A stretch of 64,000 nt of DNA from contig JBAIAA010000528.1 in the NCBI GenBank assembly GCA_037893245.1, positions 62,001 through 126,000 of the forward strand, read 5' to 3'. The DNA comes from Crossaster papposus. Its lineage: Eukaryota; Echinodermata; Asteroidea; Velatida; Solasteridae. This document shows positions 1-64,000 of this stretch, piece by piece. Each line of letters begins with the position of its first letter. The first letter of the stretch is position 1. A program made the translations under genes and the position numbers. The notes under the pieces were generated by a model. The model did no database searches. It had not been told where the DNA came from and saw nothing but the letters and a program-made list of their open reading frames with translations.

Positions 1-80
1 GTTGTGCATCGGGCTTGTATGTCCCTCTTTCTTTTCTTTTTTTCATGTATACAGCCATTTTGTCTCTGGAGAAGATCTTG

Positions 81-322
81 TTAACCAGTTTGCACCGGAG
101 GACGTATATACACGCAAAGTTTTCCCCAGATTCAAAAGGGATGACGCATAAACACGCCACTAGCAAGGCCGGAAATGTCTGTCAACAGCGAGCAAGGCCG
201 GAAATGCTTGGGGGTGCTTCCCGGTACCATCGGCCTGAACACGCCTCAAATCGAGTTTTGTTAAAAATAATCTCGCGCCTCGGCTCGGTTATGTTAAAAT
301 AATCCCAGCACGAACCGGTTAA
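81..322. mobile_element. TTAA-flanked inverted-repeat element, family F1
   Basis: Short non-coding element whose ends are inverted copies of each other (TTAACCAGTT at the left, AACCGGTTAA at the right). Eight copies occur in the window in both orientations (also 3057, 9913, 10252, 41284, 45854, 46114, 61226). The interior has a repeated GCAAGGCCGGAAATG motif. TTAA at each end is consistent with a piggyBac-type target duplication, though TTAA could also be part of the inverted repeat. It lies beyond the last visible NOL8 exon, probably in an intron or 3' flank. Confidence 0.75.
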
Positions 323-571
323 GATTAAAATATTAGGCCCTCTTAACTTATCTGGTTTGTATTAAATATAAATAGCAATAAACCAAATCGATCGATCAAT
401 CGCGTGTGCGCCAATTCTCCATAAAAGAACATACTATAGACATGGCAAGAGGACTGTTTCACAAAACATGAGGTAAAATTGTTGAACAAACATTTGCGAA
501 AATTAAAAAATTTACTTGAATTTTTAATTAAAGGTATTTATGAATGAGAATAAATATGTGCTTGGCCGGTA

Positions 572-964
572 TAAAAAGTAGGATGCACTATTTGCAGATA
601 TCAACAATTTTCACTACCGAATTATTAAGAAATATCGTACTTATTTAAAAGTAAATAATGATTCTAGGCATGCAGCAAGATGATTGAGCTAGATATCTTG
701 CAATTGTTCTGAAAAATTGAATTTTATATTAAAAAAAACATGATCGCCAGACGGCGATCAAGAAAGAAACCACAAGAACAAGAAGAATACCTGCCTGACA
801 CTGGTTAAAAATTAATGTTGTTTTTCTTGCTTTTTTTCCTCCATGATTATAAATCTTCAGACAGGTCAAACAATCGATATTTACTATAAAATACACCCCC
901 CAAAAAAAAATCCACTCATTCCTGATAATTCAAGCAATTACCAATGGTGTATCCTACCTTTCAA
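572..964. mobile_element. Inverted-repeat element, family F2 (degenerate ends)
   Basis: About 390 bp related to five other copies (4500, 10498, 11995, 44625, 60610). The family ends are TTAAAGGTAGGATACACC and its complement. Here the outer bases are mutated, so TTAA is lost on both sides. The interior contains GATCGCC/GGCGATC inverted motifs shared by all copies. No coding potential seen. Confidence 0.7.
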
Positions 965-986
965 CAAGTACGATTAAAACCAGCTA

Positions 987-1212
987 GGGGCCAATTTCAT
1001 AAAACATGAAAGCACAAAACTTTGCTTAGTACAAACAAGTCTTGCTCGGCCAAAACTCCACGCGCTTTTCATTCAAAGCAAAAAAACAGCTGAATAGCAG
1101 TCACAAACAATAAACATCAACTGAAATTTTGGTTTGTAACCCGTTTTGTCCTAGAAAGAATTTTCATGCTAAGCAAATTGTTGTGCTTACATGTTTTATG
1201 AAGTTGGCCCCA
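987..1212. mobile_element. Inverted-repeat element, family F3
   Basis: Palindromic element with ends GGGGCCAATTTCATA and its complement, and inner TGCTAAGC/GCTTAGCA motifs. It abuts a second copy at 1213. Other copies lie at 34203 and 60388, and the right half of this family is seen in the four inserts of the zinc-finger array. Confidence 0.7.
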
Positions 1213-1455
1213 GAGGCCAATTTCATAGAGCTGCTAAGCACAACAATTTGCTTAGCATGACAATTTGTCCTTGGCAAAAACAAGGTTACAGACCAAATTT
1301 TCCCCTGATATGTATTGTTCTGGATTGATAATCAGCTGTTTTTTTGCTTAGCATGAAAAACAGGTATAATTTTGGCTGGTAACCTGTTTTTAATGAGCAA
1401 GACTTTTTGTGCTAAGCAAATTTGTTTGCTTAGCAGCTCTATGAAATTGGCCCCT
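1213..1455. mobile_element. Inverted-repeat element, family F3, second copy
   Basis: About 243 bp with well-preserved ends (GGCCAATTTCATAGAGC at the left, GCTCTATGAAATTGGCC at the right). It directly follows the 987-1212 copy, so the two form a head-to-tail pair. Non-coding. Confidence 0.75.
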
Positions 1456-1576
1456 GGTCGCAGATAAAGACTCAGGCCATTATCAGTGCCCAGGCCCCTC
1501 AGCTAGTTTAACAAAATACTTGTTCAAAATCCAACCCAGCACACATTTATCCCCTTATTCATCTCAACACAAGTAC

Positions 1577-4500
1577 CTGGTAGAAACAGTATTTGCAATT
1601 TCAAACTGCGTGTGGTCCTTGCTTGTTGGGTCATAGCGCATTTGACTTGGATCCCTGTCGACAAAAATAGAAAAGAAAGGCAATGAAAAGATACACAGAA
1701 GTAGAATTTCATTATGTTAAACCAACCGATTTCAATGGCACTGGGAAAGTATAATTTTGGTGCTTGTGCATTTGCCACTAAGTATGACGGAAACAGGAAT
1801 AGCAGAAACTGGGGTGAATTTCATGAGGCACTACCATCGATCGTATCTTACAAGGGATAACCCATCGTAAACCTGAGGATTTTTAGAAAGCGGTTTCAAA
1901 AAACGTACGATGGGTTGAACGTATCGGAAGTTCCATGGCAGCGCATTGCAAGTTACGATGAGTTATTGGGTCAACATAACTCGCATTCTCGACCAAAGTA
2001 AAAAAATTCAGCGAAGGCGCTCTAATGCTGCTTGTCGGTTTGGAGGCCAAACGAGTCCCAAGAAGAAAAAATAAATTTCCGAGACCGATTTAGGTTAATT
2101 ACTTTAAATAAGAGTTGAGTGCAACTGATGACTAATGTTTTCATTTCTGCAGAAAAGTTTACTGAGCGTGCAGATGACACACCTGTTAAACTTTCTTTCG
2201 ATTATTTTGTGTTATTTCACTGAGTACGCGTGACGTCCAACATCTTGATTTAAGTCTTGGCCAATTTAGGAAAATGTATTACACCCATAATAATAATGTT
2301 CGTTTTTTATATAGCGCTTTAGACTCCCACAGTGTGGGTTTATCAAAACGCTTTACAATTATTATCCCTGTTTACCAGGAACGAGACCATTTCTGCAGCA
2401 GCTCAAGATCAGCGCATGTGGTCTCTACCTTCACAGGTACCCATTTATACTCCTGGGTGGAGAGAGGCAATTGTAGCAAAGTGTCTTGCCCAAGAACACA
2501 AGCACCATGTTCCCTGCCAGGGTTCGAACCCACGTACCATCGTACAGGAGTCAAACACGGTAACCACTGGACCACAGTGCCCTACCCATGAATGTGCTTT
2601 TACAACAAACAACACGAAAACTGATTTAAACTTAAAAAAAACAAAAAACGTGCTGAGCAGAATATTGTTCTTAGCAATTTAGTAAGGACATTTCTCATGT
2701 CAGAGAGTGTTTCTCAAACTTGCGAATAAAGTGCAGCATTATTTGCCCTACATGTATTTTTGTTGTTCAGGCTGAATAAACATTGCTCAGTCTTAACACC
2801 TGAAGTCTGTGGTAGTCTTCTGCTCCAGGGTGAGAATAAACAATGCTGTCTTACCTGAAATTTATGATAGTCTTGTGGTACAGGCTGTGCACGGCTTGCC
2901 TTCCAACAATGCTTTCCAAGACAGACAGTGATTTCTGCTTTTCCGCTTTCAAATCCTGATCTTCATCACCAATAACATTGGCTTCACTGTCATCTGTATT
3001 CACATTCAACTCTCAACATTAAATTATCTGCTGAATAATTGTTTTAATGACCCGCCTTAACCAGTTTGCGCCGGGATTATTTTAACATCACCGAGCCGAC
3101 GCGCAGTATTATTTTTAACAAAACTTGATCCGAGGCGGGTTCAGGCTGATAGTACCAAGAAGCACAACCATGCATTCCCGGCCTTTCTAATGGGGTGTTT
3201 AAGCGCCATCTGTTTTGAATCTGGAGAAAACTTTGCGTTTATATACGTCATCCGGCGCAAACTGGTTAAAGTTAGTATCTACCATTTGCAAACATCCAAA
3301 AATTAAACTACTTAATTATTACAGTCATTTTGACTGGGTTTCTAGCCAATATACCCAAGAGGCTTAGGGTTACAATTTGAAGTACGGTACACTAAATATA
3401 ACATTATAAACACACATAAATGAACTAAACTGAAACAAAAGAAATACAGTTTTTACCGTCGTCTTCAATGAACTCTTCACCGAGCTTGAAGCGGCTGTCA
3501 GTTCCAATCCGATGTTGAAGTCTCAGCAACTGCCAGTGAGGAAAAAAGATTTCACTTTCAATTTAAATCCGGGTCGAAAAAATCTAAAAAGCAACAGCCT
3601 CGATACTAATTGTGACCTGTCACCACGAAATGAGAGTAAAGTCTGAAAATTGAAAATTGAGATATTGGTATTTTCAAATTCTTGAGAAAGAGAGCTTTCC
3701 AATGGTATATAACACTTGGGGGTTTTGCAATAAATATATTTTACAATGCTCACGAATGTATCATGGGTTTCACATTTCACATTTCACATTACACTTTAAA
3801 CATTCTAAACAAAACAAAAAAAAGATTGCAAAACAGGACAAGGTTCGGTTGAACATAGCAACGGCTATGTTCTAATCATTATTTCTTGAAACTTTCCACA
3901 CAAACGAACTATTGTATAAACAACAAAATAACAAAATTTTGAAAACGTGGGACAGTTACAAAGATCTAATTTGCATATTTAATTACCGTGTTAATAAGAC
4001 CACTGATGGACTTTAATCCAAACACTAACTACTCAAACACTGCGCAAAGTCGCGTAATTTAAGAGGTTTTCAATCATCTGAATGCACCCCCAAAATAGTA
4101 ATATGTAGAGTAGGACTTAGGCTTTCCAAATTACGCAAAATCTTAAAATTGACCACCCCTTCATATTTTGACTTTGGATGGCCATATCTACTAATCACAT
4201 TGTGCGACTTTACTCTCATATTGTGGTGACAGGTCACAATTATGCTCTTTGGTGAAGATAAATCTAGACACACTGACTAGTGAAGTCAAAAGTTACTGGT
4301 TACTGATCATTCACTGTTACTTGTAAATTGGACTCGTGTTTTGCTCATGACCAGACTAGTGATGGACTAGTGAAGCACTCGTCCACGACACGATCTCAAA
4401 GAATCTTCCAACTCCATCTGTGACTTTTTTCGTCCAAAACACTGCAAATCCCTAATTACCTGAAACTCATCAGCTATCTCTTATTACAAAAGTGGATATT

Positions 4501-6930
4501 TAAAGGTAGGATACACCATTGGTAATTGCTTGAACTATCATGAATGGGTGGAATTGGGGGCTGTATTTTATAGTAAATATTGTTTAACTGACCTATCTGA
4601 AGTTGTACAATCATGGATGCCGCGAGAAAAGCACGAAAAACAGCGTTTGTTTTCAACCGGCATCAAGCAATTATTCTTATGTTGTTCTTGGTTTTTTTCG
4701 CGATCGCCGTTTCGCATTTTTCAATTTGTCCCGTTGGATATCGAGATGGATGATGTGGGGATTTTGCTTTTTGTTTTTGTTTTTGTTTGTTTTCCCGATC
4801 GCCGTTCAACGATCGCAAATTTTTCTTTATAAAATTATATTTTTCGGAATAATTACAGGATATCTAGCGCAATAATTTTGCTGGATGCCTAGAATCATTA
4901 TTTACTTTCAAATAAGTAAAATATTTCTTAATAATTGGGTAGTAAATATTTGTGATATTTGCAAATGGTGTATCCTACCTTTAAGGCATGGCCACATGAG
5001 TCAAATTACTGCATGGACAAATCAGTTTCTTTATACATGTACTTGCCTTTTCTCCTGCCCTTCCTTGGAACTGACGTTTAATCTTAAACCTGTCATCATC
5101 GCCCACTTCCATATCATCATCATCATCACTGTCAAACAAGCCTAGTCTTTGACTTGAGACCTCTACCTATTATACAAGGATGGAAGCAAAACAAGTTTTG
5201 TAAAAAACTTAAATAAAAAAACTTTCAAAAGAAACTTACTGCTCAATAACCAAACCAACTCCATGAAAGTCATTTTTTTCCTTCAATATACGTGTAGTTG
5301 CTTCTTAAAACTGTTTTTATGTACTTTTATCAAATCCTCAGAATAATTTGGTTAGGTGCTTCTCTGGAACGCCATTCTACATGTGTAAGCTTTCCTTCAA
5401 TGTTTATAAGGTTTGCCTTTATTTTCAAAGCTTTTATCATCAGAGATATATAACAACACATAAAATTGGTGACACTATACATGTACCTTAGCTGTGGTAG
5501 TCTTTTCGTGGATAATTTTGGCTTCAGAACGTTCGTCGTCCGACTCGAACCTCACATGGGTACCGGCTGAAAGTGTCACCTCTCGAGAATCCTGAAAAAG
5601 CAAAAAAAAAAAACATGTCAACCGAGCAAGACTAAACAAACTTAATTGTGTGTTAACGTTAACAGCTTGAAAAAAATCCAGGTACATGTAAGTAGGGTAA
5701 TGTTATTTTGGTGTTTTTTTTCTTCTTTATTTCAGTCAAGTTGTAGGTGTAGAAAATAAATATGTTCGTGGCAAATAACTGAAACTAGTGTTCATGTACA
5801 ATTATCAACTAGCAAAACTGCAATAGGTTGGTAATTTGGCCGCCAAAATAATCCAGGTCAGTTGGCATGGAGGCATTCAAGCAGACCAAGACGAAAAAGT
5901 AGGATCAAAATTGTATAAAAATGAATAAAAGTAGGACTTTTACTGGCTGTTACAGGAGTAGATGTCTACAGCATCATAAGCCATATTTGGCATGTTCTGT
6001 ACACACAACACACAACACAACCCACCCTTCAAATCTTGTAAGATCCTAAAGGTCTGCATGATAATACTACTACATGTACATTGGTGTGTCAATAAAGCAC
6101 AAGTGTGTACAGTGAGCATTATAGCAAACTTTGTGAGCGTCAAACATAAAAAAAGTGTATTGTTTCCCCATGTAGCCTGGTTGCATTTTGAAAAAAAATC
6201 TGAACAGTATTCTAAAACTTTCACTTTTAAGTTACTAATTTGAAAAGTTGGTTACAGTACTTGGACGTATCATGGCAAAAGAATGCAAGTTGTGTGAAAA
6301 TCACATTAGAGTTACATTGTTCTGCCCCAAGATAGTCTGGTACCCGATGCCATAATCTGTAACTGGTTCCTGACTTCAGGTACCCGGTACCGATACACAC
6401 CTCTAGTTTACACTTACCAGCAATTTCAGTGCCTCTTGAATGGCAGCTTTCTGAGTAAGGATGCTAGCTTGCCTCTGCTTCACCGACTGCAACCTTATCT
6501 TGTTGGACTGTCGGTGTTTGCTCCTATCCACATCAGAGCCCAGTAGTGCAGTCTTCCTGGCCCCAGAGTCAACGTTGCCACCTGGCGATATCCTTCCAGG
6601 CATTTCTTTTCTATCCTCTTCATCCGAGCTGTCACTGAAGTCGGAATCGAGAGCAGTACCGTTACTCGATGACTGTTCATCTTTACCATTAGCGTCACCT
6701 TCATCTTCGCTACTAGAATAATTGTCATTGGCATTTTCTTGGTTGACATTCTCTTGATTTGCTGTTTCATTTCTGGATTTTGCCCATGGCTGCTCCTTTT
6801 CCTTGCATGATGCAAGTATTTTGCCTCTGAGTTTCCCAGTACCCTTGGCGTTATACTGAACTTCATTACGTGGAGTTGTTACCTTGAAATTGTTCTGTGC
6901 TGCGCCGTTTTCTAATTCAACATCAGAATT

Positions 6931-6969
<39 letters not shown>

Positions 6970-9900
6970 TTCATTATCATCTTCATCATCATCTTCATCA
7001 TCATCATCATCAGCATCACCGCTATGTTCTGAATCAATATCTGCATTGCTGTTGCTGTCATATTCTTTTTCGTCATCTTTTTCGTCATCTTCGTTGTCAT
7101 CTTCGTTGTCATCTTCGTTGTCATCTTCGTTGTCATCTTCATCATCAACTTCATCATCAACTTCATCATCAACTTCATCATCAACTTCATCATCAACTTT
7201 TTCTTCAATTCCAACCTCTAGAACTTCAGATTCCTTTGAGCTACCATCATTATCTCTTTCATCCGAGTCATCAGCCATCTCGATGGGGATTTTCTGCCTT
7301 GCAGGACCACTGTCCCCCGTGTCATTTCTGGGAGGGACGCCATTTGTTTCATCATCTTGTTTGCTATCTATGCCTCTATTTTTCTCAGTAATAGGAGAGA
7401 AGTTAACAGATTGTGTGCTTCGTCCAGGGACACTATCCTGCTTTCTAAATCTGTCAAACTCACTAGTATCCCCAGACATTGCAGCCATTCTCTCCTTACT
7501 GTAGTATTCCTCCGCCCAGTCTTTCAGGACCTCTCGCTCTTTGATCTCCAGTGTTGAGGCTTCTTGGGCAAAATTACATATTTCATCCGTGTCCGCCGAT
7601 CCGCACGAATCTTCACCGGAGTCCAGGTTGCACTGCTCCAATAACCTTTGTACGTCGTGCTGTTTGCGTTGATTGCCTTCGACTAGATTGCTCCGACTCA
7701 AGTCATTGCTCGTTTCCATTTGTGCACTGTATGGTTTGAGCTTCACCAGATCTGTTCTCGGCCTGGCTGAAGTTCCGGTCATCCGGACGATTTCGAAGTC
7801 TTGGTCAGAAGTCGTGGACTTCTCCCCGCTCGACCGCTTACGCTCGGATGTTTCGCCTTTAAACGTAATACTTTTCGCACCTGATTTCATCTTCTTGTGT
7901 ACATACTCGGGAAATTCCCCCATTCTCTTTCGATCTATATCCGACATTTTCTCGGGCAGGCTCCATGTCAGATCTCTTACCGGCCTGTCAGTAATCATTT
8001 GGTCCGTCTTGGCATCATCTTTGAATTTGCGGACGTAGTGGACATACTTGGACGGGTCGTGGGTCATTTTGGATCGCTTGTCCTTGCGCACCATGTGCAT
8101 GATGGGAAGGACGCGACCGAATTTGCCAACAATCCATTCCTGAAGAGAAACATTTCAATTCAACCAATAGTGGAGCAAATGTTTAGGGGAATCATGCCTT
8201 TGATGATACGAGCATGAAATGTTGGCACATAAAGTTGATGCTTTTGGTTAGCGTATCTCACAAGTTAGCAAGGAATTTGGGCTTAGGGCGCATGCGCACA
8301 TTCCATAACGAAGGAATCTGTACTTTACCAAAATGTGGTTAGCACATTATTTTTATGCTAGCACTGTTAGCACAGAACTGTGATCATGAATGCATAAATG
8401 TGTGATTAGCAACTTATAGCAGGGCAAGGAAATTGGGTCCAGGTTCAAAACATTTAGATTAACATGCAAGTGCCGTATCCACTTTGTTACACTCGGCTGT
8501 TAACACCAGTGCATCGAATGGCCATGTCCAAGACTATTCAGAGCTAGTCCCCATTTAACAATGCCAGAGATGGATTCTGCTGCATTGGGTGACCTCATCC
8601 TCAGTTTGAGCCTCAAGATTTTTGACCGGATGAATTTTGCTGCACTGGGCAGGCCTAGTTATTTTTGACAAATGGTGCATGTTGCAGCGTCTGGCAGGGT
8701 TTCTAGACAAAATACCCTGGAGGGTTAGGGTTATTTATTTATTTATTTATTCCATTTCTTTTATGGAAGAAATAACTCACCCGATTGCCAATTTGTTCTC
8801 TTTGCCAATTGCAACTTTAGTACCCAACTTACCGTCTCACCCGGTATTAGTGTTCCCGGGACAGCTTTCTTCATGAGGAAGTCTTCAACTCCCGCTTTCT
8901 TCAGATTCTCCTTCAGTCGTTCTTCAGCTACATCCTGCTCAGTCGGTTTTCTTGTCTTGGTGCGGACTGGCTCTGGGTTCTCTTTCGCTTCCTTCCTCTC
9001 CTTTGCAAGTCTAGTGGAAAAGAAGTTTCTGTTAATTTGTGTTAAAGTCTTTAATATTAACTAATAACGAATAACTGAGACCATGGAAAGAATTCCATAT
9101 CTGGACATCAGATGTTATGGGCTCCGTGCACAAGTTTTTCCTTGACAATACTTTTTGTCTTGGGAAATGGTTTTTTTTTCTCCTTAAAACATTTTTTACT
9201 ACTTTCTTACTATTTCTTTACAAATATAGTTAGAAGACATAACAAAGAAAGAAACAAAATCTACTTGTTCACTATTTTGCATTTTTGTCCATTGAGGCCT
9301 CAATTTGTTCAGTCTTACTTTGCCAGGACCCCTCGCATATCGTCACCATCACCACGTTACATTAATGTCACGGGATACGTGCCACCCACTCCTGGCGTTT
9401 TCACAAAGTAACGCAAAGCCCATAGCTGATACACCAGGATAGCGTCGCTTCGTAAAAACTCGAACACAGCGTATCCAATTTGTGAGTTTTCACGAAGTGA
9501 CGCTATTTGTGTGTATTAGATATGAGCTTTGCGTTACTTTATGAAAACGCCAAAAGTGGGTCACGGGTATCACGTGACATTAATGTTACTTCGTGGTGAC
9601 GGTGATAATATTAGCAACGATGGCTGAATGCTACGCCCCTCACTTCCACCAAAAACCTCCACAACCAATACGTAGATTATGAAGGATCATATAACCCTAC
9701 AGTTGAACTAGCAACTTGATTAACTTACTTGGTCAAGAAATCCTCCATTGCTAGTTGTACTTTCATCGTGTGTCCCTTCCATTTGGCACCATTGTAGGTA
9801 GATAAGCCTGTCATATTAAATTACCCAACAATAAATAAAAACAGAAATCAACAAGGAAATTACAACAAAATAATTAAAACAAGAGAAATTGACAAACTCT

Positions 9901-11646
9901 CAATGTGAGATATTAACTAGTTCGCGTCGGGATTATTTTAACATCACCGAGCTGAGGGGCGGGATTATTTTTAACAAAACTCGATCCGAAGCGGGTTCAG
10001 GCCAATAGTGCCGGGAAGCACACCCACGCATTTCCGGACTTGCTCGTTGCTGACAGACATTTCCGGCCTTGCTCGTGGCGTGTTTATGCGTCATCCGTTT
10101 TGAATCTGGGAAAAACTTTGCGTTTATATACGTCATCCGGTGCGAACTGGTTAAAACGAATGATTAGTTACTTTGTACACAGCTCAGAATTAAAGTTAGA
10201 CGTGTACTTACTAAGTTGCCAATACTCAGAAATATACAACACCTCTCTCTCTTAACCAGTTCGTGTAAGATGACGTGTATACACGCAAAGTTTTTCCAGA
10301 ATTCAAAATGGATGATGGATAAACACGTCACGAGCAAGGCCGGGAATATCTGTCAGCGACAGGCAGACTAGAAATATCAGGGTGCTACCCACAATCCTGT
10401 ACCTGGGTCTAATCAATGTCAAAATAATCCCGGCACAAACCGGTCAAGAAGTCTCACAACTCAATTAATTTCAAGATGAAGTAATTTTTGTTGTTACTTA
10501 AAGGTAGGATACACCATTGGTAATTGCTTGAATTATCATTAATGGGTAGATTTGGGGGGTTGTATTTCATAGTAAATATCATTTAACTGACCTGTCCGAA
10601 GTTTTACAATCATGGATTCCGAGAAAAGCACGAAAAACGGCGTTTGTTTTCAACCGGCATTGGGCAGTTATTCTTATATTATCTTTGTTTTTTCGCGATC
10701 GCCGTCCGGCCATCGCAATTTTTTTTTATAAAATTATATTTTGTTGAACAATTACAGGATATCTAGCGCAATCATTTTGCTGGATGCCTAGAATCATTAT
10801 TTACTTTCAAATGAGTAAGATATTTCTTAATAATGCGGTAGTAAATATTTACGATATCTGCAAATGGTGTATACTACCTTTAATACGGGTTGATTTTTTT
10901 AATTTAAGACTTACACTTTTTGAAGTTGCTCTCTGAGATATCAATGTCTATGTGGGCGAAGACATTCACTATTTGTCCTGTTCAGCAAAGAGGCAAAAAC
11001 GAAAAAAATCATTGCCCAATCGCACGGATATTTGTTATACCAAGTGTTTAAAAAACAATACTCTGTATTACACAGATTATTGTTAAAAGGGTTGCTCTAT
11101 TACAAAGGCCTGCTACACTGATCTTCCAAAACAGCTTCAGGTTGGGAGGTCCCCATTTTGCCAAAGCGCTGTTGCAGGTCATCTGGGGTGACATTCTGAT
11201 GAAGGCCTCCAATGAGACTGGCAAACTGCCAGCCATAGTGTTCTCCCTAATACTATTACCTTGATTATCTCTCTTTATCCTGACACCATAATGCTTACCT
11301 TGATTATCTCTCTTTGTCCTGACATCAACGGAGGTTACTGACCCAAATCTGCCAAAGCGCTGTTGCAGGTCATCTGTGGTGACATCCTGATGAAGGCCTC
11401 CAATGAGACTGGCAAACTGCCAGCCATAGTGTTCTCCCTAATACTATTACCTTGATTATCTCTCTTTATCCTGACACCATAATGCTTACCTTGATTATCT
11501 CTCTTTGTCCTGACATCAACGGAGGTTACCGACCCAAACCTGCCAAAACGCTGTTGCAGGTCATCTGTGGTGACATCCTGATGCAGGCCTCCAATGAAGA
11601 CTCTTCTTGGGATAGGTTGGACTTTCACCTTGGTTTCATCGGGCAT
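1577..11646 (-). CDS. NOL8: Nucleolar protein 8 (RRM protein), 5' ten exons; gene continues before base 1
   Basis: Exons in transcript order: 11490-11646, 10915-10977, 9729-9807, 8833-9010, 6418-8139, 5487-5591, 5047-5160, 3457-3529, 2855-2993, 1577-1654. All phases match, giving 902 codons here. The start at 11646 (MPDETK) was chosen because it lies 14 residues before the RNP2 strand RVFIGGL, as in vertebrate NOL8. Residues 1 to about 100 form the RRM (RNP2 RVFIGGL; RNP1-like NVFAHIDI). Then come KFGRVLP and DPSKY, typical of NOL8, a very acidic stretch at about 472-560, GRAGEK, GTDSRF and YDPTSKDH. All of these occur in the same order in the vertebrate protein. NOL8 is a nucleolar protein linked to ribosome biogenesis and interacts with Rag GTPases (family knowledge). 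Splice junctions are GT-AG except intron 7, which fits GC-AG. Introns are full of short transposons. The C-terminal exons are outside the window. Confidence 0.92.
2372..2585 (-). mobile_element. tRNA-derived SINE
   Basis: On the minus strand it begins with a tRNA-like head carrying an A-box (TGGTCCAGTGGT) and a B-box (GGTTCGAACCC). A tRNA-unrelated body follows. The same body occurs at 51240-51740. The acceptor stem does not pair, so it is not a working tRNA. It sits in the intron after NOL8 exon 9. Confidence 0.75.
3057..3269. mobile_element. TTAA-flanked element, family F1
   Basis: Ends TTAACCAGTTTGCGCCGG and the complement ending ACTGGTTAA. Orientation is opposite to the 81-322 copy. It lies in NOL8 intron 8. 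Confidence 0.75.
3300..3456. other. Short intronic stretch with a fragment of a TTAACCCTAA-type element
   Basis: At 3338-3375 the text GGTTTCTAGCCAATATACCC followed by CTTAGGGTT resembles the end of the element at 44447-44624. The rest of the interval shows no recognisable feature. Confidence 0.35.
4500..4984. mobile_element. TTAA-flanked element, family F2 (long copy)
   Basis: Begins TTAAAGGTAGGATACACC and ends with the complement followed by TTAA. At about 485 bp it is the longest family member here. It lies in NOL8 intron 7, the GC-AG intron. Small ORFs across it are not conserved between copies. Confidence 0.8.
5039..5049 (-). other. NOL8: GC-AG splice donor of NOL8 intron 7
   Basis: On the minus strand exon 7 ends AAAAG and is followed by GCAAGT, an exact match to the favoured GC-donor context. 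Using it keeps the reading frame (GEK joined to LLRLQ), which parallels vertebrate GRAGQK-LMDLQ. The nearest GT, five bases downstream, would put exon 8 in the wrong frame. Confidence 0.7.
5592..6417. other. NOL8 intron 5
   Basis: Intron between the large exon 5 and exon 6. It is AT-rich with short homopolymer runs. I see no transposon family, RNA gene or conserved ORF. Confidence 0.4.
6935..7200 (-). repeat. In-frame acidic codon repeat in NOL8 exon 5
   Basis: Coding repeat on the minus strand giving runs of Asp and Glu. A DDEV unit is repeated about five times near 7140-7195, a DDNE unit about four times near 7090-7140, and an Asp run of about eleven codons lies near 6935-6970. The protein positions are about 472-560. 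Long acidic tracts are common in nucleolar proteins. The near-identical units suggest slippage or unequal exchange. The matching plus-strand Ser-rich and His-rich ORFs are shadows. Confidence 0.85.
8140..8832. other. NOL8 intron 4 with a degenerate TTAACCCTAA-family copy
   Basis: The stretch at about 8500-8732 is a diverged minus-orientation relative of the 178-bp element at 44447-44624: it shares GTCTGGCAGGGT, the CCCTGGAGGGTTAGGGTT end and a central GCCAGAGATGGATTCTGC. The outer TTAA has become TTAT. It is followed by a short TTTA run at 8730-8750. Nothing else is recognised. Confidence 0.5.
9011..9728. other. NOL8 intron 3 with an inverted repeat
   Basis: Around 9345-9605 the sequence is an imperfect inverted repeat: CATCGTCACCATCACCACG near the left end and CGTGGTGACGGTGATAATA near the right, with CACAAAGTAACGCAAAGC facing GCTTTGCGTTACTTTATG inside. 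It looks like a non-autonomous inverted-repeat element. No coding potential is seen. Confidence 0.5.
9913..10154. mobile_element. TTAA-flanked element, family F1
   Basis: Minus-oriented F1 copy with TTAACTAGTTCGCG at the left and CGAACTGGTTAA at the right. It lies in NOL8 intron 2, about 100 bp from another F1 copy of opposite orientation. Confidence 0.75.
10252..10447. mobile_element. Diverged element, family F1
   Basis: Begins TTAACCAGTTCGTG and ends AACCGGTCAA, so the right TTAA is mutated. It is shorter and more diverged than its neighbour. NOL8 intron 2. Confidence 0.65.
10498..10883. mobile_element. TTAA-flanked element, family F2
   Basis: About 386 bp with TTAAAGGTAGGATACACC at the left and the complement plus TTAA at the right. 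It ends 32 bp before the 3' boundary of NOL8 exon 2, the closest transposon to a coding exon in this gene. Confidence 0.8.
11150..11600 (-). repeat. NOL8: 191-bp tandem repeat made from NOL8 exon 1 and its splice donor
   Basis: The text CGCTGTTGCAGGTCATCTG recurs at the same phase with starts near 11161, 11352 and 11543, a period of 191 bp. The unit includes the 3' half of RRM exon 1 (GLHQDVTTDDLQQRFG) and the first bases of intron 1, so each copy keeps the donor AATCAAG/GTAA. The intron part of each unit is itself doubled, giving two donor-like sites per unit. Only the 11490-11646 copy carries the start codon and the correct frame into exon 2. Confidence 0.85.
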
Positions 11647-12832
11647 CGTGAATGTTAGGTACCTATGAACCAAAATGTTAGGCCTGTACTTAGACTTCCT
11701 GGCACCAGTAAAGTATACATTCGGAGATTTGGAGTTTTGGACCCCTCTACCGGAGTACAGTATCCGTGTTGTATGAAACGGTTTTATCAACCAATTTCTC
11801 GTGTTTGAAATGCAACAGCACGTGGCAAATTGTAATTCAGATGGTCAATATATGCTCGTACGTGCGCGAGCCTAAAAAAAGGGCTGTAGATCAGCATGAC
11901 TTGCTTTTTAGGAGATTAATATTTGAGAAAGTAGAATTCTTGCCCTAGTAACAAAAGCATTCTCACGATCGGCATGACGTCACAAAGGGAAAAGCCGTCT
12001 ATAGCAATCGGACGGCGATCGCAACAAAAACAAGAACATAAGAATAACTGCCTGACGTCAGTTATAAACGAATGCTGTTTTTCTTGCTTTTTTTGGCATC
12101 CATGATTGTAAAACTTCGGAAAGGTCACGATATTTACTATAAAATACAACCCCAAAAATCCACCCATTTCTAAATTCATTTCAAGCAATTATTACCACAT
12201 GACCAAAAATGGTGTATACTACTTTTAAGTTTAATTCATACGGTTCACACATGGAGAAATAAGACACAGGGAGTTACAACGACCTTTGGATCAAACGTTT
12301 AGTCTTTGGTACCGCGGTCATAAAACAGCACGGGATAATTTACTGTAAACACCCCGCGGGCAATCTCGCGACCGCAGCCACACGAATTCTGGAAGATGTG
12401 CGCCGGCGCATATCGAAATAGTACGTAAGTTTCTAAAAAAGTTCAATTTTCTTATGCAAAAAAAAGAAAACGCAACACGTCGCACACCGTTGAGCGATAC
12501 ACGAATGGGTAGACAAAAGCCTCAACGAGCAAACCTTCCATTTCTGGCCGGCCAAACTCGGCCTTAAGTCGTCAAAATCATAAAAATATGCTACCATATT
12601 TCCATGATTGTACTGTTCATATTTTAATCTTCTCTGTACTTGTTCCAAGTATTTATTTTGGGAAGTGGAACGAAGCACCAAACTGGAAATGTTTTATAAA
12701 AATTAAGCGAGTTCTAGGGTATCCCTTGGCGGGATTTTGTTTGTTTTAGTTTGCATTTGTTCTCACTCTTCGGTTTCCCCCATAGATAAAAGATAACAAT
12801 GTGGGCGATAAACAAATCAACAACGTCATTTT
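11647..12832. other. Upstream region of NOL8, with a partial F2 element
   Basis: The probable NOL8 5' leader and promoter lie here, but I cannot identify a TATA box or a transcription start. A partial F2 element occupies about 11995-12228. The remainder, about 12230-12820, has no recognisable gene or repeat. AACGTCATTTT at 12822-12832 is the left target-site duplication of the retrotransposon that follows. Confidence 0.4.
11995..12228. mobile_element. Partial element, family F2
   Basis: Retains the right half of F2 (ACGGCGATCGC, CATCCATGATTGTAAAAC, GGTGTATACTACTTTTAA) and lacks the left end. It lies upstream of the NOL8 start codon. Confidence 0.65.
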
Positions 12833-15800
12833 TGGAGGAGAAGAAGACAGCCTCTACGTGGCCTCCTCTACTAGTAGCTGTTACAGCGAAACTAATGTCT
12901 TCACCCCGCTTCCAGCGACCTCAACGTCCGAGGCAGCACGAGTCCTTTTCAGGACGTGCGGACCTGTCCGCCGAAAGCCTCGCAATCCTGCAACTCAACG
13001 TCGAAGGGCTCACCATCGCCAAGCTCAATGTCCTTGAACAGACTGCAACAAAGAACAAGGCAACTATCGTCCTACTCCAGGAAACACATAAGAAGAACGA
13101 TGCCATCCTTAAGCTCCCCGGGTTCACGCTAGCCGGCCACACCAAGAGCAAGCATCACGGCCTGGCAACATTTGTCCAAGACGGCGTGTCCTGGTCACCG
13201 GTAGGCCAATGCGCTGATGATGCCGAAGTCGAATGGATCGCCACTAAGGTGCAGGAGACCACTGTGGTGAACGTCTACAAGCCACCACCGAGCCGACTAG
13301 ACCAAGGTTCTCTGCCAGACGTCCCTGCCCCAGCCTTATATGCCGGCGACTTCAACAGCCGGCACACTGACTGGGGGTACAAAACAACCAACGAAGACGG
13401 CGAGTCTCTGGCAGAATGGTCCTCCTCAGCCGATGCAGTCCTCCTCTTTGACCCAAAAGAACCCCATTCGTTCATCTCTGGGCGCTGGAACACTGAGACC
13501 AACCCAGACCTGGCTTTCGCCAAAGTCGCCGGGCAAGAACCACTGCCAATTCGGCGCATCCTGGACCTATTCCCTCGCTCACAACATCGCCCGTCACTAA
13601 TCACAACACCATCATTGATCCAACCGACAGAGGGAAAACCGGTCCGGAGATGGAACTTCCGCAAGGCGAACTGGGCAGACTTCACGCGAGATGTCAACAC
13701 CGCTGCTGAAGCCCTGCCAGTGCCTACTGCCTCCAACATCGACGACGCGTACGAGGCCTACTGCAAGGTGCTACAAGCCGCTGCCAAAAAACATGTCCCG
13801 CGGGGAATAAGAAAGAACTACGTCCCCTGCTGGGACGAAGAATGTGAAGCCCTCCTGTGTGCCCACAATGAAGCCAAGAGCAATGTCGAGAGGGCCACAG
13901 CCGCCACAGATCTCCTTACCCGGCTAAACAACAAACGGAGAGAGAGGTGGACAGAGACCGTCGAGTCAATCGACTTCACCCACTCCAGCCGTCGAGAGTG
14001 GCAGACCATCAACATGTTGATTGGCCAGCGAAACAAACAAAAACCATGCCCCATCACTGCAGATGCCATCGCAGCACAGCTCATCAGCAATGGCAGGTTC
14101 CCCAACGCAGACAAGGCCTTCTCCAGGAAGACCACAGACGAGGTGAATAACCTACGTAAGGCTCCGGGTGCCGACTCTAACCTTTCGGGAGACTTCACCA
14201 ATGACGAGATGGTTTCGGCTATCAAACATCTGAAGCCAAACAAAGCAGCCGAAATCGACAACATTCACCCAGAGTTTATCCTACACCAGGGCAGCAAAGC
14301 CACTGAGTGGCTAAGATCTTTCTGCTCTGCCTGCTACCGCTCCTCCAAGCTCCCGAAGATTTGGCGCCGTGCAAAGGTCATCGCCCTCCTGAAGCCGAAC
14401 AAGCAGAAGGACGACCCAAAGGGCTACCGGCCCATCGCTCTCCTGTGCGTCTCATACAAGATCCTGGAACGTCTCCTACATGCACGCCTCGACCCGGTGA
14501 TCGACCCATCACTGCCGAAGGAGCAAGCCGGCTTCCGCCGCGGGAAGTCCACAGCAGACCAAGTGACCCTCCTCACTCAGGACATCGAGGACTCCTTCCA
14601 GAAAGGCGAGAAGGTGGGCGTCGTCCTCCTTGATCTAACGGCGGCGTACGATACAGTCTGGCTCCGTGGACTCCACCTTAAGCTCCTGCAGACGATCCCG
14701 GACCGACACATGGTGGGCTTCATCATGGAGATGCTGAGCAACCGTAGCTTCACCCTCCACACCAGCGACGGCCAACACAGCAGGCTGAGAAGACTTAAGA
14801 ACGGTGTCCCCCAAGGTTCGGTACTAGCCCCGATGCTGTTTAACATCTACATCCACGATCTCCCAGACACTTTGTCGAGCAAGTATGGATACGCAGACGA
14901 CCTCGCAATCCTGTCTGCCGACAAGTGCTGGGAGACAATCGAATCGGGGCTCACGGCCGACATGACTACCCTGTCTTCGTACCTGCTGAACTGGCGTCTG
15001 AAGCTCTCCGTGGCCAAAACCATGTCCTCTGCATTCCATCTCAACAACAGAGAGGCAAGCCGCGAGCTCAACATCATCGTCAACAACAACAGACTCCAGT
15101 TCCAGGCCACTCCGACATACCTAGGGGTCAAGCTCGATCGCTCCTGGAAAATGTGTCAGCAAAGACATCAGCCCGCGTTGCCCTCTTACGACGGCTAGCT
15201 GGCACCACGTGGGGTGCATCGACCAAGACACTGCGCATCTCCACCCAAGCGCTGGTCTTCCCCGCCGCGGAGTACTGCACCCCTGTCTGGTGTAGGAGCA
15301 TCCACACCAAGAAGCTGGACTCTACACTCAACAGCGCCCTGCGCACGGTCTCCGGCTGTCTGCGTGCCACACCGGTCAACCAACTACCTATCCAACTACA
15401 CCATCCCTACGTCGAGAAGCCGCCGTCCTGGCACTGTCGCGTAAGGCCACCAATGACACCGACCATCTTCTTCACAAAACCGTTACAGAGACTCCACACC
15501 GCATCCGCCTAAAGTCACGACGTCCTTTTAAGAAGCATGCCCACCAGCTCCTGTGCTCCGCTCCACCCGACGCTTCCAAAAGGCTGTGGCTCAAACGGCG
15601 CTGGACAGAAGAGTGGCAAGCAGCAGACCATTCCAGGCTGCACCGTTTCGTGGAGGAGCCAGGCGAGCTGCTCGGCGAAGACCTGCCGCGCAAACAATGG
15701 ACGATGCTGAACCGCCTCAGAACCGGCGTAGGCCGCTTCGCCGCGACTATGAAAGGCTGGGAGCTCAGGGCCTCCGCCGTATGTGACTGTGGCCACCCAG

Positions 15801-15966
15801 AACAGTCAGTTGACCACATCATCGAGTCTTGCCCACAGCACCGGCCACCCAACGGCGAACATGGCATTATCATACTGGACGACGACACAAAGACATGGCT
15901 TTCCTTCACCGAGTTGCAGGTGTGACGAAGAGACGATGGCAGCATACGAGAGAGAAGAAGAAGAAG
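12833..15966 (+). mobile_element. Non-LTR (LINE-type) retrotransposon with 11-bp target-site duplication
   Basis: A 3.13-kb insertion bounded by direct repeats AACGTCATTTT at 12822-12832 and 15967-15977. The 3' end is a short GAA-rich repeat, not poly(A). It is markedly more GC-rich than its surroundings. A single ORF encodes an apurinic-type endonuclease, a reverse transcriptase and a C-terminal Cys/His motif. The short length, simple-repeat tail and single ORF suit a compact APE-type LINE; I cannot assign the clade from memory. The clean duplication suggests fairly recent arrival, although the ORF is already broken. Confidence 0.88.
12895..15925 (+). pseudogene. Endonuclease/reverse transcriptase of the LINE, two frameshifts
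   Basis: The first ATG inside the element is at 12895; an upstream in-frame ATG at 12799 lies in flanking host DNA. The frame is open to 15198. Endonuclease signatures are QLNVEG, LLQETH and GDFNSRHTDWG (about residue 183 counting from 12799). The usual SDH catalytic motif reads SQH (near 13577). RT signatures are LLDLTAAYDTVW, NGVPQGSVLAPM, the catalytic YADD (14890) and YLGVKLDRS. A frameshift near 15150 moves the frame to the segment containing RRLAGTTWGAS and AAEYCTPVW. A second near 15400 moves it to one ending with CDCGHPEQSVDHIIESCP, a C-terminal zinc-knuckle-like motif, with a stop at 15923-15925. With two frameshifts and an altered endonuclease residue this copy is unlikely to be active. 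Confidence 0.88.
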
Positions 15967-15977
15967 AACGTCATTTT

Positions 15978-16256
15978 AAACATGGGTCTTCATAACGTAA
16001 AAATGAGAGGGGTGATTGTGTAACAAAAAGAGGTAGATCTCCCAGGCTCAAAACAGATTCTTCAGAAGTTCAGGGAGAAATTGTTTTGGAGCTTGGGAGA
16101 TATCCTCTATCCACGATTTTGTCGCGAGTTTTGATGGTTATAATTGTTAATACTTTTGAATGCTTTGAAATAACTATCAAATTAAAGAGATGGTTATCAA
16201 AAAATTGCCAAACTATTGGGTATGCAAGAAGAGTGGCTCCCGTACGATGAAGTTTA
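15978..16256. other. Spacer with no recognised feature
   Basis: Sequence between the LINE and the TTAA element at 16257. No coding potential, RNA gene or repeat family recognised. Confidence 0.4.
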
Positions 16257-16890
16257 TTAACCCTAACCCTACCTAATGCTACTTTTTACAACTAGTAGTA
16301 AAAATTAGTATGCAGTACTCTCACCGACTTGTGTGCAATGCCTGTAGTAATTTTTAGTATTTGGTACTTCACTATGGTGGCCCTGAAGGGACTACGCAGA
16401 TCGTGAATATTGACATCAATATTCACGACAAATTTCACGACTTTCCTTAAAGTCGCCAATATTGACGTCAAATTTAACGTCGATATTCGTGTCAAATTTC
16501 ACGACTTTCCCCGAAAGTCGCTAATATTGACGTCAATATTCGCGACAAAATTCATGACTTTCGTCAAAGTCGCGAATATTGACGTCAATATTGACGTCAA
16601 TATTCACGACTTTCCACACAAGTCGCGAATATTGACGTCAAATTTGACGTCAAATTTCGCGACTTGCCTCCAAAGCAATGGGTCAAGGCTGGACTACTGC
16701 ATTTTTTTGCCAGGTAAGTATTACTGACCTGTATTGCCACTATTAGTATTTTGTAGTTGGCAGTATCTGTACTCTGTCAGTACACACCCAATCATCAGTC
16801 ACGGAGAGACCCAGTGCTACAAAATACTAAGTAGTATTCTGTAGTACGCAGTTCTTTAGCCCAAAGTAAGGCCTAGGGGGTTAGGGTTAA
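16257..16890. mobile_element. TTAA-flanked element with CCCTAAC ends and six TGACGTCA sites
   Basis: TTAA at 16257-16260 and 16887-16890 frames 626 bp that start CCCTAACCCTACC and end GGGGGTTAGGG, matching the ends of the elements at 21940 and 57127. The interior, about 16400-16675, is a set of imperfect palindromic repeats built on AATATTGACGTCAA and CGACTTT/AAGTCG. Six exact TGACGTCA octamers lie at 16463, 16528, 16580, 16592, 16633 and 16645. No coding potential for a transposase. Likely a non-autonomous piggyBac-type element (inference from TTAA and the CCC start). Confidence 0.75.
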
Positions 16891-17612
16891 GAAACAGTCA
16901 ACATGAAAACTTACAAATCATTTTTTTACAATATTATCTGCTCACTAAATGTTCTTCAACTGAAAACAAACCGATCTCTTAGATACCATAACTCTACAGT
17001 AAACGGTTATACGTTTCGTGTAGTCGAACCCCACCCCCCCCCCCCCCCCCCCCCCCACCCCATTTACGTCAAATGCAATAAATTAAAACCAAAACACTTG
17101 ATAGTTGATACATGTACATGTATACGGTAAAATAAACAAATTTACGTTCACACATTCAAAGATATAGTTACTGTAAAGTAATCAATAATCGAGACGAGCG
17201 TTTAGCGTTAAATATACAAATTTATATAAAAATGTGTCATTCACTACTAAAAACATGACGACCAATATGTATCCTAATAAAACAAGGGCATTTCGTATTC
17301 AAAAGATATTCAAAACGAAATTATTTGCCAACAAGATCAAAGAAGGAATATCAACAAATACAACCTCAGACTCTAGGTGAGCAAAACTTATTCTTAACGA
17401 AGTTAACGGTATTGTTTATGATATGACTCATGCTGCATAATCCCTCGTATGCATCATAACAAAAGATCAGGCTGTTGCAGTCGTTGTTGGTGTAAATGTC
17501 AAACTTGTTAAACACTGCAAATATTACTTGTTGGCAGTGACGGTGATTACTCAAAAGTAGCTTTGGCGTCTTGTGACTCAATTTTATTTGTTGGGTTTGA
17601 TCACAAAATTAT
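16891..17612. other. Spacer downstream of the zinc-finger array
   Basis: Contains a poly-C run at about 17034-17056 and AT-rich sequence. It probably includes the 3' untranslated region of the terminal zinc-finger unit on the minus strand. No gene recognised. Confidence 0.4.
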
Positions 17613-17810
17613 CTATCTCTCATCGCGGTCGGTGTGGTCCATCCTGTGGTTTTTCAGGTTGTAGCTGCGACTGAAAGATTTTCCACAGATGTCGCATGCG
17701 TACGGTTTCTTATTGGTGTGGGTCATCTGGTGTCGCTTGAGGTCTCCATTGTGCGTGAATGATTTTCCACAGATGTCGCATGTGTACGGTTTCTTATTGG
17801 TGTGGGTCAT
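17613..17810 (-). CDS. Terminal zinc-finger segment with natural C-terminus
   Basis: Two C2H2 fingers followed by HTDRDER and a stop. This ending occurs only here, so it is probably the true carboxy end of the ancestral protein. The helix residues SRSYNLKNH of the last finger are also unique in the array. It is separated from upstream fingers by the broken linker near 17890. Confidence 0.55.
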   Translation of the reverse strand: MTHTNKKPYTCDICGKSFTHNGDLKRHQMTHTNKKPYACDICGKSFSRSYNLKNHRMDHTDRDER

Positions 17811-19205
17811 CTGGTGTCGCTTGAGTGTTCCACTCCGATTGAACGATTGTCCACAGATGTCGCATGTGTCTGGTTTCTCATTGGTGTGGGTTTAATACCT
17901 GGTGTCGCTTGAGGTTTTTACTCCACGCAAACGATATGCTGCAGATGTCGCATGCGTACGGTTTATCAACAGTGTGGGTCATCTTGTGTCGCTTGAGGTC
18001 TCTATTCTGCCTGAACGATTATCCACAGATGTCACATGTGTATGGTTTCTCATTGGTGTACTCATCTGGTGTTTCTTGAAGTGTCCACTCTGCCTGAACG
18101 ATTTTCCACAGATGTCGCATGCGTACGGTTTCTTATTGGTGTGGGTCATCTGGTGTCGCTTGAGGTCTCCATTGTGCGTGAATGATTTTCCACAGATGTC
18201 GCATGTGTACGGTTTCTTATTGGTGTGGGTCATCTGGTGTCGCTTGAGTGTTCCACTCTGATTGAACGATTTTCTACAGATGTCGCATGTGTACGGTTTC
18301 TCATTGGAGTGGGTCATCTGGTGTTGCTTGAGGTGTCCACTCTGCCTGAACGATTTTTACAGATGTTGCATGCGTACGGTTTATCATTGGTGTGGGTCAA
18401 CTGGTGTCGCTTAAGGCATCCATTGTGCGTGAATGATTTTCCACAAATGTCGCATGCGTACGGTTTCTTATTGGTGTGTGTCATCTGGTGTCGCTTGAGG
18501 TCTCCATTGTTTTTGAATGATTTTCCACAGATGTCGCATGCGTATGGTTTCTCATTGGTGTGGGTCATCTGGTGTTGCTTGAGGCATCCATTGTGCGTGA
18601 ATGATTTTCCACAAATGTCGCATGCGTACGGTTTCTTATTGGTGTGTGTCATCTGGTGTCGCTTGAGGTCTCCATTGTTTTTGAATGATTTTCCACAGAT
18701 GTCGCATGCGTATGGTTTCTCATTGGTGTGGGTCATCTAGTGTCGCTTGAGGTTTCTACTCCACGCAAACGATATGCTGCAGATGTCGCATGCGTACGGT
18801 TTATCAACGGTGTGGGTCATCTTGTGTCGCTTGAGGTCTCCATTCTGCCTGAACGATTTTCCACAGATGTCGCATGCGTACGGTTTCTCATTGGTGTGGG
18901 TCATCTGGTGTCGTTTGAGGTCTCTATTGTGCGTGAATGATTTTCCACAGCTGTCGCATGTATACGGTTTCTTATTGGTGTGTGTCATCTGGTGTCGCTT
19001 GAGGTCTCCATTGTTTGTGAATGATTTTCCACAGATGTCGCATGTGTCTGGTTTCTCATTGGTGTGGGTCATCTGGTGTCGCTTGAGGTTTCTACTTCAC
19101 GCAAACGATATGCTGCAGATGTCGCATGCGTACTTTTTATCAACAGTGTGGGTCATCTTGTGTCGCTTGAGGTCTCCATTCTGCCTGAACAATTTTTCAC
19201 AGATG

Positions 19206-19487
19206 CCAGATCCATTTCTGCGGTAAAGGGCGACGATTTGGGCTTTGCCCTGCCTGGCGCAACTTTTTTACGCTGTTGCCTGTGTTGGTTACGTCCGCCA
19301 TTTTTATTTTATCTTATTTTGTGGGAATTTTTTGCTTAAGCAGACGATCTAAAATATTGCGCGCGCAGTTTGTTTACGTGCTTAAGTTAGCAACCGCTGG
19401 TGAAATACATTTACGCTTAAGCAAATTTTTCTGCTACAGTAAGCAACAAAATTTGCTTACCGTTAAGCATCTCTATGAAATTGGGCC
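19206..19487. mobile_element. 0.28-kb insert in the zinc-finger array, copy 1
   Basis: Interrupts a finger after ACAGATG. Its right end, GCATCTCTATGAAATTGGG, is the right end of family F3; inner CTTAAGC/GCTTAAG motifs are inverted. The same insert sits at the equivalent junction at 23751, 25934 and 27944, so it was copied with the array rather than inserted four times. Flanking finger text (AACAATTTTTCACAGATG and CTGGTGTCGCTTCAGG) is shared. Confidence 0.8.
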
Positions 19488-19607
19488 CTGGTGTCGCTTC
19501 AGGTTTCTACTCTACGCAAACGATATGCTGCAGATGTCGCATGCATACAGTTTATCAACAGTGTGGGTCATCTTGTGTCGCTTGAGGTCTCTATTCTGCC
19601 TGAACGA

Positions 19608-20495
19608 TTATCCACAGATGTCACATGTGTACGGTTTCTTATTGGTGTGGGTCATCTGGTGTCGCTTGAGTGTTCCACTCTGATTGAACGATTTTCCACA
19701 GATGTCGCATGCGTACGGTTTCTCATTGGTGTGGGTCATCGGGTGTTGCTTGAGGTGTCCACTCTGCCTGAACAATTTTCCACAGATGTCGCATGCGTAC
19801 GGTTTCTCATTGGTGTGGGTCATATGGTGTTGTTTGAGGTAGTCACTCCGCCTGAACAAAATTCCGCAGATGTCGCATGCGTACGGTTTCTCATTGGTGT
19901 GGGTCATTTGGTGTCGCTTGAAGTGTCCACTCTGCCTGAACGATTTTCCACAGATGTCGCATGTGTGCGGTTTTTCATTGGTGTGGGTCATCTGGTGTCG
20001 TTTGAGGTTTGTACTCCACGCAAACGATATGCTGCAGATGTCACATGCGTATGGTTTATCAACGGTGTGGGTCATCTTGTGTCGCTTGAGGTCTCTATTT
20101 TGCCAGAACGATTTTCCACAGATGTCGCATGAGTACGGTTTCTCATTGGTGTGGGTCATCTGGTGTCGTTTGAGGCATCCATTGTGGGTGAATGATTTTC
20201 CACAGATGTCGCATGCGTATGGTTTCTCATTGGTGTGGGTCATCTGGTGTCGTTTGAGGTTTCTACTCCACGCAAACGATATGCTGCAGATGTCGCATGT
20301 GTACGGTTTATCAACAGTGTGGGTCATCTTGTGTTGCTTGAGGCCTCCATTCTGCCTGAACGATTTTCCACAGATGTCGCATGTGTACGGTTTCTCATTG
20401 GTGTGGGTCATCTGGTGTTGCTTGAGGCTTCCATTGTGCGTGAATGATTTTCCACAGATGTCGCATGTATACGATTTCTTATTGGTGTGGGTCAT
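19608..20495 (-). CDS. Longest open zinc-finger run, ten complete fingers
   Basis: Ten consecutive C2H2 fingers with all Cys and His in place, then a truncated CDICG before TAA. Helix types in order: THNGS, RQNGG, AWSRN, THNGC, WQNRD, AWSTN, RQSGH, RRSDY, RQSGH, NQSGT. Upstream on the minus strand the run is cut off by the linker stop near 20576. It has no identifiable start exon, so it may not be translated. Confidence 0.55.
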   Translation of the reverse strand: MTHTNKKSYTCDICGKSFTHNGSLKQHQMTHTNEKPYTCDICGKSFRQNGGLKQHKMTHTVDKPYTCDICSISFAWSRNLKRHQMTHTNEKPYACDICGKSFTHNGCLKRHQMTHTNEKPYSCDICGKSFWQNRDLKRHKMTHTVDKPYACDICSISFAWSTNLKRHQMTHTNEKPHTCDICGKSFRQSGHFKRHQMTHTNEKPYACDICGILFRRSDYLKQHHMTHTNEKPYACDICGKLFRQSGHLKQHPMTHTNEKPYACDICGKSFNQSGTLKRHQMTHTNKKPYTCDICG

Positions 20496-21935
20496 CTGGT
20501 GTCGCTTGAGTGTTCCACTCCGATTGAACGATTGTCCACAGATGTCGCATGTGTCTGGTTTCTCATTGGTGTGGGTTTAATACCTGGTGTCGCTTGAGGT
20601 TTCTACTCCACGCAAACGATATGCTGCAGATGTCGCATGCGTACGGTTTATCAACAGTGTGGGTCATCTTGTGTCGCTTGAGGTCTCTATTCTGCCTGAA
20701 CGATTATCCACAGATGTCACATGTGTATGGTTTCTCATTGGTGTGGGTCATCTGGTGTTTCTTGAAGTGTCCACTCTGCCTGAACGATTTTCCACAGATG
20801 TCGCATGCGTACGGTTTCTTATTGGTGTGGGTCATCTGGTGTCGCTTGAGGTCTCCATTGTGCGTGAATGATTTTCCACAGATGTCGCATGTGTACGGTT
20901 TCTTATTGGTGTGGGTCATCTGGTGTCGCTTGAGTGTTCCACTCTGATTGAACGATTTTCTACAGATGTCGCATGTGTACGGTTTCTCATTGGAGTGGGT
21001 CATCTGGTGTTGCTTGAGGTGTCCACTCTGCCTGAACGATTTTTACAGATGTTGCATGCGTACGGTTTATCATTGGTGTGGGTCATCTGGTGTTTCTTTA
21101 AGTGTCTACTCTGCCTGAATGATTTTCAACAGATGTCGCATGCGCACGTTTTCTCATTGGTGTGGGTCAACTGGTGTCGCTTAGGCATCCATTGTGCGTG
21201 AATGATTTTCCACAAATGTCGCATGCGTACGGTTTCTTATTGGTGTGTGTCATCTGGTGTCGCTTGAGGTCTCCATTGTTTTTGAATGATTTTCCACAGA
21301 TGTCGCATGCGTATGGTTTCTCATTGGTGTGGGTCATCTGGTGTTGCTTGAGGCATCCATTGTGCGTGAATGATTTTCCACAAATGTCGCATGCGTACGG
21401 TTTCTTATTGGTGTGTGTCATCTGGTGTCGCTTGAGGTCTCCATTGTTTTTGAATGATTTTCCACAGATGTCGCATGCGTATGGTTTCTCATTGGTGTGG
21501 GTCATCTAGTGTCGCTTGAGGTTTCTACTTCACGCAAACGATATGCTGCAGATGTCGCATGCGTACGGTTTATCAACGGTGTGGGTCATCTTGTGTCGCT
21601 TGAGGTCTCCATTCTGCCTGAACGATTTTCCACAGATGTCGCATGCGTACGGTTTCTCATTGGTGTGGGTCATCTGGTGTCGCTTGAGGCATCCATTGTG
21701 CGTGAATGATTTTCCACAAATGTCGCATGCGTACGGTTTCTTATTGGTGTGTGTCATCTGGTGTCGCTTGAGGTCTCCATTGTTTTTGAATGATTTTCCA
21801 CAGATGTCGCATGCGTATGGTTTCTCATTGGTGTGGGTCATCTGGTGTTGCTTGAGGCATCCATTGTGCGTGAATGATTTTCCACAAATGTCGCATGCGT
21901 ACGGTTTCTTATTGGTGTGTGTCATCTGGTGTCGC

Positions 21936-22371
21936 TTAACCCTAACCCTCCCAAATCCTCCAAATTCCTCATTGCAAAATGCAGGATTTTGCAGGATTGA
22001 GGTCACTTGGAGTTTGATGCATTGCAGGATTTTGCAGGATTGAGGTTACTTGGGGTTTTACCCCTGCAGGAATATGGAGGATTCAGGTTATCAGGCTGAA
22101 TGTGACACACAAGGATTTTGCAGGATTGAGGTCACTTGGAGTTTGATGCATCGCAGGATTTTGCAGGATTGAGGTTACTTGGGTTTTTACTGACTGCAGC
22201 CAGGGCAAGACTGCAGGATTTTGCAGGATACAGGCTGTATGGTCGCCAGTGACCAATATTGGAGGATTTTGCAGGATTCAGGTTACTTGGAGTTTTAACA
22301 ATTTAGGAATTGGAGGATTTTGCAGGATTCAGGTTATGTGTAAGTAAAAATGGGTAGGGAGTTAGGGTTAA
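21936..22371. mobile_element. 428-bp TTAA element inserted in the zinc-finger array, empty site preserved elsewhere
   Basis: TTAA at 21936-21939 and 22368-22371 frames 428 bp starting CCCTAACCCTCCC and ending GGGAGTTAGGG. The interior repeats GCAGGATTTTGCAGGATT many times. The array reads GTGTCGCTTAAGGTCTCC without the insert at 23204-23218 and 25387-25401, with the same flanking fingers, so the insertion duplicated exactly TTAA. Most fingers have CTTGAGG at this place; the target TTAA exists only in copies with a G-to-A change. A second 428-bp copy is at 57123. Confidence 0.92.
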
Positions 22372-23750
22372 GGTCTCCATTGTTTTTGAATGATTTTCCA
22401 CAGATGTCGCATGCGTATGGTTTCTCATTGGTGTGGGTCATCTAGTGTCGCTTGAGGTTTCTACTCCACGCAAACGATATGCTGCAGATGTCGCATGCGT
22501 ACGGTTTATCAACGGTGTGGGTCATCTTGTGTCGCTTGAGGTCTCCATTCTGCCTGAATGATTTTCCACAGATGTCGCATGCGTACGGTTTCTCATTGGT
22601 GTGGGTCATCTGGTGTCGTTTGAGGTCTCTATTGTGCGTGAATGATTTTCCACAGCTGTCGCATGTATACGGTTTCTTATTGGTGTGTGTCATCTGGTGT
22701 CGCTTGAGGTCTCCATTGTTTGTGAATGATTTTCCACAGATGTCGCATGTGTCTGGTTTCTCATTGGTGTGGGTCATCTGGTGTCGCTTGAGGTTTCTAC
22801 TTCACGCAAACGATATGCTGCAGATGTCGCATGCGTACTTTTTATCAACAGTGTGGGTCATCTTGTGTCGCTTGAGGTCTCCATTCTGCCTGAACGATTT
22901 TCCACAGATGTCGCATGCGTACGGTTTCTCATTGGTGTGGGTCATCTGGTGTCGCTTGAGGCATCCATTGTGCGTGAATGATTTTCCACAAATGTCGCAT
23001 GCGTACGGTTTCTTATTGGTGTGTGTCATCTGGTGTCGCTTGAGGTCTCCATTGTTTTTGAATGATTTTCCACAGATGTCGCATGCGTATGGTTTCTCAT
23101 TGGTGTGGGTCATCTGGTGTTGCTTGAGGCATCCATTGTGCGTGAATGATTTTCCACAAATGTCGCATGCGTACGGTTTCTTATTGGTGTGTGTCATCTG
23201 GTGTCGCTTAAGGTCTCCATTGTTTTTGAATGATTTTCCACAGATGTCGCATGCGTATGGTTTCTCATTGGTGTGGGTCATCTAGTGTCGCTTGAGGTTT
23301 CTACTCCACGCAAACGATATGCTGCAGATGTCGCATGCGTACGGTTTATCAACGGTGTGGGTCATCTTGTGTCGCTTGAGGTCTCCATTCTGCCTGAATG
23401 ATTTTCCACAGATGTCGCATGCGTACGGTTTCTCATTGGTGTGGGTCATCTGGTGTCGTTTGAGGTCTCTATTGTGCGTGAATGATTTTCCACAGCTGTC
23501 GCATGTATACGGTTTCTTATTGGTGTGTGTCATCTGGTGTCGCTTGAGGTCTCCATTGTTTGTGAATGATTTTCCACAGATGTCGCATGTGTCTGGTTTC
23601 TCATTGGTGTGGGTCATCTGGTGTCGCTTGAGGTTTCTACTTCACGCAAACGATATGCTGCAGATGTCGCATGCGTACTTTTTATCAACAGTGTGGGTCA
23701 TCTTGTGTCGCTTGAGGTCTCCATTCTGCCTGAACAATTTTTCACAGATG

Positions 23751-24032
23751 CCAGATCCATTTCTGCGGTAAAGGGCGACGATTTGGGCTTTGCCCTGCCT
23801 GGCGCAACTTTTTTACGCTGTTGCCTGTGTTGGTTACGTCCGCCATTTTTATTTTATTTTATTTTGGGGGAATTTTTTGCTTAAGCAGACGATCTAAAAT
23901 ATTGCGCGCGCAGTTTGTTTACGTGCTTAAGTTAGCAACCGCTGGTGAAATACGTTTACGCTTAAGCAAATTTTTCTGCTACAGTAAGCAACAAAATTTG
24001 CTTACCGTTAAGCATCTCTATGAAATTGGGCC
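23751..24032. mobile_element. 0.28-kb insert in the zinc-finger array, copy 2
   Basis: Same insert and same junction bases as at 19206, 282 bp long. It differs from the first copy at only a few positions. Confidence 0.8.
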
Positions 24033-25933
24033 CTGGTGTCGCTTCAGGTTTCTACTCTACGCAAACGATATGCTGCAGATGTCGCATGCATACAGTTTAT
24101 CAACAGTGTGGGTCATCTTGTGTCGCTTGAGGTCTCTATTTTGCCTGAACGATTTTCCACAGATGTCGCATGAGTACAGTTTCTCATTGGTGTGGGTCAT
24201 CTGGTGTCGTTTGAGACATCCATTGTGGGTGAATGATTTTCCACAGATGTCGCATGCGTATGGTTTCTCATTGGTGTGGGTCATCTGGTGTCGTTTGAGG
24301 TTTCTACTCCACGCAAACGATATGCTGCAGATGTCGCATGTGTACGGTTTATCAACAGTGTGGGTCATCTTGTGTTGCTTGAGGCCTCCATTCTGCCTGA
24401 ACGATTTTCCACAGATGTCGCATGTGTACGGTTTCTCATTGGTGTGGGTCATCTGGTGTTGCTTGAGGCTTCCATTGTGCGTGAATGATTTTCCACAGAT
24501 GTCGCATGTATACGATTTCTTATTGGTGTGGGTCATCTGGTGTCGCTTGAGTGTTCCACTCCGATTGAACGATTGTCCACAGATGTCGCATGTGTCTGGT
24601 TTCTCATTGGTGTGGGTTTAATACCTGGTGTCGCTTGAGGTTTCTACTCCACGCAAACGATATGCTGCAGATGTCGCATGCGTACGGTTTATCAACAGTG
24701 TGGGTCATCTTGTGTCGCTTGAGGTCTCTATTCTGCCTGAACGATTATCCACAGATGTCACATGTGTATGGTTTCTCATTGGTGTGGGTCATCTGGTGTT
24801 GCTTGAGGCATCCATTGTGCGTGAATGATTTTCCACAAATGTCGCATGCGTACGGTTTCTTATTGGTGTGTGTCATCTGGTGTCGCTTGAGGTCTCCATT
24901 GTTTTTGAATGATTTTCCACAGATGTCGCATGCGTATGGTTTCTCATTGGTGTGGGTCATCTAGTGTCGCTTGAGGTTTCTACTTCACGCAAACGATATG
25001 CTGCAGATGTCGCATGCGTACGGTTTATCAACGGTGTGGGTCATCTTGTGTCGCTTGAGGTCTCCATTCTGCCTGAACGATTTTCCACAGATGTCGCATG
25101 CGTACGGTTTCTCATTGGTGTGGGTCATCTGGTGTCGCTTGAGGCATCCATTGTGCGTGAATGATTTTCCACAAATGTCGCATGCGTACGGTTTCTTATT
25201 GGTGTGTGTCATCTGGTGTCGCTTGAGGTCTCCATTGTTTTTGAATGATTTTCCACAGATGTCGCATGCGTATGGTTTCTCATTGGTGTGGGTCATCTGG
25301 TGTTGCTTGAGGCATCCATTGTGCGTGAATGATTTTCCACAAATGTCGCATGCGTACGGTTTCTTATTGGTGTGTGTCATCTGGTGTCGCTTAAGGTCTC
25401 CATTGTTTTTGAATGATTTTCCACAGATGTCGCATGCGTATGGTTTCTCATTGGTGTGGGTCATCTAGTGTCGCTTGAGGTTTCTACTCCACGCAAACGA
25501 TATGCTGCAGATGTCGCATGCGTACGGTTTATCAACGGTGTGGGTCATCTTGTGTCGCTTGAGGTCTCCATTCTGCCTGAATGATTTTCCACAGATGTCG
25601 CATGCGTACGGTTTCTCATTGGTGTGGGTCATCTGGTGTCGTTTGAGGTCTCTATTGTGCGTGAATGATTTTCCACAGCTGTCGCATGTATACGGTTTCT
25701 TATTGGTGTGTGTCATCTGGTGTCGCTTGAGGTCTCCATTGTTTGTGAATGATTTTCCACAGATGTCGCATGTGTCTGGTTTCTCATTGGTGTGGGTCAT
25801 CTGGTGTCGCTTGAGGTTTCTACTTCACGCAAACGATATGCTGCAGATGTCGCATGCGTACTTTTTATCAACAGTGTGGGTCATCTTGTGTCGCTTGAGG
25901 TCTCCATTCTGCCTGAACAATTTTTCACAGATG

Positions 25934-26215
25934 CCAGATCCATTTCTGCGGTAAAGGGCGACGATTTGGGCTTTGCCCTGCCTGGCGCAACTTTTTTACG
26001 CTGTTGCCTGTGTTGGTTACGTCCGCCATTTTTATTTTATTTTATTTTGGGGGAATTTTTTGCTTAAGCAGACGATCTAAAATATTGCGCGCGCAGTTTG
26101 TTTACGTGCTTAAGTTAGCAACCGCTGGTGAAATACGTTTACGCTTAAGCAAATTTTTCTGCTACAGTAAGCAAAAAAATTTGCTTACCGTTAAGCATCT
26201 CTATGAAATTGGGCC
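25934..26215. mobile_element. 0.28-kb insert in the zinc-finger array, copy 3
   Basis: 282 bp, nearly identical to the 23751 copy (GCAAAAAAATTTG here against GCAACAAAATTTG there). It lies 2183 bp from that copy, giving the length of one duplicated block. Confidence 0.8.
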
Positions 26216-27943
26216 CTGGTGTCGCTTCAGGTTTCTACTCTACGCAAACGATATGCTGCAGATGTCGCATGCATACAGTTTATCAACAGTGTGGGTCATC
26301 TTGTGTCGCTTGAGGTCTCTATTCTGCCTGAACGATTATCCACAGATGTCACATGTGTATGGTTTCTCATTGGTGTGGGTCATCTGGTGTTTCTTGAAGT
26401 GTCCACTCTGCCTGAACGATTTTCCACAGATGTCGCATGCGTACGGTTTCTTATTGGTGTGGGTCATCTGGTGTCGCTTGAGGTCTCCATTGTGCGTGAA
26501 TGATTTTCCACAGATGTCGCATGTGTACGGTTTCTTATTGGTGTGGGTCATCTGGTGTCGCTTGAGTGTTCCACTCTGATTGAACGATTTTCTACAGATG
26601 TCGCATGTGTACGGTTTCTCATTGGAGTGGGTCATCTGGTGTTGCTTGAGGTGTCCACTCTGCCTGAACGATTTTTACAGATGTTGCATGCGTACGGTTT
26701 ATCATTGGTGTGGGTCATCTGGTGTTTCTTTAAGTGTCTACTCTGCCTGAATGATTTTCAACAGATGTCGCATGCGCACGTTTTCTCATTGGTGTGGGTC
26801 AACTGGTGTCGCTTAAGGCATCCATTGTGCGTGAATGATTTTCCACAAATGTCGCATGCGTACGGTTTCTTATTGGTGTGTGTCATCTGGTGTCGCTTGA
26901 GGTCTCCATTGTTTTTGAATGATTTTCCACAGATGTCGCATGCGTATGGTTTCTCATTGGTGTGGGTCATTTGGTGTTGCTTGAGGCATCCATTGTGCGT
27001 GAATGATTTTCCACAAATGTCGCATGCGTACGGTTTCTTATTGGTGTGTGTCATCTGGTGTCGCTTGAGGTCTCCATTGTTTTTGAATGATTTTCCACAG
27101 ATGTCGCATGCGTATGGTTTCTCATTGGTGTGGGTCATCTAGTGTCGCTTGAGGTTTCTACTCCACGCAAACGATATGCTGCAGATGTCGCATGCGTACG
27201 GTTTATCAACGGTGTGGGTCATCTTGTGTCGCTTGAGGTCTCCATTCTGCCTGAACGATTTTCCACAGATGTCGCATGCGTACGGTTTCTCATTGGTGTG
27301 GGTCATCTGGTGTCGCTTGAGGCATCCATTGTGCGTGAATGATTTTCCACAAATGTCGCATGCGTACGGTTTCTTATTGGTGTGTGTCATCTGGTGTCGC
27401 TTGAGGTCTCCATTGTTTTTGAATGATTTTCCACAGATGTCGCATGCGTATGGTTTCTCATTGGTGTGGGTCATCTAGTGTCGCTTGAGGTTTCTACTCC
27501 ACGCAAACGATATGCTGCAGATGTCGCATGCGTACGGTTTATCAACGGTGTGGGTCATCTTGTGTCGCTTGAGGTCTCCATTCTGCCTGAATGATTTTCC
27601 ACAGATGTCGCATGCGTACGGTTTCTCATTGGTGTGGGTCATCTGGTGTCGTTTGAGGTCTCTATTGTGCGTGAATGATTTTCCACAGCTGTCGCATGTA
27701 TACGGTTTCTTATTGGTGTGTGTCATCTGGTGTCGCTTGAGGTCTCCATTGTTTGTGAATGATTTTCCACAGATGTCGCATGTGTCTGGTTTCTCATTGG
27801 TGTGGGTCATCTGGTGTCGCTTGAGGTTTCTACTTCACGCAAACGATATGCTGCAGATGTCGCATGCGTACTTTTTATCAACAGTGTGGGTCATCTTGTG
27901 TCGCTTGAGGTCTCCATTCTGCCTGAACAATTTTTCACAGATG

Positions 27944-28217
27944 CCAGATCCATTTCTGCGGTAAAGGGCGACGATTTTTTTAAAGGGCGCAACTTTTTTA
28001 CGCTGTTGCCTGTGTTGGTTACGTCCGCCATTTTTATTTTATCTAATTTTGGGGGAATTTTTTGCTTAAGCAGACGATCTAAAATATTGCCCGCGCAGTT
28101 TGTTTACGTGCTTAAGTTAGCAACCGCTGGTGAAATACGTTTACGCTTAAGCAAATTTTTCTGCTACAGTAAGCAAAAAAATTTGCTTACCGTTAAGCAT
28201 CTCTATGAAATTGGGCC
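27944..28217. mobile_element. 0.28-kb insert in the zinc-finger array, copy 4
   Basis: 274 bp; carries a replacement near its left end (TTTTTTTAAAGGGCG instead of the TTTGGGCTTTGCCC text of the other copies). It is 2010 bp from copy 3. Confidence 0.8.
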
Positions 28218-28337
28218 CTGGTGTCGCTTCAGGTTTCTACTCTACGCAAACGATATGCTGCAGATGTCGCATGCATACAGTTTATCAACAGTGTGGGTCA
28301 TCTTGTGTCGCTTGAGGTCTCTATTCTGCCTGAACGA

Positions 28338-29165
28338 TTATCCACAGATGTCACATGTGTACGGTTTCTTATTGGTGTGGGTCATCTGGTGTCGCTTGAG
28401 TGTTCCACTCTGATTGAACGATTTTCCACAGATGTCGCATGCGTACGGTTTCTCATTGGTGTGGGTCATCTGGTGTTGCTTGAGGTGTCCACTCTGCCTG
28501 AACAATTTTCCACAGATGTCGCATGCGTACGGTTTCTCATTGGTGTGGGTCATATGGTGTTGTTTGAGGTAGTCACTCCGCCTGAACAAAATTCCGCAGA
28601 TGTCGCATGCGTACGGTTTCTCATTGGTGTGGGTCATCTGGTGTCGCTTGAAGTGTCCACTCGGCCTGAATGATTTTCCGCAGATGTCGCATGTGTACGG
28701 TTTCTCATTGGTGTGGGTCATTTGGTGTCGCTTGAAGTGTCCACTCTGCCTGAACGATTTTCCACAGATGTCGCATGTGTGCGGTTTCTCATTGGTGTGG
28801 GTCATCTGGTGTCGTTTGAGGTTTCTACTCCACGCAAACGATATGCTGCAGATGTCGCATGTGTACGGTTTATCAACAGTGTGGGTCATCTTGTGTTGCT
28901 TGAGGCCTCCATTCTGCCTGAACGATTTTCCACAGATGTCACATGCGTACGGTTTCTCATTGGTGTGGGTCATCTGGTGTTGCTTGAAGTTTCCACTCTG
29001 CCTGAACGATTTTTCACAGATGTCGCATGTGTACGGTTTCTCATTGGTGTGGGTCATCTGGTGTTGCTTGAGGCTTCCATTGTGCGTGAATGATTTTCCA
29101 CAGATGTCGCATGCGTACAGTTTCTCATTGGTGTGGGTCATCTGGTGTAATTTGAGGCTGTCCAT
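28338..29165 (-). CDS. Upstream-most zinc-finger run, nine complete fingers
   Basis: Open for 275 codons. It begins just after a possible splice acceptor (minus strand ATACAAG before GTTATGGACAGCC), so the fingers could be the last exon of a gene whose 5' exons lie upstream. It contains a partial finger, nine complete fingers and a truncated tenth ending at TAA. The finger helices are the least repetitive in the array (THNGS, RQSGN, RQNGG, AWSRN, RQSGH, RPSGH, RRSDY, RQSGH, NQSGT). This is the best candidate for a still functional part. Confidence 0.6.
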   Translation of the reverse strand: MDSLKLHQMTHTNEKLYACDICGKSFTHNGSLKQHQMTHTNEKPYTCDICEKSFRQSGNFKQHQMTHTNEKPYACDICGKSFRQNGGLKQHKMTHTVDKPYTCDICSISFAWSRNLKRHQMTHTNEKPHTCDICGKSFRQSGHFKRHQMTHTNEKPYTCDICGKSFRPSGHFKRHQMTHTNEKPYACDICGILFRRSDYLKQHHMTHTNEKPYACDICGKLFRQSGHLKQHQMTHTNEKPYACDICGKSFNQSGTLKRHQMTHTNKKPYTCDICG

Positions 29166-30285
29166 AACCTTGTATAAAATTTAAAAGATCAAAGTGGCTA
29201 TTTTTACGTGACCGTAAACCTACTATTATTACGTGATATAACTGGTTCCCGACACAGACAAGAGAAATTTGCCATGAAGATGCAATTACGTGGTTTGCCG
29301 GTTCGACGTAGCATGCAGTGATCGCTGTAATTTGTTTGGGTTGATAATAATGACGTAATACCCACTTAACATAACACCTCGGTATTACCGAATACCGCGG
29401 TTTTTTTTGTCACGGTATCCCGGTATAGTAAAAGGCAATACCGTCCAAGCCTAACGAAAACGCTGTTGCTATTCTTACGTGACCGTAACCCTACCTACTT
29501 TTTTCTATTCCTACGCGACTTAACTAGTTCCCGACACAGAAACTCAATACGCGCGGAACGTATGAAGACCACCCAGGAAATTTGTTTTGGCAATAGTCGA
29601 TGTTAAATTGTGGTATTTAGTCCAAAATTCCCTTTTTTTGACCATAATATGTAATTATTTGTGCAAACATAGTGAAAAATTCACATTACCTTTCATTTGT
29701 ATTTAAATTTCGACATTTTTCATAAAAAAACTGTGTGACTTCGTCGTGGACAAAAAAGCAAACTATAAAACTAACATCGACAACAGATAAGTTTGTAGTG
29801 AGTGTTCAGTAGGTAATAATAGGAATAGATATGTAATAAGTTAATTCCATTGTATTTTGGTATTATTTCATTACGTAACCTTTTTTTATTACCTAAGTTA
29901 TTGGCTAATAATAATTTCAATATCTCATAGATAGGGTCTTATAGAAAAAGGTATAAAAGTCGTGTATACAAAAAACTAGGGACTGTATACGAAAAACTAG
30001 GGACTGTATAAACTAGGGACTGCGCTAGACCATGGAGGAATAAGAGCTTATTCCTTCATGGCTAGACCCAATAATTGGGGTGTTTTCACTCCTTTTTCGA
30101 ATTTTGTCTGTCGTTCTAACGCCCCAACGGTTTCTCAGCCTATTGCCCGTAAAAAATTAAGTTGCGACCACAAAAGTTGCCCAAAACAGGCCAAATACTT
30201 GACAAAATATCTTGGATAGCGCACACTGATACATGTTAAAGAAGAACTGTTATGGCTTCATTGTAGTCCGGTTCCTTGCTCTATG
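29166..30285. other. Spacer upstream of the zinc-finger array
   Basis: Contains a direct duplication of about 70 bp: ACGTGACCGTAA...GTTCCCGACACAGA at about 29200-29265 and again at about 29477-29541. A small palindromic GGTATTACCG/CGGTATAGT region is near 29380-29450. A tandem unit based on AACTAGGGACTGTAT (three copies) lies at 29970-30020. The 5' exons of a zinc-finger gene could be here or farther upstream, but none was recognised. Confidence 0.4.
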
Positions 30286-30407
30286 GTCCGAGTTACTGGA
30301 CTCTAGTTATCTCTTTTTTAACATTTGGACATCATCTGGCACTATTAGTAGCGCCAGATGATGTCCAAATGTTAAAAAAGCGATAACTAGAGTCCAGTAA
30401 CTCAGAC
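30286..30407. repeat. Near-perfect palindrome, 55-bp arms
   Basis: Left arm begins GTCCGAGTTACTGGACTC and the right arm ends GAGTCCAGTAACTCAGAC. The loop is about 10 bp and only a few mismatches were seen. It can form a long hairpin; probably a short foldback transposon. Confidence 0.8.
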
Positions 30408-33059
30408 TAGAATTCTAGACTAAACAACACAAAAGATTTATCTTGACAATAGGAAAGAGGATTTGTGCGGCAAAACCCGCACTGCGCGTAATATCACGTT
30501 ATTGTGTTCTTCTCTTATATTCAATTACACTATCGGCGCGGTTAGAAAACGGCCGCGTTTAAACAAGCGTATCTCCCCAATCGCTTGTTAAATTTGGGAA
30601 ATCGAAGTAGTTTTGGAATCTGTGATTTAAAATCGATACGCTCTACTTATTTTTTTACCACTCTGATTACTTTTTAAAAGTCCCTAGCTTACGGCTATAA
30701 AATTAGCTAATGTTTTGGCAGCACACCAGCTAAATATCCAAGTTAAATTAATGGCACCAAATTAATTATCACGAAACTGGTGCATCGCAAATCGACCAAC
30801 AACATTCACTCAGTCACTCGCAGTCGCGGCACTCATCAGTCGTACCGTACTACATACTCTTAACTCTAGTTCTGCAAACATAACAATTGTATTATGACGA
30901 TACTTCAGTATAATAAAACTCAAAAAGCAAACATACCTACCTTCCAAAAACGATATAAATTCTAAATAACTAGAATTTAGAAATAGAACGCAATGCTTTT
31001 TCCACGTTGAAAGTCACATCTTCACTCAGCCTTCTTCACCACGTGCACATCAACACCGAAATAGGTACCCGATCACTTCGACACCTTGTCAACTCGACAC
31101 CCGTACCCACCATCGAGATGTTGACGTGTCGAGTTGATTGGTGTCGAGTTTGCTAGGTGTCGAAGTTATCGACATCCGATGGAAGAACGAGCTGGGCTTG
31201 TTTAAAGCGCATAAAGTGAACTGAAACCTTTCTTTGATGATGCTAAATCACGTTGTAGAACATGTATTCTGTGTCATTTTTTTCAAAACAGTCGGAACAC
31301 ACAATAAATCACATTTTTTGGTGCTTCAAAGTTTTTTTAATTTTATATGAAATATATTTCTGTTTCGGGGTTCTGCTGTAGAACATGTAGACGCCGACAC
31401 AGCTCCTACACAAATTAGTGTTTGTATAAAAGATTGAACAAGCCACACATTATTTTGGGTCGACTCGGCCAGAAAATATACATGTACTATAAAATCACGA
31501 AGACCGAGAAATATTCATCATTATCGGAACTCAACATTTTATTGCTGGTATTATGGTAGAAAACTGGTGAATTTGCGTATACATGTATAATGCGCACCAG
31601 AAATTATGGCAAGGAAAATTCCTTAACAAATCATGTATATAATAAACGTATACACAATTTACGGAATACATTGTTAAAAACATTGTTTGTAAAAACATCA
31701 CTGGCAAAACATCAGAGTAAAAAAATATAATACAAAATATAATTTTACAGAGATATTAAAATCTCAACAAACTTGTGTATATTTGTTATAATTACTATAC
31801 ATTTTTTGGGACAGTCACTTCGATGTAAATGTAGGTGTGTCATCTTTTAATTTTATTTATTCGCAATTTCCGTAATAATGATACAGATTTTACTACAGAA
31901 TAGAAAAGAAAATATATACCCGGTACATATAATGGAAAAAGCAGGGATAACGCAAACAAGTTTTACAAAACTTATTTCCATTGCGGTCCCAATGTGTTTT
32001 TTAGGGGGTTGCAATCTGAAAAATAGATTTTCAAATTGAATTGATAATTTTCTAGCATTGTATTTGTTATGAGCTCTCGAATGAGATATCCCACGAAAGG
32101 AATTGGCCAACAGCGAGTAATTAATTAATTCAATTTAAATTTTGATTTAGGAGTGTCCTGCTCCTAATTCGTGGGGGGGGGGGGGGGGGGTCATAGTTTG
32201 TAAAGGCCTGCCAATGCAAAAAATCAAATGTATTCGTTTTAGAGTACATGGTCTTATATACAAATTCGTTCGGAAAAGAAAATCAAAATTTTTAAAAAGC
32301 TTGGACAACCAAACTTTGAAAATAAAGAACAATTTGTAAACAATAACCCCAAAAAAGCAAACCAACTAACAATTATAAATACCTTGCACCCTTTTAGCAA
32401 GATAAAAGTGAAAATAAAAACGAAGAGTACTGCCTGAAAATCTTCAAATGCTGTTCTTATAAACAAAGCTGAAAATGTACCTCTAACAAAAATTATGTAC
32501 ATTTTATATTTATAATGTTTTTTTTTAATATATTTTATATTTATCAAAATTGTAGTAAGAATGGAATAATCGGCTTTTTGCATAGTTTAGATTAAGATAA
32601 AACAAACGTAGGTCAATAACCGAGAGATCTATCCGGAAGCCTAGCTCTCAACTATACTAACGCACGTGCATCTTTTGATCGAATTATAAAAATGCAAACA
32701 AAATTGGTTCTTCAAATTTTTGTTAGGCGACTGTGGTGTAAATAACATTTTAAAGCAGATATAAGAGGAGAGAACCCCCACTTATCCCTCCTTTAAAAAA
32801 AATAAAATTGCGACGTCAAGTCGAGTCAAGTTATTAGGTCAAGACACTTTTTAAAAATTACTCGTTTTATTCAAAATGATTGACTGCTTAGATTTCAACA
32901 GCTGCAACTCATCATCTCAATTGCAGGAAATATGGCAGTAAGGCAAGAAACTCTACTTTGTCGAGGGTTGAACTCAGATTCTGTGGACAGAGAAAAAAAA
33001 AAAAATATTACCACTTCACATTTCAAGGCAAATTGTGACCGAATAGCACAAAATCAGCG
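30408..33059. other. Intergenic stretch without recognised genes
   Basis: AT-rich. Contains a cluster of GTGTCGAG/CTCGACAC repeats at about 31075-31170, a poly-G run at about 32173-32190, and otherwise no feature I can support. ORFs here are short and have no family resemblance. Confidence 0.4.
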
Positions 33060-33795
33060 TAAAATCGCACTGGGGCTTTCCGAGTTATAAGTAGAAACAA
33101 CCGTGAATTTTCACTGAAAAGTCAATTTTGGGATTTTAACAACTTTCTTATTTGAAATGCCCTATTCTGTCATAACCCAATAGTCCAGGGAAACTAAGTT
33201 TTGACCTCACACAAATTGCACCACAGTGCACTTCTATAAGGTCCCTAGAATGAAATACTAAAAATCTCAAAAAATCCAAGTGGTGGAAATATGACAATTT
33301 GCATAAATCATTAATCCCTGCCGCGTAATATATTTATTCCTATATTTGGGTATATTATATTTTTTTTGTTTTTTGAAAAGTTTATTTTGGTGATTCTACT
33401 TACATATCCTTACTTTCAGTAACATTTTCTAAAGCAGATAAGCGACTGAATAATTATGTGAACATAGTAATTATCCAAAATGACAATTTCGTGAACCCAT
33501 TAATGTGCTTCAAATTCACCAAGTTGCTTACATGGCACAGTTATCATATTAAAAACCTTATGGAAAATCATATGAACAATGATAACATTGTGATATTTAG
33601 CCCAGCAAACAAAAAGTTATAGAAGTGCACTGTGGTGACAAATATTTTATTTCAATTTGTGTGAGGTCAACAAAACAAAATTAAGTATTTTCCCCGGACT
33701 ACAAAGTTTTTTTAACTGAATCTCTTTGCAAAATATTTTTTAGGGGCATTTCATTTTTGAACTTTGTGATAACTGTGAATAAGCGGGGTAATAAG
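33060..33795. mobile_element. Large inverted-repeat element
   Basis: Imperfect foldback of about 730 bp. GTGCACTTCTATAA (33229-33242) faces the complement TTATAGAAGTGCAC (33617-33630), and CCTCACACAAATTG faces CAATTTGTGTGAGG farther out. Related in style to the element at 38795-39470. Non-coding. Confidence 0.6.
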
Positions 33796-34202
33796 CCATT
33801 TGCGAGTTAAATTTTAATAACATCATTTTTTTAATAACGAAACTAGCAGTTGTAAAACAATTGGTTGTTCATTGTTTTGTATTCTTCACTTCCACTGTAA
33901 TTCTTCACCCTTAAACAATAACATTTAACTAAATGGACATTTCTCATCAAGGTTTCTTTTGAGCACTGAAGCACGATGAACTTTGCATTAAACAATTTGC
34001 CAAAAGTATGAACGTCATTTTCGCAACAAATACATTTGTCACATCGCGCTGCGAATTATTCGCACCCGTTGTGTGAATTTGCACAACAAAATTTGCATTC
34101 GGATAAAGTATGACACGGCCTTGACTCATTCTAACTTGCATTGGATCTATTGCAAGTTAGATAAGTTACTCCTGAGATCTTATAATTGGTGAAATCTGCC
34201 CC

Positions 34203-34448
34203 AGGGGCCAATTTCATAGAGCTGCTAAGCACAACAATTTGCTTAGCACAAAAAAGTCTTTCTCAGTAAAAGCAGCTTACCAGCAAAAAAACTCAATGTG
34301 CTTTTCATGCTAACCAAAAACCAGCTGAATACCAGTCACAAACAATATACATCACCTGAAAATTTGGTTCGTAACCCTATTTTTGCCAAGGTAGAATTTT
34401 CATGCTAAGCAAATTGTTGTGCTTAGCAGCTCTATGAAATTGGCCCCT
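34203..34448. mobile_element. Inverted-repeat element, family F3
   Basis: Best-preserved F3 copy: CCAGGGGCCAATTTCATAG at the left and CTATGAAATTGGCCCCTGG at the right, with inner GCTAAGCACAACAATTTGC inverted at the other end. About 245 bp. Confidence 0.8.
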
Positions 34449-34764
34449 GGTGTCTTTGTGCAATTCTCATCTGGTGTGAACAATGTATTGGTGCTGAGCG
34501 TCTCTTACGTAACTATGCAAGAGCTTGTTCCGAATCGCGTGATTTAGTAACAGTCTCTTTGGTCTGGAGAATTCAAAGTTACCATGTGCCAAGCATTTTG
34601 AGCAAGCCGGTGTATCATAATTATGTTTATTTAAATTTAACTTGCAAATGGCTTATTATTTGCAGTTACTCAATGTGTTTTGCACTGAGACATTTTGCAC
34701 TGAGACATTTTGCACTGATGATACTGGTAGATTTTATGGGTAAGAAACAAATCACAGCAGGCAG

Positions 34765-35020
34765 TGTGTTGTATAGACTATGTGCCCTCTGTTTATTACA
34801 TCTGTATTCAAATGTGGCCGGCAATATGTGCACGCATCATGTTTTACATAGATTTGGTTAAGAGATGACATCAGAGGTCACATAATTCAAAGGTGATCTG
34901 ACCTGCGAGGTCACTCTTTAAGCAAATTTTATGTAAAACACGATGTGTACGCATACTGCCGGGCACATTTGAATACAGATGTAAACAGGTGACGTCAGAG
35001 GGCACATCGTCTATACATCC
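34765..35020. mobile_element. Inverted-repeat element next to the EF-hand gene 3' end
   Basis: Left arm contains TATAGACTATGTGCCCTCTG and ACATCTGTATTCAAATGTG; the right arm has CACATTTGAATACAGATGT and CAGAGGGCACATCGTCTATA. About 255 bp, non-coding, ending about 50 bp beyond the proposed stop codon of the EF-hand gene. Confidence 0.65.
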
Positions 35021-35069
35021 AAGCAGTGAAGCTCTCTCACACCAACAAGTTTTGTGCAAAACTGTTATA

Positions 35070-38000
35070 TTATGCAATAGGCCTATCATTTTTCTGGGAT
35101 AAATGAGCTTTAAAAAAACAAAATGGTTTCAATCCAGATTGAATATGGACACCGACCTTTCCGATTACCGTTAGGATCTGGCCAGTGAGGTTGTGGTCTG
35201 ACACCAAGTCTCTTTCAGTGGCCATGGATAACACCTCTAGAAGGGAGGGAATGGAGATGGCACCAGTCTGCTGTCTATCCACCGAGGAAAACATCATCTG
35301 AAACAAAACGTGTTGACAACAACTGACATTATAACACACCTCTTGCTAGTTCTGTCTTCTGGTTGGCTGAAACACGGTCACGGGGGGTTAACTAATATAG
35401 GCTAGTGCATGAAATTTGCGCCACCGTGAATTTGCGGGAAATAGTTTCCGAAGCGGGCATTATGCTGCGTTCCAATCGCGTCGTGTTTATCGTGTTCACC
35501 GTTATTTCTCAATGTTCACGAGTAGGTTGCATTCCAAACGCTACTCACCAAGACGCATGCGCACAGTCGAGTTAGTCGTGCGGTAAGGTCATTCTTTATC
35601 GCGCAAGAACTCGCACATGAACCAACACGCATGCGCGAGCATTTCATTCATTTATGAAGTCGTGAAAATGAAGAAAAAATTTCCACCTCGAGTTCAATAG
35701 ACTCTTACAATATTTGACTGGTTATAGCACCCTCAAGAGGTTTGCCATGCTCATCTTAATATGAAAAATGGCGGCGTCTGGATCGGATCACGATACTTCT
35801 GTCAAAGGTGTGTTATAAAACACTTATGGACTGGCATGATTCGGTCACTAGAGCACGTCTATCCCCCCTCGGGCCTGTGAGTGACCAGAAGGGGGACTTA
35901 TTTCCTGCATAGGTCGGCCCCCTTCTCGTCACTCACAGTCCCTCTGGGTAATAGACGTGCTCTAGTTGCCTCATTACCAGTTCATATGTGTATAATAAGG
36001 TCGTGTTCACTGTCCAAAACGGTTCTAGAGCTACGCTTCTAGAGCTACGGCTACTTCTACTGTCAGCCTGCTCACACGTAGTTGTAATGGACAAAGACCC
36101 GGACAATAGCCCTAGACAGGAGATTTGGACACAGCCTAATACAGAAGTTTCAAATGAACCACAAGGGAAATGGACCAGATGCATTTAAAAGGATCGTATA
36201 CGTTTGGTAATTATTCCAAAAATTAATGGCAATAAAATCTTACTTGGTATTAAGAAGTACAGCAGCTTTGGATAGTTTATTGCATTTTTAGAAACTTTTC
36301 ACTTCGAAGTACTGCGGTTATGGAAAAAGATATCACTTTTTATCTCCAAAAAAATTGAATCTGAGAAGCGTTACTGCAGTGACGTTTCTCAGATTGTGTA
36401 TTCCAATGCAGATTATTCTTCCTGCGTGAACATAACCGCAATATCTCGGCAATATCTCAAAAATCACTACCACCTTTTGAAATGGAATTTTTTCAGGTTG
36501 GTAAATATCTTTAACTATATAGGATTAAAACAAACAGTGGGTTCCAATTACCAAAAGTAAACGATCCCTTTAAGACTATTTGAAAAAATTGAACCAGCGA
36601 CCTTCGGATTGCCGTTTCGGTGCTCTACCAATTGAGCTATCCAGCCCTATGTTGGCGGTTACCCAAATTAGTCAATATCTTTGCTCGGGGGCGCTAGTCA
36701 GAAGTCACAAACCCGTAATTTCCATGTGGCAAAGGATCACACCAAAAGTCACGATACTAGCAACCTTATGCTGCAATAAACCTGGGAATAAGCAAACGGG
36801 GATCACTAAAAGTAGAGAACAAAAAATATTAAGTTCCCAACTTTATGCCCAGAACTACAGAAGAGAATGATTACATATTCTAGAAGATTCAACCCCCCCC
36901 CCCCCCCCCCCAACGACCAAACAAACAAACCCACTTACAACAAACTGCACGATTGACTGCTGGACTTTGGCAAAATCGATGGCGTCATAAGAATCTTTGA
37001 CTGGCTCGGGTAAATTGGGCAACATTTCTACCAGGCACGTCACCCCAACGAATTCCTCCAGGCCAAAGAAGGTGTTGCTACTAACGACCTCGTACACCTT
37101 GGTAAGAAGAAACAAGTGAAAAGCCGGGCTGGTTCAGTACACTGTTGTAAATAACAAAAGCGGGTTCTTACTTCATGCATTGTCATGTAAACTTGATTGC
37201 AAATCGACTTCAAAATTTCTGAAACACTTTGTTTGTCTGAATTTGTTTGGATTTCAAATGTGAGAAACTTTGCATATTCAGTTCACGGAGCAAATGACCT
37301 TCTGAATTGAAAGCCTTCCTCTATTTAATGTGAGTTTTAATGTGTGCATTTACAGTGGTATATTTTCACTTGCAAGAAAACGAGAGTTGTAATGACTCGA
37401 GTGAAGGCTAATAAGACTAGAGTGCCCAAAATATGAGCAAAACTTCGCAAACAATATCTGTATTGACTTACACCAGTGCCGGTTTATGTTCACGTCACGT
37501 TTATGTTAGCAAATAATTATGTACCGGTACATACATACACCATGTGCGTTTGTTACTTTGTTTATGGTGTAAATGGAGGACACATGCCTGGTGACACGAA
37601 GGTGAATTGGGGTTTGAGTTAGAATCGAGGACGTCCTCGATTGAGATTCGTGTACAAAACCAATGAGAGCCGTCGGAAAAAGGAGTAAAAGCAAAGGAAA
37701 TTATCGAGAGGAACAAAAGAAACTCCTCGATTTACACCATAAACAAACGGACGTGTTTCTGTAACGTGTTTATTTATTGTGTAGTATTCTAATTGACTCA
37801 AGCTAAATATGACAAAACTCGATTCGACCTTCTGTACCTAATGACTCGACTTGACTCGAGTGGTTGTCTGTTTTCCTTCCTCCAGGATACAACAAAGATA
37901 CACCGTGTGTTTCTGTATCGTGTTTATTTATTGTGTAGTATTCTAATTGCCTCGAGCTAAATACGTGACTCGACTCGACCTTATTGACCTAAGACTCAAC

Positions 38001-41000
38001 TCTAGTAACTTCTTTCAAATGACTCGACTCGACTCGACTCGACTCGACTCGACTCGACTCGACTCGACTCGACTCGACTCGACTCGACTCGACTCGACTC
38101 GACTCGACTCGACTCGACTCGACTCGACTCGACTCGACTCGACTCGACTCGACTCGACTCGACTCGACTCGACTCGACTCGACTCGACTCGACCTAATGA
38201 CTCGACCTTATTGACCTAATGACTCGTCTTTACTCTAGTCACATCTTTAAAATGACTCTACTTGACTCGAGTCACAAAAAACAATTGGGCACAACATATT
38301 TAGTTTACTTTTTTCAGGATATATACTGTATACATGTGCTTCCCTCAATCCATTAAGTGCTACAGGTGTTAGAGGATTGACTTTACAACTGGAACTTGGC
38401 CCCCGAAAAATATTTCAGAAAAAAAACACAACTCGGAAGCGACAGGATGTATAGAAGAAAACAGTGCATTTAGGTAAATAAAAACACAAAAGCAGACAGA
38501 CATTCTCACACCAAAACACACATTATTCCAACAAACAAAAGAAATGGCAGACTGAAAGTTGTCAAAGTTAGTAAATCTAGAAACAAAATTGGAGTTTGGT
38601 TTGTTTGGTTTTTCCATACAAAAAAAAAGGTTTTGTCATTTGTAATAGAATCTAATAAATCACTTCTTTGTCAATCAAAGTTATAAGATTAGTAAAATGG
38701 TCTGCACTGTAAGATGGTTGGGTGCATTATTCTTCCCCCAAACTTAGTGAAAATCTAACACCATGTTATGTAAATATTATGTAAATTTTGTGATAGATCA
38801 CCCCCTCCCCCCCCCCCCTTTATTTTTTTAATTTTAATTCACACCCCAACCCATTTACATTAGTTTATAATGGTTATTTTGGGTGAACATTTTTAGCAAA
38901 ATCCGAACTGCTGTTTTTGTGCTACCACCTAATTTTGTGTGTGTGAATTTTGCCAAAATGGTCATGGCCACCAATATTCAAAGGACCATACCTCCCAAAC
39001 CTGTGGACCAAATTTGCTATTGGAAAGCTAAATCATCATAAATAATTTAATGTTGGCATTATGTTGGCAAAATGATCAAATGTGTCTTGGTATTATTAGA
39101 GGGGTTGGTGTAATAAACATGTTAGGGTATAATTCTAACCCAGAATCAATCAAGGTTGTGTGATCCACAAGGTCAAATTAAAGGTCATTGTACCGTAGGT
39201 TAATTTGCCAGACAGAAAATTAATAATGCCAATATTGGATTATTTATAAAATTATTTAAATAAATACAATTATAAAATCAAAATCACTTGGTCAACAGGT
39301 TAAGGAGGAATGGTCCTTTGAATATTTGTGGCCACGCCCATTTTAGTCAAAATTTCCAAACTATAGCAGCTAGTAGCACGAAACCACTAGTCGAATTTTG
39401 CTAAAACCTGAAAATCATCAAAAATTTATTAAAATATGAACTAATTTGAAGGGGGTGAGGTTTAACTCATTGGGTGATTTGACACGGAATGACCCTATAC
39501 GAGAAAAAATGAGAAAAAAACACAGAAATTAGACACATGTAGGTAACAAATGTAACAGTAAAATGTAGTTTAGATAAAGACTGAAGAGAGTTCAATGTAT
39601 GTTTTGGTACCTAATAAGAGTGATGGCATTCTACTGTTATAACTGGGGTTAGGAGTTATTTCAAGAGAAAGGAAGGAGTTTTCTTTCTGCAAAACTCACC
39701 TGAATAAACTGTACGGATTGGTTTTAAAAAAAACCGAAACAAAAGGTACAAAAGTCAGATGAATAACAAGGAGTTGTGTTCGTATATCTTTACTTTCATG
39801 TATTTTTAGGTTCAAATACGTTTTTATTAATTGATTAAAAGGCAATTCTGTGAGGACGTTATTTGGAAAATGGCGCAACGTGATGATGCCTTGTTATTGG
39901 GTGAATTTACATCGTTAAAATTACTTTTTAGCAACTAAATGGTAGCTCCAAGGGGCCAAAAATAAATTCAAAACTTTTCAGAAAGCTTGTATTTCTATAT
40001 AGATAAATGTAGAAGTAAAATCTTTGTTAAATTTTACAAAATGTTCCGAGTCGTTTATTTCATTAAAAAAACAAACATGTAAAAGACACACTTGTGTTTG
40101 CACATCAAAAGATCTGTAGCAAATGATAAGTTGGGTTTAGTTTGTCTTACAGATTTTCTGCCGGTTTTCTGCCTTCTGATTTAAATGATGTACTGTAGTA
40201 ACAATGTAACAAAAATCTGGTAACAGGTCTTACCTCTTTGATGAACTTCTTCTGTGATTTGGTGAGGGAATCTGGAAGCACGCTAGTCAGTTCTTGGAAG
40301 GTAATGTGCCTGCAACATAATAAATGAAAGATATCTTTACCGTCTAGCACAAAACTAGTCGATAGTCGCATGGCCATATTTTAAGATACAGCCTGTATCT
40401 TAAAGATGGCCATCTTTGCAGGAGAACTGAAACTGCGGAATCTATGCAGTCAAGCATGCATTGCATCGTGTAGAAAATATAACCAACGCTCGCTTCTTGG
40501 CTGAAATGTGTTAGAAATACGGCACAGACGATTGGTGTTACGAAAGTGGACGCTCAAAATGCCGATGCACATGGCTGATCTGTAGAAAATGACGCTATTT
40601 GATAGAGACCTATAATCTACAGCATATTGATAAAAATGTTTTAAATAATGAGGAGAGTAGGGAGGGGAGAGATGCCCTTTACCCTAGTTATGCTAGAGAG
40701 AAATGTCAAGCAACCCTGCCTTACCCATCTTTGTTGGAGTCCAGTTGGTGAAACCGCTCTGCAAGTTCTTCTTTCTGGCTGGCCGATACGTGCAAAGTGA
40801 TATCAATTGATGTCAGGGGGTTGGTGGTTGATGCCCCTTTTGGAGAAGCTGAGCCACGAAGAAGACCGGGCCCACTAGAATCCTCCTCTTGAGCTTCCAT
40901 CTCCGTTTCAGAATCAGGCCTGATTGGGAATTGACAGAGCCAACGTGATATTATAAGTGGCAGACGTTTCTGAATTTGGCAGAAGAAAAATGCGACCGAA

Positions 41001-44000
41001 TCCTTTGAAATGACAAGTCTTTAATGGCAAGTTTTCAGGTATTATTTGTTCACGTGAAGTAGAAAGCAGCACATCATTTGCTCTTCATTTTGATATCACT
41101 CAGGTTGACATCTTATAAAATACTGATATTATTTGGGTGAAAGGGTTGATTGAGACATTGATTATTATTGTGTATGACACTGTTAAAAAGGCAATTACTC
41201 AAAAATAGCTCTGGCAACTTGCGACTTATTTTGTTGGGTTTGGTCACAAATAAAGTTTTCAGGAGGAGAAAAAACAATGCATCTTTTACCAGTTCGCGCC
41301 GGAATTATTTCAACATCACCGAGCCAACGCGTGGGATTATTTTTAACGAGCAAACCCACGCATTTCCGGCCTTGCTCGCTGCTGACAGACATTTCTGGCC
41401 TTGTTCGTGGTGTGTTTATGCGTCATCCGTTTTGAATCTGGGGAAAACTTTGCGTTTATATTCGTCATCCGGCGCAAACTGGTTAGATTTAAACCCTCCT
41501 CCCTCTTCTGCAAAAATGACCAAGGCTGAAATATTCAGCATTAGCTAGACACGTTAGTCATTGCCCACATAATAGTGGGTGGAACTTCTCACCAAATCTA
41601 ACAGATTCTGTCACCTGTTTTCTTGGACTATTTCAGCCTTGTCTCTCTCCTCTTTGCTTTCCTCAGGGATGGTCTGGACTTCTGCTACCAATTTGTCCTC
41701 GTCTCTCTCCATGTCAACCTCATCTGCAGCAGAGACAATCACCTCAGGCCTGATGGAGTATAAGAGAGCCAAATTAATATGTGTGACATTTTGTTGATTT
41801 CCCGGTTTTTGTTTATAAAATTTCTGGGACATGAAACCAAGAAACCCTCAAGAGTGCCCTAGAGGCACTGTATTAAAGCTTGTAAGCCTGAAGAAACCCA
41901 TACAGAAGACAATGAGAAGATATTAGAGGTGAAAAAAAAAAAAAAAAAAAAAATCAGATTGAGACTGAAAACCCAATCCACCAGCCCGGGAATCGAACCC
42001 GGGTCACAGCGGTGGAAAGCGAGGCACCCTGACCATAGCGGGCAGTACCAACTCTCGGTTCTGCAAACAAGTATGAGTCTAAAGATCTGAGAACCCAACC
42101 TATCTGCTTGAGGGAGATGAGCTCCCAGAGATACTGAGGAGCACGACCATTCAGGATCTTCATTATAAGAAGGCAGATCTTGAAGTTGATTCTCTTTTTT
42201 ATATCGGAAGCCAACGTAGCTCTCACGGAATCGGTAAGATTTGGTCATATTTTCCACATTGGATAACAACCCGAGCTGCAGTATTTAAGACACGTCGCAA
42301 ACATATATGTAGCTGGATAGCCAATGAGTAGGGCATTACAACAATCTAGACGTGATGAAACAAAAGCATAGATGACTTTTTCTGCTGTTTCACGGTACAG
42401 GTACTTGCAGATTCTCTCATGTTGCATACATGTAGGTTGAAATAAGTGCTTTTGCAAGAGCTTAAAATGTGCACATACATACAAGAATCCAAGTACAAGA
42501 TTTAAGGCCTTTTTTAAATTCCTGGCTTCATCTTCATCTTAAATTTGTTTAGGCTCCCAACTACGAGAACTCCAGCCACATTCTGGTGCCTCTAGTGCTT
42601 CCGAAACATTCGATCGGTTGCTATGAACTCAAAAACTTTGAATATTTCCATTTGATTCCGTTTCTATTTGCTTCTCGGTAATTTAGAAGTCGAAGGCGAA
42701 GTTGAAGATAAAGCAAAAGTGTAAAAAAGAAAATATATTATCCCTGCTGTCGACTTTCACCTCCGAGTCCGAGTCGCGAGTCACGAATGTCGAGTACGAA
42801 TCAAAATCACGATTCAGAATTAACTCGCAAAATTTCTTACACAAAACTCAAAGAGGAACTTGTTTTCCTTTGATACACGGTTTTGACATGCACCTTTGAC
42901 CCAAAGACACTTTCATATGGATGTCTCACAAACAAACTTATCATTAATCAAACCAAACAATATATCAAACTTTTATGTCACAGACGCACCAAAAGGCAAA
43001 AACTGAAGTGCCCTTATGCAAAAGGGATGCTGTTGGGGTGTGCCTTTGGCGAATGCTTTCCGAAGTATGTGCTGAATGACTTTTCATTTACAACAGCAAA
43101 AAGTTCAAAGTGTCACAAAGCATCAAGAAAGTCTCAAAGGGAATCAATTATGGATATGAAGCAAATTGTACAGGAGCAATCTAGTTGCAGGAAAAAAAGG
43201 CATTACAAAATGGGATTCTCGCGGTCGGCATGACCGTCACGAAAGGGGTAAGCCATCCATACCAACATGCGTTAAACCTAAAATGTTCTCCTTCACGATA
43301 AAGTGCATAAACAATGGAAAAGATAAACAAAGTTCCCGGATGTCCGACCGCGAGAATTGGGGTTAGTCCATAAATAAGGGATCCAAAAGGGTAACATTTG
43401 TTGCAGTCCCGGTTCCGCCTGACCTGTGTAATTTCCCACATTTCCCATGCAAGTATCAGTGAAATGGACTTCTAACTTGTTTGTATTTGTTTTTATTAGG
43501 TAAATTGCTTTATGTAATCGCTATTGGAGATAAAAAGCATCAAAGAATGTGTCCTCAATAAAAAAATGTTTATGTTAGACGTAATGACCGGAACACGAAT
43601 AAAATGGACCCCTTATTTATGGTTAGACACATTGGGAGATAACTGAGGCATTTTTACTGATCACACTAACTACCAGCGAACTACAAAGCTACATGAAAAC
43701 TCACTCCACTGGTTCTTGGGGATGCTCAGCAACTTTCTCCCCTTCACGATTCAACTGCTCCGTGTGCCCCTTGCCGGCATTGCTCCCCCTCTGTGAAGCT
43801 ATCGAGTTTCTCCTCGAAACTTCCGAGTTTCTTCTTGGTGCATCTGAGCTTCGCCTCGCCCCTTCTGCTTGGGACTTCCTCCGTTCGGGTTCCCGGCTGG
43901 CGACCGATCGCTCGCTAGCTACGCTACTACGAGAGTCTGCATCGCTATGATGGGTGATGGAATGGGAGCGTGTTGCTTTGGGTTGGGGATGACTGGCGGT

Positions 44001-47000
44001 ATACCTAGTTTTTGTGGTAGGCTGCACCTCCGGTCTCGTGGCGGTCGTTGAGTCAAGCTCTCTTGCCGTTGTTGTTGCTGCTGCTGCTGCTGCTGCTGTG
44101 ATGGATGCTTCTGTTGCTATAGCAGGAGCAGAAATTGGAAGGGCATAGTCGGCATCTATGTTTGCTTTCCACTCGTGTTTCCTTCTGTTTATAGAGTGAT
44201 CCCTGCAAATAAGCCAAAGATAAAAGAACATTTATTAAGTCTGTTCCGTAGAGCTTATGCATAGCGGCTATCTTAGAGGGCATATTGTGTACAATGAATG
44301 CACAGCAAGTTTCATGACATGGAAAGGCATTGCCTTCTAAGATGGCGGCTACGCATATAGTCTATTCTTATAAGGTGCATCAGGCCTGGAGTGACATGGT
44401 TTGGAGCATTGAATTTGTGATCTGCGGGTAAATCCAAGTACATTAACCCTAACCCTCCAGGGTATATTGGCTAGACACCCTCAGAGTTGGGAGGTCCAAT
44501 TCCCTCAGAGTCTCTGGTCACCCAAAGCAGCAGAATCCATCTCTGGCATTGTTCAGTGGGATTAGCTCTCAAAAGTCTTTGGTCGTTTACCTGATGCACT
44601 GTGCTGCGTCTGGCAGGTTTAGGGTTAAAGGTAGGATACACAATTTGCAGATATCAAAAATATTTACTACCTAATTATTAAGAAATATCTTACTCATTTA
44701 AAAGTAAATAATGATTTTAGGCATCCAGAGAAATGATTGCGCTAGATATCCTGTAATTATTCCGGAAAATATAGTTTTATAAAGAAAAATTCGCGATAAT
44801 AACTATATTTTTTTAAACTATATTATAAAACTATATTTTAACAAAGATAACATAAGAATAACTGCTCGGCGCCAGTCGAAAACAAACGCTGTTTTTCGAG
44901 CTTTTCTCAGCATCCATGATTTAAAAACTTTTGACAGGTCAGTTAAACGATATTTACTATAAAATACAACCCCCCAAATCTACCCATTCATGATAATTCA
45001 AGCAATTACCAATGGTGTGTCCTACCTTTAAAGAATAATTTTGTAATTATACAAAAATGATTCACAACAAGAATTATATTAGTAATTGGTTGAATATGAA
45101 GTAAAACCAAAGGTATCTTAGTCTTGAGTGCCTACTCTGGTAGTCTGATTCCACGTCCCATGTACAGCTCCTGAGCATTCTCTGGCAAGACCATATGCCG
45201 AAGAGTGTCTGCTTCTGACTTATAGTCAAACCTAGGAGGGAAAAATGTGTGCAAAGATAAAAAGAAAACTTCTAAATATAAAGAGAAACACTCACCCAAA
45301 CAAAACAAACAAAACACACATATGTGACCGGCTCTACAATAAAGGGTATTAAGTCTCGCTGTGCACTATCATGTAATGGACTACTCAACGTTGAGAGGAT
45401 AAACATTTCATCAAAATATGATTTACATTTGTTGCCACTAATGACATCTTTTAACACCAATATTTTCAGGTTTCATTCAAAAAAATGTTGATTTTGATGA
45501 TTAAAGTGGAAAACACGGTTATTTTGTGTTCATTGTTCTGTTGTTCTACAACAAAGCCGGCTTTTTCAAAGCCTGTTTTCTCAGTTGTGTAATTTGAACT
45601 CCAAGGAAGTAATCATAAGCAAACATGTCATATCTCCAAAACGGGAGTAGCTATGGAGCTCTATTATATACCAACTGGAAGCTTACGCTGTGGGCTTTCC
45701 AACCATTGATATAACTCAATTTCACTATTTTGTGACATAATACCAATTATTGTGGAGTGGGTCACATATTCCCAATCTGTCATTTCAGTCCAATAAACAC
45801 TATCATACTCTATACAAGTTGTCAAAACAAATTATTGATATGCTTTCCACACATTAACCAGTTCGCGCCGAATGACGTATATATACTCGCAAAGTTTTTC
45901 CAAGGAAATAAATGGATGACGCATAAACACGTCACAAGCAATGCCGAAAATGTCTGTCAGCAGCGTGCAAGGCCGGAAATGCATGGGTGTGCTTCTCAGT
46001 AATATCGGCCTAAACACGCTTTAGGATCGAGTTTTGTTTTAAAAAAAATAATCACGCGCCTAAGCTCGGTAAATGTTACAATAATCCCAGCGCGAAAGGG
46101 TTAAAATTAATTTTTAACCAGTTCGTGCCAGGATTATTTTAACATCACCAATTATTTTTAACGAAACTCGATCTAAAGCGTGTTCAGGCCGATAGTGCCA
46201 GGAAGCACGCCCACGCATTTCCGGCCTTGCTCGCTGCTGACAGACGTTTCTGTCCTTGCTCGTGGCGTGTTTATGCGTCATCCGTTTTGAATCTGGGGAA
46301 AACTTTGAGTTTTTATACGTCATCCGGCGCGAACTGGTTAAAATAATAACTGGGGGCTAAAATTACGACCGGTCTTTATTTTATAATGTATACCGTTAAA
46401 CGCCGCTATACCAAACATCCGACTATACTGAACACCATCCTTGGCTCCTGAATTTTGGTGTACAAAAATAACACTTTTGTGGACAAAAATGTCAATAGAT
46501 TCACAAAATCCACCGTCCTTGGCTCCCGATTGTTGTGTTCAAACATACCAAAGATTGTTGTTGAAAGTAGTTCAAATGCTATACCGAACGATCGATATAC
46601 CAAACAAAATCTGTAGATCCTGTGATGTTCGTTATAGCGGTATTATGTTGTATTAACACTTTAATATTATGAAATCTACAAAGTACAGGAACAAAAAAAA
46701 GGAAGAATGCCATTTCTCGACAAGGATATATATTTGATGGGTTTTTTTTCCCTTACTTCTGGGCAATATTTGGTGTGTTTCCTCCCACGTAGAGATCGTT
46801 GTAACCCTGACGATGTGATGGGACGCCATGTTTCCTCTTCTGACCTCTGACCTCTCGCAAATTATCTTCCTCTTCTAGAAATCGCGAGGGAAGACTCGTA
46901 GTTCTGACATTCAGATTTAAGAAGACAATAAAAAACATTTGAATGTTCCCCCTGTTTTTGTTTTTTTCATCTAAAAAAAAAGATTTTTGGAAAGAATGTA

Positions 47001-50000
47001 GTCTTCTGACACTACTTCAGCAGTTATGTGCAATGTCTATGGAGAGTCGAGAAAAATGTTATTCTAAGTATTTTCTAACAAAATTCGAAATGTTTCCTAG
47101 TCTCAGATTATGTCTTTCCAACATCTTTTGCACCAATTGACCTTCATTGAGATTATATATTTAGAAAAAAGCTAGATTATTTTTCTGAACGGCTATTTTT
47201 CTAGCAATACAAACAATTGTATGACACTTTTCAGGCTTTCAAGCTGACCCAGATGAAAATGTAGGAGAAAAGTAGCAACACAATTTTGAGAAAGCAGGAA
47301 CAAAAGTAGAATTTTTAAAAGGAAAATCAGGGTTTTTTTGCAGGCTTTTAGCAGTAGTTTTTATTTTTAACACTCATATACATATACATAGGTAATAACA
47401 GTGCGAGAACCCGGTTATTACTGCGTGGTAATGACCGGGTTGGGGGATGACCGCTGGTAATGGATCGAGCCGAAGGCGAGGTCCATTACCAGCGGTCATC
47501 CCCCAACCCGGTCATTACCACGCAGTAATAACCGGGTTCTCGCACTGTTATTACCTTTAATAAATACCTTTTTAACGAGAAAAATGGTGAAAATACTCTG
47601 AATTTCGCGACTTCGCGGCTTCTTCTAGGCCGTTTTACAAACGCAGCTTCGTTTTCGTATTTTGGCTTCGTTCATGTAGTTTAGCAGTGGTACAGTTGTT
47701 TTCCTAGTTCCGGATTTTTTCTAGTTCCAGATCGCTTCAAATAAAAACCTACCTTGTTACGGCTTGGTCTCCAATACTATTTGTTTAGATGAAGTACATT
47801 TTGAAAAGAAACATACAAGCTTCTTGGTACATAAGTAAAAATAAGTCGAAGTAAAAGTCTCAAATCTGCCAAAGACTGAACGTTCATTTTTTCCTAGTTC
47901 CGGATCGCCCGTAAAATACATGCATCAACAGCACGCGCGCATGCGATTTCATATGACGTGTTCTAATGGACCATGGAGAAATTTCTCCATGTTGGGACAA
48001 AGTTTATCGGATCGTTGCCGCGCGCAACACACGTACACGGACAAAACATTTCAAAGCATTTTCTTGCAAGTCCTTTTTAAAAACTTTATTGGAAGTTAAA
48101 GTATTTGACATTTATTTTAAACTGTATTTATATAAATTAATAAATACTTTATCAGAAATATAGGCTTGATTCGGGTTGGTTCTAGCGTGATAATTGTTCA
48201 TGTACGAAGCAGTTTTTTACTCGATCCGGAATTGGTTAAACTGATCCACAACTAGAAAAAGGGATGTCGGTATATTTGACGTCGTACAGTATGTATTTTC
48301 AAATAAAGAAGAGCATAAATATCGAAACAAAAACTGTAGTTTCTCCATCACTCAAGGTAAACTACTAAACCTATTTCATTTAAATTTCGAGGATTAGACT
48401 TGCCGAAAACAGCCTGAATTTTTTTTGCGATCCGGAACTAGGAAAACGTCTGTAATGTGGCCAGAGTGCAGCCCAAAGCCGGGGTTTAGAAAACGGCCCT
48501 TGGAAAACCCATGATATTAAATTACTACATATAATGACCTGCACGTGATCGAGTCTCGGCCAATCAGAAGCCTTCAACTCTCCTAGGTATTTATTAAATG
48601 TATATAGCATAACTCGGCATGTTTTGTACTAATAATGACAAGACTTGTACATTCACTTGTACGTACAGTTGCAGCACTCCAGCACCCGAAGCCCTTCATT
48701 GTGGTATTTACATGATAGTTTGTAAAATATTCAATGAGATTTCATTCTTTGGAGTTGTGGTACAAGAAAGTTTGGAAAAGTAGGAAATAATAGGAATTTC
48801 AAGAAAAAAAGGAGGTAAAGTTGAAAAATTGAAGACCGTAAATTTAATTTGTTGAATGAAAAGATTTATACAGAGAAACAGAGTTGTAGTCGAGTACTTT
48901 TCGTGTACCAGCTTTAAACTACCAGATTTTAAGATGGTTTGGTATAAATAAAGCTACATAATCATAATACAGACACTGGACAGTAAATACTTTGCTAAAG
49001 AAATTAAAAACTTTGGACCTCCAGAATCTTGATTGAATTAAGTTTTTACGGCAGAACCATTCGATAAGTACTCGACCCAGTACTTCTGTCCCAAAACTTT
49101 GATTAAAAAGTATCTTTATGCATCCAAAGTCCCAAGTTAATCCTTTTCTCTATTAAACACTGACTTTATTTATTTGTCAATGTTTGTCTCACTTTGTTCG
49201 CAAGAAAGTACTTGTAAAGTACTCGACTACTACACTGCAGAGAAATACTTTGTTTGCAGGACTCAGACTTCCAGGTCCCAATTAGTGCAATTTGGTTGTT
49301 ATAGATTAATTTCTTTGTTAAGTGTCCTTAATATAACCTGTTTTTATAGACCTACATGTATTGTGTAATTTTTTTTTGGTCAAGGTTTTGTCTTTATTTA
49401 ATTGTCTTGATGTAACGTCCGTCGATATATCAATATTACTCAAATACTCGATACTATTTTGAAATCGATATCGCCGATGTCACTTTTTTAATCATATCGA
49501 AATATTGACAATTCGATGTATCAACAATTTTGATGTATCTAAACTTTGATGTTCCTAAATGATATCGAAAACACCGAAAGAGTGTCAGATTATCCAGAAA
49601 ATCTCAGGGCTTTAGTATATTAGAAAAGCTGCCGTCTTTATTTGTAGCTTAAAACATTTGAGAAGGCCTATTAAATAAAATACGTTCGACGACCAACTGC
49701 GGTTGTGAAGTTGTTCTTTGTGTTTCACCCGCGGCCCGCTGCTATAGTTCACGACCGCTTGCACAGTAACATCTTAAAAGAAACCGGCCATGCCGCCCCA
49801 ATTGTTTCGGGAACCGAATCTGGTGATAATTAAGGGCGCCCTTAATAAGCCCAGATAGCGGACGGCGCGCCCCGGAACAAATGAACAGCTCGGTCTTGGA
49901 ATCAAGACTAGTACTAGCAAGCGGAAGCGACGACCGTAATCATTTCTTATCTTCGTTGTAAAACCATAAACACGCGGGCTGGCGCAATTTGATATTGTTC

Positions 50001-53000
50001 GGACCGACAACATGCGCGGAGGATCAAGATGAAAACCGGTACATATGCAACCCTATTAAACTGTCGATCTTCAGTATATTGAGCGCTGTTTTTAGGCCTC
50101 ATCTTGCACACGAAAATTTCGGGAAATAATATATATATTGAGTATACTCGATATTGAATTTCCGATATATCGATTATTAGAAAAAACTAATTTATGCTGG
50201 ATGGGCTACCCTCATTAAAGATGGTTGTAAATAAATTAAATAAATAAAACTACGGTTGTGTACATTGACAAGAGATTCGGACGCAGCCTAAAACACAGAG
50301 GACAAGCACAACAATCACTTACTCAGTCTGGTTACCTGCCTTCTCTTTTGCCTGCCACAGGAAAGGCTTGGTGTAGAAGGACATGTTCTTAGTCATGGCA
50401 AGGGGACCTGACTCGGATCTATCAACGCTGCTGAACATGTCTCCATGTCGTTTAGTCACTGGCACTGATTTCACCTTTGTTGTTGACCTGAACAATAATT
50501 TACAGTTCAATTTTAAATGTAAAAAGCAGTGTTGTATTCGAGTCCCTGTAAGTCTTTTCACAAGTCTTTTCACAAGTCCAGTCACAAGTCCAGTCACAAG
50601 TCCAGTCACAAGTCCAGTCACAAGTCCAGTCACAAGTCCAGTCACAAGTCCAGTCACAAGTCCAGTCACAAGTCCAGTCACAAGTCCAGTCACAAGTCCA
50701 GTCACAAGTCCAGTCACAAGTCCAGTCACAAGTCCAGTCACAAGTCCAGTCACAAGTCCAGTCACAAGTCCAGCCACAAGTCCAGTCACAAGTCCAGTCA
50801 CAAGTCTAGCCACAAGTCTAGTCACAAGTCTAGTCACAAGTCTAGTCACAAGTCTAGTCACAAGTCTAGTCACAAGTCTAGTCACAAGTCTAGTCACAAG
50901 TCCAGTCACAAGTCTAGTCATAAAGCCAGTCGCTGGTTGAACAAGTAACTGGTTGAACAATGACAAAGGAATGCTTTTGTTAACAGTTCATCTGAACAGC
51001 TTGTGATTTGACTTGAGACTGAAGGACTTGTGATGGACTCGCAGGGACTCGCGAGGACTCAGATAAAACTATAATAAAAAAAAGGTACAAAACTCTAAAA
51101 AAAGAAAAGGGTATGACATTTTGTTGCTATGATTTTACCATGGAGCAATCTTTACTTTGTAAAATTTTAGTTATTTTATGGTTTTTACATCAATTAATGT
51201 ACAATTAATGGTATTATTCATACAGATTCACATAATTACAAATATTGTAATCATGTGGTTCAATGGTTACGGTGTTCGATTGGATACACGAGTTTGAATT
51301 CTGACAGGAACATGGTGCTTGTGTTCTTATGCTGCGTTCCAATCGCGTCGTGTTTATCGTGTTCACTGTGAAATGTGAATTTATCAATGTTCACGAGTAG
51401 GTTGCATTCCAAACGCTACTCACCAAGATGCATGCGCACAGCCGAATTAGTCGTGCGGTAAGGATATTCTTTATTGCGCAAGAACTCGTACGTGAACCAA
51501 CACGCATGCGCAAGTATTTCATTTGTTATAAAGTCGTGAACATGGAGAAAATAATTCCACCTCGAGTTCACCACTGGTGAACACGAGTTACCAGGCGATT
51601 AGAACGCCATTATACGACTCGTGAACTCGTAAACACGACGCGATTAGAACGCAGCATATGGCAAGACACTTGCCTCTCTCCACCCAGGAGTATAAATGGG
51701 TACCTGTGAAGGTAGAGACCAAATTGTACTGATCTTGAAAAACATAAAATAAAAACAACGATAAATGCTCTCAATATGCAGTATCTGTGGGTAAGGTAGG
51801 TAAATATAACACAACCTACAGGTGTTTTTCAAATCTTACCGAAAGAGCCGGCATTGGTACGGCATGGGATCAGCTGATACTTCCTGGAAATTCTCAGGGA
51901 TTCTGTTTCCTCTCATGTAAGATGCTGCTGCCGCCTTCTTCATTGGAATGGTTTTCTTGACCTAGGAAAAAAGCGAATCGAGTTCAGAAAAAAAAGAAAA
52001 AAGTTTGGTCTAAAAATAATACAAAAATAAATAAATAGATTTGACATACATGTACATTTTAAACAATGCATCCCATGATCACTATCGAGTGCAAATTAGG
52101 TGGATGAATCTTGATGATAAGTCTGAAGGCCGTTTTATACCTCATTGCGAATGCAATGGAAATTTTACGTCAGAGTCGAAATGCGTTAAACCTTTGAAAG
52201 TTCGAAGTGCGAACAACTTGTCCTGACGTCACAATTTTGATGTCATGTTCGGTTTTGCGGTTAGTATGAACCACCCAAACATTTTTAGTATTTTTTCGTA
52301 CCACTGTTGCCGACTGTATTTTGTCAATGAAGAACAGGTACAGTACAACTACACACATTTCAATGATGCTGGCTTCAGCTTTGTTACACTCTATGGCAAC
52401 TGCCCCAAGTACAGTTGAGAAAGTACAAACTGCCGAGGTATGCCAAGTAAAATTGATCTATATTCAACCTTGGAAACAAGGTAACTCCATCTAGTGGCGT
52501 GTCATGGCCGAGTGGTTAAGAGCACGCGGACTCAAGCTCTGGTGTTTCTGATCAGCAGAGTTTGGGTTCGAGTCTCGGTCTTGACCCGTGTGTCCTTAAG
52601 CAAGGCACTTAACCACTATTGCTTCGTCCTTTGGATGTGACGTAAAGCTGTCCCGTAATGCACGTAAAAGCACCCAGTAACACTCATCGCTGTGTTCCTG
52701 GCAGTGGCTGCAAAGTGCGCCGCTGAAGCGCCATGAGCGCCGTTTTACGACGGATACCGGCGCTATATCAGTCTTCAATCATCATCATCTTTATGAGCAA
52801 AAAATCGAACAAAAGTTGACAATCAAATTCCTAATTGTCATGACTGTTTTCACTGTTGGGACTGTCCCAATTACAATTTGGGACAATTTCTACAGCTGAA
52901 ATAATGTGGGCGATTGTGTAAAGGCGGGCCCTGTTTCTATAATGGAACAAAATCCACTTTTAAGTCATTTGACTTAATACCAAACTATAGCTTGCGACAG

Positions 53001-53475
53001 TTAATAAAATGTACAAGTTCGTTGTAGATAAAAGGCAGGTTTAAATTTTTTTAAGAACTTTTGGGGTAAATTTTTCCCAACAATGGGACCAAAAGTTTTT
53101 GTGTGCCAGTACCGTTATTTCTACATCAAAATACCATTATTTACCCCGTAAATGTGGACCTTTTGGTAATTTTTTTTTTTGGGGGGGGGGGTGCGTAGGC
53201 ACCCGTCGCACCCCCCCTGCGTACGGGCCTGTATATTATTATCTAACCTTTGGCAGAGTAACAGCCGCGGCATTTTGCTGCATCGTCTCCTTGTGGCCAT
53301 CTCCCCCTCCTCCAGAATGGACCAGGGCCGGAAGTTGGATGGCTGGGTGTTTCAGGGACAAGGTGATGGAATCGGTGGTCTTGGTCGGCGAGGGGCAGTA
53401 GGGACTGGCCAAGAATTGCGTCGGGTTCTGAATGATGGGAAATGTCTGCTTGTTTGGGTCCGATAATTCCATCAT
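35070..53475 (-). CDS. Uncharacterised EF-hand protein, eleven exons, 682 residues
   Basis: Exons in transcript order: 53248-53475, 51840-51961, 50323-50487, 46757-46903, 45136-45231, 43705-44202, 41615-41749, 40725-40919, 40234-40309, 36939-37097, 35070-35297. They add to 2049 bp with matching phases and one stop. The start ATG at 53475 has the context CTACCACCATGATGG. A canonical EF-hand loop, DSNKDGHITFQE at about residues 524-535, is split by intron 8. A degenerate second loop (DRQQTGAISIPS, about 614-625) lacks most ligands. The middle, about residues 253-420, is low-complexity: an Ala/Thr run, then Ser/Arg-rich text with four RRxS motifs (RRKS, RRSS, RRNS, RRNS), the consensus for cAMP-dependent kinase. 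There is no signal peptide or membrane segment. The last 25-odd codons of exon 11 are less certain, since a weak donor follows IGK. I do not recognise the family; sperm or ciliary EF-hand proteins are a possibility only. Confidence 0.75.
35463..35700. mobile_element. Half copy of the TGCTGCGTTCC element
   Basis: Starts TA-TGCTGCGTTCCAATCGCG and matches the left three quarters of the complete element at 51330-51656, then breaks off at about 35700. It lies in intron 10 of the EF-hand gene. Confidence 0.7.
35847..35966. repeat. Palindromic element, 120 bp
   Basis: ACTAGAGCACGTCTAT at the left is matched by ATAGACGTGCTCTAGT at the right. A second layer is GTGAGTGAC against GTCACTCAC. Probably a short foldback transposon in intron 10 of the EF-hand gene. 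Confidence 0.75.
36584..36650 (-). repeat. tRNA-like sequence, probably a SINE head or pseudo-tRNA
   Basis: On the minus strand it reads GGATAGCTCAATTGGTAGAG, a good A-box region, then GGTCGCTGGTTCAATT, a damaged B-box. The acceptor stem is not closed by a matching 3' side, so a working tRNA gene is unlikely. Confidence 0.55.
37560..37744. mobile_element. Inverted-repeat element
   Basis: GTTTATGGTGTAAATGGAGG at the left faces TCCTCGATTTACACCATAAAC-type sequence at the right, and a central GGACGTCC palindrome is flanked by TCGA motifs. About 185 bp. Confidence 0.6.
37750..37985 (+). repeat. Two-copy direct duplication of about 80 bp
   Basis: GTGTTTATTTATTGTGTAGT and the following CTCGA-rich text occur at about 37758-37830 and 37918-37985. 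The copies lead directly into the CGACT satellite, which may have grown from the CTCGACTCGA text at the end of the second copy. Confidence 0.7.
38021..38193 (+). repeat. Pentanucleotide satellite (GACTC)n
   Basis: About 34 uninterrupted copies of GACTC. Degenerate GACTCGACT and ACTCGAG text on both sides shows older, decayed units. The ORF across it (STRLD repeat) is an artefact of the period. Confidence 0.95.
38795..39470. mobile_element. Large inverted-repeat element
   Basis: About 675 bp. TGGCCACCAATATTCAAAGG near 38966 faces CCTTTGAATATTTGTGGCCA near 39318, and TTTTAGCAAAATCCGAA near 38892 faces TCGAATTTTGCTAAAA near 39392. Non-coding. Confidence 0.65.
41284..41486. mobile_element. Element, family F1 (ends mutated)
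   Basis: Minus-oriented F1 copy: TACCAGTTCGCGCCGG at the left and GCAAACTGGTTAG at the right. Both TTAA sites are degraded. It lies in EF-hand gene intron 7, about 130 bp from exon 7. Confidence 0.7.
41955..42050 (-). repeat. tRNA-like SINE head with A-rich tail
   Basis: On the minus strand: TATGGTCAGGGTGCCTCGC (A-box region), then CCCGGGTTCGATTCCCGGG (a strong B-box and T-stem). It is followed by an A/T-rich run at 41935-41955. It resembles the head at 59700. The whole molecule does not close as a tRNA. Confidence 0.6.
42060..42490 (-). pseudogene. Fragment of a non-LTR retrotransposon ORF C-terminal region
   Basis: Minus-strand text ETAEKVIYAFVSSRLDCCNA and, in another frame, KKRINFKICLLIMKILNGRA then PQYLWELI. 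Both are characteristic of the region after the RT domain in CR1/L2/Rex-like LINEs (typically VHAFVTSRLDYCN and the FK..L.KALNG.AP.YL region). Frameshifted and 5'-truncated. It is a different lineage from the LINE at 12833. Confidence 0.7.
42491..43704. other. EF-hand gene intron 6, remaining part
   Basis: At about 42550-42720 there is a diverged repeat also present at 58097-58280 (shared GAGAACTCCA...GCCACATTCTGGTG and TTAGAAGTC-type text). At about 43211-43370 an inverted repeat has ATTCTCGCGGTCGGCATGAC facing GTCCGACCGCGAGAAT. No gene recognised besides the flanking exons. Confidence 0.4.
44443..44628. mobile_element. 178-bp TTAA element with CCCTAAC ends
   Basis: TTAA at 44443-44446 and 44625-44628 frames 178 bp beginning CCCTAACCCTCCAGGG and ending GGCAGGTTTAGGG. 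It shares its end motif with the elements at 16261, 21940 and 57127 but has a different interior. Its right TTAA is also the left TTAA of the F2 element that follows. EF-hand gene intron 5. Confidence 0.75.
44625..45031. mobile_element. TTAA-flanked element, family F2
   Basis: TTAAAGGTAGGATACAC at the left and GTGTCCTACCTTTAA at the right. About 407 bp. It directly abuts the 178-bp element and shares one TTAA with it. It ends about 105 bp before EF-hand exon 5. Confidence 0.8.
45854..46104. mobile_element. TTAA-flanked element, family F1
   Basis: TTAACCAGTTCGCGCCG at the left; right end CGCGAAAGGGTTAA. Followed after nine bases by a second F1 copy in the opposite orientation. EF-hand gene intron 4. 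Confidence 0.75.
46114..46341. mobile_element. TTAA-flanked element, family F1, opposite orientation
   Basis: TTAACCAGTTCGTGCC at the left and GGCGCGAACTGGTTAA at the right. It is paired head-to-head with the 45854 copy, so together they make a larger foldback. Confidence 0.75.
47390..47556. repeat. Long palindrome, 75-bp arms, 17-bp loop
   Basis: Left arm begins AGGTAATAACAGTGCGAG, right arm ends CTCGCACTGTTATTACCT. I read the arms as complementary along their length, with TGGTAATGGA against TCCATTACCA next to the loop. Probably a very young foldback transposon in EF-hand gene intron 3; can form a stable hairpin. Confidence 0.9.
47698..48447. mobile_element. Inverted-repeat element, about 750 bp
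   Basis: GTTTTCCTAGTTCCGGAT at the left faces ATCCGGAACTAGGAAAAC at the right. TTTTTCCTAGTTCCGGATCG recurs inside near 47888, and CTAGTTCCAGATCG near 47730, giving subterminal repeats. No transposase ORF. Confidence 0.65.
48448..50322. other. EF-hand gene intron 3, remaining part
   Basis: Apart from repeated ATATCGA-type text near 49430-49560 and 50110-50180, and a GC-richer patch near 49720-50000, nothing recognisable. Confidence 0.4.
50556..50925 (+). repeat. 12-bp minisatellite (GTCACAAGTCCA)n
   Basis: About 30 copies. The first two thirds use AGTCCA, the last third AGTCTA, so two variants expanded as separate blocks. It starts 69 bp upstream of the acceptor of EF-hand exon 3, in intron 2. 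Long ORFs on both strands (SHKS and LVTG repeats) are artefacts of a period divisible by three. Confidence 0.95.
51240..51740 (+). mobile_element. tRNA-derived SINE split by a TA-flanked element
   Basis: Same SINE as at 2372-2585. The head and B-box lie at 51245-51328 (GTGGTTCAATGGTTACGG; GTTTGAATTCTGACAGGAAC) and the body at 51657-51740 (GGCAAGACACTTGCCTCTCT). The middle is the 327-bp element described separately. EF-hand gene intron 2. Confidence 0.85.
51330..51656. mobile_element. TA-flanked inverted-repeat element nested in a SINE
   Basis: Ends TGCTGCGTTCCAATCGCG and CGCGATTAGAACGCAGCA, framed by TA at 51328-51329 and 51657-51658. A two-base TA duplication is typical of Tc1/mariner-type transposition. 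No transposase; non-autonomous. A truncated relative is at 35463. Confidence 0.85.
52498..52795 (+). mobile_element. tRNA-derived SINE
   Basis: Head TGGCCGAGTGGTTAAGAGC (A-box of a Leu/Ser-type tRNA) and GGGTTCGAGTCTC (B-box). The body contains TCCTTAAGCAAGGCACTTAA, a sequence common to many animal SINEs, and the element ends in an ATC/ATT simple repeat. It lies in EF-hand gene intron 1, antisense to the gene. Confidence 0.85.
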
Positions 53476-54480
53476 GGTGGTAGCCAACACAGTTCAGTGT
53501 TGGTATCGCGTGTCTTCGATATTCAGTGCAAGTTTCATCACGTGTCTATGGCCACTGTCTCTGTGCACTTGCCGTCATGCATTACGCTGATTTGTTCACC
53601 ATGCTAATTTGATTTGAAGTAGGCCAATACTAGGTGATTTGAAATCTGGGCATGTAACACCTCTGCTTCAGGTTACAAACTGTGCTGAGTTAGTCTTACA
53701 TACGTACTGTGGACCTCCGAACAATTGAAGTCCACAGGATGCGGAAAGAGGTTACGGTTTGTGGACTTGGACAGGTCCACAGTCCGTTTTGCGTTTTCTC
53801 TGAAAAAGAGCTTTAGAGAAAAAACGAGTTAGGGTTATATATAGAAAAGGTAAGAGGAACAGCTGAGAGGCCCATAATCAAAATTGGAGGTTAAATTTGT
53901 TTTGGGGAAGCGGGAAAAATGAGTATTTAGTCAACGTTTTTTAACTACACGAAGACAAAGGAATGTCCACAGTACGTACACGTATGTACACGTGCTGCTG
54001 GGGTTTGGAAGTCCCTGTTTCCTGCCATCTCATCCTGTGTTCATATTAATAAGTAAGATGACTGCCCATAACAAGCAACCTATAAAGGGTGGTAAAAACA
54101 AAACCTACCTCATACTTCCACTAATCAGAGACCTACAATTTTGGAAAATGATACCAAGAACTTCTGATTCGGTCCAGTAGTTTTGATTTCAGTGGCATTT
54201 CTGTGAACCAAAGTTATACATGTAGTTAGGATTATCGCACTCAGTGAACATCCAAGACAAATAACCCCTGACCTTGGTTCACAAAAATGGCGCTGGAATC
54301 AAAACTACTGAACGGAATCGGGAGTTCTTGGTATCATTTTCCTTCTAACAAGATTTCCTAGCCACACATATCAATGAGAATAGGTTCCGGAATTGGAAAT
54401 AATTATGAGGATGCATTTCTTTATTTACCCCCCTGTATATTACCAATCTATTGAAAGCAATAGTGAAATAAAACAATAAA
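53476..54480. other. Upstream region of the EF-hand gene
   Basis: Probably contains its promoter; no TATA box recognised. About 53698-53990 is an inverted repeat (TACGTACTGTGGAC at the left, GTCCACAGTACGTA at the right). About 54139-54350 is another (AAAATGATACCAAGAACTTC facing GAGTTCTTGGTATCATTTT). The second is related to 58405-58730. Confidence 0.55.
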
Positions 54481-54622
54481 TAATGTTAGTAACGTTACAA
54501 TGAATGAATGAACGTTACTAATTGCCTCCCCCCCTCCACTCCCCCCCCCCCCCCCCCCACCCCACCCCCTGTGCATCAAGTTCACAGAGAGCTAGTACAT
54601 CAATTTAATCATAGCTCTATCA

Positions 54623-55005
54623 GTTGCCCATATGGGCAGCTTTTTAACCATATTGCCTATATTGGGCAGCTTGCCCATATTGCCCATATGGGCAGCCTGC
54701 ATATTGCCCATATGTGCAGTTTGCCCAATTGCCCATATGGGCAGCTTGCCCATATTGCCCATATGGGCAGCCTGCCCATATTGCCCATATGGGCAGCTTG
54801 CCCATATCGCCCATATGGGCAGCCTGCCCATATTGCCCATATGGGCAGCTTGCCCATATTGCCCATATGGGCAGCTTGCCCATATTGCCCATATGAGCAG
54901 CTTGCCCATATTGCCCATATGGGCAGTTTGCCCATATTGCCCATATGAGCAGTTTGCCCACATTGGCCATGGGCAGCCTACCCATATTCCCCATATTGCC
55001 CGGGC
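54623..55005 (+). repeat. 26-bp minisatellite with a self-complementary core
   Basis: About 14 copies of a 26-bp unit, GCCCATATTGCCCATATGGGCAGCTT-like (split here as GCCCATATT plus GCCCATATGGGC plus AGCTT). Each unit contains the palindrome GCCCATATGGGC. Several overlapping ORFs on both strands are artefacts. It is preceded by a C-rich run at 54528-54568. Confidence 0.93.
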
Positions 55006-55743
55006 AAAATGAACACGCGTTGCTAGACGCCTGCATATTTTAGAATGAATGCATGACAACTTTGAAGCGCAAAAGTGTTTGATCGACGATGCGTACACAG
55101 CAACGCGTGCAAATTTGCCCCGTGAACGAGATGGCGCATATAAGGTTGTTTCACGTTCCGCGGCCATCTTGGATTCAGCGCAAAAAGGGGTACCCAACTT
55201 ACCCGGATGATAGCGTGTTTATATGGGTGTTCCCCTCTTCCTACATGTAGTAGGCCTACAGAGGGCGCTCTACTGAGCATGCGCAACTGGAACGTGAAAC
55301 AACCTTATTACCGGGAAACACCTTATTACGCATAGTCACGTAACATTTCCCCATACTAGACCATATTTTGCGAATATCAAAATATCACAAGAGGGCGCTG
55401 CTGCGTTAAACATTTTTGGTAAAATTATTGGGCAACCGGCGCGCCGCGCAATTCAACAATCTAATCATCTAATCAGTTGTAATGATAGAAATTGAAAAAT
55501 GTGTTACAGCTGCCATTAACGATAGCCACTGCGAACTTCAAAACTACACAGGTTATACAAATGAAATTGTCCTCTCTTAAGTTAATTCCTGATAGTGATA
55601 CTATTTTATAAATATTCCTAAATCTATGAAATCGGACAATCAGTTCCAAATATATCGCAAAAAATTCGAAGCAATCATGGCAATAGTGCCAGCTCCATTC
55701 GTGTTGCGGTTTACGTTGATAATCGGCTATGCAGCCAGGGCCC
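55006..55743. other. Intergenic stretch, possible CpG-containing promoter
   Basis: Contains the motif GGCCATCTTGGATT near 55162 (a YY1-like GCCATCTTG core), which often marks promoters of housekeeping genes, so the DNAJC2 first exon might lie nearby. I could not find a convincing start codon and donor of the right phase. Confidence 0.3.
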
Positions 55744-55903
55744 ATGCAGGGCCCACTGACAACTCTCGGTTTTATTACCCTTTTAACATAGAATGGAGTG
55801 GCCCTGTATTCTATGGGTATTGGGGTATACAGGGTTAGGGTCAGTCCATTCTATGTCATGACCTAGGGTAAATAAAGTCGAGAGTTGTCAGTGAGCCCTG
55901 CAT
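55744..55903. mobile_element. Palindromic element, 160 bp
   Basis: ATGCAGGGCCCACTGACAAC at the left faces GTTGTCAGTGAGCCCTGCAT at the right. An inner pair, CATAGAATGGA and TCCATTCTATG, is also inverted. Confidence 0.8.
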
Positions 55904-56600
55904 TCTATAATTGCTCCATCCACGTGACATTAACAATAACAATAACATTAGTAAACTTGCAATGGGTTTCAGGCCTGATTTCCTTGGAATCTCGCAATAC
56001 CGACAAGATCTCTCAATCTGTTATGAAACTTATTGTTTTAACATAAGTAGTAACATGTTGTTTACACCTCAAAAATATTAATACGAGTAATAATGAAGTA
56101 ATATACTTACACAAAAATCAACTAACCGATCAATCATCGGTTTACGTACGTAGTCATGGCATTGGCAAAATGGCATTAAAGAACAGTCTGGTTTCTGTAA
56201 ATTTATAATGACACAGGTGATAGGCTAGGAGGAATAAGGAACCAGATCATAAATAAAATGGAAACAATTCAACAGAGGGCGCTATACGACACATGCGGTC
56301 TGCAAAGATCTACCACTTCGCAATCGCAGTGCAGGAAGTCAAAAAATGAGTTAGGCCCAACGTTTACGGTTTAGGTAAAATGACAGGTGTAACTTCATTA
56401 CCCCCTTGTTCTTCCGATGGTCTTAAAACAAGGGTTTTCAATACGCTGTCAGGTAGGAGAATACACTGTTTATTGTTTTGAAGAGATTTTTGCCGGTTCG
56501 CGGTCTCATCTTTAGCGTTTTGGCATAAAGGTTCCAACGCGCGCGGAAGGCCAAGGGTTGGCGCCACCAACGTTAGGAGTTATCTTATGTCCATAGAGCT
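55904..56600. other. Intergenic stretch without recognised feature
   Basis: No gene or repeat family recognised. It is a candidate location for the DNAJC2 first exon and promoter. Confidence 0.3.
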
Positions 56601-57039
56601 GGGGTGCGTTCCACTCCAGCGAACGTTGCCAACGTTGGCCAACGTTAGCGTTGTTCGCGTGAGTGGAACGCAATATGCGCCAATTATGTTGGCCAACGTT
56701 AGCGAAAACGGCGAACGACATTCCGAGCTGTTCGCTGTTGGCCAGTGACGTATTTTAATGATGGCGAAGCGGTTAGCAGACGGCAGGGTTCTTTTCACGG
56801 TTTTTATTTACGTTTTATACTTTTCGTTATAAACGGTGGATTGTTTTGAGCAGTCACAGGGATCTTTTAAAGAAAAATAATGAGTTGGACAAAAAGCAGC
56901 GAACCAAACGATGTCACTTTCACCGGGCGCCGCCATTTTGAAAACGTAGTTTTTAAAATATCGTTCCACTCCCCCTAACGCCAACTCAAAACGTTGGCGA
57001 ACGTTCGCGCAAACAGTTCGCGTAAGTGGAACGCACCCC
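56601..57039. mobile_element. Inverted-repeat element with GGGGTGCGTTCCACT ends
   Basis: GGGGTGCGTTCCACTC at the left faces AGTGGAACGCACCCC at the right, 439 bp. Inside are inverted CCAACGTTGGCCAACGTTAG motifs near the ends. It contains GCCGCCATTTTG near 56930. No transposase ORF. Confidence 0.75.
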
Positions 57040-57122
57040 TGTTGTCCGAGTACTACTTATCGCTTTTTTTTACATCTGGACATGATCTGGCTAAAGTAGG
57101 GTCCTGGGGAGAAAATGCCACT

Positions 57123-57558
57123 TTAACCCTAACTCCCTACCCATTTTTACTTACACATAACCTGAATCCTGCAAAATCCTCCAATTCCTAAATTGTTAAA
57201 ACTCCAAGTAACCTGAATCCTGCAAAATCCTCCAATATTGGTCACTGGTGACCATACAGCCTGTATCCTGCAAAATCCTGCAGTCTTGCCCTGGCTGCAG
57301 TCAGTAAAAACCCAAGTAACCTCAATCCTGCAAAATCCTGCGATGCATCAAACTCCAAGTGACCTCAATCCTGCAAAATCCTTGTGTGTCACATTCAGCC
57401 TGATAACCTGAATCCTCCATATTCCTGCAGGGGTAAAACCCCAAGTAACCTCAATCCTGCAAAATCCTGCAATGCATCAAACTCCAAGTGACCTCAATCC
57501 TGCAAAATCCTGCATTTTGCAATGAGGAATTTGGAGGATTTGGGAGGGTTAGGGTTAA
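57123..57558. mobile_element. 428-bp TTAA element, second copy, inverted
   Basis: TTAA at 57123-57126 and 57555-57558 frames exactly 428 bp, the reverse complement of the element at 21940-22367. Only a few differences were seen on reading (for example ACC at 57251 against GCC at 22245). It lies about 270 bp before DNAJC2 exon 2. Confidence 0.9.
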
Positions 57559-57830
57559 ACAAATGTTTGCCCAAAGAAACATCAGATTCCACCCTCAAAA
57601 CGGCCACAAAACTACTCAATAAGCCTTCAGAAGTACACATCGACGATTAAGATTGTGGTACTTAACTAAGGTTTACTTACGATTCGGATAAAAAGTGAAA
57701 TTTCCAGCTTAATTCTGCAGGATATCTTTCTGTTTAAAAAATGACAATTTTTTGGCCAAACTTGCGAACATAATGAGGGAAAGATGACGTTTTTCCTCTA
57801 ATTTTTTCCTATTATTATTATTTTTTGTAG

Positions 57831-60800
57831 CCGCCGTTGCTGTGACAGTAGAGCCAGTCGGACGTTGGTTTGAGGCTCACCTTCACCGACGTCACCATCA
57901 TCACAATCTCTCCCACACCTCCGGCTCGCTGGGCTCCGATACCTCCTCGGATAGCTCTGACGATGACCTGGAATATGATGAGGATGACTCCATTCTGCTG
58001 ACCCTTGACCCTAAGGAATGGAAGGTACCCGTGGATTTGGGCCTTTTCAAATCCCTCGCTTCGTCTTTGTCTATTATTAGGCTAATGTTTATTTTAGGCT
58101 CCAAACTGCGAGAACTCCATGCCAGCCACATTCTGGTGCATGTTATGCTTCAGAAATGTTCAATTAGTTGATATAAAGCCAAAAGTTGGAATTAGTTCAT
58201 TTAGTTTGCTTCTCAGCATGCTCTTGCTTCTTGGTGATTCAGAAGTCAGAGGCGATGCCAAAGACAAAGTGCCAAAGTGTTTAGCCGAAGACGTACTCTA
58301 AAGTTTGGAAAACTTACTTTGTCTCCAGCTTCTGGCTGTAGTTTTGTCATGCTCCAATTACACTGGTTTTTCAACAACAAAAACAAACCTAATAACAGCC
58401 TATTTTTAGTACGTTCCGACCAGAAAAACTAGTTTGGATAGACAGCTGGGGTATCTTTCTAGAAAAAAAAATGATGCCAAGATCACCTGATTTGTTCCGG
58501 TAGTTTTCGTTCTAGTGGCCTTTTTTTAGAATCAAGTCGGGGGTCAGTTGGACACATGATCAACAGAAGCGTGACAGCGATGAAAAGGCCTGTCCAATTT
58601 ATCCCCGACATTGTTCCAGAAAGAGGTCCCTAAAATGAAAACTACCAGACCGAATTGGGTGATCTTGGTATCATTCTCATCGCTTTCCCAGTCCATCCAA
58701 ACTAGTTGTTTTTTCTGGTCAGAGGGTACTGGAACCAGAGATGAGGGAAAATTGAGATAAAGTTAAGATATTGGAACACCCCCAAAAAAACATTCCCTCC
58801 CCCTCTCCCTAGTCTTTATGGGCCCACAATTTTCACTTGTTAGCAATAATAAGTTGTTTTGGGTTTGTTTGTTTTTTTGTCAACAGAATCAGGACCACTA
58901 TGCAGTCCTAGGGTTGTCCAAAGTCAGAAATGATGCCACGGCTGATGATATCAAAAGAGCCTGTGAGTTTTAACTCCCAAATCATATCAGATCCTTCAAA
59001 ATCCTTCAAAAAAATATGTTTTTGTAGAATTGTGGATGGATTGTGGATGGTAGAGTTCAGCCTCTATTAATTAGTTACTACTTGATGATCGTGAAAGCTA
59101 AATATGCAGAGAATGTGAGCCACTACGTTCTGCAAAGTGGTGGATTTGGAAGGATTTAGCAAGGTTGCAAGCAAAAATGCCTAATATGTAATAGGAAGAG
59201 GTTTCAGCCAGTTATACTGGTGCATGGGTTATTAACGAACATAGCCAAGTAGTTCGGATGTGGCCATACTTAGAGGGAAGGTTGGTGATATAGAGAACAT
59301 TTCCAGCTTCTAAAACTGTCCTCCTATCTGACCATAATAGACAAGCGAATGGTCCTGAAGCATCACCCAGATAAGAGGAAGCCGAAGGATGGAGTAAGCA
59401 AGCCAAGACAGAGTGGAGATGATGACTACTTCACTTGCATCACCAGAGGTAAGAGAAACAGTACTAAATATGCTGGCAACCCGTGGCCTCCATTTACACC
59501 CTGTGTTCCCTATCCTCCTACCCCCCTATACTCCTACCCCCCTATACTCCTACCCCCCTATACTCCTACCCCCTATACTCCTACCCCCCTATACTCCTAC
59601 CCCCCTATACTCCTACCCCCTATACTCCTACCCCCCTATACTCCTACCCCCCTATACTCCTACCCCCCTATACTCCTACCCCCTATACTCCTATACTCTC
59701 ACCAATGTGACCCGGGTTCGATTCCTGGCCCGGACCATATGTGAGTAGAGTTGTGCGTTGGTTCTCTCCTGTGCCACGAGGGTTTTTTCTCCAGGTCATC
59801 CGGTTTTCCTCCCTCCTGAAAAATCAAACACTTTCGATCTCAGGCTGTACATGCTCCGTAGTCATATACGAGTCGATGTGGCTGGCTGCCATAGGCACCT
59901 TTACGTGCCATCGGCTCGACCACGTTGTAGCCGCGTCCTTTGCAATTCAGCATACCTGCTGCGAGTAAGGATAATTAGCCTCCCCAATTATTATTATAAA
60001 CCCTACTCCCTTTATAACCCCTTCACAAAGTTGTTGAATTGAATTTATTTGTTTAACTCTCAGCCTGGGAAACCCTTGGCAATAGGACAAAAAGGAGATC
60101 TTACGACAGCATAGATCCTAACTTTGACGACAGCATCCCTCCCAACAACAACAACTCCCGGGAAAACTTCTTCAAGGAATTCAACAAGGTCTTTGAAAGA
60201 AATGCAAGGTAAGTTGGTGCCCTATAGCTTTTTTTCAATTTTTCGGTTATTTGATGTTTCATTACGTTTCAAAGGTAATTATACACTATTTGCAAACATA
60301 AAGAACAACTACTAAATTGTTATGAAATACCTTACTTGACTGTAAGTGAATAACAGTCCCAAGTATCCTGTGAAATCATGGCACCTAGAGCCAATTTCAT
60401 AAACATGTAAGCAAAAAAAAAATGCTTAGCATGAAAATTCTTCCTTGGCAAAAACAGTGTTAAAAATAAAATTTTCAGGTGATGTTTATTGTTTATTGTA
60501 TTTAGCTGGATTTTGGTTAGCATGAAAAGCACATTGAGTTTTGGATGATAACCCGTTTTTACTCAGCAAGACTTTTTTTGTGCTGAGCAAATATGTTTTA
60601 TGAAATTGTAAATACACTATTTGCAGATATTGAAACATCTTGCTACCGAATTATGAAGAAATATCTTACTTATTGGAAAGTAAATAATGATTCTAGGCAT
60701 CCTTAGATATTAAATAACCTGTAAATGTTTCAAAAATTGAATTTTATTAAAAAAAATTAACGATCGCCACATGGCGATCGCGAAAAAACAAGAACAACTG

Positions 60801-62648
60801 CTCGAAAACGAACAATGTTTTTCTTGCTTGTTTTTTTGGCATCCATGATTGTAAAACTTCAGACAGGTCAGTTAAACGATACTTACTATACAAAACAACG
60901 CCCCAAAATCTACCCATTCCGGTTAATTCAAGCAATTACCAATGGTGTATCCACCTTTCAAAGGGAACACTGCATATGCGTATCTTGAAACACTTCCACG
61001 CCTACATGAGTCAAGAATTGTTGGAAAATCTCACAGGCTGTTGTGTTGAAGTTGTGTTTTTTTTAGGCAAATTAATTATTCTTGCTATTTTGCAGGTGGT
61101 CCAAAAAGAAGAGAATGCCACATCTAGGGGATGAAAAGGCAACACTTGAAGAGGTCAATAAATTCTACAATTTTTGGTGAGTAAAAAAAAGAGAATGTTT
61201 AATTTAGAGTCTCTGTCCACTCCCGTAATCAGTTCGTGCCGGATGACGTATATAAATGCAAAGTTTTCCCCAGATTCAAAACAGGTGACGCATAAACACG
61301 TCACAAGCAAGGCCGGAAATGTCTGTTAGCAGTGAGCAAGGCCGGAAATGTGTGGGCGTGCTTCCCAGTACTATCAGTCTGAACCCACCTCGGATCGAGT
61401 TTCGTAAAAAAAAAAAATCCCGCCCGTCGGCTCGGTGATGTTAAAATAATCCCGGCGCGAACTGGTTAATAGGAAGACGCTGGAATTTGTTTAAAGGAAA
61501 ATGAGGTGGGGTAATTTTTTTGTAAAATATCAACCGATCAATTCGTAATTAATTCAATTCAACATTGTTTTATTAACAAATCGCCTCTCATATCGCATTA
61601 AATTCATGCAAAGTCCAACTTTGAGGTACATGTGCATGCATAGTTGGCCTTGGTGATTTGGCTAGGGCCTTGGTGCTAGTTGCACATTGTTTTTAAGACA
61701 CTGCTTTTATATAAAATATTTGTTTTGTTTTTTATTGTTATTTTAGAGCCTAGTTGTCCAACATTTCTTCTTCCTTTGCGTGTCATCGAACACTAGGAAC
61801 CAATATTTTTGGGAAATACAAAAAAAATGGTGACCAACTTGTATATACAAAAAAAAATTACAATAGAAAACAGACCTCGGCCACAACCGCGAAAAAACGT
61901 GCCCCAATGTTACAGATTGTCTAGTACAGCGCCCTGAATTAGCAGGTGTCGTCCAACCGTTACACGCCCCATCTCCCAACGGTTACACGCCCCATCTCCC
62001 AACGGTTACACGCCCCATCTCCCAACGGTTACACGCCCCATCTCCCAACGGTTACACGCCCCATCTCCCAACGGTTACACGCCCCATCTCCCAACGGTAA
62101 CACGCCTCATCTCCCAACGGTTACACGCCCCATCTCCCAACGGTTACACGCCCCATCTCCCAACGGTTACACGCCCCATCTCCCAACGGTTACACGCCCC
62201 ATCTCCCAACGCTAAACAAATCATTCAAAGTGATCAAGATTCTTGATCTGAATTCTTGATTCTTGATTCTTGATTCTTGATTCTTGATCTGTTTATGTAA
62301 CCAGTAGTTTTTTGTTAATCCTGCTAACAAACAAACAGACAAACAAACAAACGCTGGCAAAAAATAACCTTCTTGGTGGAGGTAATAATAAAACAAACAA
62401 CACTGTAGTGCATGTGTTTATAATGCGTTTTATGCAACACTAATAGGCGATTAGTTTTTGGTAAGTGTTGTTTTTGTTTTTTTTGGCAAGGTACGACTTT
62501 GACTCCTGGAGAGAGTTCTCCTACTTGGATGAAGAGGAGAAGGAGAAAGGAGAGAACCGGGAAGAGAGAAGGTGGATTGAGAGGCAGAACAAGACATCTA
62601 GGCAGAGTAGAAAGAAGGAGGAAACAGTTAGAGTGAGACAGCTTGTTG
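57831..62648 (+). CDS. DNAJC2: DnaJ homolog subfamily C member 2 (zuotin/MPP11), partial
   Basis: Six exons: 57831-58024, 58887-58962, 59341-59448, 60064-60208, 61096-61176, 62491-62648, with matching phases and GT-AG introns. Exon 57831 begins with two bases of a split codon, so at least one 5' exon is missing. VEPVGRWFE at the start and the acidic/Ser stretch before TLDPKEWK match vertebrate DNAJC2. The J-domain runs from [10 protein letters not shown] to CITRAWETL, with the catalytic HPD in KHHPDKR. After it come [17 protein letters not shown] and [20 protein letters not shown], hallmarks of the zuotin homology domain. The protein is the J-partner of the ribosome-associated Hsp70 complex that helps nascent chains fold; in animals it also acts in chromatin (family knowledge). 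The C-terminal charged region and SANT domains lie beyond the window. The last exon seen here is the source of the tandem repeat that follows. Confidence 0.95.
58405..58735. mobile_element. Inverted-repeat element in DNAJC2 intron
   Basis: GACCAGAAAAACTAGTTTGG at the left faces CCAAACTAGTTGTTTTTTCT-type sequence at the right. Inside, ATGATGCCAAGATCACC faces GGTGATCTTGGTATCAT. Related to 54139-54350. Non-coding. Confidence 0.65.
59510..59700 (+). repeat. Minisatellite of about 16 bp (CTCCTACCCCCCTATA)n
   Basis: About twelve copies with units of 15 and 16 bp, starting 60 bp after DNAJC2 exon 4. Pro/Tyr-rich ORFs in all three frames are artefacts. Confidence 0.93.
59701..59995 (+). mobile_element. 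tRNA-derived SINE, 5' part replaced by the minisatellite
   Basis: Starts near the B-box (ACCCGGGTTCGATTCCTGG, as in the head at 41955) and continues into a body ending with an ATT repeat near 59990. The A-box half is missing, and the minisatellite sits exactly where it should be. Confidence 0.65.
60388..60609. mobile_element. Inverted-repeat element, family F3 (diverged)
   Basis: AGAGCCAATTTCATAAACATG at the left (partial) and CATATTTGCTC-side complement ending TTTATGAAATTG at the right. The F2 copy at 60610 follows directly. DNAJC2 intron after exon 60064-60208. Confidence 0.6.
60610..60962. mobile_element. Element, family F2 (degenerate ends)
   Basis: ACACTATTTGCAGATATTG at the left; ACCAATGGTGTATCCACC at the right. 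TTAA is lost on both sides. The GGCGATCG motifs of the family are present. Confidence 0.65.
61226..61469. mobile_element. TTAA-flanked element, family F1
   Basis: AATCAGTTCGTGCCGGATG at the left (TTAA mutated) and CCCGGCGCGAACTGGTTAA at the right. It lies 49 bp after DNAJC2 exon 61096-61176. Confidence 0.75.
61470..61950. other. DNAJC2 intron part without recognised feature
   Basis: AT-rich sequence with short homopolymers; no gene, RNA or repeat family recognised. Confidence 0.4.
61951..62215 (+). repeat. 23-bp minisatellite
   Basis: About eleven copies of ACGCCCCATCTCCCAACGG plus TTAC, nearly identical, with one variant unit (GGTAACACGCCTC) at about 62097. Intronic in DNAJC2. Confidence 0.95.
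62245..62292 (+). repeat. 8-bp microsatellite (TTGATTCT)n
   Basis: About six copies of TTGATTCT ending in TTGATCTG. It lies about 200 bp before DNAJC2 exon 62491. Confidence 0.9.
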
Positions 62649-64000
62649 GTGGGTGGAGACAATCCTTGTATCATTCGTTGGGTGGCGGGATTGAAGGAGG
62701 GAGGATGGGTGGAGACGGTCATTGTATCGTTCGTTAGGCGGGGGGGAGGTTAGAGGAGGGATGATGGGTTGAGAAGCAGAACAAGACGTCTAGACAGAGT
62801 AGAAAGAAGGAGAAAACGGCTAGAGTGAGACAGCTTGTTGGTTGGAGGAGACAATCATTGTATCATTCGTTAGGCGGGGGGTTAGAGGAGGGATGATAGG
62901 TTGAGAGGCAGAACAAGACGTCTAGACAGAGTAGAAAGAAGAAGGAAACAGTTAGAGTGAGACAGCTTGTTGGTGGGTGGAGACAATCTTTGTATCATTC
63001 GTTAAGGGTGGGGGGGTTAGAGGAGGGATGATTGGTTGAGAAGCAGAACAAGACGTCTAGGCAGAGAAGAAAGAAGAAGGAAACGGCTAGAGTGAGACAG
63101 CTTGTTGGTGGGTGGAGACAATCCGTGTATCATTCGTTAGGCGGGGGGGCTGAGAGGAGGAATGATGGGTTGAGAGGCGGAATGATGGGTTGAGAGGCAG
63201 AACAAGACGTCTAGGCAGAGTAGAAAGGAGGAAACGGCTAGAGTGAGACAGCTTGTTGGTGGGTGGAGACGGTCATTGTATCATTCGTTAAGGGTGGGGG
63301 GTTAGAGGAGGGATGATGGATTGAGAGGCAGAACAAGACGTCTAGACAGAGTAGAAAGAAGGAGGAAACGGTTAGAGTGTGACAGCTTGTTGGTGGGTGG
63401 AGACAGTCATTGTATCATTCGTTAGGCGGGGATGTTGAAGGAGGGATGATGGGTTGAGAGGCAGAACAAGACGTCTAGACAGAGTAGAAAGAAGGAGGAA
63501 ACGGCTAGAGTGAGACAGCTTGTTGGTGGGTGGAGAAAGTCATTGTATCATTCGTTGGGTGGCGGGATTGAAGGAGGGATGATGGGTTGAGAGGCAGAAC
63601 AAGACGTCTAGACAGAGTAGAAAGAAGAAGGAAACAGTTAGAGTGAGACAGCTTGTTGGTGGGTGGAGACAATCTTTGTATCATTCGTTAAGGGTGGGGG
63701 GGTTAGAGGAGGGATGATTGGTTGAGAAGCAGAACAAGACGTCTAGGCAGAGAAGAAAGAAGAAGGAAACGGCTAGAGTGAGACAGCTTGTTGGTGGGTG
63801 GAGACAATCCGTGTATCATTCGTTAGGCGGGGGGGCTGAGAGGAGGAATGATGGGTTGAGAGGCGGAATGATGGGTTGAGAGGCAGAACAAGACGTCTAG
63901 GCAGAGTAGAAAGGAGGAAACGGCTAGAATGAGACAGCTTGTTGGTGGGTGGAGACGGTCATTGTATCATTCGTTAAGGGTGGGGGGTTAGAGGAGGGAT
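62580..64000 (+). repeat. DNAJC2: About 133-bp tandem repeat built from the end of a DNAJC2 exon
   Basis: The exon end (minus its first 90-odd bases) and the start of the intron recur about ten times to the window edge. The junction text CAGCTTGTTGGTGGG recurs with GCTTGTTG at 62641, 62833, 62965, 63100, 63251, 63385, 63518, 63651, 63785 and 63937, mostly 132-135 bp apart. Exon-derived parts still encode [13 protein letters not shown]-like peptides and keep the donor TTGTTG/GTGGG. The copy near 63300-63390 has a TGA. Other copies are open over the exon-derived segment. Two units are lengthened by a doubled GGAATGATGGGTTGAGAGG piece. Confidence 0.92.

Follow-up and report, generated by a model that had tools for sequence, protein, structure and literature searches.

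A 436-bp element that lies in a C2H2 zinc-finger array of Crossaster papposus is, judged from its sequence, very probably a non-autonomous piggyBac-type MITE moved in trans by a piggyBac-family transposase. It is found in a stretch of 64,000 nucleotides (hereafter the window), together with two sister segments of the array in which the same target site is empty. The initial annotation had described a TTAA-framed element of 428 bp at this place, and both its coordinates and its length are correct. The features discussed below are compiled in Table 1.

Table 1 Positions of the element, its sister sites and related stretches, and ends of piggyBac families of the same genome (positions refer to the window unless a locus is named)
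Feature	Position	Strand	Remarks
MITE including both TTAA copies	21936..22371	+	436 bp
Left TTAA, target-site duplication	21936..21939	.	
Right TTAA, target-site duplication	22368..22371	.	
Left end CCCTAACCCTCCCAAATCC	21940..21958	+	
Right end, inward reading CCCTAACTCCCTACCC	22352..22367	-	
Internal direct repeats AGGATTTTGCAGGAT	21983..22328	+	
Host C2H2 zinc-finger array	17672..29148	-	84-bp period
Empty sister, single TTAA	23208..23211	.	
Empty sister, single TTAA	25391..25394	.	
TTGA sister	18663..18666	.	99.0% alike over 604 bp
Second full-length copy, TTAA on both sides, other flanks	57123..57558	-	435/436 identical
186-bp TTAA-framed relict, CCCTAACCCTCC end	44443..44628	.	
90-bp TTAA-framed element, ends CCCTAACTCCCT on both sides	L080 107-196; L081 50-139; L082 44-133		
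62-bp stretch	L079 59-120	reverse complement	
68-bp stretch	L077 70-137		
Ends of 505- and 542-aa families			CCCTTTCANTNCCA
Ends of 503-aa family			CCCTATCAAYCCCAAGA
Ends of 572-aa family			CCACTTGGCGCC and CCATTTCGCGCC
Ends of 475-aa family			CCAGTTCGCGCCGG, 14/14 inverted
Ends of 628-aa family			CCCTTTGCATGC and CCCTTAGCACGC
Ends of 669-aa family			CACTTTGACTGC

The insert between the outer TTAA copies is 428 bp long. Both ends of the element read CCCTAAC, which agrees with the terminal motif CC[C/T]T of piggyBac elements, and the terminal inverted repeat is perfect over 7 bp and imperfect further in. Next to the TTAA, the left end consists of two telomere-type repeats, (TAACCC)2T. The motif AGGATTTTGCAGGAT was found seven times in one orientation and not at all in the other (at most one mismatch allowed), partly spaced at a period of 43 bp. 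Each of the three minus frames contains stops, and a stop-to-stop frame of 130 aa lying wholly inside the element is lacking. It shows the characteristics by which MITEs are recognised: a size below 500 bp that is homogeneous (436 bp in 40/40 scored copies, which were the best-scoring ones), the lack of an evident coding region, and dispersal at high copy number (372 exact left ends, differing flanks).

For comparison with the sister sites, the insert and one TTAA were removed from the filled site and the flanks were then aligned. The sister at 25391 agrees with the joined filled site over 1,153 bp without a mismatch (625 bp on the left and 528 bp on the right including the TTAA). For the sister at 23208, the stretch without mismatch is 885 bp in length (357 bp on the left and again 528 bp on the right including the TTAA). 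Each of the two sisters has one TTAA and no insert. The flanks of filled and empty sites are identical rather than differing, as the initial annotation had proposed. The closest sister without a TTAA, located at 18663, is identical to the joined filled site at 598 of 604 positions, with the G of its TTGA being one of the six differences; the sister at 27401 likewise has TTGA. Filled, empty and target-less sister sites are all located within 7 kb.

In a census of 113 array units, which were located by a fuzzy anchor, 89 units were found to have TTGAGG, four TTAAGG, one (the filled site) TTAACC and 19 other sequences. This is in line with the earlier claim that a G-to-A change created the target in only some of the units. 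By direct reading, the change is silent in the finger frame (CTC to CTT, Leu). The four TTAAGG units are those at 18411, 23208, 25391 and 26813. Two of them, at 18411 and 26813, belong to a second unit type, in which CTTAAGG stands in another context with CATCC next to it, so TTAA at this codon has more than one origin or was spread by conversion. In the simplest order of events, the G-to-A change would have created the TTAA, the segment would then have been copied and one of the copies hit.

The insert splits a Leu-Lys codon pair, breaking the finger after GDL in the minus frame, and brings in a stop 12 codons past that Leu. An earlier stop, 24 codons before the Leu in the same frame, is present in both the filled copy and the 25391 segment. 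Since the frame already had this stop upstream of the insertion, the cost to the host was probably small, if indeed this stretch yields any protein. In-frame TAG stops (RH*MT) were observed in the finger frame on the minus strand at 21700-22800 and 24880-25830, in the filled and in the empty segment. Since these stops are common to both, this part of the array looks to have decayed before the insertion. The finger array is also interrupted by about 285 bp of non-finger sequence containing several CTTAAG palindromes, which was read at 23745-24030 and 25928-26215. Judged from the same TTAA contexts, further copies of it are probably present near 19200-19480 and 27945-28260 (approximate positions).

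The genome of the species (1.02 Gb, 1841 contigs) was searched for further copies, as the initial annotation had suggested. The search yielded 2062 first-look candidates, the best 40 of which were scored. All 40 are of full length and all 40 are framed by TTAA. Since the second window copy and the 40/40 genome copies (the window's own included) are TTAA-framed, chance is excluded as an explanation of the framing. In 39 of the 40 cases the copies have one and the same sequence, which is also that of the second window copy, and the copy at 21936 differs from them only in a private base at position 310; as these are the best-scoring copies, their identity is partly a matter of selection. A less biased measure is the exact 67-bp left end, which occurs 372 times in the genome, with no occurrence of the reversed control. 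Contigs C5 to C174 harbour 86 exact left ends, and 39 copies located there agree in all 436 bp. Within the set of 40 genome loci, flanks are common only to L018 and L038, and L027 and L028 share 94 bp at different offsets. The element is young and part of a recent burst. No match to the element was obtained in the phage collection and none to a 33-base end pattern in viral contigs.

When the flanks of the 40 copies, joined across the insert, were compared with all loci retrieved, two more pairs of filled and empty sites emerged. Locus L013 is filled, and a related repeat with which L062 and L063 begin has a single TTAA (97.6% identity over 330 columns); L062 and L063 are counted as one case since they are alike and 6.1 kb apart on one contig. 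The next repeat unit in L062/L063 has the same left flank and the same TTAA, followed by a piggyBac with an open frame of 572 aa. The same TTAA of this repeat is therefore found empty, filled by the MITE or filled by the 572-aa piggyBac. In the second pair, L026 is filled and L053 is empty (87.4% over 135 columns). A genome search with the joined flank of L018 yielded an uninterrupted exact match of all 304 bases at 24 of 40 scored places. Locus L038 closely resembles L018 (99.3% identity over 604 columns) and both are filled; the right junction reads TTAA in L018 and TTAATTAA in L038, a difference of four bases. Together, the local empty sisters, the three further comparisons and the TTAA framing of 41/41 copies support the earlier claim of a transposition that duplicated exactly TTAA.

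The target context was analysed for 40 sites (L038 omitted, second window copy included) and compared with a background that is rough, since it was taken from the 325 TTAA sites of the window, each read in both directions. The strongest deviation was observed at position -2, where C is present in 24/40 sites compared to 112/650 in the background (p 7e-9). Weaker signals were obtained for T at -3 (21/40 compared to 232/650), T at +1 (20/40 compared to 169/650), G at +2 (16/40 compared to 112/650) and A at +3 (23/40 compared to 232/650). Their p values of 0.0009 to 0.03 refer to the best of four bases per position and are uncorrected, such that only position -2 is strong. The preferred target looks like the palindrome TCNTTAANGA.

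A piggyBac-family transposase from elsewhere in the genome would bind the ends of the MITE, excise it and insert it at a TTAA opened with a 4-base stagger, and this staggered joining would double the TTAA. piggyBac elements can also excise without a scar, thereby restoring the TTAA; an empty sister alone is therefore no proof of a site that was never filled. The element could accordingly be older than the copying of the segment and have been lost later from two sisters by scarless excision, the products of which would look alike. In favour of such a history, the longest-agreeing pair among the three segments changes along their length, as it does after recombination. Nevertheless, it requires more events than a single late insertion, the flanks of filled and empty sites are identical, and the filled copy departs from its family at no more than one base. 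Empty relatives exist for other copies too, 24 identical ones for one of them. We regard later loss as quite unlikely. The dating of the insertion within the evolution of the array, as given in the initial annotation, is retained as the simplest order, to which the loss from two sisters is the weaker alternative.

Assignment of the inserted MITE to the piggyBac superfamily, at first an assumption drawn from the TTAA target, is strengthened by the CCCT termini, by the many piggyBac genes of the genome and by the use of the same TTAA by both in the L013/L062 repeat. PMC2872659 describes TTAA duplication and termini of the form CC[C/T]T as hallmarks of piggyBac and gives a length of about 12-19 bp for the terminal inverted repeats. 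According to PMC10813416, many piggyBac ends start with CCC; the motifs named there are CACTA, CCCTC, CCCTT and CCCAT, not CCCTA, and a small number of piggyBac elements are listed whose duplication is not TTAA. The perfect inverted repeat of only 7 bp and the CCCTA start, which is absent from those motifs, are points against our reading. A further one is the ATAA found beside one end of the 503-aa piggyBac family, whose ends are the most similar to those of the MITE.

TTAA duplication is common to piggyBac and Kolobok (PMC6004289), which raises the possibility of a Kolobok element moved by a Kolobok transposase. As stated in the same source, Kolobok ends begin with two purines, and the ten full-length Xenopus elements tabulated begin with AG. 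Kolobok and its T2-MITEs thus share the TTAA duplication with the element described here but differ from it in their AG/RR termini (PMC6004289). In contrast, both ends of the present element begin with CCC, and piggyBac genes abound in the genome, which makes a Kolobok origin very improbable.

Target duplications of TA or TAA are produced by Tc1/mariner or Harbinger elements, and at a single palindromic TTAA site the products of TA and TTAA duplication are indistinguishable. A shorter true duplication with a coincidental TTAA is refuted in practice by the 41 copies examined, since the outer T and A are kept on both sides in 41/41, which is unexpected for a TA target. An origin by array recombination or an assembly join without any transposition, for which the highly repetitive nature of the array might speak, is refuted by the dispersed copies: the same 436 bp, with one base different, is present at 40 other places examined, with hardly any flanks in common.

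Among the closest parallels to the piggyBac-type MITE found here are the CMITEs of Acropora corals, likewise piggyBac-type MITEs. As described in PMC2872659, these share the TTAA duplication, CC-rich termini, lack of coding capacity, small size and presence in many copies. A filled/empty allele pair was also described for CMITEs, and piggyBac transposases are present in the same genome (PMC2872659). CMITEs are about 100 bp long, end with CCCTTT or CCCCTC and have a core that is conserved between families, whereas the element of C. papposus has 436 bp, CCCTAAC ends and 43-bp internal repeats.

A search of the genome for PF13843 yielded 1336 first-look candidates, of which the best 116 were scored; 116/116 were over the cut-off and an internal stop was found in four of them. 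Six representatives of different length were tested and all turned out to be PF13843. The 542-aa representative matches the solved transposases of piggyBat (6e-59) and piggyBac (8.5e-29). Ends were settled for seven families (503, 505, 542, 572, 475, 628 and 669 aa) and start with CCC, CCA or CAC. All of them adjoin TTAA except for one end of the 503-aa family, which is preceded by ATAA in both loci read (L072, about position 1009, and L073, about position 4343). In the 505-aa family, both ends are present in 12 of 15 loci.

These families share the TTAA target and C-rich ends with the MITE, but encode PF13843 transposases and have ends unlike CCCTAACCCTCCC. The most similar start is CCCTATCAAYCCC of the 503-aa family, which is near to CCCTAACCCTCCC of the MITE without being equal to it. 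A transposase-bearing element with the ends CCCTAACCCTCCC and CCCTAACTCCCTA was not found among the best 116 of the 1336 PF13843 candidates and the ends of the seven families. Of the two things that the initial annotation suggested looking for, the genome search delivered the additional copies but not the same-ended piggyBac. No matched end pair was detected in the stretches examined around frames of 560 aa (L042), 763 aa (L041), 597 aa (L086), 512 aa (L087) and 572 aa (L088, from C114). In the vicinity of 14 additional zf-Tnp_2 matches, seven loci showed C-rich right ends (L093 ends at its contig edge). Ends of the form CCCTAAC[C/T]C[C/T] were not found near these 14 matches, two right ends of which read CCCTAAAGTGCCC and CCTAAAGTGCCC.

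Some piggyBac genes are repeated in tandem at regular intervals, the unit length being about 8.6, 11 to 11.7 or 12.1 kb (L072, L107 and the G000 contigs C863, C669, C80, C1419, C33 and C1081). In the C1419 array, 8.7 kb (L107) contain one piggyBac frame and no other stop-to-stop frame above 124 aa; this is a satellite-like array that carried the transposon along. An rDNA origin of the tandem arrays found no support, as no Rfam match was obtained in the loci tested, including L107. A piggyBac zinc-finger match was also observed within an open frame of 2193 aa (G000:C974:33918-34067), the usual length being 542 aa.

In the search for an autonomous partner, patterns of the left and right ends matched at 19, 1051 and 87 places when the known element was excluded. 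One short relative with similar ends is a TTAA-framed element of 90 bp with TTAACCCTAACTCCCT at both ends and different flanks in three loci; its end accounts for most of those listed among the 1051 matches. Two single TTAA-framed stretches of 62 and 68 bp carry a left end like that of the 436-bp element, their right ends (CCCTAGGG and CCCCAACTCCC) being looser. The 186-bp stretch of the window has diverged relatives in the genome, and many matches end no more than a few bases from its edges. CCCTAA beside TTAA at one end at least is common to the 436-, 90-, 186-, 62- and 68-bp elements and stretches. In the 436-bp and 90-bp elements, the old 186-bp family and the single 62- and 68-bp stretches, the end pattern extends to CCCTAAC[C/T]C[C/T] at one end or more. 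It is conceivable, albeit unlikely, that one transposase recognises telomere-like ends so economically that 60-90 bp, barely two ends, can move. No piggyBac-like frame was seen by eye in 11 pattern-derived loci (L076-L082, L103-L106), and a literature search for the motif TNNTTAANNA together with piggyBac did not yield any results.

The recurring CCCTAACTCCCCGGG form was rejected as a transposon end because both sides of its TTAA are alike (three loci read). A TTAA-framed stretch of 634 bp at 16257-16890 with TTAACCCTAACCC ends resembled a further member of the family but is not counted as one. In the 40 candidates scored, repetition is confined to its interior (about 16373-16675), and the stretch may therefore be a nested insertion. 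The window additionally contains a LINE-type retrotransposon with an open frame of 802 aa featuring endonuclease and reverse transcriptase domains (12790-15198).

Taken together, the locus illustrates with unusual clarity a process that is already known rather than a new one. The phenomenon of piggyBac-type miniature transposons is itself well known. It provides a clean natural record of TTAA transposition, with filled, empty and target-less sites found together. The recent burst to which it points took place in a genome with many open piggyBac genes, which offers the chance to pinpoint the active transposase and the short-ended elements that it serves.
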